This document shows, one piece after another, positions 1 through 64,000 of a DNA stretch of 64,000 nucleotides; the first letter of the stretch is position 1, and each line of letters begins with the position of its first letter. The notes under the pieces were generated by a model. The model had not been told where the DNA came from, ran no database searches, and saw nothing but the letters and a program-made list of their open reading frames with translations. The position numbers were made by a program, and so were the translations under genes. Source of the stretch: Planctomycetota bacterium (GTDB taxonomy: Bacteria > Planctomycetota > UBA1135 > GCA-002686595); the NCBI GenBank assembly GCA_021413885.1, contig JAIOPM010000005.1, forward strand, positions 62,001 through 126,000, given 5' to 3'.

Positions 1-22
1 CGGTCGCTTGGTGGAGCGGTGA
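1..22 (+). CDS. 3' end of an ABC transporter ATP-binding protein (partial)
   Basis: The first bases read in frame as GRLVER followed by TGA at 20-22. The stop overlaps the GTG start of the permease at 19. A C-terminus of this kind is common in LolD/MacB-type ATPases, and such an ATPase is the expected partner of the FtsX-like permease that follows. Only six codons are visible, so the identity is inferred from context. Confidence 0.4.
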
Positions 23-2544
23 TCCGCTACCTCGAGCTCGCGAGCTTGCGCTGGCTCTTGCGCCATCGCTGGCAGCTCGCGGCGGCGGTGCTCGGCGTCG
101 CGCTCGGCCTTGCGTGCGTCGTCGGCGTCGAACTCGCGTCGCGCAGCGCGTTGGCGTCGTTCGAACGCTCGACCCGCGCGCTCGCCGGCCGCGCGACGCA
201 CTCGATCTCGGCCGGGCCCGACGGCGTCGACGAGCGCGACTACTCCGCGCTCGTGCGCGCGTTCCCGACGCTCGACTTCGCGCCGATCCTCGAACGCGAC
301 GTGCGTTTGAAGGCGAGCGAGTCGTTGCCGTTGGTGTTGACCGGCGTCGACGCGAACGCGGAGCTGCGACTGCGCGCGGACAGCTTGCCGACGCTACCGC
401 TCGACGAGCATGCGACCGATCCGCGCGCCGTGTGGCTCGCGCGCGCGACCGCCGAACGTGCCGGGCTCGCGGCGGGCGCGCAGATCGAGCTCCTGATCGA
501 CGGCCGCACCGTCCCCGCGACGCTCGCCGGCCTGCTCGACGCACACGATCCCGGCGCGGCCGCCGCACTCGGCGGACGCTTGTTCGCCGACCTCGCGACC
601 GTGCAGACGCTGACCGGTTCGACCGGACGCCTCTCGCGCATCGACGTCCGCGTCGAAGACGCGGCGACGCGCGAACGCCTGATCGCCGCGCTCCCGCCGA
701 ATGCGGTGCTCGACGCGGTCGATGCGCGCGCGGGCGAGCTCGAGCGCATGAGCCGCGCGATGCGCTTCAACCTGCGCGCGCTCGCGCTGCTCGCGTTGTT
801 CGTCGGCGCGTTCCTGGTGTACGACACGTCGACGTTCTCCGTCGTCCAACGGCGCGAGCTCTTCGGCCGCATGCGCGCGCTCGGCGCCGATCGATCGACG
901 TTGTTCGCGACCGTCGCGCACGAGGCGCTGTGGGTCGGGCTCGCAGGTTCGAGCCTCGGACTGGTCCTCGGCATCGCCGTCGCGCATGCGTTGGTCGCAC
1001 CGCTCGCGCGGACGTTGACCGATCTCTACACGCCGGTCGGCGTTGTCGAGCTCGATCTCTCGCCGACGTTCCTCGCTTCCGCCGCGGCGCTCGGCGTCGT
1101 CGCGACGTTGGTCGGCGCACTGTTGCCCGCGCTCGAAGCCGCGGCGTCGCCGGCGCGTCAAGCGATGGCGCGTTCGTTCCTCGAGGACCGCGCGCGGCGT
1201 TTGGTCCGGCCGCTCGCATGGACGGCGTTCGGCCTCGCGCTCGCCGCCGTCGCGCTGCTCGCGCTGTCGCGCACCAGCGTCCTCGCCGCGTTGGTCGCCG
1301 TCTTCGCGGTGTTCGCGGCGGCGGGTTGCATCGCACCGCTGGTGACGAGCCTCGCGTCGCGTGGCGCGGCGAAGCTCGCGACGAGACTCGGCGGTTCGCT
1401 CGAGCGCATCGCCGCGCGCAGCGTCGAAGCCGCCCTCTCGCGCACCGCGGTCGCCGTCGCGGCGCTCTCGGTCGCGCTCGGGACGTCGCTCGCGATGGGC
1501 GCGATGGTGTCGAGCTTCCGCGGCACGCTCGAGCGCTGGCTCGGCCGCACGCTCTCCGCCGACGTCTACGTCTCGGCGCCGCACCCGACAGCGAGCCGTT
1601 CCGACGGCGCGCTCGATCCCGCGCTGATCGACGCGTTGACGCACCTCGAGGGCGTCGAGGCCGTCGCGGCGAACCGCGGCGTCGAGTTGCGTTCCGGCGA
1701 CGACGCGTGGTTCCTCAATGCGGTCGCCGGGCCGGAGCGCGAGCGCGCGAGCTACCGCTTGCTCGAAGGCGAACCCGAAAGCGCTTGGAAGAATCTCGAA
1801 GGTGACGAGATCTTCGTGTCGGAGGCGTTCGCGCGTTCGCGCGGCCTCGGCGTCGGCGGCGTGCTCGCGGTGCCGACCGCGCACGGCAAGGTCGATGCGC
1901 GCATCGCCGCGGTCTTCCAGGACTACGCGACCGATCGCGGCTACGTGTTGGTCGCGCGGCCGACGTACGACCGTTGGTTCGCCGATCGTTCGATCAGCGG
2001 CGTCGGGTTGTATCTCGCGGAAGGCGTCGATCCGGAAGCGACGGTCGCGCGGATTCGCGACGAGCTCGCGCCCGACCGCGCGATCGGTGTGCGCTCGAAC
2101 GCGTCGCTGCGCGAGGCGACGTTCACGATCTTCGACCGCACGTTCGCGGTCGCGCGGGCGCTCGAGTTGTTCGCGACGTTGGTCGCGGCGCTCGCGTGTC
2201 TGTCGAGCCTCGCGGCGCTCGAGTTCGAGCGCGCGCGGGAGCTCGCGTTGCTGCGCGCGGAAGGCCTCGGGCCGGTCGGCGTCGTGCGGCTCGTCCTCGG
2301 GCGCAGCACGTTGGTCGGCGTGATCGCGGCGGCGCTCGCGCTGCCGGTCGGGCTCGCGCTCGCGGCGTTGCTCGTCTTCGAGATGCAACCGCGCGCGTTC
2401 GGTTGGACGCTCGAGTGGAGCGTCGACGGCTTCGCGATCGCGCGGATCGCGCTGCTCGCGGTCGCTGCCGCCTTCGTGGCGGGCATCGTGCCCGCGTGGA
2501 GTGCGTTGCGTTCGAGCCCGGCGCGGGCGCTCGCGGAGGAATGA
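19..2544 (+). CDS. FtsX/MacB-type ABC transporter permease
   Basis: 841-residue inner-membrane protein with the layout of a double FtsX permease. There is one N-terminal helix (about residues 15-38), a large periplasmic region, three helices around 255-400, further helices near 400-450 and 470-500, a second periplasmic domain (about 510-700), and a final three-helix block that ends close to the C-terminus. This arrangement is that of the AttF/AttG or LolC/E class, which works with a cytoplasmic ATPase to move lipids or lipoproteins or to transmit mechanical force. The GTG start is preceded by GGTGGAG and overlaps the stop of a presumed ATPase. The gene overlaps the next one by ATGA, so ATPase, permease and lipocalin form one operon. 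The substrate cannot be read from the sequence. Confidence 0.85.
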   Translation: MIRYLELASLRWLLRHRWQLAAAVLGVALGLACVVGVELASRSALASFERSTRALAGRATHSISAGPDGVDERDYSALVRAFPTLDFAPILERDVRLKASESLPLVLTGVDANAELRLRADSLPTLPLDEHATDPRAVWLARATAERAGLAAGAQIELLIDGRTVPATLAGLLDAHDPGAAAALGGRLFADLATVQTLTGSTGRLSRIDVRVEDAATRERLIAALPPNAVLDAVDARAGELERMSRAMRFNLRALALLALFVGAFLVYDTSTFSVVQRRELFGRMRALGADRSTLFATVAHEALWVGLAGSSLGLVLGIAVAHALVAPLARTLTDLYTPVGVVELDLSPTFLASAAALGVVATLVGALLPALEAAASPARQAMARSFLEDRARRLVRPLAWTAFGLALAAVALLALSRTSVLAALVAVFAVFAAAGCIAPLVTSLASRGAAKLATRLGGSLERIAARSVEAALSRTAVAVAALSVALGTSLAMGAMVSSFRGTLERWLGRTLSADVYVSAPHPTASRSDGALDPALIDALTHLEGVEAVAANRGVELRSGDDAWFLNAVAGPERERASYRLLEGEPESAWKNLEGDEIFVSEAFARSRGLGVGGVLAVPTAHGKVDARIAAVFQDYATDRGYVLVARPTYDRWFADRSISGVGLYLAEGVDPEATVARIRDELAPDRAIGVRSNASLREATFTIFDRTFAVARALELFATLVAALACLSSLAALEFERARELALLRAEGLGPVGVVRLVLGRSTLVGVIAAALALPVGLALAALLVFEMQPRAFGWTLEWSVDGFAIARIALLAVAAAFVAGIVPAWSALRSSPARALAEE

Positions 2545-3737
2545 GCATGTCGCCGACTCGCTTGCGCTTGTTGCTCCGCGCGCCGCTGGTCGTCGCGTTG
2601 CTCGCGTTCGGTGTCGTCGCCGCGTTGACGCTGACGCGCGGAACGCGCAAGGTGAGCTCGTCGCGGATGTCCGCGGTCGCCGCGCTCGGCTCACAAGTCG
2701 ATCCGGGCTTCGAACGCGCGCTCGAGCCGCGGCCGTTCGAGTTCCCGCGCGATCACGGACCGCATCCGACCTTCCAGACCGAGTGGTGGTACTTCACCGG
2801 TCATCTCGCCGACGCGAGCGGTCGACGCTTCGGCTTCGAGCTGACGTTCTTCCGCCGCGCGCTCGCGGTCGACGCGCCGACCTCGCCGTCGGCGTGGGCC
2901 GCGCGCGACGTCTACATGGCGCACTTCGCGCTCACCGACGAAGCGGGCGACCGCTTCCGAGCCGACGAACGCTTCGAACGCGGCACGCTCGAACTCGCTG
3001 GCAGCGCGGCCGAGCCTTGGCGCGTGTGGGTCGGACCGTGGAGCGCGCAGAGCGTGGGCGCCGACTTCCTTCCGTTGACGCTCACCGCCGCGAACGAGCG
3101 CATGTCGCTCTTCCTCGAACTCGCGCCGAGCGAGCGCCTCGTGCCGAACGGCGACGACGGTCTGTCGCGCAAGGGCTCCGCCGCGGGCAACGCGTCGTAC
3201 TACTACTCGATGCCGCAGCTCGCGGCGCGCGGCAGCGTCGGGCTCGACGGCGCGACGTTCGACGTCGTCGGCGACGCATGGCTCGACCGCGAGTGGAGCA
3301 CCAGCGCGCTCGAGCCCGACCTCGTCGGCTGGGATTGGTTCGCGATCGGGCTCGACGACGGACGCGACTTGATGCTCTATCGCTTGCGTCGCGCCGACGG
3401 TTCGGCGTCGCCGGCGTCGGCCGCGACGTTGGTCGAACGCGACGGCGCGCGTCGTTCGCTCGCGGCGAACGAGTTCGCGATCGAGGAGGTCGCGACGTGG
3501 ACGAGCGAGCGCACCGGCGCCGTCTACCCGGCGCAGTGGCGCGTGCGCGTGCCGTCGGCGGCGCTCGAGCTCGACGTCGAGCCGTGGGTCGCGGATCAGG
3601 AGCTCGCGCTCTCGTTCGCGTACTGGGAAGGCGCGTGCGACGTGAAGCGCGACGGCGCCAAGATCGGCCGCGCGTACGTCGAGCTCGTCGGCTACGCGCC
3701 GGTCGCTTCGCGCTCGGATTCCGCCGCCGCGCGTTGA
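2541..3737 (+). CDS. AttH/CrtC-like lipocalin-fold protein (carotenoid 1,2-hydratase family)
   Basis: 398 residues. The N-terminal hydrophobic segment (about 8-28) is a signal anchor or signal peptide. The mature part has the family motif HGPHPTFQTEWWYFTG at about residue 75, followed by FGFELTFFRR. It also has the central AWLDREWS and GWDWFAIGLDDG motifs typical of hydroxyneurosporene synthase/AttH proteins (tandem lipocalin-like domains). AttH proteins are found as the fourth gene of ATPase-permease operons, which fits the 4-base overlap with the upstream permease. The likely role is a periplasmic partner or lipid-binding component. A carotenoid hydratase role is less likely, because no carotenoid genes are nearby. 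The last 46 bases overlap the convergent transporter gene on the other strand. Confidence 0.85.
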   Translation: MSMSPTRLRLLLRAPLVVALLAFGVVAALTLTRGTRKVSSSRMSAVAALGSQVDPGFERALEPRPFEFPRDHGPHPTFQTEWWYFTGHLADASGRRFGFELTFFRRALAVDAPTSPSAWAARDVYMAHFALTDEAGDRFRADERFERGTLELAGSAAEPWRVWVGPWSAQSVGADFLPLTLTAANERMSLFLELAPSERLVPNGDDGLSRKGSAAGNASYYYSMPQLAARGSVGLDGATFDVVGDAWLDREWSTSALEPDLVGWDWFAIGLDDGRDLMLYRLRRADGSASPASAATLVERDGARRSLAANEFAIEEVATWTSERTGAVYPAQWRVRVPSAALELDVEPWVADQELALSFAYWEGACDVKRDGAKIGRAYVELVGYAPVASRSDSAAAR

Positions 3738-5062
3738 CCGGCGCCGACGTCGACGAACGCGAGCAACACCGCGCCGACCAGGAAGAACGGCGCGACCGAG
3801 AGCACCGCGGGGCCGGTGGCACCTGAGTGTTCGAGGACCAGGCCATAGACCAACGGCCCGAGGATCGCCGAGAAGCGTTCGAGCGACGAGAAGAGGCCGA
3901 AGCACTCCGCCGACTTGTGCTTGGGCACCAGCGACGCGAAGAGCGAGCGCGACAACGCTTGGCAACCGCCGAGCGACGCCGCGACTAACAACGCGAGCAA
4001 GTAGAACTCGCGCGTCGTGCTCATCCGCGACGCGACCAACGTCGCCGCGAGGAACGACGCGAGCGCGACGAAGATCATGCGCTTCGCACCGAAGCGTCCG
4101 GCCGCCCAGCCGAACAGGAACGCGAACGGCATCCCGACGAACTGCACCAACAGGAACGCGCCGATCAAATTGCCCTGCGACATGCCGATGTGCGAGCCCA
4201 GCAAACTCGACATCCGGATGATCGTGCCGATGCCGTCGGAGTACGCGAAGAACGCGAGCATGAAGATCACCGCGTGGCGATGGCGCTTCAACTCGCGCAC
4301 CGTCTCCCACAAACGCGTGAACGCAACGCGCCACGGCGAACCGGCGCCGGTCTCGTCGCGTTCGAGCGTGCGCGGCGGTTCCTTCACGCCGCGGAAGAGC
4401 GGGATCGAGAACACGAGCCACCACACCGCGACCGACAGGAACGAGAGCCGCGTCGGCAACGTCGGATCCGCGCCGTCGAGGCCGAACCAATCCGGCCGTT
4501 GGATCCACGCGAGGTTGAGCGCGAGCAACAAGCCGCCGCCGAGGTAGCCGAGCGCGTAACCGCCGCTCGACACGCGATCGAGCTCGTCCGCGCGCGCGAC
4601 GTGCGGCAGGAGCGAGTCGTAGAACACCATCGAGCCGATCGCGCCGAGGTTCGCGAGGCCGAACGCGACCAGCGCGAAGAGCCACTCGCCGCGTTGGATC
4701 CAGAACATCGACGCGGTCGCCGCGGCGCCGACGAACAGGAAGGCGGCGAGCCAGCGCTTGCGTCGCCCCGAGAAGTCCGCGACCGCGCCGAGCACCGGCG
4801 CCGAGATCGCCGCGAGCGCGAGACACAGCGTCGTCGCGCGCGTGAAGCGTCCGTCGGCGACGCGCGGGTCGAGCCCTTCGGCCGCGACCTTCGCGTAGTA
4901 GATCGGGAACACGGCGGTGATCACCGTGGTCCACAGCGCGGAGTTCGCCCAGTCGTAGAACGCCCACGCGACGTGCTCACGCCGCGTCAGCCCGAGACGC
5001 GCGAGGAAGCGCGGAACTCCGCGTTCCGCTCCGTTCGCAGGCCCCGCGTCGGTGCCGCTCAC
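3692..5062 (-). CDS. MFS transporter, UMF1 (Atg22-like) family
   Basis: 456-residue integral membrane protein. The motif WAFYDWANSALWTTVI near residue 35 is the signature of the UMF1/Atg22 branch of the major facilitator superfamily. About 12 hydrophobic segments follow, with an MFS loop AVADFSGRRKRWL near 115. Atg22 exports amino acids from yeast vacuoles; bacterial members are uncharacterised, and the substrate here is unknown. Transcription follows the M28 peptidase with a gap of 4 bases. A peptide-degrading enzyme plus an effluxer suggests amino acid or dipeptide handling, but that is inference. The 3' end overlaps the convergent AttH-like gene by 46 bases. Confidence 0.85.
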   Translation of the reverse strand: MSGTDAGPANGAERGVPRFLARLGLTRREHVAWAFYDWANSALWTTVITAVFPIYYAKVAAEGLDPRVADGRFTRATTLCLALAAISAPVLGAVADFSGRRKRWLAAFLFVGAAATASMFWIQRGEWLFALVAFGLANLGAIGSMVFYDSLLPHVARADELDRVSSGGYALGYLGGGLLLALNLAWIQRPDWFGLDGADPTLPTRLSFLSVAVWWLVFSIPLFRGVKEPPRTLERDETGAGSPWRVAFTRLWETVRELKRHRHAVIFMLAFFAYSDGIGTIIRMSSLLGSHIGMSQGNLIGAFLLVQFVGMPFAFLFGWAAGRFGAKRMIFVALASFLAATLVASRMSTTREFYLLALLVAASLGGCQALSRSLFASLVPKHKSAECFGLFSSLERFSAILGPLVYGLVLEHSGATGPAVLSVAPFFLVGAVLLAFVDVGAGQRAAAESEREATGA

Positions 5063-5066
5063 CCGA

Positions 5067-6836
5067 TCAGTGCTTCAGGGCCTCGGTCGCGGCGGCGCGT
5101 CGTTCGGCGCGAGCGGCGCGCTCCTTCTCACCGTTCGACGCGCTCCAATCGAGGACCATCTCGAGCTTCTCCTCGCCGCGCTGCAGCGTGAACGTCTTCT
5201 TCGGTCCGCCCTTCTGCAAGGTCGCGGTGATGTCGTTGCGGCTGGTCATCGCGACGCCGTCGATCGTGAGGATCACGTCGCCTTCCTTCCAACCGGCGGT
5301 CGCCGCGACGCCGGATTCGAAGACCGACGAGACCTTGGTGCCGTCGAGCTGCACGCCCATGCGCCGCGGCTCGAGGCCCTTCATGTTCTCGCGCGAGAGC
5401 AGGGAATCGAGGTTGGCGATCCCGAGCGCGCCGACCGCGACCACGATCGCCGAGTGACGTTGGTAGTCCTGACGCGCGGTCTCGAACGTGTCGTTCTGCG
5501 TGTGGTGGACGAAGTCGTAGTCGGTGTCGCCCGCTTGCTCCCAGAAGAATCCGGGCACGCCCTTCGAGAGGAACGACGCGTGGTCGGAGTCGCCGGAGTT
5601 GCGCAAGCCTTCGCTGACTTCGAGCGTGAACGGCAGCGCCGCGTCGAGCGCGACCACCGGCGCGAAGACCGCGCGGAGATCGGCTTCCATCTCGGGCGTG
5701 CAGACGATTCCGGAGAGGTAGTTGGTGCCGCCGTCGTGGACGAGCACGGCGCTGATGCGCTCGAGTTCCGCCGCATGATCGCGCACGAAGCCCTCGGAGC
5801 CGAAGAGGCCTTGCTCCTCGCCGCTCCACAGTTCGAAACGGATCGTGCGCTTCGGCTTGACGCCCGACTTCGCGAGCAACCGCGCCGCTTCGAGCGTCGT
5901 CGCCACGCCGGTGCCGTTGTCCTGCGCGCCTTCCGCGCCGTCCCAACTGTCGATGTGGCCGCCGACGATCACGTACTCGTCGGGCTTCTCGGAGCCGACC
6001 AGGTCGGCGATCACGTTGTATTGCGTCACCGGCCCCTGATAGAAACGGTTGTCGATGTCGAACTCGAGTTCGACTTCCGCGCCGGCGCGCGCGAGCTCGA
6101 CGATGTGGTCGAACTGGTCGCCGCGCAGGCTGATCTCGACGCGCTTCGGCAGGTCGTTCCAATCGATCTCGTGGGAGCCGTCGGTGATCACGAGCTCGCC
6201 CTTGCGCCCGAACGCGCGCCGCACGCGGCCCGCGATCCCCGCATCGGTCAGCGCGGCGTCGACCTTCTTCCGGAGCTCGGTCGAAGGCCGCTCTTCCTTC
6301 GTGTAGCTCGGCGAGACGATCCACGCGCCGGCGAGACGGCCGTCGAGCGCGGCGAACTCCTCGTCGTTGCGCGGATAGAGGTAAGCGCGAGCCCGCTTCG
6401 GACCGGACGTGCCAGGCGTCCACGCGCGCGTCGTGAAGACGAGGTCGGCGGTTTCCGGCGCGACCAGCGCACCGTGTTGCGGACCGCGGTCGAAGCCGAC
6501 CGGGAAATCGCCCCACGATTCGAGGTGAGCGTCGAGGCCCCACGACGCGAACTCGTCGCGCGTCCACTCGAGCGCTTGCTGCAAGCGGTGCGACGAGGTC
6601 AGGCGCGGGCCGATCTCCTTGCAGAGGTGACGCAAGTGTTCCTCGACTTGGGCATCGCGTTCGGCGAGCGCAATCACGCGCTCGACGTCGGTCAACGCTC
6701 GCGCCGGAGCCGCGTGCGTCGCGGCCGCCGCGGCGGGAGCCGGCGCCGTCTCCGACGCTCGGCAAGCGCCGAGTGCGAAGGCGAAGGAGAGCGAAAGGAC
6801 GGAAAAGAACGCGGTACGGGGGGAACCGTTCGTCAT
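5067..6836 (-). CDS. M28 family zinc aminopeptidase with C-terminal PDZ domain, lipoprotein
   Basis: 589 residues. The N-terminus has a lipoprotein-type signal with lipobox ALGAC at about 21-25, so the protein should be anchored in an outer or inner membrane facing the periplasm. The M28 di-zinc ligands are visible: H294 in GGHIDSWDG, D306 in QDNGTG, E340/E341 in SGEEQG, D368 in HDGG and H444/H445 in FVHHTQND. An insert of about 120 residues between the N-terminal helices and the catalytic core resembles the PA-type insertion of this family. Residues ~490-570 form a PDZ domain (GVAATAGWKEGDVILTIDG). The protein presumably trims peptides in the periplasm. It lies upstream of the UMF1 transporter with a 4-base gap. 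The upstream space is shared divergently with mqnB. Confidence 0.9.
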   Translation of the reverse strand: MTNGSPRTAFFSVLSLSFAFALGACRASETAPAPAAAAATHAAPARALTDVERVIALAERDAQVEEHLRHLCKEIGPRLTSSHRLQQALEWTRDEFASWGLDAHLESWGDFPVGFDRGPQHGALVAPETADLVFTTRAWTPGTSGPKRARAYLYPRNDEEFAALDGRLAGAWIVSPSYTKEERPSTELRKKVDAALTDAGIAGRVRRAFGRKGELVITDGSHEIDWNDLPKRVEISLRGDQFDHIVELARAGAEVELEFDIDNRFYQGPVTQYNVIADLVGSEKPDEYVIVGGHIDSWDGAEGAQDNGTGVATTLEAARLLAKSGVKPKRTIRFELWSGEEQGLFGSEGFVRDHAAELERISAVLVHDGGTNYLSGIVCTPEMEADLRAVFAPVVALDAALPFTLEVSEGLRNSGDSDHASFLSKGVPGFFWEQAGDTDYDFVHHTQNDTFETARQDYQRHSAIVVAVGALGIANLDSLLSRENMKGLEPRRMGVQLDGTKVSSVFESGVAATAGWKEGDVILTIDGVAMTSRNDITATLQKGGPKKTFTLQRGEEKLEMVLDWSASNGEKERAARAERRAAATEALKH

Positions 6837-6958
6837 GGCTTTGGAGTGGCGCGCGGCCGATCGGCCGGCGCGGCGACACCTTAGCAGACGCTCGCGCGCG
6901 AAGCTGTTCGAAGCGGGTAGTCGCTCTCGAGCTTGCGCGCGCGCCGCGTGCGCGAAGA

Positions 6959-7636
6959 ATGGCCGCCATGCGCGCTGCGCCGCCGTTCGGTTCGCCCACG
7001 CTCGTCCTCGTGCCCACCGAGCTCGAGCGCGCGCGGCTCATCGACCTCGGCGGCTTCGGCGCGGGCGCGGCGCTGGTCGACCTCGCAGGCTTCGGCGTCG
7101 CGGCGGCCGGTGCACGCACCGCGGAACGTCTCGCGACGCTGCGACCCGCGCGCGTCGTGCTCGTCGGCATCGCCGGCACGTACGACTCCGCGCGCGCGGG
7201 CGTCGGCACCGCGGTCGAATTCGGTCGCGTCGCGATCGAAGGCATCGGCGTCGGCGCACTCGACGCTTACTTGCCGCCGCCGAAGCTCGGCTTCCCGCAG
7301 TGGCCGGGCGACGCGAGCGGAATGAAGCCGATCTTCGATGAGCTCGAGCTCGCGGGCGACTCGTCCGCGTTGCTGTTGACGACCGCCGCGGCGAGCGCGA
7401 ACGCAACGGAGGCGTGCATGCGCCGCGCGCGTTTCCCCGACGCGCTCGGCGAAGACATGGAGGGCTTCGCGGTCGCTCTCGCTTGCGCGCTCGCGCACAC
7501 GCCGCTCTCGATCGTGCGCGGCTTCTCGAACATCGTCGGCGATCGCGATTCGAAGAACTGGCGCGTGCCCGCGGCGCTCGCGGCGGCGCGGCTCGCGACG
7601 TTGAGGCTGCTCGAACGCGAAGCGGGGCGCGCGTGA
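6959..7636 (+). CDS. mqnB: Futalosine hydrolase
   Basis: 225 residues in the nucleoside phosphorylase/hydrolase (PNP/UDP) fold. Family features are LVGIAGTYD near residue 62, VGTAVEFGRVAIEG with the EGIGVG segment, and EDMEGFAVALAC near 165, whose ME(G)F motif holds the ribose/base. MqnB cleaves futalosine to dehypoxanthine futalosine in the futalosine route to menaquinone. The first ATG (6959) is chosen; an alternative ATG lies nine bases on. The stop overlaps the GTG start of mqnD by four bases, so the two menaquinone steps are co-transcribed. mqnA and mqnC are not in the window. Confidence 0.9.
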   Translation: MAAMRAAPPFGSPTLVLVPTELERARLIDLGGFGAGAALVDLAGFGVAAAGARTAERLATLRPARVVLVGIAGTYDSARAGVGTAVEFGRVAIEGIGVGALDAYLPPPKLGFPQWPGDASGMKPIFDELELAGDSSALLLTTAAASANATEACMRRARFPDALGEDMEGFAVALACALAHTPLSIVRGFSNIVGDRDSKNWRVPAALAAARLATLRLLEREAGRA

Positions 7637-8874
7637 GCGAGCGTTTGTGCGTCGGCCTGTCGACGTGTCCGAACGACACGTTCGCGTTCCACGGCCTGGT
7701 CGAGCGACGCGTCGACCTCCACGGTTTCGAGTTCGAGTTCGTGTTCGGCGACGTCGAGGAGCTCAACGCGCGCCTCGCGCGCGGCGACCTCGCGGTGTCG
7801 AAAGGCAGCTTCGCGGCCGGGCTCGGGCTCGCGCGCGACCTGTGCGTGTTGCCGGTCGGCGCCGCGCTCGGCTTCGGCGTCGGACCGGTGTTGCTCGCGC
7901 GTCCGGGCGCGCCGCGCGCGAAGGACGGCAAGCTCGCGGGCCGCGTGCTCGCGCCGGGCGCGGGGACGACGGCGAACTTGCTCTACCGCGGTTTCCATCC
8001 CGACGAGGGCCGCGTCGAACAGACCGTGTTCTCGGCGATCCTTCCGGCGCTCGAACGCGGCGAAGCCGACTACGGCGCGTGCATCCACGAAGCGCGCTTC
8101 ACGTGGCGCGAGCACGCGCTCGAGTTCGTCGAGGACCTCGGCGCGACGTGGGAGCGCGCGACCCAATTGCCGCTGCCGCTCGGCGGGATCCTCGCCCGCA
8201 AGGACCTCGGCGCCGCGCGGCTCGCGCGCGTGTCGTCGGCGCTGCGCGATTCGCTCGAGTACGGCGCTGCGCACCGCGACGAGGCGCTCACGACGATGCG
8301 CGCACACGCGCAAGAGCTCGACGACGCGGTGCTGTGGAAGCACGTCGAGCTCTACGTCAACGCGGAGACGTTCGCGTTGTCGCCGGAAGGTGCGCGCGCT
8401 CTCGAACGCTTGGCCGAGTTCGCGCGGCGCGCGAGTTGGCTCGCCGACGACGCGCCCGAGCTCGAGATCGCGCACACGCGCGCGATCGCCCGACTCTTCC
8501 GCATCGCGACGCGCGAGGACGTCGACGACTTGCGCGGCGGGAAGTTCACGGCGTTCGACGCTCGCGCGCTCGCGCCCGACGGATTCGTGCACCTGTCGTT
8601 CGCGGATCAGGTCGTGGGCACGCTCGAGCGCCACTACGCCTCCCCCGAACGTGCGTGGTTGCTCGAAGTCGATCGTCAGCGCGCGCGCGCACAGCTGCGG
8701 CTCGAACCGTCGCGCGGCGGAGCGCTCTTCCCCCACCTCTACCGCGGCTTCGAAGCCGGCGACATCGTCGGCGGTTGGCCACTCGTGCGCGGACGCGACG
8801 GCTGGTCGCTGCCGAGCCTCGCCGCGGCGGCGCGCTTCGATCCCGTCGCGGCGCGCGCGCTCACGGCGCTCTAG
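7633..8874 (+). CDS. mqnD: 1,4-dihydroxy-6-naphthoate synthase (MqnD) fused to a DUF952-like domain
   Basis: 413 residues, against about 275 for typical MqnD. Residues 1-~275 are MqnD: LSTCPNDTFAFHGL at the N-terminus, LAVSKGSFAAGL around 55-67, the glycine-rich GVGPVLLARPG, and EADYGACIHEARF. MqnD converts cyclic dehypoxanthine futalosine to 1,4-dihydroxy-6-naphthoate. From about 285 the protein continues with LFRIATREDV, DGFVHLSFADQVVGTLERHY and LFPHLYRGF. These are the hallmarks of DUF952, a small domain usually found as a separate protein. The fusion is uninterrupted in one frame. The start is a GTG overlapping the mqnB stop. A strong terminator follows. The function of DUF952 is unknown. 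Confidence 0.88.
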   Translation: MSERLCVGLSTCPNDTFAFHGLVERRVDLHGFEFEFVFGDVEELNARLARGDLAVSKGSFAAGLGLARDLCVLPVGAALGFGVGPVLLARPGAPRAKDGKLAGRVLAPGAGTTANLLYRGFHPDEGRVEQTVFSAILPALERGEADYGACIHEARFTWREHALEFVEDLGATWERATQLPLPLGGILARKDLGAARLARVSSALRDSLEYGAAHRDEALTTMRAHAQELDDAVLWKHVELYVNAETFALSPEGARALERLAEFARRASWLADDAPELEIAHTRAIARLFRIATREDVDDLRGGKFTAFDARALAPDGFVHLSFADQVVGTLERHYASPERAWLLEVDRQRARAQLRLEPSRGGALFPHLYRGFEAGDIVGGWPLVRGRDGWSLPSLAAAARFDPVAARALTAL

Positions 8875-8881
8875 AAACGAC

Positions 8882-8916
8882 AAAGGCGCCCGACGGCAAA
8901 GCCGTCCGGCGCCTTC
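8882..8916. terminator. Bidirectional hairpin terminator between mqnD and the mini-histone gene
   Basis: The stem is AAGGCGCCCGACGGC pairing with GCCGTCCGGCGCCTT around an AAA loop: 15 pairs with one mismatch. It lies 8 bases after the mqnD stop and about 30 bases after the stop of the convergent gene. It therefore ends transcription from both sides; A and T runs at the stem base are short. Confidence 0.75.
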
Positions 8917-8946
8917 GCGATCAGTCCGATCCGGATCGAACGCGGA

Positions 8947-9153
8947 CTACTTCTTCGCGCCGCCCGCGTCCTTCGCGCCTCCGGCGTCGCGGACCTCGAG
9001 CATCTCCTTGCGGATCTCTTGAGCGAGGTTCTTGACGTCCTGCATCGCCTGGCGGACGCGCGTGCAGGCGGCCTTGTTACCGGCCTCGGCCTTTTCCACG
9101 TCCACGCGGGTGGCCTCGACGGACTGGACGAGCTTCTCGAAGTTCTGGCTCAT
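8947..9153 (-). CDS. Hc1-like (histone H1-like) mini-protein with a very short basic tail
   Basis: 68 residues. The body VEKAEAGNKAACTRVRQAMQ followed by LAQEIRKEM closely follows the N-terminal helical domain of chlamydial Hc1 and planctomycete H1-like proteins (pattern GNKAA-RVR, then an amphipathic helix). Those proteins compact DNA through a long Lys/Ala-rich C-terminal tail. Here the tail is only about 14 residues (AGGAKDAGGAKK), so DNA compaction by tail binding would be weak. The domain may instead dimerise or modulate. The ATG at 9153 is chosen because the conserved body starts there; upstream in-frame sequence is Pro/Arg-rich and does not look coding. The gene stands alone, convergent to mqnD. 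Confidence 0.75.
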   Translation of the reverse strand: MSQNFEKLVQSVEATRVDVEKAEAGNKAACTRVRQAMQDVKNLAQEIRKEMLEVRDAGGAKDAGGAKK

Positions 9154-9245
9154 CGGATTGTGTTCCTGAGTCGGTTCGGCTTGAGGTTGGGTGGCGCGAG
9201 CGCCCCTGGGTGGGTCACGGGGAGCCTCGGTAGCCCCGGAACACA

Positions 9246-9278
9246 CCGCGCGAAAGCGTTCCAGGGGCTTTCGCGCGG
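9246..9278. other. Strong hairpin in the 258-base gap upstream of the Hc1-like gene
   Basis: CCGCGCGAAAGC pairs perfectly over 12 bases with GCTTTCGCGCGG around a 9-base loop. The hairpin lies about 93 bases upstream of the Hc1-like start, in its leader or promoter region. No poly-T follows on either strand, so a regulatory or structural role is as likely as termination. The rest of the gap (9154-9411) shows no gene; a weaker hairpin with AACCC/GGGTT arms lies near 9350-9372, downstream of the EVE gene. Confidence 0.4.
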
Positions 9279-9411
9279 GGCCAAGCCTAGCGAACCGCTC
9301 CAGGGCCCGGCAGGAGACGCGGGGCAAGCCGGGAGAAGTCCGGCCCTAACCCTTTGCCGAAAGCCGGGTTAGACGACCGCACATGGCCCGGGAAGTCGCT
9401 CCCGAAGCGCC

Positions 9412-9891
9412 CTACAGCCCCGCCAAACGCCGCACCGCGCGCCATTCGGCGGCGGTGACGGGCTGCACCGAGAGGCGGTTTCCGCGACGCAGAACGCCCA
9501 TCTCGGCGAGCTCCTTCGCCGCGCGCAACTCGTCGAGCGTGACGAAGCTCGGCGCGCGTTCGAGCGCCCGCACGTCGACCAGGATCCACGTTGGCGACTC
9601 GCGTTTGGACGCCGCATCGAAGTACGGGCTCCGCGGATCGAATTGCGTCGCGTCCGGATACGGCTTGCTCGCCACCTCGGCGAATCCGGCGACGCCCGCC
9701 GGGTCGGTGCTCGAGTGATAGAAGAGCACGCCGTCGCCGACACCCATGCCGTCGCGCATCGAGTTGCGCGCCTGGTAGTTGCGCACGCCCTCCCACGCGG
9801 TGCGACGGCCCTTGGCCTTCCACAGGTCGTCGAACGAGAAGACCGTCGGCTCGGACTTCACGAGCCAGAAGGCCTGCGGACGCGCGCTCAC
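9412..9891 (-). CDS. EVE-domain protein
   Basis: 159 residues. The start FWLVKSEPTVFSFDDL, then WEGVRNYQARN and GVLFYHSS, are the conserved EVE (thymocyte nuclear protein 1-like) features. EVE domains belong to the PUA-like fold and bind modified nucleobases in DNA or RNA. Full-length single-domain members of this size are common in bacteria. The GTG start at 9891 overlaps the stop of the upstream hexapeptide-repeat gene by four bases (GTGA), making it the last gene of the flotillin operon. Why a base-reading protein sits there is not evident. Confidence 0.88.
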   Translation of the reverse strand: MSARPQAFWLVKSEPTVFSFDDLWKAKGRRTAWEGVRNYQARNSMRDGMGVGDGVLFYHSSTDPAGVAGFAEVASKPYPDATQFDPRSPYFDAASKRESPTWILVDVRALERAPSFVTLDELRAAKELAEMGVLRRGNRLSVQPVTAAEWRAVRRLAGL

Positions 9892-10628
9892 GTCTGTCCG
9901 CCGCTGACGCGCGGTGCTCCGGCGCCCCACGGGCGCATCGAGACCGGCGCACCGAGCACTTCCGACGCGATCAACGCGCGGCGCCAGTCGGCGCGCGAGC
10001 GACCGAACGCGGCCCGCGCGGGCACGACGGGTTGCTCGGCGCCGACGCTGCCCTCGCCCAAGTCCTGGAAGGCGCCTTGCGCGACGAGCTTGGCGATCGG
10101 GATGCCTTCGGTCGCCGGCGTGTCGGTCAACGCGGGCGAGTTGGTCAGCGCTTCGGAGTCGGTCAGCGCCGGCGCGTTGGTCAACGATTCGGTCTCGGTC
10201 AGCGCGCGCGTGCGGGTCAGCGGCTCGGAGTCCGTCAACACGATGCGGCGTTCGCGCGCGGAGCCCTCGGCCGTCAGTCCGCGTTCGGGCAAGCTCGCGA
10301 CCTCGCCCGACATCGACGGCGTGTACGGCGTCTCCGGGCCATCCTCGAAGCTGCGGCGTGCGCGGCGCTCGGGCGGAGCGACGACCGGCGGCGGCGCCTT
10401 CTCGCGCGTCTCGGTCAACACCTCGCCGCGCAGCAGCGCCTCCCACGCCTCGCGACCTTGGTCCGCGGCGTCGGACTCGGTGTCGGGGTCGGTCGTCGGC
10501 GCTTCGTCGCGACGCGACACGGCCTCGCGCTGCTTCTTCTTCGCATCCAGGACCGACTTGATCACCGGAACGAGGAAGAAGAGCACGAAGACGCCGATCT
10601 TGATCAGCCCATCGGTATCGGCCAGCAC
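9888..10628 (-). CDS. Membrane-anchored protein with hexapeptide repeats, unknown function
   Basis: 246 residues. It has a short periplasmic start, one transmembrane helix at about 9-26 (IGVFVLFFLVPVIKSV), then a cytoplasmic acidic/proline-rich region. At about 130-171 seven hexapeptides of pattern [AVPS]-L-T-x-x-x follow one another (VLTDSE, PLTRTR, ALTETE, SLTNAP, ALTDSE, ALTNSP, ALTDTP). A conserved-looking tail, DWRRALIASEVLGAPVSMRP, ends the protein. I do not recognise a family. It starts 13 bases after the floA stop and overlaps the EVE gene, so it is probably a partner of the flotillin/NfeD membrane-domain complex. Confidence 0.75.
   Translation of the reverse strand: MLADTDGLIKIGVFVLFFLVPVIKSVLDAKKKQREAVSRRDEAPTTDPDTESDAADQGREAWEALLRGEVLTETREKAPPPVVAPPERRARRSFEDGPETPYTPSMSGEVASLPERGLTAEGSARERRIVLTDSEPLTRTRALTETESLTNAPALTDSEALTNSPALTDTPATEGIPIAKLVAQGAFQDLGEGSVGAEQPVVPARAAFGRSRADWRRALIASEVLGAPVSMRPWGAGAPRVSGGQT
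10116..10241 (-). repeat. Seven tandem 18-bp units encoding LT-containing hexapeptides
   Basis: Seven consecutive 18-base units of the type GCGCTGACC-N9 (coding strand) encode the [AVPS]-L-T-x-x-x repeats of the floA-linked membrane protein. The units are diverged at third positions but strict in length, so the hexapeptide period is maintained. Confidence 0.8.
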
Positions 10629-10641
10629 GGCGAGCCTCGCT

Positions 10642-11721
10642 CTAGCTACCTTCGATGGTCGGCGACTTCTCGCCCTCGCCGCCGCCGATCGCGTTGCGCA
10701 TCTTGGTGTCGGCGTCGACGTTGCGCAGGCGGTACATGTCCATCACGCCGAGGTTGCCGGAGCGCAGGGCTTCCGCCATCGCCTTCGGCACTTCGGCTTC
10801 GGCGAGCACCACCAACGCGCGGTTCTCCATCACGTGGGCCTTGTACTCCTGCTCCGCGGAGACCGCCATCGCGCGGCGTTTCTCGGCGTTCGCCTGAGCG
10901 ACGCGCTTGTCGGCTTCGGCCTGGTCGGCTTGCAGCCGCGCGCCGATGTTGATGCCGATGTCGACGTCGGCGATGTCGATGGAGACGATCTCGAACGCCG
11001 TGCCGGCGTCGAGACCGCGCGCGAGCACCGTCTTCGAGATGTGATCGGGGTTCTCGAGCACTTCCTTGTGGCTCGCCTTCGAACCGATCGTCGAGACGAT
11101 GCCTTCGCCGACGCGCGCGATGATCGTTTCCTCGCCCGCGCCGCCGACCAGGCGCGCGATGTTGGTGCGCACGGTGACGCGCGCTTTGGCGAGCACCTGG
11201 ATGCCGTCCTTCGCGACTGCGGCGATCTCCGACTTGCCGCTCGCCGGGTTCGGGCAATCGATCACCTTCGGCGTGACGCTGGTGCGCACGGCTTCGAGCA
11301 GGTCGCGACCGGCGAGGTCGATCGAACTCGCGGTACGGAAGTCGAGCGGAATGCCGGCGCGATCGGCGGCGATCAGCGCGCGGACCACGCGCTCGATGTT
11401 GCCGCCGGCGAGCACGTGCGCCTCGAGGTCGCGCTTGTCGACGCTGGTGATCCGCGCCTGGACCAAGCTCACGCGCGCGTTGACGATCGCGGCCGGATTC
11501 ACCTTCCGCAGCTGCATCGCGAACATGTCGAACAGGCCGACGCCGGCGCCGGTGAACACCGAGCGCACGTAGAGGTTCGCGAAGCGCAGGAAGACGGTCA
11601 GGAAGACCAGCAGGATGATGCCGAGCACCACCAGTCCGCCGATCTTCAGCGGGCTCATGCCGTCGACGAGCGACTCGGTGCGGGACCCCTGGGCGAGCGA
11701 TGAGAACAAGGAAAGGGACAT
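10642..11721 (-). CDS. floA: Flotillin-like protein FloA
   Basis: 359 residues, slightly longer than typical FloA (about 330). Residues ~25-50 are a hydrophobic hairpin or helix ([21 protein letters not shown]). A Phe/Met-rich stretch, the SPFH region ([28 protein letters not shown]) and a C-terminal helical region rich in Glu/Ala ([20 protein letters not shown]) follow. FloA organises functional membrane microdomains. The ATG at 11721 is preceded by a strong GGAGGAG eight bases upstream, which decides the start. It follows the short nfeD gene by 17 bases; the NfeD-flotillin pairing is a known conserved association. Confidence 0.93.
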
Positions 11722-11738
11722 CGAAACTCCTCCGAACA

Positions 11739-12236
11739 TCAGGACTTGGATTCCGGGCTCTCCGCGAGCGTGACCACCACGCGGTTGCCGTCGACTTCGA
11801 GCACGCGCACCGGCGCGCCCGGTTGGATCATCTCGCCGCGCGTCACCACGTCGACGCGTCGGTCGTCGAAGCGCGCGATGCCCGCGGGCCGCAGGATCGT
11901 CTCGGCGACGCCGGCCTTGCCGATCAACGACACGTCGCGCGGATCGTAGGACTTCTGCGCGTCGAACGAGAGGCCGGGGTTGATCAACGCGCGCCCCATC
12001 GGCGTCTTCGGGAAAACCTTGAAGCCGAGCACGATCGTCGTCGGCACGAGCACCGCGACCGCGAGCAGGAACCACATGCCGGTGGTGCTCGAGAGCACGA
12101 AGGCGACCGCGACCGAACCGATGATCGATGCCGTCGCGAGCACCGAGAGCACGCCGAAGCTCGGGAACAGGATCTCCGCGACGATGAAGGCGAGGCCGAG
12201 GCCGAGCAGGATGATCGCGAGCGTCAGCGAGATCAT
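11739..12236 (-). CDS. Short NfeD-like membrane protein (NfeD1b type)
   Basis: 165 residues with N-terminal transmembrane helices (about 5-25, 30-50 and 55-78) followed by a C-terminal OB-fold NfeD domain (about 95-165: [14 protein letters not shown], then [16 protein letters not shown]). It lacks the serine protease domain. Short NfeD proteins pair with flotillins and are thought to be scaffolds of membrane microdomains. The ATG overlaps the stop of the long nfeD gene by four bases, and floA follows 17 bases downstream. Confidence 0.88.
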
Positions 12237-13753
12237 CCGGCCTCCCCTTCGACGAGCGGTTCGACCACCAAACGGCCTGTGCTGACCTCGACGACGCGCA
12301 CGCGCGCGCCGCGATCGATCGCCGAGCCGCTGGCCCGCGCTTCGTGCTCGCGCGCGCCGTCGGCGTCGAGCGAGACCTTGCCGACCGGCCGCAGATCGGT
12401 GGACGCGCGGCCGAGCGCGCCGACGCGCGCCGCGCCGTCGTTCGCACCGAACGCCGCCGCCGAGTGATCGCCCGCGGGCGCAAGCACCATGCGACGCACC
12501 ACCGGCGTCTTCTGGATGAAACGCGACAGGAAGAGACCGACCATGAGAGTGACAACGAGCCAGACCGCCAAACTGAACGCCTCGGACACCAGGCGTTGGC
12601 GATTGATCGCGTAGCTCCAGTCGAAGTTCGGGCCGACCGCCATCGCGACGATCCCGCCGATCACCAGGAGCGCGCCGACGATGCCCGCCCAGAGGACGCC
12701 GGGCAACACGAAGATCTCGACCGCGACCAGCACGAGCCCGGCGACGACCGCGACGATCTCCCACACGTCCGCGATGCCGACCAAGTACTGGCCGAAGAGA
12801 AACAGCGCGAAGCAGACGATCGAGACGATGCCCGGCAGGCCGAAGCCCGGCGCCTTGAACTCCGCCCACGCCGCGAGGATCGCGACCGCGAGCAGGATGT
12901 ACTTGAACTGATCGAGCAACGCGGCGAGGTCCTCGGAACGTGCGCGTTCGAGCGGCACCGCGGTCGCGCCGGTGAGCCCGAGTTTCTCGACGACCTCGGC
13001 GAGGTTCGCGGCGAGCCCGTCGGCGAGGCCGAAACGATTGGCTTGATCCGCGGAGAGCGACAGCAACTTGCCCTTCTGCACGACGGTCGACACCAGCTCG
13101 GGCGGGTCGCCGCGATCGCGCGCGTCGTCCCATTCGACGCCGGTGATCAACTTGCGCTCGCCGTCGACCTTGACCTCGCGCACTTCGACGTCGCGATCGA
13201 CCATCGCTTCGGCGAGGGCCGCGGGGCGCTTCTTCTTCTCCGCGAACGCGCGGAACGACGAGCGCGTCGCCGCGGTGATCTTCTCGCGCACGCCGCTGTC
13301 GGGAATGTCGATGATCCCGCCCTGCGGGCCCTCGGTCACCGGCATCGCCGCGCCGATCACGCCGTGCGGGTTCATGTAGATGCGATCGCACGCGATCGCG
13401 AGCAACGCGCCGGCGGAGAGCGCCTTGTCGTTGACCCACGCGGTCGTCGGGACGCCGTCGCTCGACGCTTGGTCGAGCATGTTCGCGAGCTCCCACATCA
13501 GATCGATCGGACCGCCGGGCGTGTCGAGTTCGAGCACCAGCTGGATGCGCCGCTCGCGCGCTTCGCGGATCGCGCGCGCGACCAGACTCTGCGTGCCGAC
13601 GTCGAGCGGGCCTTCGACGCGGACGTGGACGAACTCCGCCGCCGGCGCCGACGCGGTCTGCGCGTGGAGCACGCCGAGCAGAGCGAAGAGCAAGAACCAG
13701 GTATTCCGCAGGACGTTCACGGCGAACACCTTAGACGTTTCGCGACGCCGCAT
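12233..13753 (-). CDS. Long NfeD-family membrane serine protease (ClpP-class)
   Basis: 506 residues. It has a signal segment (~16-30), then a ClpP/crotonase-like protease domain (about 40-240) with LDTPGG near 77-82 and nucleophile S113 in ALSAG. K158 is the likely general base, as in the Ser-Lys dyad of archaeal NfeD. Four to five membrane helices (about 290-420) and a C-terminal OB-like domain (to 506) follow. Archaeal homologues cleave stomatin C-termini, so FloA is a plausible target. This is the first gene of the nfeD-nfeD-floA-repeat protein-EVE operon. Confidence 0.9.
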
Positions 13754-13772
13754 TCAACCGAGCCTCGCCGCG

Positions 13773-14753
13773 TCACACCAAATCCGTGTCGGAGAGCTGA
13801 TACCACCAGTTCGCCGCGAGCCACGCCGCGTCGAAGCGACGTTCGAACGTGACCGCGGCCATGCGGTAGTCGGTGGGATGCGCCCGGAAGTCGCGCTCTT
13901 GGAACCACGCGAACCAAGGCGACCACGGCGGCACGATTCCGGCGACCGCGGGCGCGCCGCTCGCCGTGGCGGACGCGAGCAACCCGGCGAGCAACAGCTC
14001 ACCGACTTCGGGCTCGCTGCTCGGCACGAACCATTCGACGATCACGCCAAGTCCGTCGAGCAAGAAATTCGCGCGCCGCCACGCGACGAGACCGCGCAAC
14101 ACGCCTTGCGCGTCGCGCACGCCGAGCACTTCGCAGCGCCGCGTCGGTGAATCGAGGAGTCGCCAATTCAAGTGCGCGGCGTCGCGGATCGCGCTCGCGG
14201 GCCATTCGCTCGCACAGCGATCCCACAGCCATTTCGCTTGTTCGTCGAGCCGAGTGAGACGCTCGACGCCGCGCGGCAACACCGCGCTCGGACCGGGCTC
14301 GAGCGTGCGCGCCAACGCGAGCTCGGTGCGCACGACCTCGTAGCCGAGGAAACGCTTGCCGATGCGCCACGCCTGCTCGACCGGCAAGCCGTAGTAGACG
14401 AGATCGCGTTCGCGGCCGCCGTACGCGGCGAAGCACGCGCGCGCGATCTCGACGAACAGGCCGGGCCGCTTCAGTCCCGCGCGATGTTCCGGCAACACGA
14501 ACGAGTCGACGCCTTGCGCGAAGATGCGCTCGCGTCCGTCGAGCCACACGCGTTCGGGGATCGCGGCGAACTGACCGACGACGTTCCCGGAATGCAGCGC
14601 GACGAACGCGCGCCGGCCCGCGGGATTCTTCGCGAACGCCCACTCCCATTCGGCGCGGGTGCGCGCCGCGTGGCTGCCGAACGTGTGCGCGAACGCGGCG
14701 AGCAACGACTCGACGTCGCCCTCCTGCAGTTCGCGGATCGTGTAGTCGCCCAT
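13773..14753 (-). CDS. GNAT-like acyltransferase family protein, paralog A
   Basis: 326 residues. The opening YTIRELQEGDVESLLAAFAH and the early WEWAFAKNPAG motif are those of GNAT-type N-acyltransferase proteins with a second, divergent GNAT half at the C-terminus. The middle part has FAQGVDSFVLPEHRAGLKRPG, matching the acetyl-CoA-binding strand region, and YYGLPVEQAWRIGKRFLGYE, shared with its neighbour. It overlaps paralog B by one base (TGATG). Both end in DTDLV, so they are tandem duplicates. Substrate unknown; members of this type are often near polysaccharide genes, but none adjoin here. Confidence 0.75.
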   Translation of the reverse strand: MGDYTIRELQEGDVESLLAAFAHTFGSHAARTRAEWEWAFAKNPAGRRAFVALHSGNVVGQFAAIPERVWLDGRERIFAQGVDSFVLPEHRAGLKRPGLFVEIARACFAAYGGRERDLVYYGLPVEQAWRIGKRFLGYEVVRTELALARTLEPGPSAVLPRGVERLTRLDEQAKWLWDRCASEWPASAIRDAAHLNWRLLDSPTRRCEVLGVRDAQGVLRGLVAWRRANFLLDGLGVIVEWFVPSSEPEVGELLLAGLLASATASGAPAVAGIVPPWSPWFAWFQERDFRAHPTDYRMAAVTFERRFDAAWLAANWWYQLSDTDLV

Positions 14754-15736
14754 CACACGAGGTCCGTGTCGCCGAGGGTCCACCAGAAACGCCGACGCAC
14801 GTCTTGGATCGTGATCGAGCGCACGTAACTGCGCGCGACTTGGATGTAGCGCGACGGCCGCACGCGGAAGCCCGCGTGCTGGAACGCGAGCCATTCCGGC
14901 GCCGTGTCGGCGAAGAACGCGACGAGTTCGCGTTGCTCGGTGCGCGCGAGCCACGCGAGAAGAGCGTGCTGGACCTCGGCCTCGCCGTCGGGCACCAACC
15001 ATTCGGCGAGCGCCTCGCCGCTCGCATCGGCGAGCACCGCCGGCCGAGCGATCGCGAGGCCGACCAGTTCACCCGCGCGCACGACGCCGCCGATGCGATA
15101 GCGCCGAGTCGGATGGCGCACGTAGCGCCAGTCGAGGTGCGCATGATCGCGAACGCCGAGCATGCCGCGCTTCGCCGCGACACGAGTGAAGAGGCGCTCG
15201 ACGTCGTCGGGGATGCGCTCGAACTCGCGCACTTCGAGCGCGTCGGTCGTCGCGAGCCGTTCACGCGGCGCCGCGAGAAACGTCAACGTGCGCAGGATCT
15301 CGTAACCGAGCTTCTCCTTGCCGATGCGCCACGCCGCCGGAACCGGCAGGCCCCACATGATCTCGTCGGGACCGACAGGCATCCCGAAACGCGCCGCGTA
15401 GCTCTCGCCCGCGCGCACGAACGCGGTCGCGCGCGCGAGGCCGCTCGCGAAGTCGGGATCAACGAACGAATCGACCGACTGACTGAACGCCGTGCGCCGA
15501 CCGTCGATGGAAACGCGTTGGCCGAGCCCCGCATATTGCGCGACGACACGCCCGTCTTCGGCGAGCGCGAGCGAGATGCGCGAACCCGACGGATTGTCGA
15601 CGAACGCCCAACGCCACTCGCCGAGACCACGCGGCCGAAACTCTGGATCGACGCGCGCGAAGACTCGGTTGTACGCGTCGAGGATCGCGACTTCGTCGCC
15701 GGGCTCGTAACCGCGCACGTTGAAAGTTCCGGCCAT
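14753..15736 (-). CDS. GNAT-like acyltransferase family protein, paralog B
   Basis: 327 residues, same architecture as paralog A: NVRGYEPGDEVAILDAYNRV at the start, WRWAFVDNPSG near 45, FSQSVDSFVDPDFASGLARA in the cofactor region, and WGLPVPAAWRIGKEKLGYE. The C-terminus GDTDLV repeats that of paralog A. The start lies 23 bases after the 3' end of tRNA-Sec on the same strand, so the tRNA and this pair may share a transcript. No specific acceptor can be named. Confidence 0.75.
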   Translation of the reverse strand: MAGTFNVRGYEPGDEVAILDAYNRVFARVDPEFRPRGLGEWRWAFVDNPSGSRISLALAEDGRVVAQYAGLGQRVSIDGRRTAFSQSVDSFVDPDFASGLARATAFVRAGESYAARFGMPVGPDEIMWGLPVPAAWRIGKEKLGYEILRTLTFLAAPRERLATTDALEVREFERIPDDVERLFTRVAAKRGMLGVRDHAHLDWRYVRHPTRRYRIGGVVRAGELVGLAIARPAVLADASGEALAEWLVPDGEAEVQHALLAWLARTEQRELVAFFADTAPEWLAFQHAGFRVRPSRYIQVARSYVRSITIQDVRRRFWWTLGDTDLV

Positions 15737-15759
15737 GTCGCTTCACACGCGTGCGAGCG

Positions 15760-15857
15760 TGGCGGGAGCGCATGGGAATCGAACCCACCGGCCCCGCTGT
15801 TCACGAGGCCCAACCGGCTTTGAAGGCCGGGCAGCACACCAGCACCGATCCGCTCCC
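15760..15857 (-). tRNA. selC: tRNA-Sec (anticodon UCA)
   Basis: 98 bases including an encoded CCA. The anticodon arm is CCGGC-CTTCAAA-GCCGG, giving anticodon TCA, which reads UGA. The acceptor stem is GGGAGCG with CGCTCCC, the T-arm is GTGGG-TTCGATT-CCCAT, and a long variable arm of about 20 bases (GGGCC...GGGCC) lies between anticodon and T arms. Length, UCA anticodon and large variable arm are diagnostic of selenocysteine tRNA. It sits 51 bases downstream of the GDPD-like gene and 23 bases upstream of GNAT paralog B, all on the same strand. selD and selA lie within about 9 kb, one of them with an in-frame UGA. Confidence 0.95.
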
Positions 15858-15908
15858 ACGCGAGTCGGCGGGATTAGAGCTCGCACGCGCGCGCGCCGCA
15901 AGCCGCGT

Positions 15909-17399
15909 TCACGCGCGCGAACGCGGAAGCAGTCGACCGGGCACGCCGCCTTCGAGTTCGCTCGGCAAACCGCCGGCCCAACGACGCAAGCACTCGCGGC
16001 CGTCGCGCCGTCCGACGATGCCGGCGCTGAACGCGACGCCGTGCTCGCGCGACGGGAAGTCGCTCGGCAAGCGGAGCTTCAGTCCCTTACCGCCGCGGAA
16101 GTGCGCGCCGTCGACGTGCGCGACGAGCTGCGCGTCGCCGAGGCCGCCCGGGTTCTCGATCGCGAGCAACAGGAACGGCCCCTTGCGCCGCACGTTGAGC
16201 GACGCGGGCGGATCGTTCGGCGCTTCGGGAAGGAGGAAGAGACGTTCGGCGTTCAGGCCGAGCGAGAGCACGCGCACGCGTTCGATCGGCGCGTCGAGCA
16301 CCAACGCTTCGCTCGGCCGTCCCGGTCCGCGCGACCAGTCGTAACGCGCGAGCAAGAGCGGATCGCCGCCGGGACTCCACGCGCCGCCCGCGAGCGCGAA
16401 CTCGAACTCCCGCGTCTCGCCGGCTTCGAGCGCGAACGCTTCCGGTAAACCGCGGCACTCGAACGCGCCACGTCGCACCGCGAACGCGAGATGAACGGCG
16501 ACGCGGAAGCCGAACGGATTCTCGACGCGCGCGCGGGTCGTCCAATCGCCGCGCCACGCGCCGTCGGTGCCGGTCGAGGCGCGCGGTTCGACGATCAGAG
16601 GCAGGGCCGCGAGCGGATGCCGCGCGCACTCCGGCGCGAGGCGGACGAGGGCGCGGATCGCGAGCGCGCGCTCGGGCTCGGTGGTCGAGAGACCGAAGAG
16701 CGGCGCGCGGCACGCGGCGAAGAGTTCGTCGGGCCGATCGACGTCGACGGCCCAACGCTCGCACGGCCACGAACGCGAGAGCTCCGCGCCGAGGAAACCG
16801 CGCGCATCGGACGCGCACGCCGTGAGCTCCTCCTCGTCCGCGAAGCGCCGCTCCGAATCGCCGGGCCGATCGACCAAGAGCATCGCGGAGAGGCCGAGCG
16901 TCCGCGCCTGCACGCAGACTTCGCGCCGCGCCGACGCGACGCGCACCGTCAGTCGGCTCGCGTGCTTCGCCAGCGCGCGCGCAACGACGTCGACCAGGCC
17001 GGTCTCGGCGAGCTCGATCACATGCATCGGCCGTTCGGTCGCGTGGTTCGGCGCGAGCGCGAGCGCTTCGTCGAGCAGCGTCAAACGCTCGCCCAGGAAC
17101 GCGCGCCCGAACCAACCACCGAAGTCGACGTCGGCGAGCTCGACCCACGTGCGCGACGCGAGTCGGCCGCGCGCGTCGCTCGTGCGATCGAGCGTCGGAT
17201 CCGCGTGCAGCACGAGCTCGCCGGTGCCGGTCGCGCGCACTTCGTAGTGCAAGCCGTCGACGCCGAGCTTCAACGCCGCGTTCAAACCCGCGCGCGTATT
17301 CTCGGGCGCGACGCGCGGCGCGCCGCGCTTCCCGAGGATCCACGGCGGCCCGGGAACCCAGGCTCCGCGCGGACCGATGCCGTCTTGGGGCTTGAACAT
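15909..17399 (-). CDS. Degenerate glycerophosphodiester phosphodiesterase-like protein
   Basis: 496 residues. The N-terminal ~250 residues follow the GDPD TIM-barrel: RGAPRVAPENTRAGLNAALK corresponds to the HRG-PENT-AF signature, and ELVLHADPTLDRTSD to the H-D-TLDRTT segment. However the first catalytic His of HRG is Lys (K24), and the E-x-D metal pair is H-Y-E, so the classical active site is lost. The C-terminal ~230 residues are a separate beta-rich region with PFGFRVAVHLAFAV and two further strands sets, which I do not recognise. There is no clear signal peptide. It is probably a binding or regulatory protein. The ATG at 17399 faces the divergent export gene at 17454. Confidence 0.7.
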   Translation of the reverse strand: MFKPQDGIGPRGAWVPGPPWILGKRGAPRVAPENTRAGLNAALKLGVDGLHYEVRATGTGELVLHADPTLDRTSDARGRLASRTWVELADVDFGGWFGRAFLGERLTLLDEALALAPNHATERPMHVIELAETGLVDVVARALAKHASRLTVRVASARREVCVQARTLGLSAMLLVDRPGDSERRFADEEELTACASDARGFLGAELSRSWPCERWAVDVDRPDELFAACRAPLFGLSTTEPERALAIRALVRLAPECARHPLAALPLIVEPRASTGTDGAWRGDWTTRARVENPFGFRVAVHLAFAVRRGAFECRGLPEAFALEAGETREFEFALAGGAWSPGGDPLLLARYDWSRGPGRPSEALVLDAPIERVRVLSLGLNAERLFLLPEAPNDPPASLNVRRKGPFLLLAIENPGGLGDAQLVAHVDGAHFRGGKGLKLRLPSDFPSREHGVAFSAGIVGRRDGRECLRRWAGGLPSELEGGVPGRLLPRSRA

Positions 17400-17453
17400 G
17401 TTCGAGAGCAGTCTTTCCGAGCGAGTGCGCGTTGGGAAGAATGCTCGGTCTGC

Positions 17454-18113
17454 ATGTCGCTCCCGGCCAACGACGAGAAGCGCTTCCTGCTCGTCGCCGT
17501 GTCGACGGTCGCCGCGCTCGTGACCTTCGTCGTCCTGGCGTGGATCCGCACCGGAAACCCCGGCCTGGTGGCGATGGGCGCGATGATGGTCTCGTTCCAG
17601 TTCGCGGGGAAGTTCGTGATCTTCTCCGGGCTCCACCCGGACATGCCGTTCAGCCCGTTCGCGATCGCGACGTTCTCGGCGCTCTTCGATTTGTTGGTCG
17701 CGGTGGTGCTCGCGACCGGGATCACGCGCTTGACGCGGCTGCCGGTGGTCGGGCCGTTGCTCGCGAGCGCGCGCGATAGGTCCTACGACATCCTCGAGAA
17801 GTACCCCGGCCTCAAGCGCACCGCGTTCTGGGGTGTCGCGTTGTTCGTGTTCCTGCCGTTGCCCGCGTCGGGCGCGGTGAGCGGCACGTTCGCGTCGATT
17901 CTGCTCGGCCTCCCGCGCGTGCAAGCGATCGGCTCGATCGGTCTCGGCTCGGTCGCCGCGTGCTACCTCTTCGCGACGCTGGCGATGGTGCTCGGCGTCG
18001 AGGGCGAGGCGATGTTGCGCAACCCGTGGGCGATCGCCGTGGGCGTGGTCGTGTTCGCGATCTTCCTGTGGTGGGCGTACAAGCACTGCAAGCGGATCCT
18101 CGAGCGGGCGTGA
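17454..18113 (+). CDS. Small multidrug export-like membrane protein (PF06695 type)
   Basis: 219 residues with about six hydrophobic segments (13-32, 35-55, 65-95, 125-150, 155-180, 190-210). The paired loops FVFLPLPASGAVSGTFASIL near 140-160 match the putative small multidrug export family, a SNARE/DedA-like fold with P-x-P/T-G re-entrant motifs. The transport substrate is not established for the family. The ATG at 17454 has only a weak ribosome site. It is convergent with selD, with 43 bases between the stops. Confidence 0.75.
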   Translation: MSLPANDEKRFLLVAVSTVAALVTFVVLAWIRTGNPGLVAMGAMMVSFQFAGKFVIFSGLHPDMPFSPFAIATFSALFDLLVAVVLATGITRLTRLPVVGPLLASARDRSYDILEKYPGLKRTAFWGVALFVFLPLPASGAVSGTFASILLGLPRVQAIGSIGLGSVAACYLFATLAMVLGVEGEAMLRNPWAIAVGVVVFAIFLWWAYKHCKRILERA

Positions 18114-18156
18114 GCGACGAGCGATGAGCTCCGACGCGCAGTAACGACGCGCGCGG

Positions 18157-19221
18157 TCACACGAGTTCGACGTGCACGCCGGTCGGCGGTTTGAAGCGGC
18201 CGATCCGCGCGATCGCGAGTCCGCGAGCCGCGAGCTCGCGTTCGAGCGTCGTCGCATCCGACTCCGCCACCACGATCAAGAGTCCGCCGGAGGTTTCCGC
18301 GTCGAACGCGATCGCGACGCGCGTTTCGTCGAGGCCCGAGCCGATGCGCACTTCGTCCTTCAGCGCGGCGCGGCCGCGCTTGGTGCCGCCCGAGAACACG
18401 CCTTGGGTCGCGAGTTCGTACGCGCCCGGGAAGATCGGCACGGCCCTGAGTTGGAGTTCGAGCGTCAGACCGCTCGCCTTCGCCACGTTTCGTCCGTGAC
18501 CGACGAGTCCGTAACCGGTGACGTCGGTCGCCGCATGCGCGCGCGCCGCGAGCATCGCGTCGCACGCCTTGTCGTTGAGCGTCGCCATCTGCCGCACCGC
18601 GGGCTGCAGCTCCTCCCACGAGATCTTCTGCTGCTTGCCCGCCGTCGTCAGCGTCCCCATCCCGATCGGCTTGGTCAGGTAGACGACGTCGCCGACTTTC
18701 GCGCCGGCATTGGTGGTCATCCGCTCGGGATCGACGAGCCCGGTGACCGCGAAGCCGAATTGAATCTCCGACTCGACCGTGTGGCCGCCGGCGACGACCG
18801 CGCCGCTCTCGGCGATCTTGTCGAAGCCGCCGCGGAAGATCTCCTCGACCCACTCGCGCGGGAACTCCTTCGGCAACGCGGCGAGCGTCAGCGCGGTGAT
18901 CGGCTTGCCGCCCATCGCGTAGACGTCGGAGAGCGCATTCGCCGCCGCGATCGCGCCGTACGAGTACGCGTCGTCGACGACCGGCGGGAAGAAGTCGACC
19001 GTCTGCACGAGCGCGAGACGTTTCCCTCCGGGCAGATTTCCGACCTCCCCGATTTCGAAGACGCCCGCGTCATCGAAGGTTTGGGGTCCGACCAGCAAAC
19101 GCGGGTCGCCTCTCGACTGGAGCCCGCGCAACACGTGCGCGAGATCGCCTTGCGGCAACTTGCCGGCTCAGCCCGCGCAGGCGGCGAAGTCGATCAGTCG
19201 TCTTTGTCCGAAAAGTCTCAT
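18157..19221 (-). CDS. selD: Selenide, water dikinase (SelD), itself a selenoprotein
   Basis: 354 residues counting the Sec. Translation from the ATG at 19221 reads DFAACAG-TGA-AGKLPQGDL. The UGA at codon 18 aligns with catalytic Cys17 of E. coli SelD, and K21 aligns with essential Lys20. The rest is typical: QTVDFFPPVVDDAYSYGAIA, NALSDVYAMGG, VVAGGHTVES, TDVTGYGLVGHG and FDAETSGGLL. SelD makes selenophosphate from selenide and ATP for SelA. A prediction that stops at the UGA would start at a TTG (19158) and lose the active site. Directly after the UGA, GGCA-AGU-UGCC can form a small hairpin with GU in its loop, a possible bacterial SECIS. The gene follows the SGNH hydrolase by 43 bases. Confidence 0.93.
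19168..19170 (-). other. In-frame UGA codon read as selenocysteine in selD
   Basis: TGA at codon 18 of selD, in the context CAG-U-AGK, at the position held by Cys or Sec in SelD proteins. The reading frame is open for 17 codons before and 336 after. tRNA-Sec and selA are encoded nearby, so the decoding machinery is at least partly present. Confidence 0.92.
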
Positions 19222-19264
19222 GGCGCACAGCCTAGCGGAGGCGCGCGAACCGCCCAAGCGAGGC

Positions 19265-20215
19265 TCAGCGCGGGACGAGACCGTTGCGCTCGACGAACTC
19301 GAGCAGCGGAGCAACCACCAAGAGGTTCGCGGTCGTGTTCGGATGCGCGTCGTCGGGCGCGACCCACAGCGCCGGCGCGCTGCGACCGAGGAACGTCGGG
19401 AGGAGATCGACGACCGGCACGTCGAGCGAACGGCAGTGCGCGGCGACTTCGGCGTACAGCGAGGCGAACGGATGCGCGGCGTCGCTCTCGAGCTCCATCA
19501 ACATCGGGAAGATCGCGACGCCGAACGGCAGACGGCGTTCGCGGCAGAGCGCGGCGAGTTCGGCGAGCGAACCCTTGCAACGCTCCCACGCCTCGCGCTT
19601 CTCCGCGTCGCCGCGGAACGACGCGAGGTAGTCGTCGACGGTCGCCTGCGTCACCGCGCGTTTGCGGCGCGCGCGGTCGACGAGCTCCCACGCTCTCGAG
19701 AAACGTGCGAGGCCTTCCGGCGGCCGCGCGAGCTCGGCGTGGATCTTCTTGACCATCAACGGATTCGAATCGAGGTGCGTCGCGTCGTTCAGGAAGAAGA
19801 TCAGCAACACCGCATCGGGCGCGTAATCGAAGCCGACGCGGCGCAGGAGGTCGAGTTCGCCGGTGGTGTCGAGACCGCCGAGCGACAGGTTCAGGAGTTC
19901 GACCGACTTGCCGCGCGCGCGCAGATCGCGCTCCATCCGTTTGACGAAGAGCTCGTCGCGCGGAACCCACTGCCCCATCGTGAACGAATCGCCGAGCACG
20001 ACCAGGCGCCACGTGCCGGCGGGCTTCGCCTTGCCCCACTCGACGTCGTGGAAGCCGGCGGTGTTGTGTTCGCGCTGCGCGTAGTCGATCGACTTGCCCG
20101 ACGCGCTCGGCTCGATCGTCGCGCCGGCGAACACGCGCGCGACGAGCTCGACGACGAACAAGCAGAGCGCGAGGCCGAGGCTCGCGGCGAGAACACGCCT
20201 GCCGGTCTTGGACAT
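19265..20215 (-). CDS. SGNH/GDSL-like hydrolase, membrane anchored
   Basis: 316 residues. An N-terminal hydrophobic helix (about 8-30) anchors it. Block I is LVVLGDSFTMGQ near 75 with the nucleophile Ser. Block III-like NLSLGGLDT near 115, a LIFFLNDATH segment (block II/III Asn) and the C-terminal DDAHPN (Asp-x-x-His dyad) complete the SGNH active site. These enzymes are esterases, acetylesterases or lipases; the substrate is unknown. The ATG at 20215 is preferred over a GTG five codons upstream. It sits between the ABC exporter genes and selD, with 43-base gaps on both sides. Confidence 0.8.
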   Translation of the reverse strand: MSKTGRRVLAASLGLALCLFVVELVARVFAGATIEPSASGKSIDYAQREHNTAGFHDVEWGKAKPAGTWRLVVLGDSFTMGQWVPRDELFVKRMERDLRARGKSVELLNLSLGGLDTTGELDLLRRVGFDYAPDAVLLIFFLNDATHLDSNPLMVKKIHAELARPPEGLARFSRAWELVDRARRKRAVTQATVDDYLASFRGDAEKREAWERCKGSLAELAALCRERRLPFGVAIFPMLMELESDAAHPFASLYAEVAAHCRSLDVPVVDLLPTFLGRSAPALWVAPDDAHPNTTANLLVVAPLLEFVERNGLVPR

Positions 20216-20258
20216 GGCGACGGATCGCACCCGTCGGCGCGGCCGCTGTCAACCGCGG

Positions 20259-21395
20259 TCACTGGTAGCGGAACGCGCGCGCCGCCGCGAAACCGGCGAG
20301 CAGCGCGGCCGCGAGCAGGAGAGCGAGGCTCTTCACCGCATCCGCCGGCCCGTTCTGGAAGACGACCAAACGGTGCAGCGCGTCCATCGTCCAACCGGTC
20401 GGCAAGCAGAGCGCGAGCTGTTGCATCCAGCGCGGCGTGATCTCGATCGGCCACCAACAACCGCCGAGCGCCGCGAGCACGTTCGACGAAAGCACGCCGA
20501 TCGCGACCGCTTGCCCCGCCGTGCGCGCGAGGCTGCCGAGCAACAGCGCGAGCGCCGCGCACAACGACGCCCAGGCGAAGAGGCACGCGAGCACCATCGG
20601 AAGGTCGGGGCCCCAACTGACGCGGAAGAGCAGCTTGCCGACCACCATCGCGAATCCGATCTGCACCGACCCGAGCGCGACGCGCGACAGCCACTTCGCG
20701 AACACGACTTCGCCCTTCGACAACGGCGCCGAGGCGAGACGACGCAGGAGCCCTTGCTCGCGCTCGATCACCAACAGCACCGCGCCGCTCGTCAGCAGCA
20801 CGATCAACGTGAACATCACCATCGTGCCGGGCACGGTTTGCTGGAAGCCTTGCGGGATCACCTTCTGCTTGCCGGCGGCGGTGACTTTCAGCGTCACGCG
20901 GCGCGGCAAAGCATCCGAAGCGGCGAGCGTGCTCGCGTCGATCGGCGCCGCGCGGTCCGCGGACGCGACTAGGTCGGCGAGCAAGCCGTAGACGGCGCGA
21001 GCGACGCGCACGCGGTGGAACTCGGCGCTGTCCGACGAGGAGTTCGCGAGCGCGAGCTCCTGCTTCTCACCCGCGAGCACATGACTCGTGAAGTCGTCGG
21101 GGATCCGCAGCCGCACGTCGGGCAACTCCGGCGCATCGGATGCGACGCGCACGACGTCGTAGTCGAGCTTCACGAGCCGGCGTTCGAGTTCGTCGACGAG
21201 GAAACCGCTCTCGCGTCCGATCACGAGGCCGATGCGATCCTTCGCTTCGCCGCCGGAACGTCCGAAGCCGCCGCTGACGGTGCCGATGAAGTAGAAGAAC
21301 ACCAGCGGCATCACGAAGACCCACACCAACGTCTCGCGTTGGCGCAGCATCATGCGCAGCTCGCGGCGCGCGAGGTCGAGGGAGCGTTTCGACAT
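20259..21395 (-). CDS. ABC-2 type transporter permease (second of pair)
   Basis: 378 residues. It begins LARRELRMMLRQRETLVWVF with a first helix (25-45), a ~150-residue extracytoplasmic domain, and five more helices from about 185 onward. The conserved pattern PLSKGEVVFAKWLSRV and the Pro/Gly-rich NVLAALGGCWWPIEI are typical of ABC-2 exporters of the NatB/YhaP type. It overlaps the upstream permease by one base (TGATG) and forms a heteromeric exporter with it and the ATPase. Confidence 0.88.
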   Translation of the reverse strand: MSKRSLDLARRELRMMLRQRETLVWVFVMPLVFFYFIGTVSGGFGRSGGEAKDRIGLVIGRESGFLVDELERRLVKLDYDVVRVASDAPELPDVRLRIPDDFTSHVLAGEKQELALANSSSDSAEFHRVRVARAVYGLLADLVASADRAAPIDASTLAASDALPRRVTLKVTAAGKQKVIPQGFQQTVPGTMVMFTLIVLLTSGAVLLVIEREQGLLRRLASAPLSKGEVVFAKWLSRVALGSVQIGFAMVVGKLLFRVSWGPDLPMVLACLFAWASLCAALALLLGSLARTAGQAVAIGVLSSNVLAALGGCWWPIEITPRWMQQLALCLPTGWTMDALHRLVVFQNGPADAVKSLALLLAAALLAGFAAARAFRYQ

Positions 21396-22636
21396 CAGTT
21401 CCTCACGAAGCTCCGTTCGAGCCGCCGCGCGCCGAACGCGAACGCCGCCGCGATCAACACGACCATCGCGCCGAACGCGAGGGCGATCGCTCCCACGCTC
21501 GCGTCACGTTCGAGCCAACCACGGAAGCGCGTCAACGCCCATCCGTTCGGCGTCCAACGTCCGATCGCCGCCATCCACGACGGCATCACCTCGAACGGGA
21601 AGAACGAGCCGCCGAGCATCAGCAGCGGGAACAACACCATGTTGCCGACGACGTTCGCTCCGCGTTCGCTCGAGCTGGTCACCTGCACCAACGCGAAGAG
21701 GCACCAGAAGAGCGCCATCGCGAGCACGAGCCACGCCCACGCGAGCGGCAATCGCGCCGCGGGCATGTCGAACGCGCTCCAACCGATCGCGAGTCCGACC
21801 GCGGCGATCGGCGCCGCGATCGCGAGCGCACCGAGCAACTTGCCGAGCAGGAAACCGGCGAGACCTTGCGGCGACGCGACGAGACGCCGCAACGCGCCTT
21901 GGCGCTTCTCCTTCCAGATGTCCTCGGCGAAACCGTGCGCGAGGAAGATCAACGACATGAAGAGCAACGAAGGGAAGAACGCGGCGCCGAACGAGAAGCC
22001 CGTGTTCGCGTCGCCCTCGCTCGCGGCCTCGGTCGTCAACTCGAGCACCGGCGGGAAGAGGAACTTCTGCAGGCGCTCGATCTGGTGCCGGAGCTCGAGG
22101 CTGAGCGCGACGATCTCGGTGTCGCTCGGTTCGTGATCGTCGAAACTCTCGAAGCGCGCGCGCAGGTCGGGGCCGATCAGCTGATTGAGGTGAAACGCGA
22201 GCTCGGGCACCAACGCGAGCGTCTGCTCGACGATGCCGGGCAGGATGCGCTGAGCCGGATTCTCGACGAGCTCGAGTTCAGTCGCCTCATCGCGCAACAA
22301 CGCGGCGCCGAAACCCTTCGGGATCACGATCAACGCGCTCCCGCGGTCGTCGGCGAGCGCAGCGCGCGCCTCATGTTCGGTCGGCGTGCTGACGTCGAAG
22401 AGCTCGGCGAACGGCCCGCGCTCGAACGCAAGCCCAAGCCCCTTCGACACGAACGTCTCGTCGTGATCGACGACGTAGAGCGGCGACTTCGGCTTCGGTC
22501 CGCTCGAACCGCCCATGCCGAGCGACATCAACACGCCGATCACGATCGGGATGCCGACCCACAGGGCGAGGGCGGCGGGATCGCGCAGACGCTCGCGCAA
22601 GTCCTTGAGCGCCGTCGCGCGCACCAAGGCGTTCAC
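21395..22636 (-). CDS. ABC-2 type transporter permease (first of pair)
   Basis: 413 residues starting from a GTG that overlaps the ATPase stop by four bases. The first helix is at about 24-42, an extracytoplasmic domain follows to about 210, and then five helices. The motifs DIWKEKRQGALRRLVASP and NMVLFPLLMLGGSFFPFEVM are those of ABC-2 permeases. Together with the next permease it forms the membrane part of an exporter; drugs, lipids or sodium are all possible substrates. Confidence 0.88.
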   Translation of the reverse strand: MNALVRATALKDLRERLRDPAALALWVGIPIVIGVLMSLGMGGSSGPKPKSPLYVVDHDETFVSKGLGLAFERGPFAELFDVSTPTEHEARAALADDRGSALIVIPKGFGAALLRDEATELELVENPAQRILPGIVEQTLALVPELAFHLNQLIGPDLRARFESFDDHEPSDTEIVALSLELRHQIERLQKFLFPPVLELTTEAASEGDANTGFSFGAAFFPSLLFMSLIFLAHGFAEDIWKEKRQGALRRLVASPQGLAGFLLGKLLGALAIAAPIAAVGLAIGWSAFDMPAARLPLAWAWLVLAMALFWCLFALVQVTSSSERGANVVGNMVLFPLLMLGGSFFPFEVMPSWMAAIGRWTPNGWALTRFRGWLERDASVGAIALAFGAMVVLIAAAFAFGARRLERSFVRN

Positions 22637-23559
22637 TCGCGCAACTCCTTGCCGGTCAGCTTGATGAAGAGGCTCTCGAGGCTCGGACGTTTGAGCGTCG
22701 TCTCGCGCACTTCGCCGGCGCTCCCGAGAGCGCCGAGCAATTGCGGCAGACGTTTCGACGCTTCGGCGCACGCCAACGCGAACTCGCTCTCGCTCGCCTG
22801 CACGACTTCGATCGAGCCGAGGCTCGCGAGTGCCGCGCGTCCGCGTGCGACGTCGAACCGGCCGCCGAAGAACACGAGGTCGAGTTCGCCGAGGCGCGCG
22901 CGCAACTCCTCGAGCGTGCCCGCCGCGAGCATCTTGCCGTGGTCGAGGATCGCGAGCCGCGTGCAGAGGGTCTCGGCCTCCTCCATGTAGTGCGTCGTGT
23001 AGAGCACGCACGTTCCGTTCGCGGCCTGCGCGCGCACGAGGTCGAGCAACTTGACGCGCGACTGCGGATCGACGCCTACCGTCGGCTCGTCGAGCAGCAA
23101 CACCTTCGGCCGGTGCACGATGCCCGCGCCGAAATTCAGGCGCCGCTTCATGCCGCCGGAGAAACGCTTGACGGGCTCCTTCGCGCGATCGGCGAGGCCG
23201 ATCTCGGAGAGCACTTCGCGCACGCGCGAGCGCAGATCGGCACCGGCAAGTCCCCACGCCGCGCCCCAGTACTCGAGGTTCTCGGTCGCGGAGAGGTCCT
23301 CGTACACCGCGAGTTCCTGCGGCACGATGCCGAGCGTTTGCCGCGCCGCGCGCGCGTCGCGCTGCACGTCGTGGCCGAGCACCGACACGGAGCCGGAACT
23401 CGGCTCGACGAGCCCGCTGATGCAGCCGATCGTCGTCGACTTGCCCGCGCCGTTCGGCCCGAGCAGACCGAAGATGCGGCCGGCGTCGGCGGTGAAGCTG
23501 ACGCCGTCGACCGCGAGGGAATCGCCGTAGCGTTTGACCAGGTCTTGGACTGCGATCAT
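22633..23559 (-). CDS. ABC transporter ATP-binding protein
   Basis: 308 residues. Walker A is GPNGAGKST (about 36-44), the signature is KRFSGGMKRRL (about 133-143), and Walker B is KVLLLDEPTVGVDPQSR (about 155), with the switch His in YTTHYMEEAE. It is of the NatA/DrrA class with a C-terminal accessory domain of about 90 residues. It heads a three-gene exporter operon and starts 72 bases after the selA stop on the same strand. Confidence 0.92.
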   Translation of the reverse strand: MIAVQDLVKRYGDSLAVDGVSFTADAGRIFGLLGPNGAGKSTTIGCISGLVEPSSGSVSVLGHDVQRDARAARQTLGIVPQELAVYEDLSATENLEYWGAAWGLAGADLRSRVREVLSEIGLADRAKEPVKRFSGGMKRRLNFGAGIVHRPKVLLLDEPTVGVDPQSRVKLLDLVRAQAANGTCVLYTTHYMEEAETLCTRLAILDHGKMLAAGTLEELRARLGELDLVFFGGRFDVARGRAALASLGSIEVVQASESEFALACAEASKRLPQLLGALGSAGEVRETTLKRPSLESLFIKLTGKELRE

Positions 23560-23631
23560 CGATCTCTCTCGTTGCGCGGGAAGTCTGCGCCCTTCGCCCC
23601 GTTCCGGAATTTCTTCACGGCCGGAATTCGT

Positions 23632-25062
23632 TCACGGCACGAGAGCGCGAAAGGCGGCGAGCAAACGTTCCGCGTCGCCTTCGAGCAGCGTGCGCGGATC
23701 GAGCAGCAATCCGTCTTCGTGGACGCGCGCGAAGACCGGCGGCTCGCCGAGGCGCAGCGCGCGAGCGAGCGCGTTCGGAGCGAGCGCCGCATGCCGCACG
23801 CGCACCGCGGTCGTCGGCAGGAAGACGTCGGGCGCGCTGCCGCTGCCGGGTTGCGAGGTCGAAGCGACCGGCTCGGCGGTGAAGCCTCGCAGCGTGTTCA
23901 GGCTCCGCGCGAGTTGCGCCGCGTCGTCGGCGAGACGCATCGGATCCGCGCAGAGCATCGCGCGCGTCGGCAATTCGTCACCGCGGCCTTCGAGTAGGAG
24001 CTCGAGCGTCCGCTCGAGGCCGGCCAAGGTCACCTTGTCGAGGCGCATCGCGCGGTAGAGCGGACTCTTGCGCAGCCGCTCGATCGGACCGCGCCGACCG
24101 ACGAGCAGACCCGACTGCGGCCCGCCGAAGAGTTTGTCGCCGGAGAACGAGACGACGTCGACGCCGCTCTCGAGCGCGAGCCGCACGTCGGGTTCGTCGC
24201 CGAGCATGTCGAGCGACCGCGCGTTGGGCGCGTCGACGTGGCCGGAGCCGACGTCGTAGAAACTCGAGAGCCCGGCTTCGCGCGCGAGCTCCGCGAGTTC
24301 CGACGGCGACGTGTCCTCGACGAAACCGCGCACGCGGTAGTTCGACGTGTGCACCTTGAGCAGCAGCGCCGTCGCCGGACCAACCGCCGCGCGGTAGTCG
24401 GCGAGGCGCGTGCGGTTGGTCGTGCCGACTTCGCGCAACGTCGTGCCGGCCGCGGCCATCACGTCGGGCATGCGGAACGAACCGCCGATCTCGACGAGCT
24501 CGCCGCGCGAGAGCACCGTCTCCTTTCCGCGCGCGAACGCCGACAGCGCGAGCACCACCGCCGCCGCGTTGTTGTTGACCGCGATCGCGGCCTCGCAACC
24601 GAGCAGACGCGCGACCAGGCGGCCGACGCGTTCGTCGCGTTGGCCGCGTTCGCCGGTCTCGCGGTCGATCTCGAGCGTGACGTAGCTCCGCGCCGCTGTG
24701 CTCATCCGCTCCGCGGCCTCGCCGTGCAACGGCGCGCGGCCGAGGCCCGTGTGCAGCACGACGCCGGTCGCATTGACGACGCGCACGAGTCCGGCCCGAC
24801 GCTCGCGGTCGACGCGCAGCACGACGTCGGCGATCCACGCGTCGGCGTCGAGCTTGCGCGCGAATTCGTTCGCATCGACATCGGCTGCACGCGCTCTCTC
24901 GCGCCACGCCTCCAACGTCGCGCGCACGAACTCGACCAGGAGCTCCGGCGTCGCGCGCGACGCGAGCGCGCGCACCGCGGGACGCTTCAAGGCTTCGTCG
25001 ACCGACGGGAACCGGCGCAGGAGCTCGCTCCTCGCCGCACCCGCCCGCACGCGTTCGTCCAT
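23632..25062 (-). CDS. selA: L-seryl-tRNA(Sec) selenium transferase
   Basis: 476 residues, normal for SelA (about 460). The N-terminal helical domain starts LLRRFPSVDEAL. The PLP fold has VVNATGVVLHTGLGRAPL, AVNNNAAAVVLAL and DVVSFSGDKLFGGPQSG, with K310 the Schiff-base lysine. SelA converts Ser-tRNA(Sec) to Sec-tRNA(Sec) with selenophosphate from SelD. A bacterial SelA (not archaeal SepSecS) agrees with the bacterial-style selC. The gene is co-directional with an ABC exporter, an SGNH hydrolase and selD, so all six may be in one unit. A hairpin separates it from the subtilase upstream. Confidence 0.95.
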   Translation of the reverse strand: MDERVRAGAARSELLRRFPSVDEALKRPAVRALASRATPELLVEFVRATLEAWRERARAADVDANEFARKLDADAWIADVVLRVDRERRAGLVRVVNATGVVLHTGLGRAPLHGEAAERMSTAARSYVTLEIDRETGERGQRDERVGRLVARLLGCEAAIAVNNNAAAVVLALSAFARGKETVLSRGELVEIGGSFRMPDVMAAAGTTLREVGTTNRTRLADYRAAVGPATALLLKVHTSNYRVRGFVEDTSPSELAELAREAGLSSFYDVGSGHVDAPNARSLDMLGDEPDVRLALESGVDVVSFSGDKLFGGPQSGLLVGRRGPIERLRKSPLYRAMRLDKVTLAGLERTLELLLEGRGDELPTRAMLCADPMRLADDAAQLARSLNTLRGFTAEPVASTSQPGSGSAPDVFLPTTAVRVRHAALAPNALARALRLGEPPVFARVHEDGLLLDPRTLLEGDAERLLAAFRALVP

Positions 25063-25114
25063 GGCGAGAGTCTCGCCCGCCCCACCGTCGCTCGACAAGC
25101 ACGACACAACGGAA

Positions 25115-25147
25115 GCCGCGGCGATCCCATCGAGGGACCGCCGCGGC
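25115..25147 (-). terminator. Hairpin between the subtilase and selA
   Basis: GCCGCGGC arms (25115-25122 and 25140-25147) enclose TCCC-ATCGA-GGGA, giving a two-part stem. It lies 25 bases after the subtilase stop and 53 before the selA start. There is a T-rich but imperfect tail on the minus strand. It is probably a terminator that isolates selA from the subtilase. Confidence 0.5.
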
Positions 25148-25172
25148 GAGTCGAGAGTTCGAACGCGCGCGT

Positions 25173-28100
25173 TTACGGAGCGATCGTGAAACGCAACGCG
25201 TCGGTGTGGCCGAGCTTCGAGCCGTCCGCCGCGCTCGGATCGTCGAGCAAGTACTGGGCGTAGACGTCGGTGCCCGGCGTCAGTCCGTTGGCCGCGAAGA
25301 ACGCGGCGTCCATCGCGAAGTCGAGCACGCCGTCGCAGGCTCCCGCCGTGCCGCCGGAGAATTGGACGCCGGTCCACGTCGGTTGCGCGACGCACAACTT
25401 GTTGCCCTTCGGCGAACGGCCCCACATCGAGATGCCCGAGCCGAGCGCGTACGGGTTCGTGTGCAGCCCCCAGAGCAAGCGGCCGGTCGTTTCACCGGGG
25501 ACGTTGGTCGCGGTGATGTGCACGTCGCCCGAGCCGTACGACGGGCAGCCGTTCGCGCTGATCGTCGGCGTGCAACCGCCGCTCGACAGCTTCGCCTTGC
25601 AGAAGTTGGTCACCGTCATCGGCCCGACGTAGACGGGACCCCAGTTGGCTTCGACTCCGACGTTGCCGGCGTAATCGACGCCGGAAACGTGGATGTAGTA
25701 CGGGAGACCGCTCGGCGGCAGCGTCGTCGTGTAGGACGTCGTCGTCGCATCGAGCGAGCCCGTCGGCGTCGCGAACGGATCGTTGTCGATGAACACCGAG
25801 TAGCCCGCGAGACCCGACGTCGCGTCGTAGCCGTCGTCCCACCACAACGTGATCGGACCGCACGTCGTTCCGTCGATCGGCACGTCCGCAGCCAAGTTCT
25901 GGAGCGCGAACGGCGCGTCGGTGTCGACGTAGAACGGTCCGATCGACGAGGTCGCGCCGCCGTTGCCGCAGCGGTCGACCGCTCGCACGTTGAAGAAGCG
26001 ACCTTGCGCGCCGCTGCCGAGGTTCTCGAGGTACGCGGAACTCGTCGTGTCGATGGCCACGCCCGGATCCGCCGGCGCGTCGAAGCTCGTGCTGAAGCTG
26101 TAGCCCGCGAGGCCCGAGAAACTGTCGGACGCGTTCGCCCAATCGAAGACGAAGAACGGAACGTTCGACCACGTGTCGACCGAGTGATCGGTGCACACCA
26201 GCGGATCCACCGCCGACGGCGGCGTGCCGTCGACGGTCACCACGCCCATGGAGCTCACCGTCGAGATGTTGTCGCCGCGCACTTTGGCGACGAAACCCCA
26301 CTGCCCCTCTTGAGCGAAGCTGGTGAGGAAGTCCGCCGAGCGCGAATTGCCGTGCAGGATGTCGCCCATCAGGTACTGGATGAGGTTGCCGCCCGTCGTG
26401 ATCGAGGAGTAGGCGCCGTCACCCAGGTACTTCGACGCGAGCGAGACATAGCCGTTGCCGAAGTGGCAATCGGCGTCGATCACGACGTTCGACGCGAGGT
26501 ACGTCGGCGCGTACGTGTTCACGGTGAACGGCGTGTTCTCGTTCGGCTTGAGGTACGTCTTGCCGGGCGTGACGGTGACCGACACGTCGGGCGTGATGTC
26601 GCCGTACTGCGCATACACGGTCAGACCGTAGAACACGCCTTGAGGCGCGTTGGTCGGCCAGATCTTCCAACGCCACGTACCCGTGACCGGATTGTCGAGG
26701 ATGCGGATCTCGGTGTTGTCGACCGTGCTCAACTGCGCGAAGTAGTCGCCGGTGTTGAAGTTCGGGTCGATCGGACTCGCATCGAGATACATGTCGAAGT
26801 TGTTGACCAACGCCTGCGACGCGCCGGCGGAACACTGCGGATCCGAATAGTTCATGCACACGACGAGTCGCGTGCAGCCGGCTCCGACCGTGAAGTCGGC
26901 GTACGTGTAGCTGTTCGCGCCGAGGTACGAGCCCCAGTTGCTCCACCCCATCTGCGACGTGCCGTAGTTCGCCTTCCACGCTTCGATCTTGCCGGCGCCG
27001 TAGGTGCGCAGGTGCGCATCGGACGCGAAGTTCAACGTCTGATTCGCCTTGGTCATCGCCGTCGCCATCACGACGGAGTGCGCGCGTTCCGGCGCGTACT
27101 TCAGGAACGAGAGGTGATCGAGCATCTGCGCGAACACGCCGGTGACGTGCGGCGCGGCCATGCTCGTGCCTTGCTTGAACGTGTAGCCGTTGCCCGAGTT
27201 CGCATCGACGGAGTCGACCGATTCCCCCGGCGCGACGATGTTCGGCTTCCAGCGCGAGTCGCCGGTCGGCCCGCGGCTCGAGAAGCTCGACAACTCGCCC
27301 GGCAGGGTCGTCGACGTCCACTGCTTGCGGACGGAGCCGACCGCGAAGACGTTCTTCGCGGCCGCTTGCAGACCGATCGTCGACGCGCCGCTGCCGTCGT
27401 TGCCGGCGGCGAAGACGTGGAGTTGTCCGCGGTTGTAGACCTCGCTGTCGAGCAAGCGCGCCTCCGACTCCGTGCCGAAGTACGGACCGACGTACGCGCC
27501 CGCGGCGTTGAAGACGCTCGAGCCCCACGAGTTGTTGATCACGTGCGGGACCGGAGTGGTGCTCACGCCGTCGAAGTACGCGGTGTGGAACGGCGCCATC
27601 CAAGTCGAGACCGAGCCCGACCATCCGCTGCACGCGTTCGACACCTTCACGGCGTAGAAGCGGCCTGCTCCGCCCCAACCGAGGCCGGGCGCGTTGCCGC
27701 GCAACGACGCCGTCATCGCGCCGTTGCCGAGGATCGTGCCCGCGACGTGCGAACCGTGTTCGCACACGTCGTTCCACGCTCCGCCGCTGCCGCCGAGCTC
27801 CCAACCGACGCCCCACGTGTGATTGAGGTCGCTGTGCGCGGAGTCGAAGCCGCTGTCGACGATGCCCGCGATCACCGACGAGCTCGTCCCGCCGTTCGCG
27901 TAGTAGCGCACGGAATCGGAGTAGATCATCGGAGTCGATTCGTCGTGGAACGCGCCCTTCTCGAAGTCGGGTTCGACGAACTGCACGAAGTCGCTCGCGG
28001 CGAGCGCGTCGATGCGCGACGCCGGCGCGCGGACGTGGAAGGCGCGAATCGCGTCCTCGTACTCGTCGACCTGGACGCCGAGGTCGGCGAGCGCGCGCTC

Positions 28101-28907
28101 CTGCCAACCGTTCGAACGCGTGCGCGTCAGAGCCTGCGTGCCGGCCGGCGCGAGCCGCACCGTGCCCGCGTCGAGCTGCGACGCGCTGCCGACCGTCTCG
28201 TCGAAGGACGCCGCATTCAGGTCGGAGTCATAGACGTCGACGACGAGACGGACGTCGAGGTCTCCGGCGGACGCGGTGTGCGCGCCGAGCGACGGATGGA
28301 GCTTCTGCCAACGCTTCGGCGTGCCCAGCCAGTGCAACTCCGGCGACGCGGCGACCGCCTCGAACGCCGCGAGCGGGATCGCGAGCTTCAGGCAGTTCGA
28401 CGGGTGGTAGCCGAGCACGCGCACGCCGAGCGCTTCGAGCGCCGCGGTGCGCGCCGCGGTGATCCGATGCTCGAACATCGCGAAGGCGTAGACGATCGGC
28501 TCCGGTCGGCCGTCGAACGCGTCGACGCGGATCGACGCGAGGAGCTCGGGATCGAGGCGCTCGCCCGTCGGCGGATAGTAGTTCCCGGCCGCGAAGCCGA
28601 GGAAGTACGGATCGCCGGCCGCCGGCTCGAGCACCGCGTCGCCGGCGTTCGAAGACGCGACGCGCGCCGCCGTCGGACGCGGGGCCACGTCGGGCAGGTC
28701 CGCGAGGTATGTCGCCGGAGTCGCGAGGGAGAGCGCGATGTGCGGCGGCACGACGACGGTCCCGTCGGCGCCGGACGGCGCGGCGGGCGACTCGATCACG
28801 CCTTGCGCGAGCGCGGCGCGACCGGAAACCGGCGCGGCGGCGTGCGAGGAAGGCGACGCGGGCGTTTGGGCGGCGAGTGCCGCGAGGCCGAGAGCGAGGA
28901 GGGACAT
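25173..28907 (-). CDS. Large secreted subtilisin-like (S8) protease with shared C-terminal module
   Basis: 1244 residues. It has a signal peptide (1-13), a ~330-residue prodomain region, and the catalytic triad D351 (IVDSGFDSAHSD), H384 (EHGSHVAGT) and S582 (GTSMAAPHVTG). The oxyanion Asn is in HVINNSWGSS. A P-domain-like beta region (~650-760), repeats of Ig/FnIII type (GTPPSAVDPLVCT, then two copies resembling DSFSGLAGYSFS/DATSGLAGYSVF), and a final ~140-residue module with paired Cys follow. That module recurs in three other proteins of this window. It probably degrades protein outside the cell or in the periplasm. It follows the kinase gene by 145 bases with no recognisable element between. 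Confidence 0.92.
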   Translation of the reverse strand: MSLLALGLAALAAQTPASPSSHAAAPVSGRAALAQGVIESPAAPSGADGTVVVPPHIALSLATPATYLADLPDVAPRPTAARVASSNAGDAVLEPAAGDPYFLGFAAGNYYPPTGERLDPELLASIRVDAFDGRPEPIVYAFAMFEHRITAARTAALEALGVRVLGYHPSNCLKLAIPLAAFEAVAASPELHWLGTPKRWQKLHPSLGAHTASAGDLDVRLVVDVYDSDLNAASFDETVGSASQLDAGTVRLAPAGTQALTRTRSNGWQERALADLGVQVDEYEDAIRAFHVRAPASRIDALAASDFVQFVEPDFEKGAFHDESTPMIYSDSVRYYANGGTSSSVIAGIVDSGFDSAHSDLNHTWGVGWELGGSGGAWNDVCEHGSHVAGTILGNGAMTASLRGNAPGLGWGGAGRFYAVKVSNACSGWSGSVSTWMAPFHTAYFDGVSTTPVPHVINNSWGSSVFNAAGAYVGPYFGTESEARLLDSEVYNRGQLHVFAAGNDGSGASTIGLQAAAKNVFAVGSVRKQWTSTTLPGELSSFSSRGPTGDSRWKPNIVAPGESVDSVDANSGNGYTFKQGTSMAAPHVTGVFAQMLDHLSFLKYAPERAHSVVMATAMTKANQTLNFASDAHLRTYGAGKIEAWKANYGTSQMGWSNWGSYLGANSYTYADFTVGAGCTRLVVCMNYSDPQCSAGASQALVNNFDMYLDASPIDPNFNTGDYFAQLSTVDNTEIRILDNPVTGTWRWKIWPTNAPQGVFYGLTVYAQYGDITPDVSVTVTPGKTYLKPNENTPFTVNTYAPTYLASNVVIDADCHFGNGYVSLASKYLGDGAYSSITTGGNLIQYLMGDILHGNSRSADFLTSFAQEGQWGFVAKVRGDNISTVSSMGVVTVDGTPPSAVDPLVCTDHSVDTWSNVPFFVFDWANASDSFSGLAGYSFSTSFDAPADPGVAIDTTSSAYLENLGSGAQGRFFNVRAVDRCGNGGATSSIGPFYVDTDAPFALQNLAADVPIDGTTCGPITLWWDDGYDATSGLAGYSVFIDNDPFATPTGSLDATTTSYTTTLPPSGLPYYIHVSGVDYAGNVGVEANWGPVYVGPMTVTNFCKAKLSSGGCTPTISANGCPSYGSGDVHITATNVPGETTGRLLWGLHTNPYALGSGISMWGRSPKGNKLCVAQPTWTGVQFSGGTAGACDGVLDFAMDAAFFAANGLTPGTDVYAQYLLDDPSAADGSKLGHTDALRFTIAP

Positions 28908-29052
28908 GGGAGGGGCTCGCAGGGAGGTTTCGAGGAACGTCGGGTCGTGCGCGACCGCGACGCGGGCCGAGGAGCGGCCGCTGCGAGAGGAAGCGGAGGT
29001 CCCGCGGGACCTTCACGCGCGAAAACCCGAGGAACGCGCGGGCGTCGCCGGG

Positions 29053-31620
<2,568 letters not shown>

Positions 31621-31666
31621 GGCCGAGCCACGAGCGAGCGGCTGGCCGGGTAGCATGACCCGTTCG

Positions 31667-32323
31667 ATGTCCGCCGCCAAGGTACGACTGGAGGAGTCCT
31701 GTCCGGGCCCGGCGCCGCGCGAGGATCTCGGGCTCTCGCGCGCGTTGCTCGCGCGCGCGCAGGCCGGCGATGCGGCGGCGCTGAACGAGCTCGTCGCGCG
31801 CCACTACGAACGCCTGCGCCGCATCGTGCGCATCCGGCTCGGGCCCGAAGCGCGCCGCATGGTCGACTCGGGCGACATCGTGCAGGAGACGTTCCAAGCG
31901 GCGCTCGCCGGGCTCGTCGATTTGCAGGTCAGCGACGACGGCGAGTTGTTGCGCTGGTTCGCGCACGTCGCCGAGAACCGCATTCGCGACGAGATCGATC
32001 GTCAACGCGCCGCGAAGCGCGCGGCCGAGCGCGAACGTCCGATCGACGCCGCGTCGACGCGCAGCACGCTCGCCGACGACGCGACGACGCCGCCCGATGG
32101 CGCGTATCGCAGCGAAGTGCGCGAAGTGCTCGACGCGGCGATCGCCGAACTGTCGGAGGAGTACCGCGAGGCGGTCGTGCTGCGCGACTTCTGCGGCGCC
32201 GACTGGGAGACGATCGCGAAGAAGCTCGGCCGCGAGAGCGTGCACGCCGCGCAACAACTCCACCAACGCGCGTGGATCAAGCTGCGCCGCGCGGCGAGCG
32301 AGCGCCTGGGCGCCGCCGAGTGA
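31667..32323 (+). CDS. ECF-type RNA polymerase sigma factor
   Basis: 218 residues. The region 2 core is LARAQAGDAAALNELVARHY with MVDSGDIVQETFQAAL (the DIVQE motif of sigma region 2). Region 4 is LSEEYREAVVLRDFCGADWETIAKKLG plus QQLHQRAWIKLRRA. The spacing fits planctomycete ECF sigma factors linked to Ser/Thr kinases. The start is uncertain: ATGs at 31619, 31655 and 31667 are in frame. The last is preferred because it leaves room for divergent promoters with the kinase gene. Target promoters are unknown. Confidence 0.85.
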   Translation: MSAAKVRLEESCPGPAPREDLGLSRALLARAQAGDAAALNELVARHYERLRRIVRIRLGPEARRMVDSGDIVQETFQAALAGLVDLQVSDDGELLRWFAHVAENRIRDEIDRQRAAKRAAERERPIDAASTRSTLADDATTPPDGAYRSEVREVLDAAIAELSEEYREAVVLRDFCGADWETIAKKLGRESVHAAQQLHQRAWIKLRRAASERLGAAE

Positions 32324-32367
32324 CGCAAGTTGCCGCCGTCGCCGCGTGCGCGCAGAATGCTCGGCCC

Positions 32368-34125
32368 GTGGAAACTCGCTGGATCCTCCGAACCGCCGAG
32401 CCCGAAGCCGCCGCTCGCGTCGCGCGTCGTAACGGGCTCCACGCCGCGGTCGGGCAACTGCTGGTCTCGCGCGGCCATCGCGATCCCGAGCGCAGCGCCG
32501 CGCACCTCGAAGCGAGCTTGATGTCCTTGCGCGATCCGAGCGAGATGCCGGGCGCGGCGCTCGCCGCGACGCGCATCCGGCGCGCGCTCGAGAACAAGGA
32601 AGTCGTGCTCGTCCACGGCGACTACGACGTCGACGGACTCTCGGGCACCGCGCTCTTGATGCGGCTCCTGCAACTCGTCGGCGTCCGCGCGCGGCCGTAC
32701 ATCCCGAATCGTCTGACCGACGGCTACTCGTTCGGTCCGCATTCGATCGCGAAAGCGCAGGCCGAGGGCGCGAAGCTCGTCGTCAGCGTCGACAACGGCA
32801 CGTCGGCGCACGACACGATCCGCGATCTGCTCGCGGTCGGCGTCGAGACCGTCGTCACCGATCACCACGAGCCGCCGCGCGGGCCGCTGCCGCCGGCGGT
32901 CGCGCTGGTGAATCCGAAGCTCGAGGGCTCGACGTATCCGTTCCGCGAGCTGTGCGGCGCCGGCGTCGCGTTCAAACTCGCGTGGGCGGTGTGCCAGGAG
33001 ATCAGCGGCGCGCGCAAGGTGCGCGAGGACCTGCGGCTCTTCCTCGCCGACGCGATGAGCTACGTCGCGATCGCGACCGTGTGCGACGTCGTGCCGTTGG
33101 TCGACGAGAACCGCGTGCTCGCGCGGCGCGGTCTGGTCGCGCTCGAGACGACGAAGCACGTCGGCTTGCGCGCGTTGCTCTCCGCCGCGGGACTCGAAGG
33201 CGTCTCGCTCAACGCCGAGGACGTCGGCTTCAAGCTCGGGCCGCGGCTCAACGCCGCCGGACGACTCGGCAGCGCGTCGAGCGCGCTCGAACTGTTGCTC
33301 TGCAACGATCCGTGGCGCGCGAAGAGCCTCGCCGACGAGCTCGAGAAGAAGAACGTCGAACGCAAACGCATCGAGGCCGTGTTGGTCGCGGAAGCGTTGG
33401 TCGAAGCCGAGCGCTTCGCCGATCCCGAGCGCTATCCGGTGCTCGTGCTCGCGCGCGAAGGTTGGCACCCCGGCGTCGTCGGCATCGTCGCGGCGCGTCT
33501 CGTCGATCGCTTCCGTCGGCCCGCGCTCGTCATCGGCCTCGACGGCGGCAAAGGTCGCGGCAGCGCGCGCTCGGTCGACGACTTCGACGTGCTCGAGGCG
33601 ATGCGCGGCGGTGCCGAGCACATGGAGCGCTTCGGCGGCCACGCGCAAGCCGCGGGTTGCGAAGTGCGCGCCGAGTCGATCGACGCGTTGCGCGACGCGG
33701 TGTGCGCGAAGGCGAATGCGATGCTCGCCGGTCGCGCGCGCGCGAACGCCGAGCTCCTGGTCGACTACGACCTGCCGCTCGCCGACATGTCGGTCGAGTT
33801 GATGCGTCAGCTCGATCGCCTCGAACCGTTCGGCGAGAAGAACGAGAAGCCGCTCTTCGTCTCGCGCGATCTGCGCCTCGCCGAGCCGGCGCGCACGATG
33901 GGCGCGAGCGGCGCGCACCTGTCGATGCTGTTGCGCTCCGGCGAACGCGTGTTGCGCGCGGTCGCGTTCGGCCAAGGCAAGCGCGTCGCCGAGCTGCGTC
34001 TCGGCGAACCGGTGCACGTCGCATACTCGCCGCGCTGGAACACGTTCCGCGGCGAGACCAACCTCGAGCTCGTGCTCGAGGACTTCCGCACCGGGCCCAG
34101 TCCAGAGATCGGCGCCGCGCGATGA
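32368..34125 (+). CDS. recJ: Single-stranded-DNA-specific 5'-3' exonuclease RecJ
   Basis: 585 residues, the usual RecJ length. DHH motifs are HGDYDVDGLSG (about 83), VSVDNGTS and VTDHHEP (about 153). The DHHA1 part has LNAAGRLGSASSALELL, GWHPGVVGIVA, KGRGSARSVDDFDV and FGGHAQAAGC, then an OB-like tail (FRGETNLELVLEDF). RecJ resects ssDNA in recombination and mismatch repair. The GTG start at 32368 is the first that precedes the conserved region. Its stop overlaps the patatin gene by four bases. Confidence 0.95.
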   Translation: METRWILRTAEPEAAARVARRNGLHAAVGQLLVSRGHRDPERSAAHLEASLMSLRDPSEMPGAALAATRIRRALENKEVVLVHGDYDVDGLSGTALLMRLLQLVGVRARPYIPNRLTDGYSFGPHSIAKAQAEGAKLVVSVDNGTSAHDTIRDLLAVGVETVVTDHHEPPRGPLPPAVALVNPKLEGSTYPFRELCGAGVAFKLAWAVCQEISGARKVREDLRLFLADAMSYVAIATVCDVVPLVDENRVLARRGLVALETTKHVGLRALLSAAGLEGVSLNAEDVGFKLGPRLNAAGRLGSASSALELLLCNDPWRAKSLADELEKKNVERKRIEAVLVAEALVEAERFADPERYPVLVLAREGWHPGVVGIVAARLVDRFRRPALVIGLDGGKGRGSARSVDDFDVLEAMRGGAEHMERFGGHAQAAGCEVRAESIDALRDAVCAKANAMLAGRARANAELLVDYDLPLADMSVELMRQLDRLEPFGEKNEKPLFVSRDLRLAEPARTMGASGAHLSMLLRSGERVLRAVAFGQGKRVAELRLGEPVHVAYSPRWNTFRGETNLELVLEDFRTGPSPEIGAAR

Positions 34126-35309
34126 CCGCGGCCACGCCGTCGGCCAACGCTGCCCCGACGTTCGATTGTCTCGTCCTGAGCGGCGGCGGCGCCAAAGGCG
34201 CGTACGGCGCCGGCGCGGCGAAGGCGGTGCTCGCGTATCGCAAGCTGCGCGGCATCGAGGGACCGGTGTGCTTCATCGGAACATCGGCGGGCGCGTTGAA
34301 CGCGGCGGTGCTCGCGACGTCCGGCCCCGACGCGTTGATCGCGATGTGGAAGCGCGTGCGCAACCACGACGTGCTCGGCACGGCGGTCAGCGACTGGCGG
34401 CTCAACGCGCTGCGCGGGAAGCTGCGGCGCTCGATCGCCGGGTCGCCGCACTTCTCGGTCTACTCGAACGATGCGCTGCGCAGCTTGATCGGGCGGAACG
34501 TCGACTTCTCGAAGCTCGCCGACGCGCACCTGATCGTGTGCGCGACCGACTTCACGCACGGCCGGATGCGTTCGTTCTTCGCGTCGAAGTTGGTCGCGCG
34601 AATGCTCGCCTCGGACGAGGGCCGCAGACTCTCGCACTTCGTGACGATCCGCGATCAAGCGGACCTGATCGAGGTGTTGCTCGCGTCCTCGTCGATCCCG
34701 GTCGCGTTCCCGCCGGTCGAGCTCCGGGGCGCGTGGTTCGTCGACGGCGGCATCGGCAACCACACGCCGACGCGCGAGGCCGCGTACTTCTTGCGCCACG
34801 TCCCGCGCCTCGACGCGGGATCCGCGGGCGTCACCTACTGCATCCGTCAGGATCCGCTGAGCGCCGTCGATTCAGGAAGCGCCACGCTCGACGTGAAGCG
34901 CTACGTGATGCGCACGATCGACGTGTATCACCACATCCACACGGATCCGATCGTCGCCGCGTGGCGACGCATCAGCGAGGAAGTCGACGAGCAGAGCACG
35001 AAGCTCGCGGCTCTCCACCGTTGGCTCGAGCAGCAGCGTCTGCCGAAGGACGTGAAACGGTCGCTTGCGCGACGCGTCGCGGAGCTCGCGCGGCTCGGCG
35101 GCAACGCGCGGCGCATCTCGACGCCGTTGATCGAGATCCAGCCCGGCGCGGACCTCGGCGACCCGCTCGATTTCAAGGCGGCGCGGATCCTCGACTCGCT
35201 GCGGCGAGGGTGGAGTGAGGCCCTCCTCCGGCTGCAGACGCTCGACGCGACGGCTCGTCGCATCTGCGGTCGGCTGAAGGTGCGCGCCGTCGACGAGCCG
35301 ATGCCGTGA
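34122..35309 (+). CDS. Patatin-like phospholipase
   Basis: 395 residues. The patatin active site is complete: SGGGAKGAYGAG oxyanion loop (about 20-31), GTSAG nucleophile motif (S near 51) and DGG with the catalytic Asp (WFVDGGIGN near 206). There is no signal peptide, so it is cytosolic or exported by another route. The C-terminal third is helical. It is translationally coupled to recJ upstream (ATGA) and to the exonuclease downstream (GTGA). Substrate: probably membrane phospholipid acyl esters. Confidence 0.9.
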   Translation: MTAATPSANAAPTFDCLVLSGGGAKGAYGAGAAKAVLAYRKLRGIEGPVCFIGTSAGALNAAVLATSGPDALIAMWKRVRNHDVLGTAVSDWRLNALRGKLRRSIAGSPHFSVYSNDALRSLIGRNVDFSKLADAHLIVCATDFTHGRMRSFFASKLVARMLASDEGRRLSHFVTIRDQADLIEVLLASSSIPVAFPPVELRGAWFVDGGIGNHTPTREAAYFLRHVPRLDAGSAGVTYCIRQDPLSAVDSGSATLDVKRYVMRTIDVYHHIHTDPIVAAWRRISEEVDEQSTKLAALHRWLEQQRLPKDVKRSLARRVAELARLGGNARRISTPLIEIQPGADLGDPLDFKAARILDSLRRGWSEALLRLQTLDATARRICGRLKVRAVDEPMP

Positions 35310-35881
35310 AGCTCCTCGTCGTCGACACGGAGACCGGCGGCACCGATCCGCGACGGCACAGCCTGCTGACCGTCGGCGCCGTGGTGTGGGATCAGGGAGA
35401 GATCGGCGAAGAGCTCGGCCTGCGCGTCCTGGAACGCGAACTCGTGGTCGATCCCGAAGCGATGGCGATCAACCGCATCGACCTCGCGGAGCATCACCGC
35501 GACGCGCTCGAGCCGCGGCTCGCGGCGATCGAACTCGTGAAGTTCGTCGAGCGCAACTTCGTCGGGTCGAAGGGGCCCGAGCCCGCGGTGGTATGCGGTC
35601 ACAACGTGGCGTTCGATGTCGCCTTCCTGAAGAGGCTCTTCGAACAGGCCGAGCTTCCGTACGACAAGTGCTTCTCGCACCGCACGCTGGACACCGCGAG
35701 CGTGTTGCGCTTCCTCGCGCTCGCCGGACGCATCCCGGCCGAGTGGGTCGGCTCGAGCAAAGCGTTCGCGCACTTCGGCATCCGTTTCTCGAGGAACGCG
35801 CGGCATACAGCGACCGCGGACGCGCGCGCGACGGCTCGCTTGCTGAACCGACTGTTGGACCTCGAGCGCAAGGGCGTCTGA
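35306..35881 (+). CDS. DnaQ-like 3'-5' exonuclease
   Basis: 191 residues of the DEDDh exonuclease fold. Exo I is VVDTETGG (D7 and E9), Exo II is CGHNVAFDVAFLKRLFE, and Exo III is HTATADARATARLL (His with Asp four residues on). It resembles RNase T/DnaQ-type proteins; a proofreading subunit or nucleic-acid processing enzyme are both possible. It starts with GTG overlapping the patatin stop, and polA starts 58 bases downstream. Confidence 0.9.
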   Translation: MKLLVVDTETGGTDPRRHSLLTVGAVVWDQGEIGEELGLRVLERELVVDPEAMAINRIDLAEHHRDALEPRLAAIELVKFVERNFVGSKGPEPAVVCGHNVAFDVAFLKRLFEQAELPYDKCFSHRTLDTASVLRFLALAGRIPAEWVGSSKAFAHFGIRFSRNARHTATADARATARLLNRLLDLERKGV

Positions 35882-35939
35882 CTCGGGGCGCGATGTCGTT
35901 CGCTCGTGCCGCGCGGCGCGAGCGACTATCCTGGACGCG

Positions 35940-38642
35940 ATGGCCCGCCTCTTCCTGCTCGACGGCACCGCGCTCGCGTACCGCTCGCATTTCGCGATCC
36001 CGAACCTGACGAGTCCGACGGGCAAGCCGTCGGGCGCGACGTACGGCTTCACGATGACGTTGCGGCGCATCCTCGAGAACGAGAAGCCCGACCTGATCGC
36101 CGTCGCGTTCGATCCGCCGGGGCCGACGCACCGCCACCACCGCTACGCCGAGTACAAGGCGACGCGCGAGCGCGCGCCCGAGGAGATGATCGCGCAGCTC
36201 GATTGGATGCGTTCGATCGTGCGCGCGCACGGCATTCCGCTGTTCGAGGTCAAGGGCTTCGAGGCCGACGACGTGATCGGGACGCTCACGGTCCAAGCGC
36301 GCGCGCTGGGCCACGACGTCCTGATCGTCACCGGCGACAAGGACTTCATGCAGCTCGTCGGCCCGAGCGTGAAGCTCTACAACGTCTTCAAGAAGGACAT
36401 CGACGTCCTGATCGAAGCGGAGGAAGCGGTCACCGCGAAGTTCGGCACGACGCCGGATCACGTGGTCGACGTGCTCGCGATCATGGGCGACGCCTCGGAC
36501 AACGTGCCCGGCGTCAAGGGCATCGGCGAGAAGGGCGCGACCAAGTTGATCGCCGAGTTCGGGTCGGTCGACGGCGTGCTCGCCAACCTCGACAAGGTCA
36601 AGGGCAAGGCGCGCGAGCTGATCGAGCGCGATCGCGAACAACTCTTGATGTCGCGCGAGCTGGTGACGATCGACACGCACGTGCCGCTCGATCCGGGCTT
36701 CGAGGCGATCCGTCCGCCGGACCCGGACGCGGCGCAGTTGCGCGAGCTCTTCACGCAGTTCGGTTTCCTCAGTCTGCTGAAGAAACTCGACTCGCCGAAG
36801 ACCGCGAGCACCGAGGTCCGCGACTACCGGATCGTGCGCACCGAAGCCGAGCTCGACGAACTCATCGCGCTGCTGCGCAACGCGCGCCGCTTCGCGGTCG
36901 ACACCGAAACCACCAGTCTCTTCCCGTTGCAGGCCGAGCTCGTCGGCGCGTCCTTCTCGTGCAACGCAGGCGTTGCGTGGTACGTGCCGTTCAACCTCGA
37001 TCCGCCGCTCTGCGGCTCGCGCGAAGCGTTGCTCGAGAAGCTGCGGCCGATCCTCGAGGACCCGACACTCGAACACGTCGGCCAGAACACGAAGTACGAC
37101 ATGCTGGTGTTCATCGGCCACGGCGTGCGTCCGCCGCCGCCGGAGTTCGACACGATGGTCGCGAGCTACTGCATCGCCGGCGCCGCGCGGCGCCACAACC
37201 TCGACGATCTCGCGCTCCACTACTTCGGCCTCACCAAGATCCCGACCAGCGACTTGATCGGCCGCGGCGCGAAGCAGATCACGATGGCCCAAGTGCCGGT
37301 CGACAAGGTCGGCGAGTACGCGTGCGAGGACGCGGACGTGACGTGGCGCCTCGGCGAAGTGCTCGCCAAGGAACTCGTCGAGGCGAGCGCGGAGCGGCTC
37401 TTCCGCGATCTCGAGATGCCGCTCGTGCCGGTGTTGACCGCGATGGAGGAGCGCGGGATCCGCGTCGACACCGAATTGCTCGCGAAGCTCGGCCTCGAAC
37501 TGGAGATCGAGCGCGCCGAGCAGGAGAAGCGCGTGCACGAACTCGCCGGCGGTCCGGTCAACTTGCACAGCCCGAAGGCGCTCGGCGAAGTGCTCTTCGA
37601 GAAGCTCAAGATCCACGAGGCCGCCGGCGTCAAACGCCCGAAGCGCACGCAGACCGGTTACGCGACCGACTACGAGACGCTCTCGACGAACTACGCCGAC
37701 GTGCCGATCGTGCAGGCGCTGCTCGAGCACCGCGAGGTCTCGAAACTGCAGAGCACGTACGTCGAGGCGTTGCCGCGCTTCGTCAACCCGCGCACCGGCC
37801 GCATCCATTGTTCGTTCAGTCAGGTGACCGCCGCGACCGGCCGACTCGCGTCGTCGGATCCCAACCTGCAGAACATCCCGATCCGCACCGAGCGTGGCCG
37901 CAAGCTGCGCGGCGCGTTCGTCGCGCGCGAGAAGGACTCGGCCGGCGAGTGGTGCTTGCTGACCGCCGACTACAGCCAGGTCGAGCTGCGGATCATGGCG
38001 CACCTGACCGGCGATCGCTTCCTCTGCGAAGCCTTCGCACGCGGCGAGGACATCCACGCGTCGACCGCGAGCGTGATCTTCGACGTGATGCCCGGGATGG
38101 TGACCCGCGACATGCGCAGCCGCGCGAAAGCGGTCAACTTCGGCCTGCTCTACGGCATGGGTCCGGCGCGTCTCGCGCGCGACACCGGCCTGACGATGAT
38201 CGAGGCGCGGCAATTCATCGAGCGCTACTTCAAGAAGTTCCCGAAGGTCCGCGAGTGGCGCGAGAACTTGCTCGCCGAAGCGCGCAAGACCGGTTACGTG
38301 CAGACGCTCTTCGGTCGCCGACGCGCGACGCCGGAACTGACGTCGGAAGAAGCGCGCACGCGGGTGTTCGCGGAGAACGCGGCGGTCAACACACCGGTCC
38401 AAGGCACCGCGGCGGACATCATCAAGCGCGCGATGATCGACCTCGAGGCGACGCTCGCGCAGTCGAAGCTCCTCGCGCGCATGCTGCTCCAGGTGCACGA
38501 CGAACTCGTGCTCGAACTGCCGACTCGCGAACTCGACGAAGCGACCGAGATCGTGCGGCACTCGATGGAAGGCGCCGCGAAGCTCGACGTGCCGCTGAAG
38601 GTCGACTTCGGCCACGGGCGTTCGTGGCTCGAGGCTCACTGA
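35940..38642 (+). CDS. polA: DNA polymerase I
   Basis: 900 residues with all three domains. The 5'-3' exonuclease occupies 1-~290 (LLDGTALAYRSHFA, FEADDVIGTL, DKDFMQLV, GVKGIGEKGATKL). The 3'-5' proofreading domain (~310-500) is active-type, with D321 and E323 in VDTETTS, NTKYDM and YACEDADVTW. The family A polymerase (~520-900) has motif A LTADYSQVELR (D677), motif B RSRAKAVNFGLLYGMG and motif C LLQVHDELVLE. It functions in repair and Okazaki-fragment processing. The intact proofreading site distinguishes it from the many PolI proteins that lost it. Confidence 0.97.
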   Translation: MARLFLLDGTALAYRSHFAIPNLTSPTGKPSGATYGFTMTLRRILENEKPDLIAVAFDPPGPTHRHHRYAEYKATRERAPEEMIAQLDWMRSIVRAHGIPLFEVKGFEADDVIGTLTVQARALGHDVLIVTGDKDFMQLVGPSVKLYNVFKKDIDVLIEAEEAVTAKFGTTPDHVVDVLAIMGDASDNVPGVKGIGEKGATKLIAEFGSVDGVLANLDKVKGKARELIERDREQLLMSRELVTIDTHVPLDPGFEAIRPPDPDAAQLRELFTQFGFLSLLKKLDSPKTASTEVRDYRIVRTEAELDELIALLRNARRFAVDTETTSLFPLQAELVGASFSCNAGVAWYVPFNLDPPLCGSREALLEKLRPILEDPTLEHVGQNTKYDMLVFIGHGVRPPPPEFDTMVASYCIAGAARRHNLDDLALHYFGLTKIPTSDLIGRGAKQITMAQVPVDKVGEYACEDADVTWRLGEVLAKELVEASAERLFRDLEMPLVPVLTAMEERGIRVDTELLAKLGLELEIERAEQEKRVHELAGGPVNLHSPKALGEVLFEKLKIHEAAGVKRPKRTQTGYATDYETLSTNYADVPIVQALLEHREVSKLQSTYVEALPRFVNPRTGRIHCSFSQVTAATGRLASSDPNLQNIPIRTERGRKLRGAFVAREKDSAGEWCLLTADYSQVELRIMAHLTGDRFLCEAFARGEDIHASTASVIFDVMPGMVTRDMRSRAKAVNFGLLYGMGPARLARDTGLTMIEARQFIERYFKKFPKVREWRENLLAEARKTGYVQTLFGRRRATPELTSEEARTRVFAENAAVNTPVQGTAADIIKRAMIDLEATLAQSKLLARMLLQVHDELVLELPTRELDEATEIVRHSMEGAAKLDVPLKVDFGHGRSWLEAH

Positions 38643-38645
38643 GGC

Positions 38646-39530
38646 TCAGCGCGCGTCGGATCCGCGGCCGCCGAGATGGCGCTCGAGGAACCAACCGGTC
38701 GAGTGCAAGCCGCGCGAACGCCGTTGTCCCGTTTGGATCGCGCGGACGAGCGCGCGCCGCTCGCCGCGCTCGGGCGCGTAGGCGCGGGCAAAGCGTGCGA
38801 GATCGGTGCGCCGCGCGACCGCGCGACCTTCGAGCACGAGGCGCGCGACGTGTCGATGCAGCCGCCGCAGGTTGTCGGTGCGGCGCTCGACGTCCAGCCC
38901 GTCGACGAACGTCGAACGATCGAGGTCGAGCACCCACGGCTCCGCGTCCGGCGCGGCATCGACGACGAGCAAGTTGCGCGGCGTCAAATCCGCGTGCACG
39001 AAACCGACGCCGTGCAAACGCCGCACGAGCGCACCCGCCGCCGCGTACAAGCGCCGCCGCGGCGCGACGTCGAGCTCGCCGCGCGCATCCGCCGCCAGCA
39101 CGCGTCCGAGGTCGCGCGAACCTTCGACACGCCGCGTGACGACGTCGAGGAACCACGCACCCGCGCCGCCCGTCAGCGCGCGCGCCGCGACGACCTCGGG
39201 CGTGCGGAAGCCGAGCTCCGCGAGCCGCGCGGCGAGCACCAGCTCGCGGAACGGCCGCTCGGGATCGCGGAAGCGCGCGCCGGTCAACCAACGCAAGAGT
39301 CCGCCGTGATGGAAACGCCGCACGACGAAACGCGCGCCGGCGGCGGTGAGTTCGCGGAGCTCGGTGCGTCCGAAGAGATCGCTGCGCGGCAATTCGCGCG
39401 CGGCGTCGAGACCGAAACCGCGCTCCTCGAACTCGCGCTCGAGCTCGACGCGCCGCGCGCACACGCCGCGTTCGTCCCGGACGACGCGGAAACCGGCGGG
39501 CAACTCGGCGAGGATCGGGAGGGAAGTCAC
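38646..39530 (-). CDS. LPS-core kinase-like protein (WaaP/KdkA family)
   Basis: 294 residues with a kinase-like fold. ARFVVRRFHHGGLLRWLTGA near the N-terminus, RPFRELVLAARLAELGFRTP, then the catalytic loop GVGFVHADLTPRNLLV and the metal site VLDLDRS are typical of Kdo/heptose kinases acting on lipopolysaccharide core. The GTG start faces the divergent heptosyltransferase gene with 54 bases between, which supports a role in LPS core assembly. The stop is only three bases from the polA stop (convergent). Confidence 0.82.
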   Translation of the reverse strand: MTSLPILAELPAGFRVVRDERGVCARRVELEREFEERGFGLDAARELPRSDLFGRTELRELTAAGARFVVRRFHHGGLLRWLTGARFRDPERPFRELVLAARLAELGFRTPEVVAARALTGGAGAWFLDVVTRRVEGSRDLGRVLAADARGELDVAPRRRLYAAAGALVRRLHGVGFVHADLTPRNLLVVDAAPDAEPWVLDLDRSTFVDGLDVERRTDNLRRLHRHVARLVLEGRAVARRTDLARFARAYAPERGERRALVRAIQTGQRRSRGLHSTGWFLERHLGGRGSDAR

Positions 39531-39584
39531 CGCGCGGCAGTGTAGCGGTGGAAGCGCGCGCGTCGCTCGTGCAGGATCAGCACC

Positions 39585-40622
39585 ATGACGTCCTTGCCGC
39601 GGCGGATCCTGATCGTGCGCCTCGGCGCGATCGGCGACGTGACCAACGCCGTGGTCGTCGCGAACGCGCTGAAGGACTTCGATCCGAGCGTGCGGATCGG
39701 CTGGGCGGTGCACGACCTCGCGCGGCCGTTGGTCGAAGGTCATCCGTCGGTCGAACGCGTCCACGTGTGGTCCAAGGACGGCGGAGTGCGCGAGCTCGCG
39801 CGTTGGATCGACGAGGTCCGCGGCGCGGGGTACGAGCTCGCGCTCGATCTCCAACGCATCTTGAAGAGCGCTCTGCTCGCGCGCTTCGCCGGCGCGGGGC
39901 GCGTGCTCGCGTACGACCGCGCACGCAGCAAGGAATTGAGTTGGGTCCTCGCCGCGGAGCGCATCGAGCCCGGACTCCCCCACGCTCACGTCGTCGATCA
40001 GTACCTTGCGTTCGCGCGCGCTCTCGGCGTCCCGAATCCGGCGGCGCGTTTCTCGTTGCCGTTCGATCGCGCGGCGGAGGAACGCGCGCTCGCCGTCGCG
40101 CGCGAGCATCCGCGCGGTTTCGTGCTGCTGCACGTCGGCGCGACGAAGTCGGCGAACCGTTGGGCACCTGAACGTTTCGGTGCGCTCGCGCGAAGGCTCG
40201 CGAACGAGCACGGCGTCGGCGCGTGGTTCATCGGCGGACCGCACGAACGCGCGGCGGGAGCGCGCGCGTTCGAAGCCGCGGCCGGCGCGCGCGACGTCGT
40301 CGATCGGACCGGCGCGACTTCGCTGCCGGAGCTGTGGCACCTCGCCGCGCACGCGCGGTTGGTGATCAGCGCCGACTCGGGTCCGATGCACGTGGCGGCG
40401 GCGGCGGGAGCTCCGGTGCTCGCGCTGTTCGGCGCCGCGGACGAACGTCGCACGGGCCCGTACGGCTCGAGTCACGTCGTCCTGCGCACGCGGCCCGACT
40501 GCGCGCCGTGCGGACGGCGCGATTGTCCGCTGCCGCGGCACGCGTGCATGCTCGACCTCGACGTCGAACGCGTCGCGGCAGCGGCGAGCGAGTTGCTCTC
40601 GCGCTTGAACGCGCCGAACTAG
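39585..40622 (+). CDS. Glycosyltransferase family 9 (ADP-heptose:LPS heptosyltransferase-like)
   Basis: 345 residues. The start ILIVRLGAIGDVTNAVVVAN is the GT9 N-terminal motif. The C-terminal half has LLHVGATKSANRWAPERFGAL, WFIGGPHE, LVISADSGPMHVAAAAGAPVLALFG and a Cys-rich end (DCAPCGRRDCPLPRHACM) as in many heptosyltransferases. It probably adds heptose to the LPS inner core. It overlaps the convergent KptA gene by four bases at the stops. Confidence 0.9.
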   Translation: MTSLPRRILIVRLGAIGDVTNAVVVANALKDFDPSVRIGWAVHDLARPLVEGHPSVERVHVWSKDGGVRELARWIDEVRGAGYELALDLQRILKSALLARFAGAGRVLAYDRARSKELSWVLAAERIEPGLPHAHVVDQYLAFARALGVPNPAARFSLPFDRAAEERALAVAREHPRGFVLLHVGATKSANRWAPERFGALARRLANEHGVGAWFIGGPHERAAGARAFEAAAGARDVVDRTGATSLPELWHLAAHARLVISADSGPMHVAAAAGAPVLALFGAADERRTGPYGSSHVVLRTRPDCAPCGRRDCPLPRHACMLDLDVERVAAAASELLSRLNAPN

Positions 40623-42106
40623 AGACCGGCGCCGAAGCCGCCCGAGTCGTCTTGTTGCGGCGGCGGTGTGTGCGCCGGCGGCGGAGCCGGACGGCGTTCT
40701 TCGCGCGGCGGCGGAGCGGGCTTCTTCGGCTTGCGCTCGGGCTCGCCGAAGATGCCGAGGCCGAAGCCTCCGCCTCCACCTTCGTCACTCGACGCCGCGA
40801 CGGGCGCGGGAGTCGGACGTTGTTGGGGGCGAGCTTCTTCCTGACGCTGCGGACGCTCGTGGCGTTCCGGACGATCGCTGCGCTCGGGGCGGTCGATTCG
40901 CTCGGGCCGCTCGGGCCGATCGTTGCGGGGCGCGCGGTCGTCGCGCGGACGCTCGAACGGGCGCACTTCGGGGCCGCGATCGCCGCGGCGGTCGCTGTCG
41001 CGCTCCAGGCGCGGCTCGCCGCGCGGTTCCGGTCGGCGCTCGGGACCACGATCCGGACCGCGGTCCGGTCCGCGATCGGCGAAACGTTCGCGCGGACGGT
41101 CGTCGCGACGGAAGTCGCCGCCGCCGCGCGGCTCGGGACGTTGTTCGGCGTGGACTTCGCGCGGCGCGTGCTCGCGCGGTGCATCGTCGCGCGGTGCGCC
41201 CTCGCGCGGAGCGGGGCGCCGATCGTCGGCGGGACGGCGATCGTCGCGGAAGCCTCCGCCGCCGCCGGTGTGAACCGGACGTTGGTCACGATCGCCACCG
41301 CGTCCGCCACGTCCGCCGCGGTGACCGCGACCGCCGCGGCCGTCGTCGCGATCGCGGCGCGGAGCGGCGCCCGACGCGGGGCGCGCAGCGTCGTCGAACG
41401 GGCGACGCGGTGCGTCGCGTCCGCCGTCGTCGCGCGGGCCGCGATGCTCACCGCGGTGTTCGCCGCGCGGACCGTCGTGGCGACGATCGTCGCGCTGGCG
41501 CGGCGGTCCGAAGCCGCGACCTTCGCGCTCGCCCATGTGACGGTCTTCGCCGTCTTGGTAGGTCGCGTGGAGCGCGATGAAGCGCGTCGGGATCGCGTCG
41601 GACAGGAACAGCGCTTGGCGATCGAAGAAGTTGACGCCCTCTTCCCACGCCTCGGTCGACTTCACCACCACGACCGCGTACTCGCGGCCGGCGCGGCGAC
41701 CGCTCTCGCGCGCGTCGTCGACCGATCGGGCGAGGTGGAGGAAGCGCCGACGTCCGCCGGAGAGTCCGTGCTGCAACGCGCGTTCGGCGTCGTGGGCACC
41801 GAGGCCGACGTAGAGCAAGTCGGGCGGTTGCGCGGGCTCGCCGGGTTCGACCGGGATCGAGTGGCCGTACAGCGCGCGCACTCGATCGCCGACCAACTCG
41901 TAGCGCGGCCGATCGCCGGCCACGATCGCGTTCTCGAGGTCGACGCGTTCGACCGGTTCGCCGAGGCGCTCGTTGAGCGCTCGCACGACCTCGTCGACTT
42001 CGCCGTAACCGTGCGCGTCGAGCTCGAGGTCGAACTCTTGGGGTTGATGGCGCAACATGTACGCCAGGGAACGGGTGATCCTCTCGATCAGCGCGGGGTC
42101 GCTCAT
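40619..42106 (-). CDS. kptA: KptA/Tpt1-type RNA 2'-phosphotransferase with a long disordered tail
   Basis: 495 residues, against about 180 for ordinary KptA. Residues 1-~182 carry the fold: SLAYMLRHQP with R19, ALYGHSIPV with H82, LLYVGLGAHD (LYHGT in most members, so the His is Val here), GGRRRFLHLA and DARESGRRAG with the later arginines. The Arg-His-Arg-Arg tetrad appears kept. The enzyme moves a 2'-phosphate from RNA to NAD+. Residues ~186-495 are low complexity, rich in Arg, Asp, Gly, Pro and Glu, with RGG-like and PDRG repeats and a C-terminal end GGFGAGL. Such tails typically bind RNA or drive condensates; here that is inference. Confidence 0.85.
   Translation of the reverse strand: MSDPALIERITRSLAYMLRHQPQEFDLELDAHGYGEVDEVVRALNERLGEPVERVDLENAIVAGDRPRYELVGDRVRALYGHSIPVEPGEPAQPPDLLYVGLGAHDAERALQHGLSGGRRRFLHLARSVDDARESGRRAGREYAVVVVKSTEAWEEGVNFFDRQALFLSDAIPTRFIALHATYQDGEDRHMGEREGRGFGPPRQRDDRRHDGPRGEHRGEHRGPRDDGGRDAPRRPFDDAARPASGAAPRRDRDDGRGGRGHRGGRGGRGGDRDQRPVHTGGGGGFRDDRRPADDRRPAPREGAPRDDAPREHAPREVHAEQRPEPRGGGDFRRDDRPRERFADRGPDRGPDRGPERRPEPRGEPRLERDSDRRGDRGPEVRPFERPRDDRAPRNDRPERPERIDRPERSDRPERHERPQRQEEARPQQRPTPAPVAASSDEGGGGGFGLGIFGEPERKPKKPAPPPREERRPAPPPAHTPPPQQDDSGGFGAGL
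40622..41545 (-). repeat. Low-complexity Arg/Asp/Gly/Pro coding region (KptA tail)
   Basis: About 920 bases of repetitive, highly GC-rich sequence encode runs of RDD, RPE, RGG and PDRG units. The DRGP unit is repeated four times near 41030-41075. The sequence is open in several frames, and the amino-acid bias in the annotated frame (few hydrophobic residues) marks it as intrinsically disordered. Confidence 0.75.
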
Positions 42107-43090
42107 GCCGTCAACGATTGCCGTTTTGGTTGACGCGGACGCCTGGAGACTGGGCTCGGATCGCGCGTGAGCGAAGGGCCACCTGTGCGTCGGGCCTCCC
42201 GTACGAGTCCGCGAATCGGCGGGATTCTAGCAATCGCCCGCTCGACCGCCACCTGCGGATGACTTCGGCTGCGAGAGCGCGGAGGATTCGTCGGTCGCCG
42301 CCGGTCCCCGCCCGACCGTCACGCCCATCCCCGCCGGGTCTTGCGACGGCAGCCGCCGCGACTTCGGCCGGTTGCGCGCGAACAAAAAAAATGCGCGCCC
42401 GCAGCCCCCGCCGCGAGCGCGCGAATTGGCGGGTCCCACACCACCAACTCTGTTCGATCGTCTTTTGGTGGACGTCGCCGGTGCTTTCTAGCCCGCCCGC
42501 CGGTTTCCGGTTGCGGGCCTTTGCGCGGCAAACACCAGGCTGGTGAAGCGACGCGACGACGTCTTGCCGGAAGACGTCGACGAACTCTGGCAAGCGCCGG
42601 ACCGGGGTTCGGGCGGACCCGGTTCGTCGATCGGTTCGAAGCCTTCCGACACGAGTTCGCTGATGAAGTCGCCCTCGCCGCTCATGCGCACGGTCAGGCG
42701 CTCGCCGGTTTGCGGATCGGTCCAGCCCAGCCACGTCGAGCGGTAGCTCGCGCGCACTCGGCCGTCCTCGCCACACCAGGGATGCGTGGTCTCTAGGTTC
42801 ATGTGGATGCTCTGCTGTTCTGTTCCCTGTTGGATCGCGTGTACCGGAGCGTTCGTCGCGCCTACGTCTCGTTCCCTGCGAACTTTCCGTGATTTCGGCG
42901 CGACGCCGACTCGACCGATGCATCCCCAAAAGGGGCGATCGACCGCGGCGTGAAGGGTGGTACGCGAGATTCCCGCCGAGGTGAGCGAACGGCGCGTCAA
43001 GAGCCAGTCAAACCGCCGCGTAGGGAGTCGGCGCGACGCGCTCGCGCGGTGCGTGCGTGTCCGGCGGTCGCTTGGCATGCTCGTCAGGCG
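42107..43090. other. 984-base region with little evident coding
   Basis: Between the kptA start and the second M28 peptidase the codon pattern of the neighbours breaks down. Apart from a possible 104-codon gene (42488-42802, minus) nothing is recognised. There is an eight-base A run near 42384 and more even base use than in the flanks. Divergent promoters for kptA and for the plus-strand peptidase should lie in it. The stretch could be a remnant of a decayed gene. Confidence 0.5.
42488..42802 (-). CDS. Hypothetical small protein, doubtful
   Basis: 104 codons from the ATG at 42802. The first ~55 residues (RASYRSTWLGWTDPQTGERL and GEGDFISELVSEGFEPIDE) have the look of a real short protein, with Trp, Tyr and Gly in a normal mix. 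The remainder turns Ser/Arg-rich, while another minus-strand frame reads RLPEFVDVFRQDVVASLHQP, which suggests a frameshift near 42600. No Shine-Dalgarno is clear and no family is recognised. Confidence 0.35.
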   Translation of the reverse strand: MNLETTHPWCGEDGRVRASYRSTWLGWTDPQTGERLTVRMSGEGDFISELVSEGFEPIDEPGPPEPRSGACQSSSTSSGKTSSRRFTSLVFAAQRPATGNRRAG

Positions 43091-44410
43091 ATGAAGCTCA
43101 CGACTTGGCTGCTGTGGTGTTTCCAGATCGGCACGGCGAGCATCACGACGGCTTGCCGAACGGAGCTCGCCGGCGTGGGCGAATCCAGCACGGCGGGCAC
43201 GAGCCGCATCGAGCGCGACATCCGCTCACTCGTCGCGTGCGGGACTCGACACACGCTCAGCGCGGACCGCGGAACTCGCGGCATCGACGCCGCTCGCCGG
43301 TACCTCGCGGCGGAGTTCGAGAAGGTCTCGGCGGAGCGCTACGGCGGACGCCTCCAAGTGCGCAGCGAGTCGCACCACGTCGCTCCCGAGAAACGCATTC
43401 CCGACGGCGCGGACGTCACCAACGTCGTCGCGTTGCTCCCGGGCAGGGACCCGACGCGCTTGGTCGTCGTGTCCGGCCACTACGATTCGATGCCGAGCGA
43501 CGTGATGGATCCCGAGTCCGACGCGCCGGGCGCGAACGACGACGCCTCGGGCGTCGCGGTGGTGCTCGAGTGCGCGCGCTTGCTCGGCGGGCTCGAACCG
43601 CGAGCGACCGTCGTTTTCATGGCGGTCGCGGGCGAGGAGCAGAGCCTCGCCGGCTCGACCGCGCAGGCCAAGGACTGGAAGGAACGGGGCTGGCTCGTCG
43701 AAGCGCTGTTCACCAACGACATCGTCGGCGGCGGCCGCGGCGCGAACGGGCGGCTCGAGCCGGAGCGCGTGCGGCTCTTCAGCGAGGGAGTTCCTTCCGC
43801 CGGCGACAAAATCGTCGGCAGCGACGCCGATGCGCCGTCGCGGCAGCTCGCGCGCTACCTCGAGGAGGTCGGCGAGCGCGAAGTGCCGGGCTTCGACGTC
43901 GACCTCGTCTTCCGCCAGGACCGCTTCCTGCGCGGCGGCGATCACAAGCCGTTCAACGAACTCGGCTTCGCGGCGGTGCGCTTCACCGAGCCCAACGAGA
44001 ACTACGACCACCAACACCAGAACGTGCGCGTCGAGGGCGGCCGGCAGTTCGGCGACCTCCCGGAGTTCGTCGACTTCGCGTTCGTCGAACGTGTCGCGCG
44101 GGTCAACGCGGCGGGGCTGCGAGCGCTCGCCCTCGCGCCGGCGCCGCCTGCCGACGTGATGCTCGACACGCAGAAGCTGACGCCGCACACGCGGCTCTTC
44201 TGGACGCTCGGCGCGGAGGGTTCGGTCGCGGGTTACCGCGTGCGGATGCGCGGGACGACCGACGCGCGTTGGACGAAGAGCGTCGACGTCGGGCTGAAGA
44301 GCGAGATCACGCTCGAGAACACGTCGAAGGACGATTGGCTCTTCGCGGTCGAGGCGTACGACGCGCGCGGCGCGACGAGCTTGCCCGTCTACCCGACGCC
44401 GAGTCGCTGA
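43091..44410 (+). CDS. M28 family zinc peptidase, lipoprotein, with FnIII-like C-terminus
   Basis: 439 residues. The signal ends at a lipobox ITTAC (C22), so it is lipid anchored in the envelope. Zinc ligands are H130 in VSGHYDS, D150 in GANDDASG, E182/E183 in AGEEQ, D210 in NDIVGGG and the C-terminal His in NYDHQHQNV. Residues ~345-439 form a beta domain like FnIII (GSVAGYRVRMRGTTD). This is a different branch from the PDZ-containing M28 protein at 5067: shorter and without PDZ. It probably trims extracellular peptides. The convergent rhodanese gene ends three bases beyond its stop. Confidence 0.88.
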   Translation: MKLTTWLLWCFQIGTASITTACRTELAGVGESSTAGTSRIERDIRSLVACGTRHTLSADRGTRGIDAARRYLAAEFEKVSAERYGGRLQVRSESHHVAPEKRIPDGADVTNVVALLPGRDPTRLVVVSGHYDSMPSDVMDPESDAPGANDDASGVAVVLECARLLGGLEPRATVVFMAVAGEEQSLAGSTAQAKDWKERGWLVEALFTNDIVGGGRGANGRLEPERVRLFSEGVPSAGDKIVGSDADAPSRQLARYLEEVGEREVPGFDVDLVFRQDRFLRGGDHKPFNELGFAAVRFTEPNENYDHQHQNVRVEGGRQFGDLPEFVDFAFVERVARVNAAGLRALALAPAPPADVMLDTQKLTPHTRLFWTLGAEGSVAGYRVRMRGTTDARWTKSVDVGLKSEITLENTSKDDWLFAVEAYDARGATSLPVYPTPSR

Positions 44411-44413
44411 CCT

Positions 44414-44740
44414 CTAGTAACGCGTCATCGTCGGATCGACTTCGAGCGCCCAACGCTCGACGCCGCCCGCGAGGTTCAGCACCGACGTGAAGCCCGAGCG
44501 CGCGAGCAACGCGGCGATCTGCGCACTGCGGATGCCGTGGTGACAGATGCACACGATCGGCGCGTCGCGTTCGAGTTCGTCGAGACGCCGAGGCACTTCC
44601 CCCATCGGGATCGCGACGGAAGCGGGCAGGCGACAGACCGCGAGCTCGTCCGGCTCGCGCACGTCGAGCAACACGAAGCGTTCGCCGCCGGCGAGACGCC
44701 GCGCGAGCTCGGTCGGCGCGATCGAATGCGCCGCGCTCAA
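44414..44740 (-). CDS. Single-domain rhodanese (GlpE-like)
   Basis: 108 residues from a TTG start that overlaps the upstream phosphodiesterase stop by four bases (TTGA). The fold markers FVLLDVREPDE, the active loop VCICHHGIRSAQ with Cys66 and Arg71 (CHHG-RS), and LNLAGGVERWALEVDP are those of small sulfurtransferases. It would transfer sulfane sulfur from thiosulfate or persulfides to acceptors such as cyanide or thiols. Pairing with an AP-superfamily enzyme has no obvious logic. Confidence 0.88.
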   Translation of the reverse strand: MSAAHSIAPTELARRLAGGERFVLLDVREPDELAVCRLPASVAIPMGEVPRRLDELERDAPIVCICHHGIRSAQIAALLARSGFTSVLNLAGGVERWALEVDPTMTRY

Positions 44741-47145
44741 TTCTCGAACGCGACCGCGGGCCGGTCGTACTCCGGCGGCACCGGAACGCCGACCAACGAC
44801 AGCACCGTCGGTGCGATGTTCAACAGGCTGACGCCGCCCGCCGGCAGCTTGGCCTTGCGGTTCGAGAAGAAGATGCACTCGACCACCGACGGATCGACCG
44901 AGACGTGGTCGCCCGACCAATTCTTGTCGTTGTCGCTGCACGCGGGACCGGGCACGAACTCGCCGTTGTCGTCGCTGACGACGGTCAAGCCGCCGGCGGT
45001 CGTGTTCCACGACACGCGCCAACCGGCGTCGAAGCACAGGAACGCGTCGGGCAAGCGATCGAGGTGCGGACCCGAGTACGTCGTGCTCATCACGTACGCC
45101 TCCTTGCCGAAGTGCGCGTCGTTCTTCGGATCGGTCGCGGCGACGAACTTCGCGCGGATCTCGGCGAGCAGCGCGTCCTTGTCCTTCGGATCGACGATGC
45201 CTTCGCCTTCGCGACCCTTGAGGTTGACGTAGAGCCCGCCGAGGCCGAGCGCGTACGCGCGCGTCTTCGACCAATCGACCCACGAGCCGAGGCTCTTCGC
45301 CGCGCCCTTCGAGGTCAACGCGTTGATCGCGAGGTAGCCGTTCTCGAAGAGCCAATTGTTGAGGTTGACCTCGCGCCGGAACGTCTGGAAGCCGTGGTCG
45401 CCGCAGACGATCAACGTGTCGCCGGGCTTGACGAATTCGGCGAGCACGCGACCGACCGTCTTGTCGAGGTGCCGGTACGTCGCGGGAATCGCTTCCGCGA
45501 GCGAGATCGTCTCGCCGTAGAACGTGAAGGTCTGCGCGGCCGCCTTCGCGTCGTACATCGGATGCTCGGTGTCGTAGTACTGATACAGCATGTGCTGCAC
45601 GCGATCGGGCGTGCTCATGCAGCTCATGAAGATGCGCCAGTCGTCCTTCGCGAGGCGATCGAACGTCAGCTTCTCGCGCCACGTCTCGGTGAACTCGATG
45701 TCCTGCATGAAGCTGATCGGATCGACCACCGCGTCCTTCAACGGGTTGGTCATGCACGCCCAACCGATCGATTCGAACGTGCCGCACGCGTGCGCGAGCT
45801 CGGGCGCGAAACTGGTCGGTTGGCTGAGCGGCTGCCAGAACGGAGGCTTCGCCGGATCGAACTGAACCGTGTCGACGTACATCTCGAAGTAGGGCGAGTC
45901 GAGGTGCACGACCTTCGCGCGCGTCACCGCGTGGACCTTGAAGAGCGGGTTGAGCTCGAAGGTCAGGTGGTACCAGTCGCTCCACTGACCTTCCTTCAAC
46001 TCCTGCGTCTCGTGGCCGAGCGTCACCTTCGCGGCGCCCTTCGTCTTCTCGACGCGCACCGGCGCGGCGAGACGTTCCGACTTGCGGCGCGAGAGGTCGC
46101 CGGCGTCGTCCGAGCCGTCGCCGCGCAGTTTGCGCAGCTCGGCCTGGATCTCGATGCTCTTCTTGTAGCCGAGGTTCGGATCCGCGGACTGCGCTTCGAG
46201 CACCTTCTCGCGCGCCTCGAGCCGATCGATCTCGTACCAGTTCGGCGGGCCGTAGAGCAGGCTCTCGATCACGCCGTTGCGTTCGTCGACCTTGAACTTG
46301 TGACCGCCGGAGCCGGTGTCGGTCTTGTTGGTCTCGGGCGCGCGCTCGAAGTACAGATCGTCGGTCGTGTAGACGGTGAAGCTGTTGACGTTGCCGCGCG
46401 CGTCGGGATAGCCGAGGCCGAACAACACCTTCGCGCCGTCGACGAACGGGCGATCGAACGCGACCGCGGCGTCGAGCACGACGCTCTTCACGCCGTGCGC
46501 CGCCGCGGTCTCCCAGAACGGCTTCGCGACCAACGCGGTCTTCCACACCGGCATCGCGTCGGGCAACCAACCGCGCAACGCGACGCCGCCCCACGCGCCG
46601 ACGCCGGCGAGCAAGAGCGCCAGGAACAGCGAGATCGCGATGCGCACGCGCAGCAGCAATCCGAACAGGATGAAGAAGCCGGCGAACGCGGCGGCCGCGG
46701 CGACCACCGCCATCTTCGTCGTCGACCACGTCGGGATCGGCGTCTCGCCGAACGAGGTGATCGGCACCGAGTCGGGGCCTTCGAGGTGACCGAAGCCGGC
46801 GCTCGGCCGTCCGGACTTCGGCGACAGCTCGCGCTTCACGAAACCGGGCACGCCGGTCTTCGCGGGATTCTGTCCGGTGTTCAGCGACGCCCACGCGGTC
46901 GGCGACTCCGCCGGGTTGACCGTCTGCAGCGGCGCGAACGTGCCTTGGTCGGCGAGCTTCTTCAGGTTCGGCAGCTCGCCCTTCTCCATCAACGCCTTGA
47001 TCGTGCGCGCGTCAGCGCCGTCGAAGCCGAGGACGATCACGCGCCCGTCGGCGGCGGCCGGCGCGGCGAACGCAGTCGGGATCCAGGCGACACCGAGAAG
47101 ACCGAGGACGACGAGCGCACGACGGAAGGCGGGACGAAGGGACAT
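44737..47145 (-). CDS. Alkaline phosphatase superfamily (type I phosphodiesterase/nucleotide pyrophosphatase) protein
   Basis: 802 residues. It has a signal peptide (about 8-28), then VIVLGFDGADARTIKALMEKG with the first metal Asp, and the nucleophile segment AESPTAWASLNTGQNPAKTG. After about 140 residues there is an inserted pair of transmembrane helices (~140-195), unusual for this family. A long middle region follows. The second metal set STPDRVQHM and VCGDHGFQTF, and late SGPH/SGDH histidines, complete the site. A C-terminal LLNIAPTVLSLVGV closes the domain. It should act on phosphodiesters in the periplasm. Divergent from the carboxypeptidase-regulatory gene; rhodanese follows with overlap. 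Confidence 0.82.
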   Translation of the reverse strand: MSLRPAFRRALVVLGLLGVAWIPTAFAAPAAADGRVIVLGFDGADARTIKALMEKGELPNLKKLADQGTFAPLQTVNPAESPTAWASLNTGQNPAKTGVPGFVKRELSPKSGRPSAGFGHLEGPDSVPITSFGETPIPTWSTTKMAVVAAAAAFAGFFILFGLLLRVRIAISLFLALLLAGVGAWGGVALRGWLPDAMPVWKTALVAKPFWETAAAHGVKSVVLDAAVAFDRPFVDGAKVLFGLGYPDARGNVNSFTVYTTDDLYFERAPETNKTDTGSGGHKFKVDERNGVIESLLYGPPNWYEIDRLEAREKVLEAQSADPNLGYKKSIEIQAELRKLRGDGSDDAGDLSRRKSERLAAPVRVEKTKGAAKVTLGHETQELKEGQWSDWYHLTFELNPLFKVHAVTRAKVVHLDSPYFEMYVDTVQFDPAKPPFWQPLSQPTSFAPELAHACGTFESIGWACMTNPLKDAVVDPISFMQDIEFTETWREKLTFDRLAKDDWRIFMSCMSTPDRVQHMLYQYYDTEHPMYDAKAAAQTFTFYGETISLAEAIPATYRHLDKTVGRVLAEFVKPGDTLIVCGDHGFQTFRREVNLNNWLFENGYLAINALTSKGAAKSLGSWVDWSKTRAYALGLGGLYVNLKGREGEGIVDPKDKDALLAEIRAKFVAATDPKNDAHFGKEAYVMSTTYSGPHLDRLPDAFLCFDAGWRVSWNTTAGGLTVVSDDNGEFVPGPACSDNDKNWSGDHVSVDPSVVECIFFSNRKAKLPAGGVSLLNIAPTVLSLVGVPVPPEYDRPAVAFEN

Positions 47146-47277
47146 GCGGTGGGTGGCGAAGGGGGTCGAGGCGGGCTAGGATCCGCGCCCTTGGGTCGAC
47201 CCGCACGGCGCTGGAAGTCTTTTTTGGAGCGGGACTTGGGGAGAGCGGTCGAGGATTGTGCGCTGGCGTCGGGCGCC

Positions 47278-48354
47278 GTGTCAATCGCGCGCAGGCTGGC
47301 CGGACGCCGCTCCGGGCGCGCGGCTCTCTGGCTCGCGTTGACCGCGGTGGTCGGACTGACGCTCGTCGTGTGGTTCGTCTTCCCGGAGTCCAAGACTCAT
47401 CCGGCGTCGCCGGTCACGACCCCGACCGTTCCGGCGCCGGCGCGCGAGCTCGTCACCGAGCCGTCGCCGGGCCCGACGTTCGATCCGCGCCGCGAAAATC
47501 CTGCGCCACTCGACGAGACGACGCGCCAGGCGCCGACGACGGCCGAACGCGTCGCGCGCTTCAACGGCGTCGGCCGCGTGCGCGGAAGGTTGACCACCGA
47601 TCCGCCCAACTTGCCGTTGCCCGAGCACTGGACGTTGGTGCTCGAGCCCTCGAGTTCGCTGCACTCGGCGGAGCGCGCCGAGAGGCGCGAGCTCGCGTGC
47701 GGTCCGGACGGTGCGTTCGTCTTCGAGAACGTGCCGCTCGGCGGTTACGACCTCGTCGTCGACGCGGGCGATCTCGATTGTCGGCGGCGCGCGTTGTTGC
47801 TCGCGAAGCCCGAGAGCCAGGACGTCTACGTCGTGCTGGTCGCGCATCTCTCCGGTGAATTGCTCGGCCGCGTCGTCGACGCGTACGGGCTCGGCGCCGA
47901 AGGCGTGGCCGTCGCGTTGACGCGCAAGGAGGACACGCGTGTGCTCGAGACCGCGACCGGTCCGGGCGGCGAGTACCGCTTCGAACGCGTGCACGACGGC
48001 GAGTGGAGTCTCGCCGTCGGCCTCGCGACCAATCCGCTCTTCCCCGCGCGCGACGTGTCGTTCGCCGGACCGCGCGTCACCGCGCCGGACTTCGAGCTCC
48101 CGCCGTGCGGCGAGGTCGCGGTGTTCGTCCACGACGAGCGCGGTTCTCCGCTCGCCGGCGTCGCGGTCTCCGGTTACGGAGCGAAGGGCGGCGCGCCGCG
48201 CACGACCACCGACCTCGAAGGCCGCGCGGTCTTGCGCTGGTTGCCGGAAGGCCTCTTCACCGTGCTCGCGGAACGCGCGACGCTCCGCTCGAAGCAGCAC
48301 GTCACCGTCCTCCCCGGCGAGACGATCGTGACGCGCTTCGTGTTCACGCCATGA
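47278..48354 (+). CDS. Membrane-anchored protein with carboxypeptidase-regulatory-like domains
   Basis: 358 residues. It has a basic start (ARRLAGRRSGRAALW), one transmembrane helix (about 15-35), a Pro/Thr-rich linker (about 40-95), and three beta-sandwich units. Each has the pattern GPDGAFVFENVPLGGYDLVV / GPGGEYRFERVHDGEWSLAV / TTDLEGRAVLRWLPEGLFTV, which is the carboxypeptidase D regulatory (CarboxypepD_reg) signature. Such domains bind or scaffold; they are not enzymes. The GTG at 47278 is chosen; a TTG further upstream is possible. It overlaps the MATE gene by ATGA. Confidence 0.78.
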   Translation: MSIARRLAGRRSGRAALWLALTAVVGLTLVVWFVFPESKTHPASPVTTPTVPAPARELVTEPSPGPTFDPRRENPAPLDETTRQAPTTAERVARFNGVGRVRGRLTTDPPNLPLPEHWTLVLEPSSSLHSAERAERRELACGPDGAFVFENVPLGGYDLVVDAGDLDCRRRALLLAKPESQDVYVVLVAHLSGELLGRVVDAYGLGAEGVAVALTRKEDTRVLETATGPGGEYRFERVHDGEWSLAVGLATNPLFPARDVSFAGPRVTAPDFELPPCGEVAVFVHDERGSPLAGVAVSGYGAKGGAPRTTTDLEGRAVLRWLPEGLFTVLAERATLRSKQHVTVLPGETIVTRFVFTP

Positions 48355-49775
48355 CGCTCGGTCGTGCGCTCGGCACGCGCGACGTGCTGCGGCTCGCGTG
48401 GCCTTCCGCGCTCTCCTACTTGCTGAACAGCGCGTACCGCATCAACGACCAGTACTGGGTCCAAGGGCTCGGAGCGGATGCGCAAGCCGCGCTCTCGTCG
48501 GCGTTGTTCGTCGCGGTGATGAACTTCTCGATGATCTTCCTCGCCGCCGGCGGCACGCTCGCGTTGACGGCGCGCGCGACCGGAGCTCGCGATCCGCTGC
48601 GCCGCGACCGCGTCGTCGCGCAAGCGGTGTGGATCGGCCTGGCGGTGTACGCGGTGTTCGCGTGCCTCGGGCCGGTCGCGACGCCGCATCTCGTCGGGCT
48701 GCTCAAGCTCGACCCGAAGCCCGCCGCGTTCCTCGGCGACTATTTGTCGAGCCTCTACCTCTTCTCATTGCCGTTGGTGTTCGCGCCGATCGTCGACCAC
48801 GCGTTCATCGGCGTCGGCAACACGCTGATCCCTTCGTTGCTCGAGCTCGGCGCGTGCGCGCTCAACTACCTGCTCTCGCCGATCCTGATCTACGGTTCGC
48901 ACGCGACGGAATACGTCGACCATCCGGGCGCGGCGTTGTCGGGCAGGCTCGCGAGTTGGGCGGGCATCGAAGGGCTCGGCATCGCAGGCGCGCCGGTCGC
49001 GATCGCGTGCTCGCGCGCGTTTTCCGTCTCGGCCGGGATGATCGCGTTGCGCGTCGTCTACGGCGTGCGTTGGTACAAGCACCTGCGCTTCGATCCGAAG
49101 CTCGTGCGCGAGATGTTGGCGATCGGCGTGCCGGTGTCGCTGTCGATCGCGCTCTATGCCGGCGTTTACGGAGCGTTGATCCACGTCGTGGTCGCGCCGC
49201 TCGGCGTGCCGGTGCTCGACGCGCTGGGCATCGGGCTCGCGGTGTTCGAAGGGTTGAGCTTCCCGCTCTACCTCGGCGTCGGCATGGCGGGCGCGTCGTT
49301 GGTCGGTCGCGCGATCGGCGCGCGCGATCCCGACGCGGCGTGGCAAGCAGTGCGAGCGACGCGCCGCATCGCGTTGTACGTCGGGGCGACGATGACGTTG
49401 CTCTTCGTCGTCATCGCGCCGATCGGACCGCGCTACTTCTCCACCGATCCGGAAGTCGTGCGCCAGACCTCGATCTACGTCGCGTTGATCGCGTTCAGCC
49501 AACTCTTCGTCGCGCAGGAGTCCGCGAACGAGAAGATCCTGCTCGGCGCGGGTTACACCGCGCGCGCGATGTGGGTCAGCATGCTCGGCAACGGTTTGCG
49601 CGTGCCGCTCGGTTGGTACCTCGGCGTGCGCGCGGGTTTCGGAGCGCTCGGCGTGTGGTGGGCGCTCAATGCGACGAGCGTGTTGAAGGCGGCCCTCCAA
49701 TTCTGGCTCGTGCAACGCGGCCGTTGGTTGACGCGCGGCCTCGCGCGCGTTGGCGCGAGGGAGTCGGCTCCGTAG
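48351..49775 (+). CDS. MATE family efflux transporter
   Basis: 474 residues and about 12 hydrophobic segments in two halves. Family markers are LNSAYRINDQYWVQGLG near the start of helix 1-2, ALTARATGARD near 75, and in the second half LGVGMAGASLVGRAIGARDP, the repeat of the same motif. NorM/DinF-type transporters export cationic drugs or lipids against Na+ or H+. It is translationally coupled to the upstream carboxypeptidase-regulatory-like gene. Confidence 0.92.
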   Translation: MTLGRALGTRDVLRLAWPSALSYLLNSAYRINDQYWVQGLGADAQAALSSALFVAVMNFSMIFLAAGGTLALTARATGARDPLRRDRVVAQAVWIGLAVYAVFACLGPVATPHLVGLLKLDPKPAAFLGDYLSSLYLFSLPLVFAPIVDHAFIGVGNTLIPSLLELGACALNYLLSPILIYGSHATEYVDHPGAALSGRLASWAGIEGLGIAGAPVAIACSRAFSVSAGMIALRVVYGVRWYKHLRFDPKLVREMLAIGVPVSLSIALYAGVYGALIHVVVAPLGVPVLDALGIGLAVFEGLSFPLYLGVGMAGASLVGRAIGARDPDAAWQAVRATRRIALYVGATMTLLFVVIAPIGPRYFSTDPEVVRQTSIYVALIAFSQLFVAQESANEKILLGAGYTARAMWVSMLGNGLRVPLGWYLGVRAGFGALGVWWALNATSVLKAALQFWLVQRGRWLTRGLARVGARESAP

Positions 49776-49840
49776 ACTCGCCGCGCGCGGACGTCCCCCG
49801 TCGTCCGTCTCCCGCACGCCCCCACGTCCCAAGGACCGCC

Positions 49841-50320
49841 GTGCCCGCCCAACCTCTGATCGATTTCGAGAAGCTCGACCTCGCGCGCCCGAGCTTCGGT
49901 CTCGACGAAGTGCGCAAGTACTGCAAGCAACGCGGCCGCTTCGAGATGCTCGACGGGATCGTGCGCTTCGACGCGAACGATCCGGTGTGCGTCGGCTTCA
50001 AGGACGTGCGCGCCGACGCTTGGTGGGCGGCCGATCACATTCCCGGTCGGCCGATCTTTCCGGGCGCGCTGCAATGCGAAGGGGCGGCGCAGCTCGCGAC
50101 GTACGACTTCCTGAAGCGACGCGGACGCGACGACGACCTGTTCCTCGGCTTCGCCGGGATGGACTCGGTGCGCTTCCGGGGCTTGGTCGCGCCGCCGGCG
50201 CGGCTCGTGCTCGCGGTGCGCCTGCTCAAGGCGCGCGGTCCGGTGTTCATCTACGACGCGCAGGCCTTCGTCGAGCGACGGCTCGTCTTCGAAGGGCAGA
50301 TCATCGGCTCCGCGGTGTAG
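49841..50320 (+). CDS. FabA/FabZ-like hot-dog dehydratase
   Basis: 159 residues. The active-site motif ADHIPGRPIFPGALQCEGAA holds the catalytic His and Glu of (3R)-hydroxyacyl-ACP dehydratases, and DSVRFRGLVAPPARLVL follows as in FabZ. The GTG start has AAGGA ten bases upstream. Because the N-terminus has an extra ~40 residues and no other fatty-acid genes adjoin, a side role in special acyl chains is possible. The sulfatase-like gene starts 11 bases on. Confidence 0.85.
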   Translation: MPAQPLIDFEKLDLARPSFGLDEVRKYCKQRGRFEMLDGIVRFDANDPVCVGFKDVRADAWWAADHIPGRPIFPGALQCEGAAQLATYDFLKRRGRDDDLFLGFAGMDSVRFRGLVAPPARLVLAVRLLKARGPVFIYDAQAFVERRLVFEGQIIGSAV

Positions 50321-50331
50321 TCTTGGAGCGC

Positions 50332-51960
50332 ATGTCGCGAGTCGTGCGCGCGCTCCTCGGCCTCTCGATCGTCGGCGTCGGCTTCGTCGCGGTTTGTTCG
50401 CGCGACGCCGCGCCTCCGCGGCCCGACCACGTCGTATTGATCGTGATCGACACGCTGCGCGCCGACCGCACGACGCCGTACGGCTACGGGCGCGACACGT
50501 CGCCGAATCTCGCGCGGCTCGCGCGCGAAGGCGTGCTCTTCGAGAACGCGGTGTCGCAGAGCTCGTGGACCAGTCCGAGCATGGTCTCGATGATGACCGG
50601 TCGCTACCTCGCCGGTGAACGCCTCTCGATCCCCGACGATGCCACGACGCTCGCTGAAGGCTTCCAACGCGCCGGCTTCCAGACCGCAGCGTTCGTCTGC
50701 AACGACATCCTCTCCGACAAGACGCGCTTCGAGCGCGGCTTCCAGGTGTTCGAGCAGCTCGAGCCCTACTCGGACGACGGCAAGATCGTGCAGTGGCTCG
50801 AGAGTTCCAAAGGCAAGAAGACCTTCACGTGGATCCACCTCGCCGAGCCCCACGACGTCAACAACGTCTACGGACCGCCGACGGAAGACCACGTGAAGTT
50901 CAAGAAGGAGCCCGCCGAGCTCTCGAAGCAACACGTCGAGTTCCTGCAGGCCTACGCGAAGTCGCACGGCCTCACCGACTACGACGCGAGCGTCGCCACG
51001 ATCCGTCGCGAGCGCAGCGGCTACGACGACGACGTCGCGTACTCCGACTGGCGCGTCGGACACTTCCTCGCCGCGCTCGAACGCGCGGGCCTGTACGACC
51101 GCACCGCGATCGTGATCGCCGCCGACCACGGCGAAGGCTTGTGGACGCGCGAGGCGTACGACACCGGCTCGCGCAGAACGCAGGTCGAGCACGAGCACCG
51201 AAAGCCGACGCTGCTCAATCTGTTGATGGGCACGCACGGCAACCAGGCGTATCACGAGCTCCTCCACGTCCCGTTGATCGTCAAGGCGCCGGGCGTCGGG
51301 CCGAACGTCATCGTGAAGAGCTGGGTCGAGAACGTCGACATCGCGCCGACGCTGTTCGAACTGTGCGACGTCGCCGCGCCGGGCGTGCTGCAAGGCAAGA
51401 GCTTGCTCGCGCTCGCGCGCGCGCCGAACTCCGACGCGACGCGCAAGGTGTTCAGCATGACGCGCTTCGTGTCGAGCGTGATCGACGAGCACGGCATGCA
51501 GCTCCTGGTGCCGACGCCGGATGCCGCGTGCACGCTCGGTCTCGTGCCGGAGCTCTACGACCTCGCCGCCGATCCCGAGAGTCGCCGCAACCTCGCGGCG
51601 GAGCGGCCGGAGCTCGTCACCGCGCTCGGTCGCGTGATCGAGCAGCGCCTCGCGGTCGGCTTGCCCGGCGAGATGAAGCCCACGCCAGACGAACTCGTCG
51701 TGCTGAAGAGCCTCGGCTACGTCGGCGACGACGGCAACGGGATCATCGAGACCAAGCCCGACCTCTCGCAGATGCCGACCGAGAAGCTGATCGAAGCGGC
51801 GAGCGACGCGAAGCTGCCGTGCCTCGCGCGTCTCCAAGCGGCGGAAGCTCTCGCCGGACGGGCGTTCGACGAACCCCAACGCGCGCGCCTCGTCGACGCG
51901 GCGGCGAAGTCCGACGCGATCGCAGTCCGCGCGGCGCTCGAGAAGGCGCTGAGTCCCTGA
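50332..51960 (+). CDS. Sulfatase-family (alkaline phosphatase superfamily) protein with Thr at the nucleophile position
   Basis: 542 residues. A signal or lipoprotein segment covers about 5-22 (C22). The sulfatase N-domain reads HVVLIVIDTLRADRTTPYGY (metal Asp) and ADHGEGLW (second metal Asp/His), with LYDLAADPESRRNLA at the C-terminal end. The place of the formylglycine Cys/Ser (C-x-P-S-R) reads T80-S-P-S-M, so no formylglycine can form. Thr is the nucleophile in phosphoethanolamine transferases and related phospho-enzymes, so it may act on phosphodiesters. A helical tail of about 60 residues ends the protein. Confidence 0.85.
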   Translation: MSRVVRALLGLSIVGVGFVAVCSRDAAPPRPDHVVLIVIDTLRADRTTPYGYGRDTSPNLARLAREGVLFENAVSQSSWTSPSMVSMMTGRYLAGERLSIPDDATTLAEGFQRAGFQTAAFVCNDILSDKTRFERGFQVFEQLEPYSDDGKIVQWLESSKGKKTFTWIHLAEPHDVNNVYGPPTEDHVKFKKEPAELSKQHVEFLQAYAKSHGLTDYDASVATIRRERSGYDDDVAYSDWRVGHFLAALERAGLYDRTAIVIAADHGEGLWTREAYDTGSRRTQVEHEHRKPTLLNLLMGTHGNQAYHELLHVPLIVKAPGVGPNVIVKSWVENVDIAPTLFELCDVAAPGVLQGKSLLALARAPNSDATRKVFSMTRFVSSVIDEHGMQLLVPTPDAACTLGLVPELYDLAADPESRRNLAAERPELVTALGRVIEQRLAVGLPGEMKPTPDELVVLKSLGYVGDDGNGIIETKPDLSQMPTEKLIEAASDAKLPCLARLQAAEALAGRAFDEPQRARLVDAAAKSDAIAVRAALEKALSP

Positions 51961-51994
51961 ACCCCGACGAGGCGCCGCAGCGACTCACCACGAC

Positions 51995-53314
51995 GTGCTC
52001 GCGCTGCTCGCCGCCTCGCTGCTCGCCGCGCCCCGCGCGCAGGACTCGATCGAGTTCGCGCTCGACGGCGAACGGTTCGTGCGCATCGAGCACGGCACAC
52101 GTCGCGAACTCCTCTGCACGCTCGACGGGGGTCCGGGCGCCGTCCACGCGTTCGACGAATCGCCGCTCGGTCTCGTCTTCGTCGCAGCGGAACATGGGCT
52201 CTTCGTCACCAGCCGCGCGGTGCAGAGCCTCGATCCCGTCGACCTGTGGCAAGGCGCGCCGACCGGCCCCGCGGTCGGTGTCATCGTCGATTCGAACGAG
52301 CGTCTGTGGCTCGCGACGCGCGAGAGCTTCGGTTGCGTCGAGCTGCACCAACACTTCGGCCGCACGTTCAGCGCCGCCGACGGCGTGCCGCCGCCGCCGT
52401 ATCGTTCGCTCGCGCGCGGTGCGCACGGGGAGTTGGTGCTCGCGAACGCGAACGGGAGTTGGAGCTACGTGCCCGACTCAGGGTCGGCGCCGACGGTGCG
52501 CGTGCTCGCGGTCGACGGCGTCGCCGTCGTACCCGGCGCGACGATGCGCGCGCGTTCGACCGACGGCTTCGAGCTCGCGGTCGAAGGCTCCGCGCTCGGC
52601 GGCGCCGAGTACCGCCGACGCGACGCGCGCCATCCGATCTGGTACTTGCTCGACGGTGAGCATTCGAACGTGCGTGCGCTCGAACCCGGTCGCCACGAAC
52701 TCGTGGTCACCGCGTGGGATCGCGACCTGCGCCGTTCGCCGCCGGTCGAGCTCGTCGTCGACGTCCCCTATCCGCCGCTGCTCGAGCACAAGCGACTCGC
52801 GCTGGTTGCTGCCGCCGCCGCACTCGCGATCGCCGCGGCGTTCTTCACGCGCGCGCGGCGCCGCGGCGGAAGGAACGCGTTCCGCCGCGCGGCGCTCTCG
52901 ACCATCGTCGCGGTCGTGCTCGCCGCGCAGTTCGTCGCCGCGCTCTTCCCCCACGCGCGCGGTTGGCCGTTCGTCGGCTTCGGCATGTACACCGACGTCG
53001 CCGAGCCGTTCTCGCTCGCGTACCGCGACGTCTTGGTCGGCATCGGACGCGGCGGCGAGCGCTTCGAGATCGAGCTGTGGTCCGCGGGCTTCGGTCAGTA
53101 CGTCTTCCGCCGCATGTTGGTGCCGTCGATCTTCGGCGGCGCGGCGGAGCGCGATCGCTTGCTCGACGAGCTCGACCGCGAGCATTTCCACGGCGAGCTC
53201 GCGGGCTTCGAGATCCGCTGCGACCGCCAACGTCTGACCGCCGCCGGTCCGATCCCCGTCGCGCCGATCGAGTACGTCGTCCATCGGCCGGAGGCGCGGC
53301 ATGTCGCTCGCTGA
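51995..53314 (+). CDS. Membrane protein with propeller-like N-terminus, partner of the HTTM protein
   Basis: 439 residues from a GTG start. It has a signal peptide (to about residue 15) and a periplasmic region with repeated strands like two-component-regulator propellers (GLVFVAAEHGLFVTS, SNERLWLATRESFG). A Y_Y_Y-like domain ending GRHELVVTAWDRDLRR, two transmembrane helices (about 265-285 and 302-320) and a C-terminal domain with RGWPFVGFGMYTDVAEPFSL follow. The last piece is similar to domains encoded beside HTTM genes. It overlaps the HTTM gene by 14 bases, so the two products probably work together. Confidence 0.65.
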   Translation: MLALLAASLLAAPRAQDSIEFALDGERFVRIEHGTRRELLCTLDGGPGAVHAFDESPLGLVFVAAEHGLFVTSRAVQSLDPVDLWQGAPTGPAVGVIVDSNERLWLATRESFGCVELHQHFGRTFSAADGVPPPPYRSLARGAHGELVLANANGSWSYVPDSGSAPTVRVLAVDGVAVVPGATMRARSTDGFELAVEGSALGGAEYRRRDARHPIWYLLDGEHSNVRALEPGRHELVVTAWDRDLRRSPPVELVVDVPYPPLLEHKRLALVAAAAALAIAAAFFTRARRRGGRNAFRRAALSTIVAVVLAAQFVAALFPHARGWPFVGFGMYTDVAEPFSLAYRDVLVGIGRGGERFEIELWSAGFGQYVFRRMLVPSIFGGAAERDRLLDELDREHFHGELAGFEIRCDRQRLTAAGPIPVAPIEYVVHRPEARHVAR

Positions 53315-54353
53315 ACGTTGGGACGACTTCTGGTTCGCGGAGACGTCGTTGGTGCGCCTCGCGTGGTGGCGGATCCTCGTGCTCGCGCTCGCGGCCCTCG
53401 ACCTAGTCGCCTACGCGCACACGGCGCTCGCCGACGCGGCGGCGATCGACGCGGGCACGCAAATGAAGACGTGGACGCCGATCTACGTGCTCGAGGCGCT
53501 CGGGGTCGAGCCGCTCGGCCTCGCCCCCATGCGCTGCGTGATCGCCGTCGCGATCGTCGCCCTCGCGGCCGGCTGGGTCGGTTGGCGGACGCGGACGGCG
53601 TGCGCGGTCGCGGCGATTTGCTGCCTCTTCGTCACCGCGCACGTCTACTCGTTCGGCAAGGTGCACCACGACAAGGTCAGCTTCGCGTTCGCGATCTCTT
53701 CGCTCGCACTCGGTCCGTGCGGTGCGCGGCTCTCTATCGACGCGTGGCTCGCGCGCCGGCGCGGAGAAGGCGAGAGCGAACGCGCGAGCGGCGCGGCGCT
53801 CCCGTTGCGATTGACGCAGCTCTCGCTCGCGCTCGGGTACGCATTCGCGGGTTGGACCAAGCTCGCGGTCTCAGGTGTGGAGTGGGCGAACGGCTACACG
53901 CTGATGCGCTACTTGATGCAGTACGACAACGCGTGGTCGCGGTTCCTGTGCTCGCACGTCGCGTTGACCGCGGCGCTCAGTTGGGGCGCGCTCGTGGTCC
54001 AAGGCACGTTCCCGCTGGTGTTCGTGTTCCCCGCGTTGCGCTGGTTCTATTTGCCGGGCGCGGTCGCCTTCCACGTGATCACGTGGTTCGCGATGGACAC
54101 CGGGCCGTACATGACGTGCTGGCTGTTGCTCGCGAGCTTCCTGCCGCTCGAACGCGTGCCCGAGTGGCTCGCGGCGGAATGGCGCGCCGGTTCGGCGCCG
54201 CGCCGAGCGCGCGTCATCGCGTCGCTCGCTCCCGCGGCGGTCGTCGCGCTCGTCGCGTGGGTATCGTTGCCGACGTGGGCCTTCGTCGCCGTCGCGGCGT
54301 TCGGCGCGTGGGCGTTGCGCCCGCTGCTCGCGCTCTCGCGCGCCGCGATGTGA
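53301..54353 (+). CDS. HTTM-domain membrane protein (vitamin K-dependent carboxylase-like)
   Basis: 350 residues with about eight transmembrane segments. The opening WDDFWFAETSLVRLAWWRIL, the FGKVHHDKVSFAFAISSLAL loop and SVEWANGY-type helix ends match the horizontally transferred transmembrane (HTTM) domain related to gamma-glutamyl carboxylase. Carboxylase activity is proven only for the eukaryotic family and a few bacterial homologues; here it is not shown. Overlaps the upstream propeller gene by 14 bases. Confidence 0.85.
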   Translation: MSLAERWDDFWFAETSLVRLAWWRILVLALAALDLVAYAHTALADAAAIDAGTQMKTWTPIYVLEALGVEPLGLAPMRCVIAVAIVALAAGWVGWRTRTACAVAAICCLFVTAHVYSFGKVHHDKVSFAFAISSLALGPCGARLSIDAWLARRRGEGESERASGAALPLRLTQLSLALGYAFAGWTKLAVSGVEWANGYTLMRYLMQYDNAWSRFLCSHVALTAALSWGALVVQGTFPLVFVFPALRWFYLPGAVAFHVITWFAMDTGPYMTCWLLLASFLPLERVPEWLAAEWRAGSAPRRARVIASLAPAAVVALVAWVSLPTWAFVAVAAFGAWALRPLLALSRAAM

Positions 54354-54359
54354 ACGTCG

Positions 54360-55652
54360 CTACGGTCCGACGACGAACTCCAACGCCGAGGTCAGCGACA
54401 CGTCGAACGGCGGAGCGAAGCCGGGATCGCGTGAGAGCCATTGCACATCGACCGTCGTGCCCGGCACGCGCAGCAGTGGATTGCCGCCGCCGAACCACGC
54501 AAACGTGTTGACGTCGATCGCGAGGTTCCCCGAGCAATCATGCGAACCGCCACTCGCGGTCCCGCCGGTGCCCTGCAACGGAAAACGCTGGACCGGGGCC
54601 GCGATGCAAAGCGTGCCGCCATGGAAGGGACGCTGGTCGCGACCGCGGACGCTGTATAGCAATTGACCGGGGACCTGATTGATGAGGTTGGTCGCTTGGA
54701 TCTCGAAGCCCTTCGACGCGCCAATGCACGGGATGCCGTGGGCCTGAACGCTCGGCATGCAACCTTGCGAGTTGGTTCGGCTAGTGCAGTAGCTCGTGAT
54801 CTCGGGCGCGGGCACGAACGCGATGCCAAAGTATGCGAACTGCAGGTGTTGCTTCAGCGTTGCCGCAAGAGCGATGACGTCGATCTCGTACAAACCCGAA
54901 TTTTGCGGCGCGGAAAACCCACCATCCACGAAATCGCCCCAGAGCTTGCCGTCCGAACGAAACGCAAGATCGTAGAAGAGGCCTGGGCCGATTCCGAGGT
55001 TCGCGAGGAGCGTCGCCTGCCCGGTCTGTACATCGAGCGAATACAAGCGTGGCCCGTTGATGCCGGTCACGTATGCGTTGCCGACTCGGTCGAACGCGAG
55101 CCCGACAAAAAAGTCCGTGAAACCGCCAAACACGCCCCCCTTCAGCGGAGTTACGATCGTCGCCACCCCCGTCGTCGGATCAAGAGTGCAGAGCTTCTGC
55201 TGGACGATCGCGTAGATCTTGTCGTCTGCGGGGTTCGCCTCGATCGACGGGATCGTATAGGCCTTCAGTCCGAGGGAGCCAATGACGCGATGGGACGCGT
55301 CCGCCGGCGCAATCTCGACGAGCCTCGACGTGGACGGCAGGGACGCCCCGACAGCGTCGAGGAAATACAGACGGGCACGCCGAGCCGCGAGCCCCGTCGA
55401 CCCGTACTGATGATGCACGCCGCCTATCGTCTCGAGAACGGCGCCTGTCGCGGGGTCGAGGCGATACATGAAGCCGCCAGAGGCGAACGCCCACAACACC
55501 TCCCCTGACGACACCGTCGATGTCTGCGCCGGAACCGACGATACCGTCAGAATCATAGATGCCACGAACAAGAGTGCGCTACGCAATGAAACCAGAGACG
55601 TTGCCGGAGGTGCGCCAAGAAGCCGCGAAACGGCGGTCAGTATCGTCCTCAT
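54360..55652 (-). CDS. Secreted beta-propeller protein with the shared C-terminal module, lower GC
   Basis: 430 residues. A long signal region ends near SVPAQ (about 43), then strands with YRLDPATGAVLETIGG, YAIVQQKLCTLDPTTGVATI and LYSLDVQTGQATLL. These are blades of a YVTN/NHL-like propeller. Residues ~290-430 are the module with paired Cys (SYCTSRTNSQGCMPSV, PFHGGTLCIAAPVQR, CSGNLAIDVNTF, WLSRDPG) also present in three other proteins here. GC is visibly lower than in neighbours, so recent acquisition is possible. The protein would be exported; its binding partner is unknown. Confidence 0.78.
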   Translation of the reverse strand: MRTILTAVSRLLGAPPATSLVSLRSALLFVASMILTVSSVPAQTSTVSSGEVLWAFASGGFMYRLDPATGAVLETIGGVHHQYGSTGLAARRARLYFLDAVGASLPSTSRLVEIAPADASHRVIGSLGLKAYTIPSIEANPADDKIYAIVQQKLCTLDPTTGVATIVTPLKGGVFGGFTDFFVGLAFDRVGNAYVTGINGPRLYSLDVQTGQATLLANLGIGPGLFYDLAFRSDGKLWGDFVDGGFSAPQNSGLYEIDVIALAATLKQHLQFAYFGIAFVPAPEITSYCTSRTNSQGCMPSVQAHGIPCIGASKGFEIQATNLINQVPGQLLYSVRGRDQRPFHGGTLCIAAPVQRFPLQGTGGTASGGSHDCSGNLAIDVNTFAWFGGGNPLLRVPGTTVDVQWLSRDPGFAPPFDVSLTSALEFVVGP

Positions 55653-55698
55653 GGCTCACCTGTACTCGAACTGAAGGTTCGTCCGGTCTTAGTCGGCA

Positions 55699-58362
55699 TC
55701 ACGGCCCGAAGAACGTCTTGCCGCCGTTGCTCAGGCCGACGCCGGTGCCGTCGGGATGTTGCGGATCGCGATACCAGACTTGGTAGTAGCGCGTGATGCC
55801 GACCATCGTCGCGTCGACCGGGACCGGAATGTAGTCGGTGCCGAACGCGTCGAACTTCATGTTCGGGCCGCGCTTGATCGGCAAGCCGATCCACAGCGTG
55901 CCGCCTTGGAACGGGAGCTGCGCTTGGCTCGCGCTGTAGATCAGCGAGCCCGGTTTGTTCGAGACACCGCCGAACACGTTGATCGAGAAGTCGTTCGCGG
56001 AGAGCGACGGCGTGCCGGTCGACGCGAGGAACGGTTGCGTGCTGAACGAGTTGGTCTTGCCGGTGCCGTAAGCAATGAAACTTGGGACGGGTTGGATCTC
56101 GAAGTCCCAGATGCCGCGGCCGTACGTGCCGAAGCGCGCCGTCGCGCCGGCGTCGACGATCTCGACCGACCAGTAGGTCGTGATCGGCGAACCGAGCGAC
56201 GAGATCGTCTCCCATGTCGCGGTCGCGCGGTGCCAACGCAACGCGGACTGCTGCGCGCCGGCGTAGAGATCGCCGGTGCCGTCGGTCGCGTACGCGAGCG
56301 AGTAAACGTGCGTCTGCGGCAGGCCGTTGTTCTCCGGCGCGAAGGTCGCGCCGCCGTTGGTCGAACGGATCACGCCCGACGTGCTGTAGCCCGACCCGCC
56401 GATCGCGCACTCGAGCGCGTTGGTCGGGTGGACCGAGATGCCGTTGCCGTAGAAATACTGTTGGCCCGGAGCGGTCGACGCGGATTGCGTCCACGTCACG
56501 CCGTGGTCGGTCGAGAACCAGATGCGTCCGCCGTCGTTGACCGCGTAGACGCGATTCGAGTCGCTCGGCGCGAACGCGAGCGCGGTCAGGAAGCTGCCGC
56601 CGATCGCGAAGTTCTGATTCGACTGCAACGTCGTCGTCCACGAGCCGTTGGTCTGCCGCGTGTACTTCCACAGCTGATTGCCGAGGAAGTAGAAGACCTT
56701 GTTGTCGCCCGGATCGGCGACCACCGGCGGCAACCAATCGTTCGACGCGCCGCTCGGGAAGTTGAGCGTCGACGTGTTCGCGGAGTTCTCACCTTCGACG
56801 AGCAGGATGAAGCCCGGGTACGTCGAGACGACGCGCGCGTGCGAGCCGTCGGACGACGTGAGGTGTCCGTAGTCGCCGCTGATCAACTGGGCGAAATTGC
56901 TCGACGGCCCGGCGCCGGTCGACGCGACGAAGCTCCCGCGCTGATAACCCTGATCCTGCGCGCCGGCTTGGATCAGCGTCGGAGTCGCCTTCGACGTGAG
57001 CGTCGAGTAGTACTGCGACACGCCGAGTCCGGAGAGACACAGGTTCTGCACCGTCGCGCCGAAGTTGGTGCTCTTGTACAGCCCGCCGTCGGTGCCGAAG
57101 AACCACAAGTCGTTGGTCGGGTTCGCGGGATCGACGAACACGTCGAAGCCGAAGAGGTCGGCGTGGAGCTTGTTCGACGGACTGCCGTAGTACGAACCCC
57201 ACGTGTTGATGCTGGCGAAGCTCGCGCCGGAGTTCGTCGAACGGTGCGCTTCGATGTCGCCCCACATCACGATGTTGGGCGCGAAGCTCGACGCGCAGAG
57301 CGTGCCGTAGAAGCCCCCGATCGTGAACGGGTTGGTGAAGCTCGCGCCGCCGTCGTCCGAGCGCCACAACTTCCACGTCCCGCCGTTCGCGAGCGCGACG
57401 TAGAGCGTCGGCGAACCGGCTTCCGAACCGGTGAGCACGCAATCGGTCGCGCCCGAGTCGGCGACGCCGAGCGGCGCGAAGGTGCTCCCGCCGTTGGTCG
57501 AGACGAAGCACGCGCCCTTGACGAAGAGGTAGACGCTCGCGAGCGAACCCGCGCCGCGCCGCGGGATCCAGAACGACGCGGCGCCGCTGGTCGCGTGTTG
57601 GTAGCGCTTGGTGAACGTGCGTCCGTAGTCGGTCGACGCGTAGAGCGCGGGCGCTCCGCCGGCGTTGGGCTTCACGAGCACGAGCAACGTGTGCGCCGCA
57701 TCGAGGAACCGCCCGACGCCGCGGATCTCGGAGACGTTCGTCAAACCGGTCGGCGTCTCCCACGTCGCACCTTCGTCGCGCGTGACGCGGATCGTGTTCG
57801 ACGCACCGACGACCAGCACGACGTCCGGTTGTCCGCCGAACTCGCCCGGGATCGACGCGACGTCGTACACGCCGCCGTAGAGGTTGTCGCCGAGCGGCGC
57901 CCAGCTCGAGCCGTTGAGATCGCCCTTCCACAGACCGCCGAGATCCGAGCCCGAGTAGAGCGACACGCCGTCGCTCGCGAGCGTCGCGCACCACATGCGG
58001 CCCGCTTGGTTCTTACTGCCGACTTCGCTCCACGTGTTGACCGCCGCGAGTTGGCCGCTCTTCGCGAGCGCGTTGCGCCGCGCCATCTCGGCCTCGCCGT
58101 TCGCACGTTCGATCGCGCGCCAATCGACGCCGGGCGCGGCGTGGTGGCGGTTCTCGATCCACGCGCGACGTTCGTCGGCGCGTTCCTCGACCTCCTCCTC
58201 CATCCCCTCGTCGAAGTCGGCGCCCGCGGGCGACGGCTCGACTTGCGCCGCGATCGGCTCGGGGAATTGCGCTTGGCCCAGCGCGACGCGTTCGGAGCCG
58301 CGCGAATGTTCGCGGCAAGCGGCGAGAGCGACGAGGCAGACGAACGGCAGCAGCTTCTTCAT
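55699..58362 (-). CDS. Secreted lipoprotein with BNR/sortilin-like repeats and shared C-terminal module
   Basis: 887 residues. It starts MKKLLPFVCLVALAAC, a lipoprotein signal with Cys16. An acidic linker (~50-70, EEEVEERADERR) leads to about 12 repeats with the Asp-box/BNR pattern (STDYGRTFTKR, STNGGSTFAPL, SDDGGASFTNP, STDHGVTWTQS, STNGGATFAPE). This is a sortilin or exo-sialidase type propeller. The last ~130 residues are the Cys-poor form of the shared module (PFQGGTLWIGLPIKRG, VWYRDPQHPDGTG). No catalytic residues are evident; adhesion or glycan binding is likely. The flanking 170 bases (58363-58532) upstream show no feature. Confidence 0.82.
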   Translation of the reverse strand: MKKLLPFVCLVALAACREHSRGSERVALGQAQFPEPIAAQVEPSPAGADFDEGMEEEVEERADERRAWIENRHHAAPGVDWRAIERANGEAEMARRNALAKSGQLAAVNTWSEVGSKNQAGRMWCATLASDGVSLYSGSDLGGLWKGDLNGSSWAPLGDNLYGGVYDVASIPGEFGGQPDVVLVVGASNTIRVTRDEGATWETPTGLTNVSEIRGVGRFLDAAHTLLVLVKPNAGGAPALYASTDYGRTFTKRYQHATSGAASFWIPRRGAGSLASVYLFVKGACFVSTNGGSTFAPLGVADSGATDCVLTGSEAGSPTLYVALANGGTWKLWRSDDGGASFTNPFTIGGFYGTLCASSFAPNIVMWGDIEAHRSTNSGASFASINTWGSYYGSPSNKLHADLFGFDVFVDPANPTNDLWFFGTDGGLYKSTNFGATVQNLCLSGLGVSQYYSTLTSKATPTLIQAGAQDQGYQRGSFVASTGAGPSSNFAQLISGDYGHLTSSDGSHARVVSTYPGFILLVEGENSANTSTLNFPSGASNDWLPPVVADPGDNKVFYFLGNQLWKYTRQTNGSWTTTLQSNQNFAIGGSFLTALAFAPSDSNRVYAVNDGGRIWFSTDHGVTWTQSASTAPGQQYFYGNGISVHPTNALECAIGGSGYSTSGVIRSTNGGATFAPENNGLPQTHVYSLAYATDGTGDLYAGAQQSALRWHRATATWETISSLGSPITTYWSVEIVDAGATARFGTYGRGIWDFEIQPVPSFIAYGTGKTNSFSTQPFLASTGTPSLSANDFSINVFGGVSNKPGSLIYSASQAQLPFQGGTLWIGLPIKRGPNMKFDAFGTDYIPVPVDATMVGITRYYQVWYRDPQHPDGTGVGLSNGGKTFFGP

Positions 58363-58532
58363 CTTCGGAGACGGTCGAGACGCGACGGACCAAGAACGGT
58401 GGAACGCTCGATCGTACCCGCGCCGAGGACGCGGTTGCGGAGCGCGAAGTTCCGGTTCGTTCAAAAATCTCGCCGGCTCGCGCGAGGAAGCGCGAAGCGC
58501 GCACCGGCGCAGGCTCAGGGAGGCAAACGCTT

Positions 58533-60110
58533 CTAGCGCCGGACTTCGAACTCGCGCAGGACGTAGCGATCGGGCTCGACGCCGGGCCGCAGCGCGAGTT
58601 CGCCGAGCAAGTCGGCGGCCGGGAGCTCGAAGAACACCTCGTTCACGCCCTCGCGCAACGTCGCGGTGAGACCCAGGCCGCGCGTGAAACGCGGCGACGC
58701 GCGCGTCTTGAAGAAGAGCTGGAGCTCGGTCGCGCGCGGGCTGTCGACGACGAGACGCACGACGAGCGGCGCCGTGCCCGCGACGTCGAACTTCGGCAGC
58801 ACGACGTAGTCCGACGCGAGCGTCGTGGTGAGCGCGAGCCCGTCGCCCGTCGCCTCGACCGTCGGCCGACCGACGAGCTGCAAGCGCGCGCGATCTTCGT
58901 TCGGCGAAAGCCGCAACAACACGTCGTGCGCGGACGACCAACGCTCCGCGCGACCGGTCGGACTGTCGGCGAGCTCGTCGGGCGACAACGTCGGCTCGCT
59001 GACGACGAAGTAGCGATCGCTGAAGAGCAGCACGACGACGTCCGGCGCGAACGCGGCGATCTCGCGCGGCTCGAAGCCGTACTGCCAACGCGTCCACGTC
59101 TCGCGAAAATGCTCACCGAGCCACGCGCGGAGGTCGGGCCCGAACGAATCGTGCAGGAAGTACGCCTTGCCGAGCGGCGCGGCGGCGCGGGAGAGCTTCG
59201 CGTCGCGCACGTACTCCTCGAGCGACGGTACCGCGACCGCGCGCGGCGCGGCGAGTCGCCAACGCTGCACGCGTTGGTGCAAGATGTCGTCGAGGTACAT
59301 GCGGCCGGCCCACGTGTCGCCTTCGGACGCGTCGAGCTCGCGCACGAAATCACTCGGCTCGAGCGGCGCGAGTTCCGGATGCGCACGCGCGATCGCAGCG
59401 ACGATCGCTCGATAACCCGCGAACGCCCCGCGATCGTCCCAGTGCGTCCCGTACGGCGCGAACGACGGATCGTCGGGAGTGTCGAGCTCCTTCTCGCGCC
59501 GCAACACCGGCTCGAGATCGATCCACGCGTCGTTCCACTCAGGGCCAAGCGCCGCGCGCACTTGGTCGACGCGTCCCGGACCGAGGCGCGCGAACGCAGG
59601 CGGCAAGAGCTCGGGATAGATGCGCGCCTTGCTCGGCACGATCGCGACCAGGAACTGGATGCCGCGCGCTTCGCACCACGCTCGGCGCGCGTCGAACACG
59701 CGCTTCCACGCAGCGACCGCGTCGGGCGCGAGCGGTCGCGCGCCGCGGTCCGCGTGCAGCGCGTCGTTCGTGCCCTGGTAGAAGAGCCAACCGTCGCGAC
59801 CCTTGACGACGAGCTCCGCCGGCGCCGTGTCGAACACGCTCCACGTCATGTGATTGCGCGTGCCGATCAACACGTCGCGCAAGCCGAACCAATCGTTCCA
59901 CCAACGCTCGGCGCGCGCGGGGAAGCGCAGGACGTCGTCGAGCTTCGCGCTCGCGGGCGGCGGCTCGGCCGGAACGCGTCGCTCGCGCGCCGGCGATCGC
60001 GCCGCGCTCGGGCGCAACGCAAAATCCGCGAGCGGCGCGCAGAGCCCGGCGACGAACACCACGCCGAGCGCGGTGTCGAGCAAGCGTCGCAGACGAACGT
60101 TCGCGGCCAT
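58533..60110 (-). CDS. AlgX/AlgJ-like SGNH O-acetyltransferase
   Basis: 525 residues. It has a signal anchor (about 10-30), then ELVVKGRDGWLFYQGTNDAL, the AlgX/AlgJ N-terminal motif, VPSKARIYPELLPP, GTHWDDRGAFAGYRAI with the catalytic Asp-x-x-His region, and YFLHDSFGPDLRAW bearing the nucleophile Ser in a DSF block. The order (DxxH before GDS-like) is that of the alginate acetylation proteins. It works with MBOAT enzymes to acetylate exported polysaccharides. The broken MBOAT gene is directly upstream, four bases away, so the pathway may be inactive. A C-terminal beta domain (~390-525) could bind carbohydrate. Confidence 0.85.
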   Translation of the reverse strand: MAANVRLRRLLDTALGVVFVAGLCAPLADFALRPSAARSPARERRVPAEPPPASAKLDDVLRFPARAERWWNDWFGLRDVLIGTRNHMTWSVFDTAPAELVVKGRDGWLFYQGTNDALHADRGARPLAPDAVAAWKRVFDARRAWCEARGIQFLVAIVPSKARIYPELLPPAFARLGPGRVDQVRAALGPEWNDAWIDLEPVLRREKELDTPDDPSFAPYGTHWDDRGAFAGYRAIVAAIARAHPELAPLEPSDFVRELDASEGDTWAGRMYLDDILHQRVQRWRLAAPRAVAVPSLEEYVRDAKLSRAAAPLGKAYFLHDSFGPDLRAWLGEHFRETWTRWQYGFEPREIAAFAPDVVVLLFSDRYFVVSEPTLSPDELADSPTGRAERWSSAHDVLLRLSPNEDRARLQLVGRPTVEATGDGLALTTTLASDYVVLPKFDVAGTAPLVVRLVVDSPRATELQLFFKTRASPRFTRGLGLTATLREGVNEVFFELPAADLLGELALRPGVEPDRYVLREFEVRR

Positions 60111-60114
60111 CGCG

Positions 60115-61559
60115 TCAGAAGCGGAAGTAGATGAAAGGGTTGTACGCCGACGACGCGAGCTGCATCGCCGAGAGCCAGAAGAGGCCGATCAACGTCGCGA
60201 ACGCGCCGAGTTCGAGCAGCGCGGAGAAGATCGGATTCGCACCGCGCTCGACGCGCCTTTCGTAGGCTCGCCGCGCCGCGTCGAGCCACGGCAGCGAGCC
60301 GATCACGCCGGCGACGAGCGCGCACGCGACCATCCGATCGAGGTGCAGCGCGAGCGGCTCGACCGCGCTCGCGAACGGCGCGGCGCCGAACAGCGCCGCG
60401 AGCATCTCGTTCGCGCGCTCGAGATGATCGGCGCGGAAGAAGACCCAACCGACCATCACGACGAGCAAGACGTAGACGTGGCGCAACGGCCGCGGCGTGC
60501 GCTCGAGCCCCGCGCCGAGTCCCGCGCGTTCGAGCACCAGGAACACGCCGTGGTAGAGACCCCAGAAGAGGAACGTCCAACTCGCGCCGTGCCACAGGCC
60601 GCACAACGCGAACACGACGACGAGATTGAAGTAGGTGCGCGCTCGTCCGCCGCGATTGCCGCCGAGCGGGATGTAGAGGTAGTCGCGGAACCAACTCGAC
60701 AGCGAGATGTGCCAACGCCGCCAGAACTCGGTGATCGAGCGCGAGACGTACGGGTGCTCGAAGTTCTCGAGGAACCGGAATCCGAACATGCGGCCGAGCC
60801 CGATCGCCATGTCCGAGTAGACAGGTCGGCGCTCGGCAACGCGAAGATCGCGTCGACCGGCTTCGCGACGACGTTCGCGATCAGGACTTTCTTCGCGAGG
60901 CCGAGCACGAAACGGCGCACGCCCCACGCGAAACCCTCGCGCGTCACCGTGCGCGTCACGATCTCGGCGGCGACGTCCTTGTAGCGGACGATCGGCCCGG
61001 CGATCAGCTGCGGGAAGAGCGACTTGTAGAGCGCGAAGTCGCGGATGTTCTTCTGCGCGGGCGCGTCGCGGCGCGCGACGTCGAGCACGTAGCTCAACGC
61101 TTGGAACGTGAAGAACGAGATGCCGATCGGAAGACGCAAATGCCCGGTGTCGGAGAGCAACCAGTCGCGCGCGAACGGCCGGTCACCGAGCAGCGTCGCG
61201 AACGTCGGCCAATGTTCGTCGGCGACGCCGACGGCGACGAGCCAACGTCCGACTTCCGCGAGCAACCAATCCGCGTACTTGAAGAAGCCGAGCAGCGCGA
61301 GGTTGAAGACGACCGCGCCGAGCACGAGGCGCCGCTTCGCTCTTGCGTCGTCGAGCGCTCGATCGATGCGCGCGCCGAACCACCAGTTGACGACGATCGA
61401 CGTCATCATCAACAGCAGGTAGACGGGCTCGCCCCAGGCGAAGAAGAGCAAGCTCGCGAAGAGCAACACTCCGTTGCGCCACGTCCGCGGCGCCAGGAAG
61501 TAGAGCGCGAACAGCGCCGGCAGGAACGCGAACAGGAAGAGCGGCGAACTGAAGAGCAA
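60115..61559 (-). pseudogene. MBOAT O-acyltransferase, broken by a deletion/frameshift
   Basis: Two minus-strand frames make up one MBOAT. The first (TTG start, LLFSSPLFLFAFLPALFAL) covers the N-terminal helices up to FALPSADLS (about 245 residues). The second continues YSDMAIGLGRMFGFRFLENF, ITEFWRRWHISLSSWFRDYL and LWHGASWTFLFW (the MBOAT histidine) to the end. At 60819-60821 the frames meet with a shift. The usual ~20-25 residues between DLS and GYSDMA (a helix ending in IYFDFSG) are missing, so a deletion of a length not divisible by three has occurred. Otherwise the pair with the AlgX-like gene would acetylate a polysaccharide. A sequencing/assembly error cannot be excluded. Confidence 0.82.
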
Positions 61560-61576
61560 GCCGGGTCGATGCTAGC

Positions 61577-61680
61577 GTACGGAGCCAGCCTCAACTCGGC
61601 CGTTTTCGCGGGGGGAGTTCGTTGCAGCAACTCCAAGCGTAGGGCCCGCGAAAACGGCCGAGTTGAGGCTGGCTCCGTAC
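61577..61680. repeat. Palindromic element, copy 1 (36-bp perfect arms)
   Basis: 104 bases. The left arm GTACGGAGCCAGCCTCAACT-CGGCCGTTTTCGCGGG is repeated perfectly as its reverse complement at the right end, around a loop of about 32 bases. The arms are identical to those of copy 2; the loops differ but align. It starts 12 bases after the stop of the protein at 61693 and lies just before the MBOAT start. GCTAGC/CTAGC occurs on both outer sides, a possible trace of insertion. Confidence 0.95.
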
Positions 61681-61692
61681 TGCCGCGCTAGC

Positions 61693-63171
61693 TCACGGAC
61701 AGATGTGGAAGCTCACCGCGTCGCTCAAGCCGGTGCCGAACGCATCGCCCGGATCGCGGAACCAGAACTGCGCCCAGACCTGCGCGCCCGCGACCAACGC
61801 CGGGTTCTGGCCCGAAGCGATCAGCGCGTTGAACGGGATCGAGTACTTGCCGCTGCAGCCCGTCGTGCCGCCGGAGTTCTGCGGCGCGCTGCGCTTGATC
61901 GGCGCCTTGACGCACAACACACCGCCTTGGTACGGCGCGTTGCTGGCCCCGGCGGTGCTGTAGAAGAGCAGCCCGTTCTTGTTGACGCCGATCGAGGCGC
62001 ACTCGATCGCGAAGCCGCTGCCCGCCGACGCGGACGGACCGCCGCTGGTCGAGATCGCGGGCACACAGCCCGTCGACGTCGTCTTCGCGACGCAGTACGT
62101 CGACACGACGTTCGTGCCGCACTGGCCCGGCCGAACTTCGGTCCAACTCATCGGCGCGAACCCGGCCGGCGAGATCGGAGCGGAGGTCGAGAGGACGGTA
62201 CCGTCGCCGGTCTCACCCGCCGCGTAGAGACGCACGACGTGCGCTAGCGGATCGACGCAGACGCCCTTGCCGAGCACCGTCGAGTAGGTGCCGTTGATCA
62301 TTGCGATCCCGTTCGCCAACGTGCCGGGCGACGCGTAGTGCGAGAGGCTCACGCTCTGCGGATCGAACTCGAGGAACTCCGCGACGACGCCGCTCGCGTT
62401 CGGATTGATGCACAGGAGTACGTGCCCGTTCGGCAGGGTCCCGATGCCCGCCGGAAAGTTCGAGCTGCCGACCGTCGAGAGCTGGAACTGCGCGCAAGAC
62501 TCGGGTCCGATCATGCGCGAACCGTCGGCGGAGAGCGGGAGCTTGTGCACGATCACGTAGTTGAAGTTCGTGCCCGAACAGATGTTGGTCGCCGCGCCGT
62601 GCATCGCAACGATCAACGAGTTCGACGCGGCGTCGTAGGTCATGGCGCTCGCGGTGTTCATCCACGGCGGACTGAACGGACTCACGCCCGTCGAATCCAT
62701 CAGGTTCTGCTCGACGTTCGTCGCATCGAGGTAGCGCAACGGCGGCGTGAACGCGACGCCGCCCGCCGTGTAGTACACGCGGCCGCCGGACGCCGGCGAC
62801 AAGAGCGAGAACTGCAGGCTGTTGTTCGAGTGAAGGAGCTCGAGCGTCCCTTGCGAGTCCGTCGTCCAAATGCCGAGCGGCGCTCCGTTGTAGGGCACAC
62901 CGGAGAACAGCACGCGATCGCGGAACGCGTCGTACGCGACGCCTTGCGTCATGGTGCCGCCGCTGAAGAAGTCGACCAGCACGCTGATCTGGCCGCTCTG
63001 CGGATCGATGCGCGCGAGGCCGGTGCCGCCGTCGGCGAACGGAGCCTGCGGGCCGCCGATCGAGAAGATGAGGTCGCCCGGCGTGAACCCGCCGGATTGG
63101 GCCGCGGCCGCGGGAACCGCGACGGCGAGTGCGAGAGACGCGAGCAGCCGGGAACGGACGGTGAACGACAT
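61693..63171 (-). CDS. Secreted propeller-like protein with shared C-terminal module
   Basis: 492 residues. The signal ends at about AAAAQ (24), then a region with propeller-like strands (GLARIDPQSGQISVLVDFF, IWTTDSQGTLELLHS, FLEFDPQSVSLSHYASPG) up to ~340. The final ~140 residues are the shared module with STYCVAKTTSTGCVPAI, PYQGGVLCVKAPIKRS, CSGKYSIPFNA and WFRDPGDAFGTGLSDA. Function unknown; it is probably displayed on the surface or exported. It is flanked by both copies of the palindromic element. Confidence 0.8.
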   Translation of the reverse strand: MSFTVRSRLLASLALAVAVPAAAAQSGGFTPGDLIFSIGGPQAPFADGGTGLARIDPQSGQISVLVDFFSGGTMTQGVAYDAFRDRVLFSGVPYNGAPLGIWTTDSQGTLELLHSNNSLQFSLLSPASGGRVYYTAGGVAFTPPLRYLDATNVEQNLMDSTGVSPFSPPWMNTASAMTYDAASNSLIVAMHGAATNICSGTNFNYVIVHKLPLSADGSRMIGPESCAQFQLSTVGSSNFPAGIGTLPNGHVLLCINPNASGVVAEFLEFDPQSVSLSHYASPGTLANGIAMINGTYSTVLGKGVCVDPLAHVVRLYAAGETGDGTVLSTSAPISPAGFAPMSWTEVRPGQCGTNVVSTYCVAKTTSTGCVPAISTSGGPSASAGSGFAIECASIGVNKNGLLFYSTAGASNAPYQGGVLCVKAPIKRSAPQNSGGTTGCSGKYSIPFNALIASGQNPALVAGAQVWAQFWFRDPGDAFGTGLSDAVSFHICP

Positions 63172-63275
63172 GGGAGAGCTCCTGACAGGACCGAGGGAAC
63201 CGAGGACGGTGAACTCCCCCTCCATCCGCCCGCTTCGTCGTCCGTGACGGACATCGGCGGATTTCTCCGACGGAC

Positions 63276-63380
63276 GTACGGAGCCAGCCTCAACTCGGCC
63301 GTTTTCGCGGGAGGGAAGCGCTTGCAGCGACTCCGAGTCTGCGGCCCGCGAAAACGGCCGAGTTGAGGCTGGCTCCGTAC
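63276..63380. repeat. Palindromic element, copy 2 (36-bp perfect arms, extended to 43)
   Basis: 105 bases, arms identical to copy 1. The pairing extends outward by seven more bases (GACGGAC / GTCCGTC). The loop (about 33 bases) differs from copy 1 at roughly half of its positions but shares TTGCAGC-ACTCC. It lies five bases after the stop of the Pus10-like gene and about 104 bases upstream of the start of the module protein. Confidence 0.95.
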
Positions 63381-63385
63381 GTCCG

Positions 63386-64000
63386 TCAGGTCGGTTCGCG
63401 CACGACGACCGAAGCGCCGAACTCGTTCTCGCGGGCGCCACCCTCGTCGAGGATCGCGATCACGTCGAGTTCGAGGCACTCGCACGGCACGCCGAGCAGC
63501 TCGGCCAGCGACGGCCGCGTCGAACCGTTCTCGCCGCTCACCGCTTCCTTGACGTACGTGCCGTGCTCGGTGCGCAGCAGGACGTCGTACGCGAGGTCGC
63601 CGGTCTTCTCGATCGACAGGACTTCGATCCAACGCTCGCGATCGAGGTCGGCGCGGCGATGCGCGACGCGTTCCGGCGTGTGTTGGATGATCTGGAGCCG
63701 CCGACCGACCAGCGCCGCGACCTTCGCCGGTTCGAGCTCGCGCTCGACCTTGACGGCGGCGCGGTATTCCTTCGCGTGCTTCTCTTCCTTGACGACGCGC
63801 ACGCGCGACTTCTCGGTCCAGTGCAGGCCGTGGACTTCGAGGCGACCGGCGTTGCGGCGGTTGATCTCGGCTTCGGCGGCGGCGAGGTCGACCTCAAACA
63901 CCTTCGGCGCGACCATCTCCATCACGAACGGCCGGCCGGTGCCGAGCATGCGCACGTTGACGTCCTCGCGGCCCGCGCCGTGGAACTTGTTCTTGCGCGT
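63386..64000 (-). CDS. pus10: tRNA pseudouridine synthase Pus10, C-terminal part (runs off the window)
   Basis: 204 codons up to the window edge. The catalytic region reads HGAGREDVNVRMLGTGRPF (DVDVRMLG in most archaeal proteins, so one Asp is Asn here). It is followed by EKSRVRVVKEEKHAKEYRA, QIIQHTPERVAHRRADLDRE, GTYVKEAVSGENGSTRPSLA and LDVIAIL, all in the order of Pus10. Pus10 makes pseudouridine at positions 54 and/or 55 of tRNA and is known mainly from archaea and eukaryotes. The N-terminal THUMP-like half lies outside the window. A palindrome follows five bases after the stop. Confidence 0.88.
   Translation of the reverse strand, partial: TRKNKFHGAGREDVNVRMLGTGRPFVMEMVAPKVFEVDLAAAEAEINRRNAGRLEVHGLHWTEKSRVRVVKEEKHAKEYRAAVKVERELEPAKVAALVGRRLQIIQHTPERVAHRRADLDRERWIEVLSIEKTGDLAYDVLLRTEHGTYVKEAVSGENGSTRPSLAELLGVPCECLELDVIAILDEGGARENEFGASVVVREPT

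Follow-up and report, generated by a model that had tools for sequence, protein, structure and literature searches.

Palindromic REPIN/TIRtron-type elements behind stop codons of a planctomycete genome and their putative RAYT transposase

The two large palindromes described here are very probably miniature transposable elements of the REPIN/TIRtron type that are non-autonomous and mobilised by a RAYT-type HUH-Y1 transposase encoded on contig C7 of the same genome. They belong to a multicopy set, have their arms in common with the transposase gene, are placed at gene ends and have counterparts in homologous systems of related genomes; we infer that the C7 transposase is the enzyme that moves them. 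The term window denotes the whole 64-kb stretch of DNA that was analysed, which corresponds to positions 62001-126000 of contig C14 in the 4.74-Mb assembly of the source genome (G000).

Two palindromes with common arms downstream of stop codons

The relevant features of the window are the following:

61577-61612, plus strand: left arm of copy 1, 36-nt inverted repeat with 0 mismatches
61613-61644, no strand: loop of copy 1, 32 nt
61645-61680, minus strand: right arm of copy 1, pairs with the left arm
61693-63225, minus strand: gene located between copies 1 and 2, for a predicted 510-aa protein of secreted type, not part of the element
63269-63311, plus strand: left arm of copy 2 with the core starting at 63276; the outer 7 nt (GACGGAC) are flank and also complementary
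63312-63344, no strand: loop of copy 2, 33 nt
63345-63387, minus strand: right arm of copy 2, inverted repeat
63386-64000, minus strand: conserved neighbour gene, 273 aa, continues past the window end; its stop abuts copy 2

Copy 1 (61577-61680) is a palindrome of about 104 nt with perfect 36-nt arms, and the core of copy 2 (63276-63380) is part of a perfect stem with 43-nt arms that spans positions 63269-63387, reaching 7 nt beyond the core on each side. The copies are spaced 1.7 kb apart with one gene between them, and their arms are identical over 36-37 nt while the loops have diverged, which confirms the palindromes as they had been described in the original prediction. The predicted RNA folds of the two copies have energies of -85 and -103 kcal/mol, with z-scores of about -15. 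No further match to the arm was detected in the window at up to three mismatches, and none occurred in 100 dinucleotide shuffles.

Copy 1 is located 12 nt downstream of the stop codon (61693-61695) of the minus-strand 510-aa ORF and the core of copy 2 is located 5 nt downstream of the stop codon (63386-63388) of the next minus-strand ORF, in agreement with the distances given earlier. On its other side, copy 1 is separated by 17 nt from the likely TTG start (61559) of a minus-strand gene encoding an MBOAT-like O-acyltransferase. The latter gene (60115-61559) is apparently interrupted by a frameshift at about 60.8-60.9 kb, with the N-terminal half in the ORF at 60456-61559 and the C-terminal half in the ORF at 60115-60927, and represents either an assembly error or a pseudogene. 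No Pfam domain was matched in the enclosed 510-aa protein. Secreted-type proteins encoded on the minus strand at 61693-63225 and 55699-59097 of the window and at many other loci of the genome have a common C-terminal domain that ends with a GTGLSDAVSFxICP-like sequence; they constitute a large lineage-specific family whose genes often adjoin elements, and the one member tested gave no Pfam match.

The high stability of the hairpins and their gene-end positions, often filling convergent gaps, would also be compatible with bidirectional terminators or stabilisers of mRNA 3' ends that are selected by the host, copied and kept for the hairpin. This explanation is regarded as highly improbable: neither window copy is associated with a U-tract, and a search for intrinsic terminators consisting of a GC hairpin and a U-tract yielded no terminator-like match at copies 1 and 2. 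A predicted effect on termination or mRNA stability would possibly be a by-product.

Copies of the element in the source genome

The whole-genome search with the arm sequence that had been proposed along with the original prediction resulted in the detection of 30 complete dimers on 12 contigs, by means of BLAST and pattern searches in 4.74 Mb of sequence. Single arms were additionally found at the ends of contigs and on either side of one gene. At two mismatches the arm pattern yielded 75 matches, compared with 18 for the reversed-pattern control, and all 64 of these 75 matches that showed at most one mismatch fall inside elements. The element can be described as an inverted dimer of an arm of about 36 nt that starts with (G)TACGGAGCCAG, with ends reading TAC that are mostly preceded by G (GTAC). 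In some copies, the sequences suggest a weak internal pairing of each arm alone (CGGAG...CTCCG). Neither a match to the elements in Rfam nor an exact match to the 32-nt arm in the searched collection of genome contigs was obtained.

Relative to the consensus, 64 arm changes are present on both arms and 18 are one-sided, the former not being equivalent to 64 independent events because subfamilies have common ancestry. The matched changes are in favour of a mobile hairpin element and likewise of selected terminators or stabilisers; they fit with copying of the hairpin as a unit, with hairpin-templated repair and with selection for pairing, and do not tell these processes apart. The target duplications that the original prediction suggested looking for did not emerge: no direct repeat was found beyond TA, which is itself possibly part of the element ends, and the elements differ in this respect from classical (DDE) MITEs.

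A transposase gene flanked by the same arms

Two single arms on contig C7 enclose a gene for a protein of 363 aa, P0001 (locus L033, 5174-6265, minus strand). The terminal arms are identical over 30 nt at both ends of this unit and are the same as those of the dimers, so that the transposase with matching ends envisaged in the original prediction is present in the genome; that a transposase gene is flanked by these arms also speaks against host-selected terminators. The unit comprises 1.24 kb and is located between the stop codons of two convergent genes, one of these stop codons being overlapped by an arm, a position resembling that of many dimers.

P0001 matched the NCBIfam model REP_Tyr_transpos with an E-value of 9e-15 and 54.8 bits, which is below the curated equivalog cut-off of 80, and the Pfam model Y1_Tnp with 5e-7 and 30 bits, which is above the cut-off of 23. 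The HxH pair (HFH in P0001) and Tyr119 are kept in nine homologues. The AlphaFold model of P0001 is poor overall (mean pLDDT 62); its best match in the PDB, with an E-value of 1e-5, is the complex of a RAYT with a REP hairpin (4er8). The C-terminal domain (residues about 268-332) is helical, well modelled and devoid of a Pfam domain.

A second RAYT homologue of the genome is encoded on contig C4 (107-1099, L228). Its terminal arm, TACCGAGTCAGGTGACATTCCACC, differs from that of P0001 and recurs on contigs C31, C49, C59, C6, C51 and C36, in about three cases as a dimer (C31:74168, C59:15134 and C6:73115). The combination of this RAYT with an arm of its own fits with one repeat family per transposase.

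Placement relative to neighbouring genes

In sampled DNA of the source genome, about one third of the elements is located between convergent genes, compared with 17% of the junctions and less than 4% of the intergenic bases. In co-oriented gaps, all 14 usable elements are nearer to the stop codon than to the next start codon, a count that uses position 61559 as the start adjoining copy 1 and relies on start positions that are approximate because the genes were called with a simple codon-usage caller. The clear co-oriented cases of G002, a genome of the same genus, are likewise nearer to the stop codon, at a distance of 0-5 nt. Four elements are located in gaps between divergent genes. Further copies and a relation to gene ends were therefore both found, and the 30 dimers, the cognate RAYT with the same arms and the 3'-end bias support the view that the palindromes are REP/MITE-like mobile elements targeted to 3' ends of genes. 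A downstream bias has also been described for REPs, which can even supply stop codons (PMC3733652).

Among the 36 convergent gaps in the sampled loci, 26 are without an element, which argues against elements kept as terminators. These 26 gaps have a median length of only 7 nt; the closeness to stop codons in convergent gaps therefore needs no special targeting, and targeting to an exact stop distance was dismissed as an explanation. Such short gaps leave little room for classical terminators. Selection against insertions in genes and promoters accounts for much of the placement.

According to the mechanism that we propose, the elements would be moved by the C7 transposase, probably as single-stranded hairpins in the manner of IS200/IS605-type enzymes, and would persist behind stop codons because this is nearly the only neutral space left in the compact genome, while hairpins behind stop codons may be preferred targets. 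Neither a transposition event nor an exact empty site was seen, the junctions in same-genus genomes being too diverged.

Paired copies and the enclosed genes

The dimers are clustered, as 24 of 30 have a neighbour within 7.5 kb, compared with a random mean of 2.6 and a maximum of 11 in 2000 trials. This clustering could indicate a composite mobile cassette in which pairs of palindromes serve as ends and move the enclosed gene, and the window itself provides an argument in favour: neither the 510-aa gene nor either dimer is present at the matching junction in the three same-genus genomes G001-G003, and in G003 only about 95 bp separate the same two neighbour genes that flank the dimer-gene-dimer block in the source genome. 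The cassette is nevertheless regarded as highly improbable, since the genes enclosed at C13, C58, C62, C15 and C18 (for C18 in G003) are native at dimer-free junctions of same-genus genomes and copies 1 and 2 of the window are not each other's closest relatives. The synteny of the enclosed genes in G001-G003 implies that the pairs arise by local spread and are generally not cassettes; a cargo-gene cassette was therefore rejected for most pairs, the window pair being the exception. The element-free orthologous junctions in relatives are moreover a further point against host-selected terminators.

Related systems in other genomes

A set of 61 genomes including the source genome was surveyed with the arm pattern TAC[CG]GAGNCAG[CG]CTC and with reversed patterns as controls. 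Arm matches were numerous in G000 (62), G009 (235), G035 (52) and G002 (37), followed by G023 (15), G022 (13), G030 (10) and G018 (7). In these eight arm-rich genomes the reversed-pattern controls gave 0-1 matches, and a RAYT was present in all of them according to a profile search. G001, G002 and G003 belong to the same genus as the source genome and G009 to another genus; G001 contains neither a RAYT nor an arm match, and G003 contains no RAYT and a single arm match.

The search for relatives also proposed originally thus led to two further systems, each consisting of an own RAYT and of dimers whose arms have diverged from those of the source genome. The RAYT of G009 is 60% identical to P0001 and located between convergent stop codons at a different genomic place, with TGACCATACCGAGCCAGGCTCGCG arms at both ends. 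That of G002 shows 57% identity to P0001, was missed by the Pfam model and carries GTACGGAGCC[AT]GGCTCCACCCCCGC arms on either side. Public genomes contributed 80 loci, and nearly all of the closer relatives among them belong to planctomycete assemblies, two of which, Pla163 and Pla86, are complete genomes. Terminal inverted repeats above a control level of 20, defined as the 99th percentile of displaced controls, were detected at about 20 of the 37 related RAYT loci tested, which are almost exclusively planctomycete, and many of the repeats start with TAC[CG]G[AT]G. G007 and several other genomes contain RAYTs and few or no matches to the arm of the source genome, as would be expected if every RAYT has its own repeat.

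At one junction (C31:139057 in G000 and C243 in G002) an element is present in the same place in both species with different arms, and this points to a hot spot or to an insertion of old date. Two adjacent genes of G002 (C49:5312-7847, L135) have similar C-termini, and each is associated with an element whose right flank is the same in both cases; this pair probably represents a tandem gene duplication that carried the element along.

Complementary flanks and nested palindromes

Complementary runs of at least 4 nt beyond the element were observed at 12 of 31 sites of the source genome, compared with a mean of 2.1 and a maximum of 9 in 5000 shuffles. In the convergent cases that were read by eye, the complementary run is largely located between the two stop codons, for instance TGAGACG-element-CGTCTCA on C56. 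About 10 of 16 elements of G009 extend into longer palindromes with a total length of up to about 380 bp, in which coaxial layers have different outer sequences with TACGG-type ends and mismatches are concentrated in the outer layers. The nested palindromes of G009 (L117, L124, L129, L130, L132 and L133) are built from several arm families, and an arm is the point at which many contigs of this assembly break off.

The excess of complementary flanks over shuffled pairs and the coaxial nesting with its more mismatched outer layers are both consistent with insertion at the tip of DNA hairpins that already existed behind stop codons, either terminators or older elements, as opposed to purifying selection alone. 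We regard this as possible and rather less likely than not, since the elements of G002 are almost without complementary flanks, template-switch repair of quasi-palindromes could equally give rise to such flanks and several nested copies of G009 may stem from one event. Even more tentatively, the RAYT/TIRYT family might insert its miniature elements at hairpin apices, for the most part behind stop codons and with older elements of its own or of other families among the targets, which would lead to coaxial 'Russian-doll' palindromes of up to about 380 bp, stop adjacency and complementary flanks. Other insertion sequences are known to target REPs (PMC1525189).

Comparison with known repeat and transposase systems

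The system works like REPINs and RAYTs, and its anatomy is closest to that of TIRtrons. It resembles the REPINs of Pseudomonas (PMC3116915) in the inverted doublet of about 70-110 bp, the hairpin, the variable spacer, the extragenic location, the occasional insertion into existing REPINs and the presence of a cognate RAYT, which here has the repeat adjoining it. It differs from them in the end tag, which is GTAC and not GTAG or GT[AG]G, in arms that are apparently poor palindromes alone, in a number of 30 copies instead of hundreds and in the single arm at each end of the RAYT gene. TIRtrons (PMC3733652; subclass 2.1, PMC6006769) likewise contain a RAYT-like gene that is bounded by long terminal inverted repeats, and these are unrelated to GTAG REPs, occur also as dimers elsewhere in the genome and show a patchy distribution. 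The motif GGGGWSAS of some published TIRs is matched here at 6 of 8 (GGAGCCAG) or 7 of 8 positions (GGAGTCAG, GGAGACAG), and the helix-turn-helix at the C-terminus of subclass 2.1 can be compared with the helical C-terminal domain of P0001, for which Pfam gave no match. The HUH-Y1 fold and the presumed hairpin DNA substrates are features in common with the IS200/IS605 elements IS608 and ISDra2, from which the unit differs by its long terminal inverted repeats, the lack of TnpB between the arms and the apparent lack of a tetranucleotide target flank.

GTAG-type REPs were previously reported in Planctomycetes (PMC3733652). The earlier statement that the palindrome is not a described element holds for the arm sequence, which together with the planctomycete-lineage set was not found in the publications consulted, and does not hold for the kind of system, since REPINs and TIRtrons are published. 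The kind of system is known, and its notable features are the location of the elements right behind stop codons and, in G009, the coaxial nesting of copies. One transposase gene with clean arms, about 30 dimers, the systems of G002 and G009 and same-genus genomes that are nearly free of elements form a compact set that makes the target choice of RAYTs testable by comparing close strains, and the nested palindromes may record the order of insertions. With respect to genome annotation, these elements account for many assembly breaks and gene-end hairpins in this planctomycete lineage.
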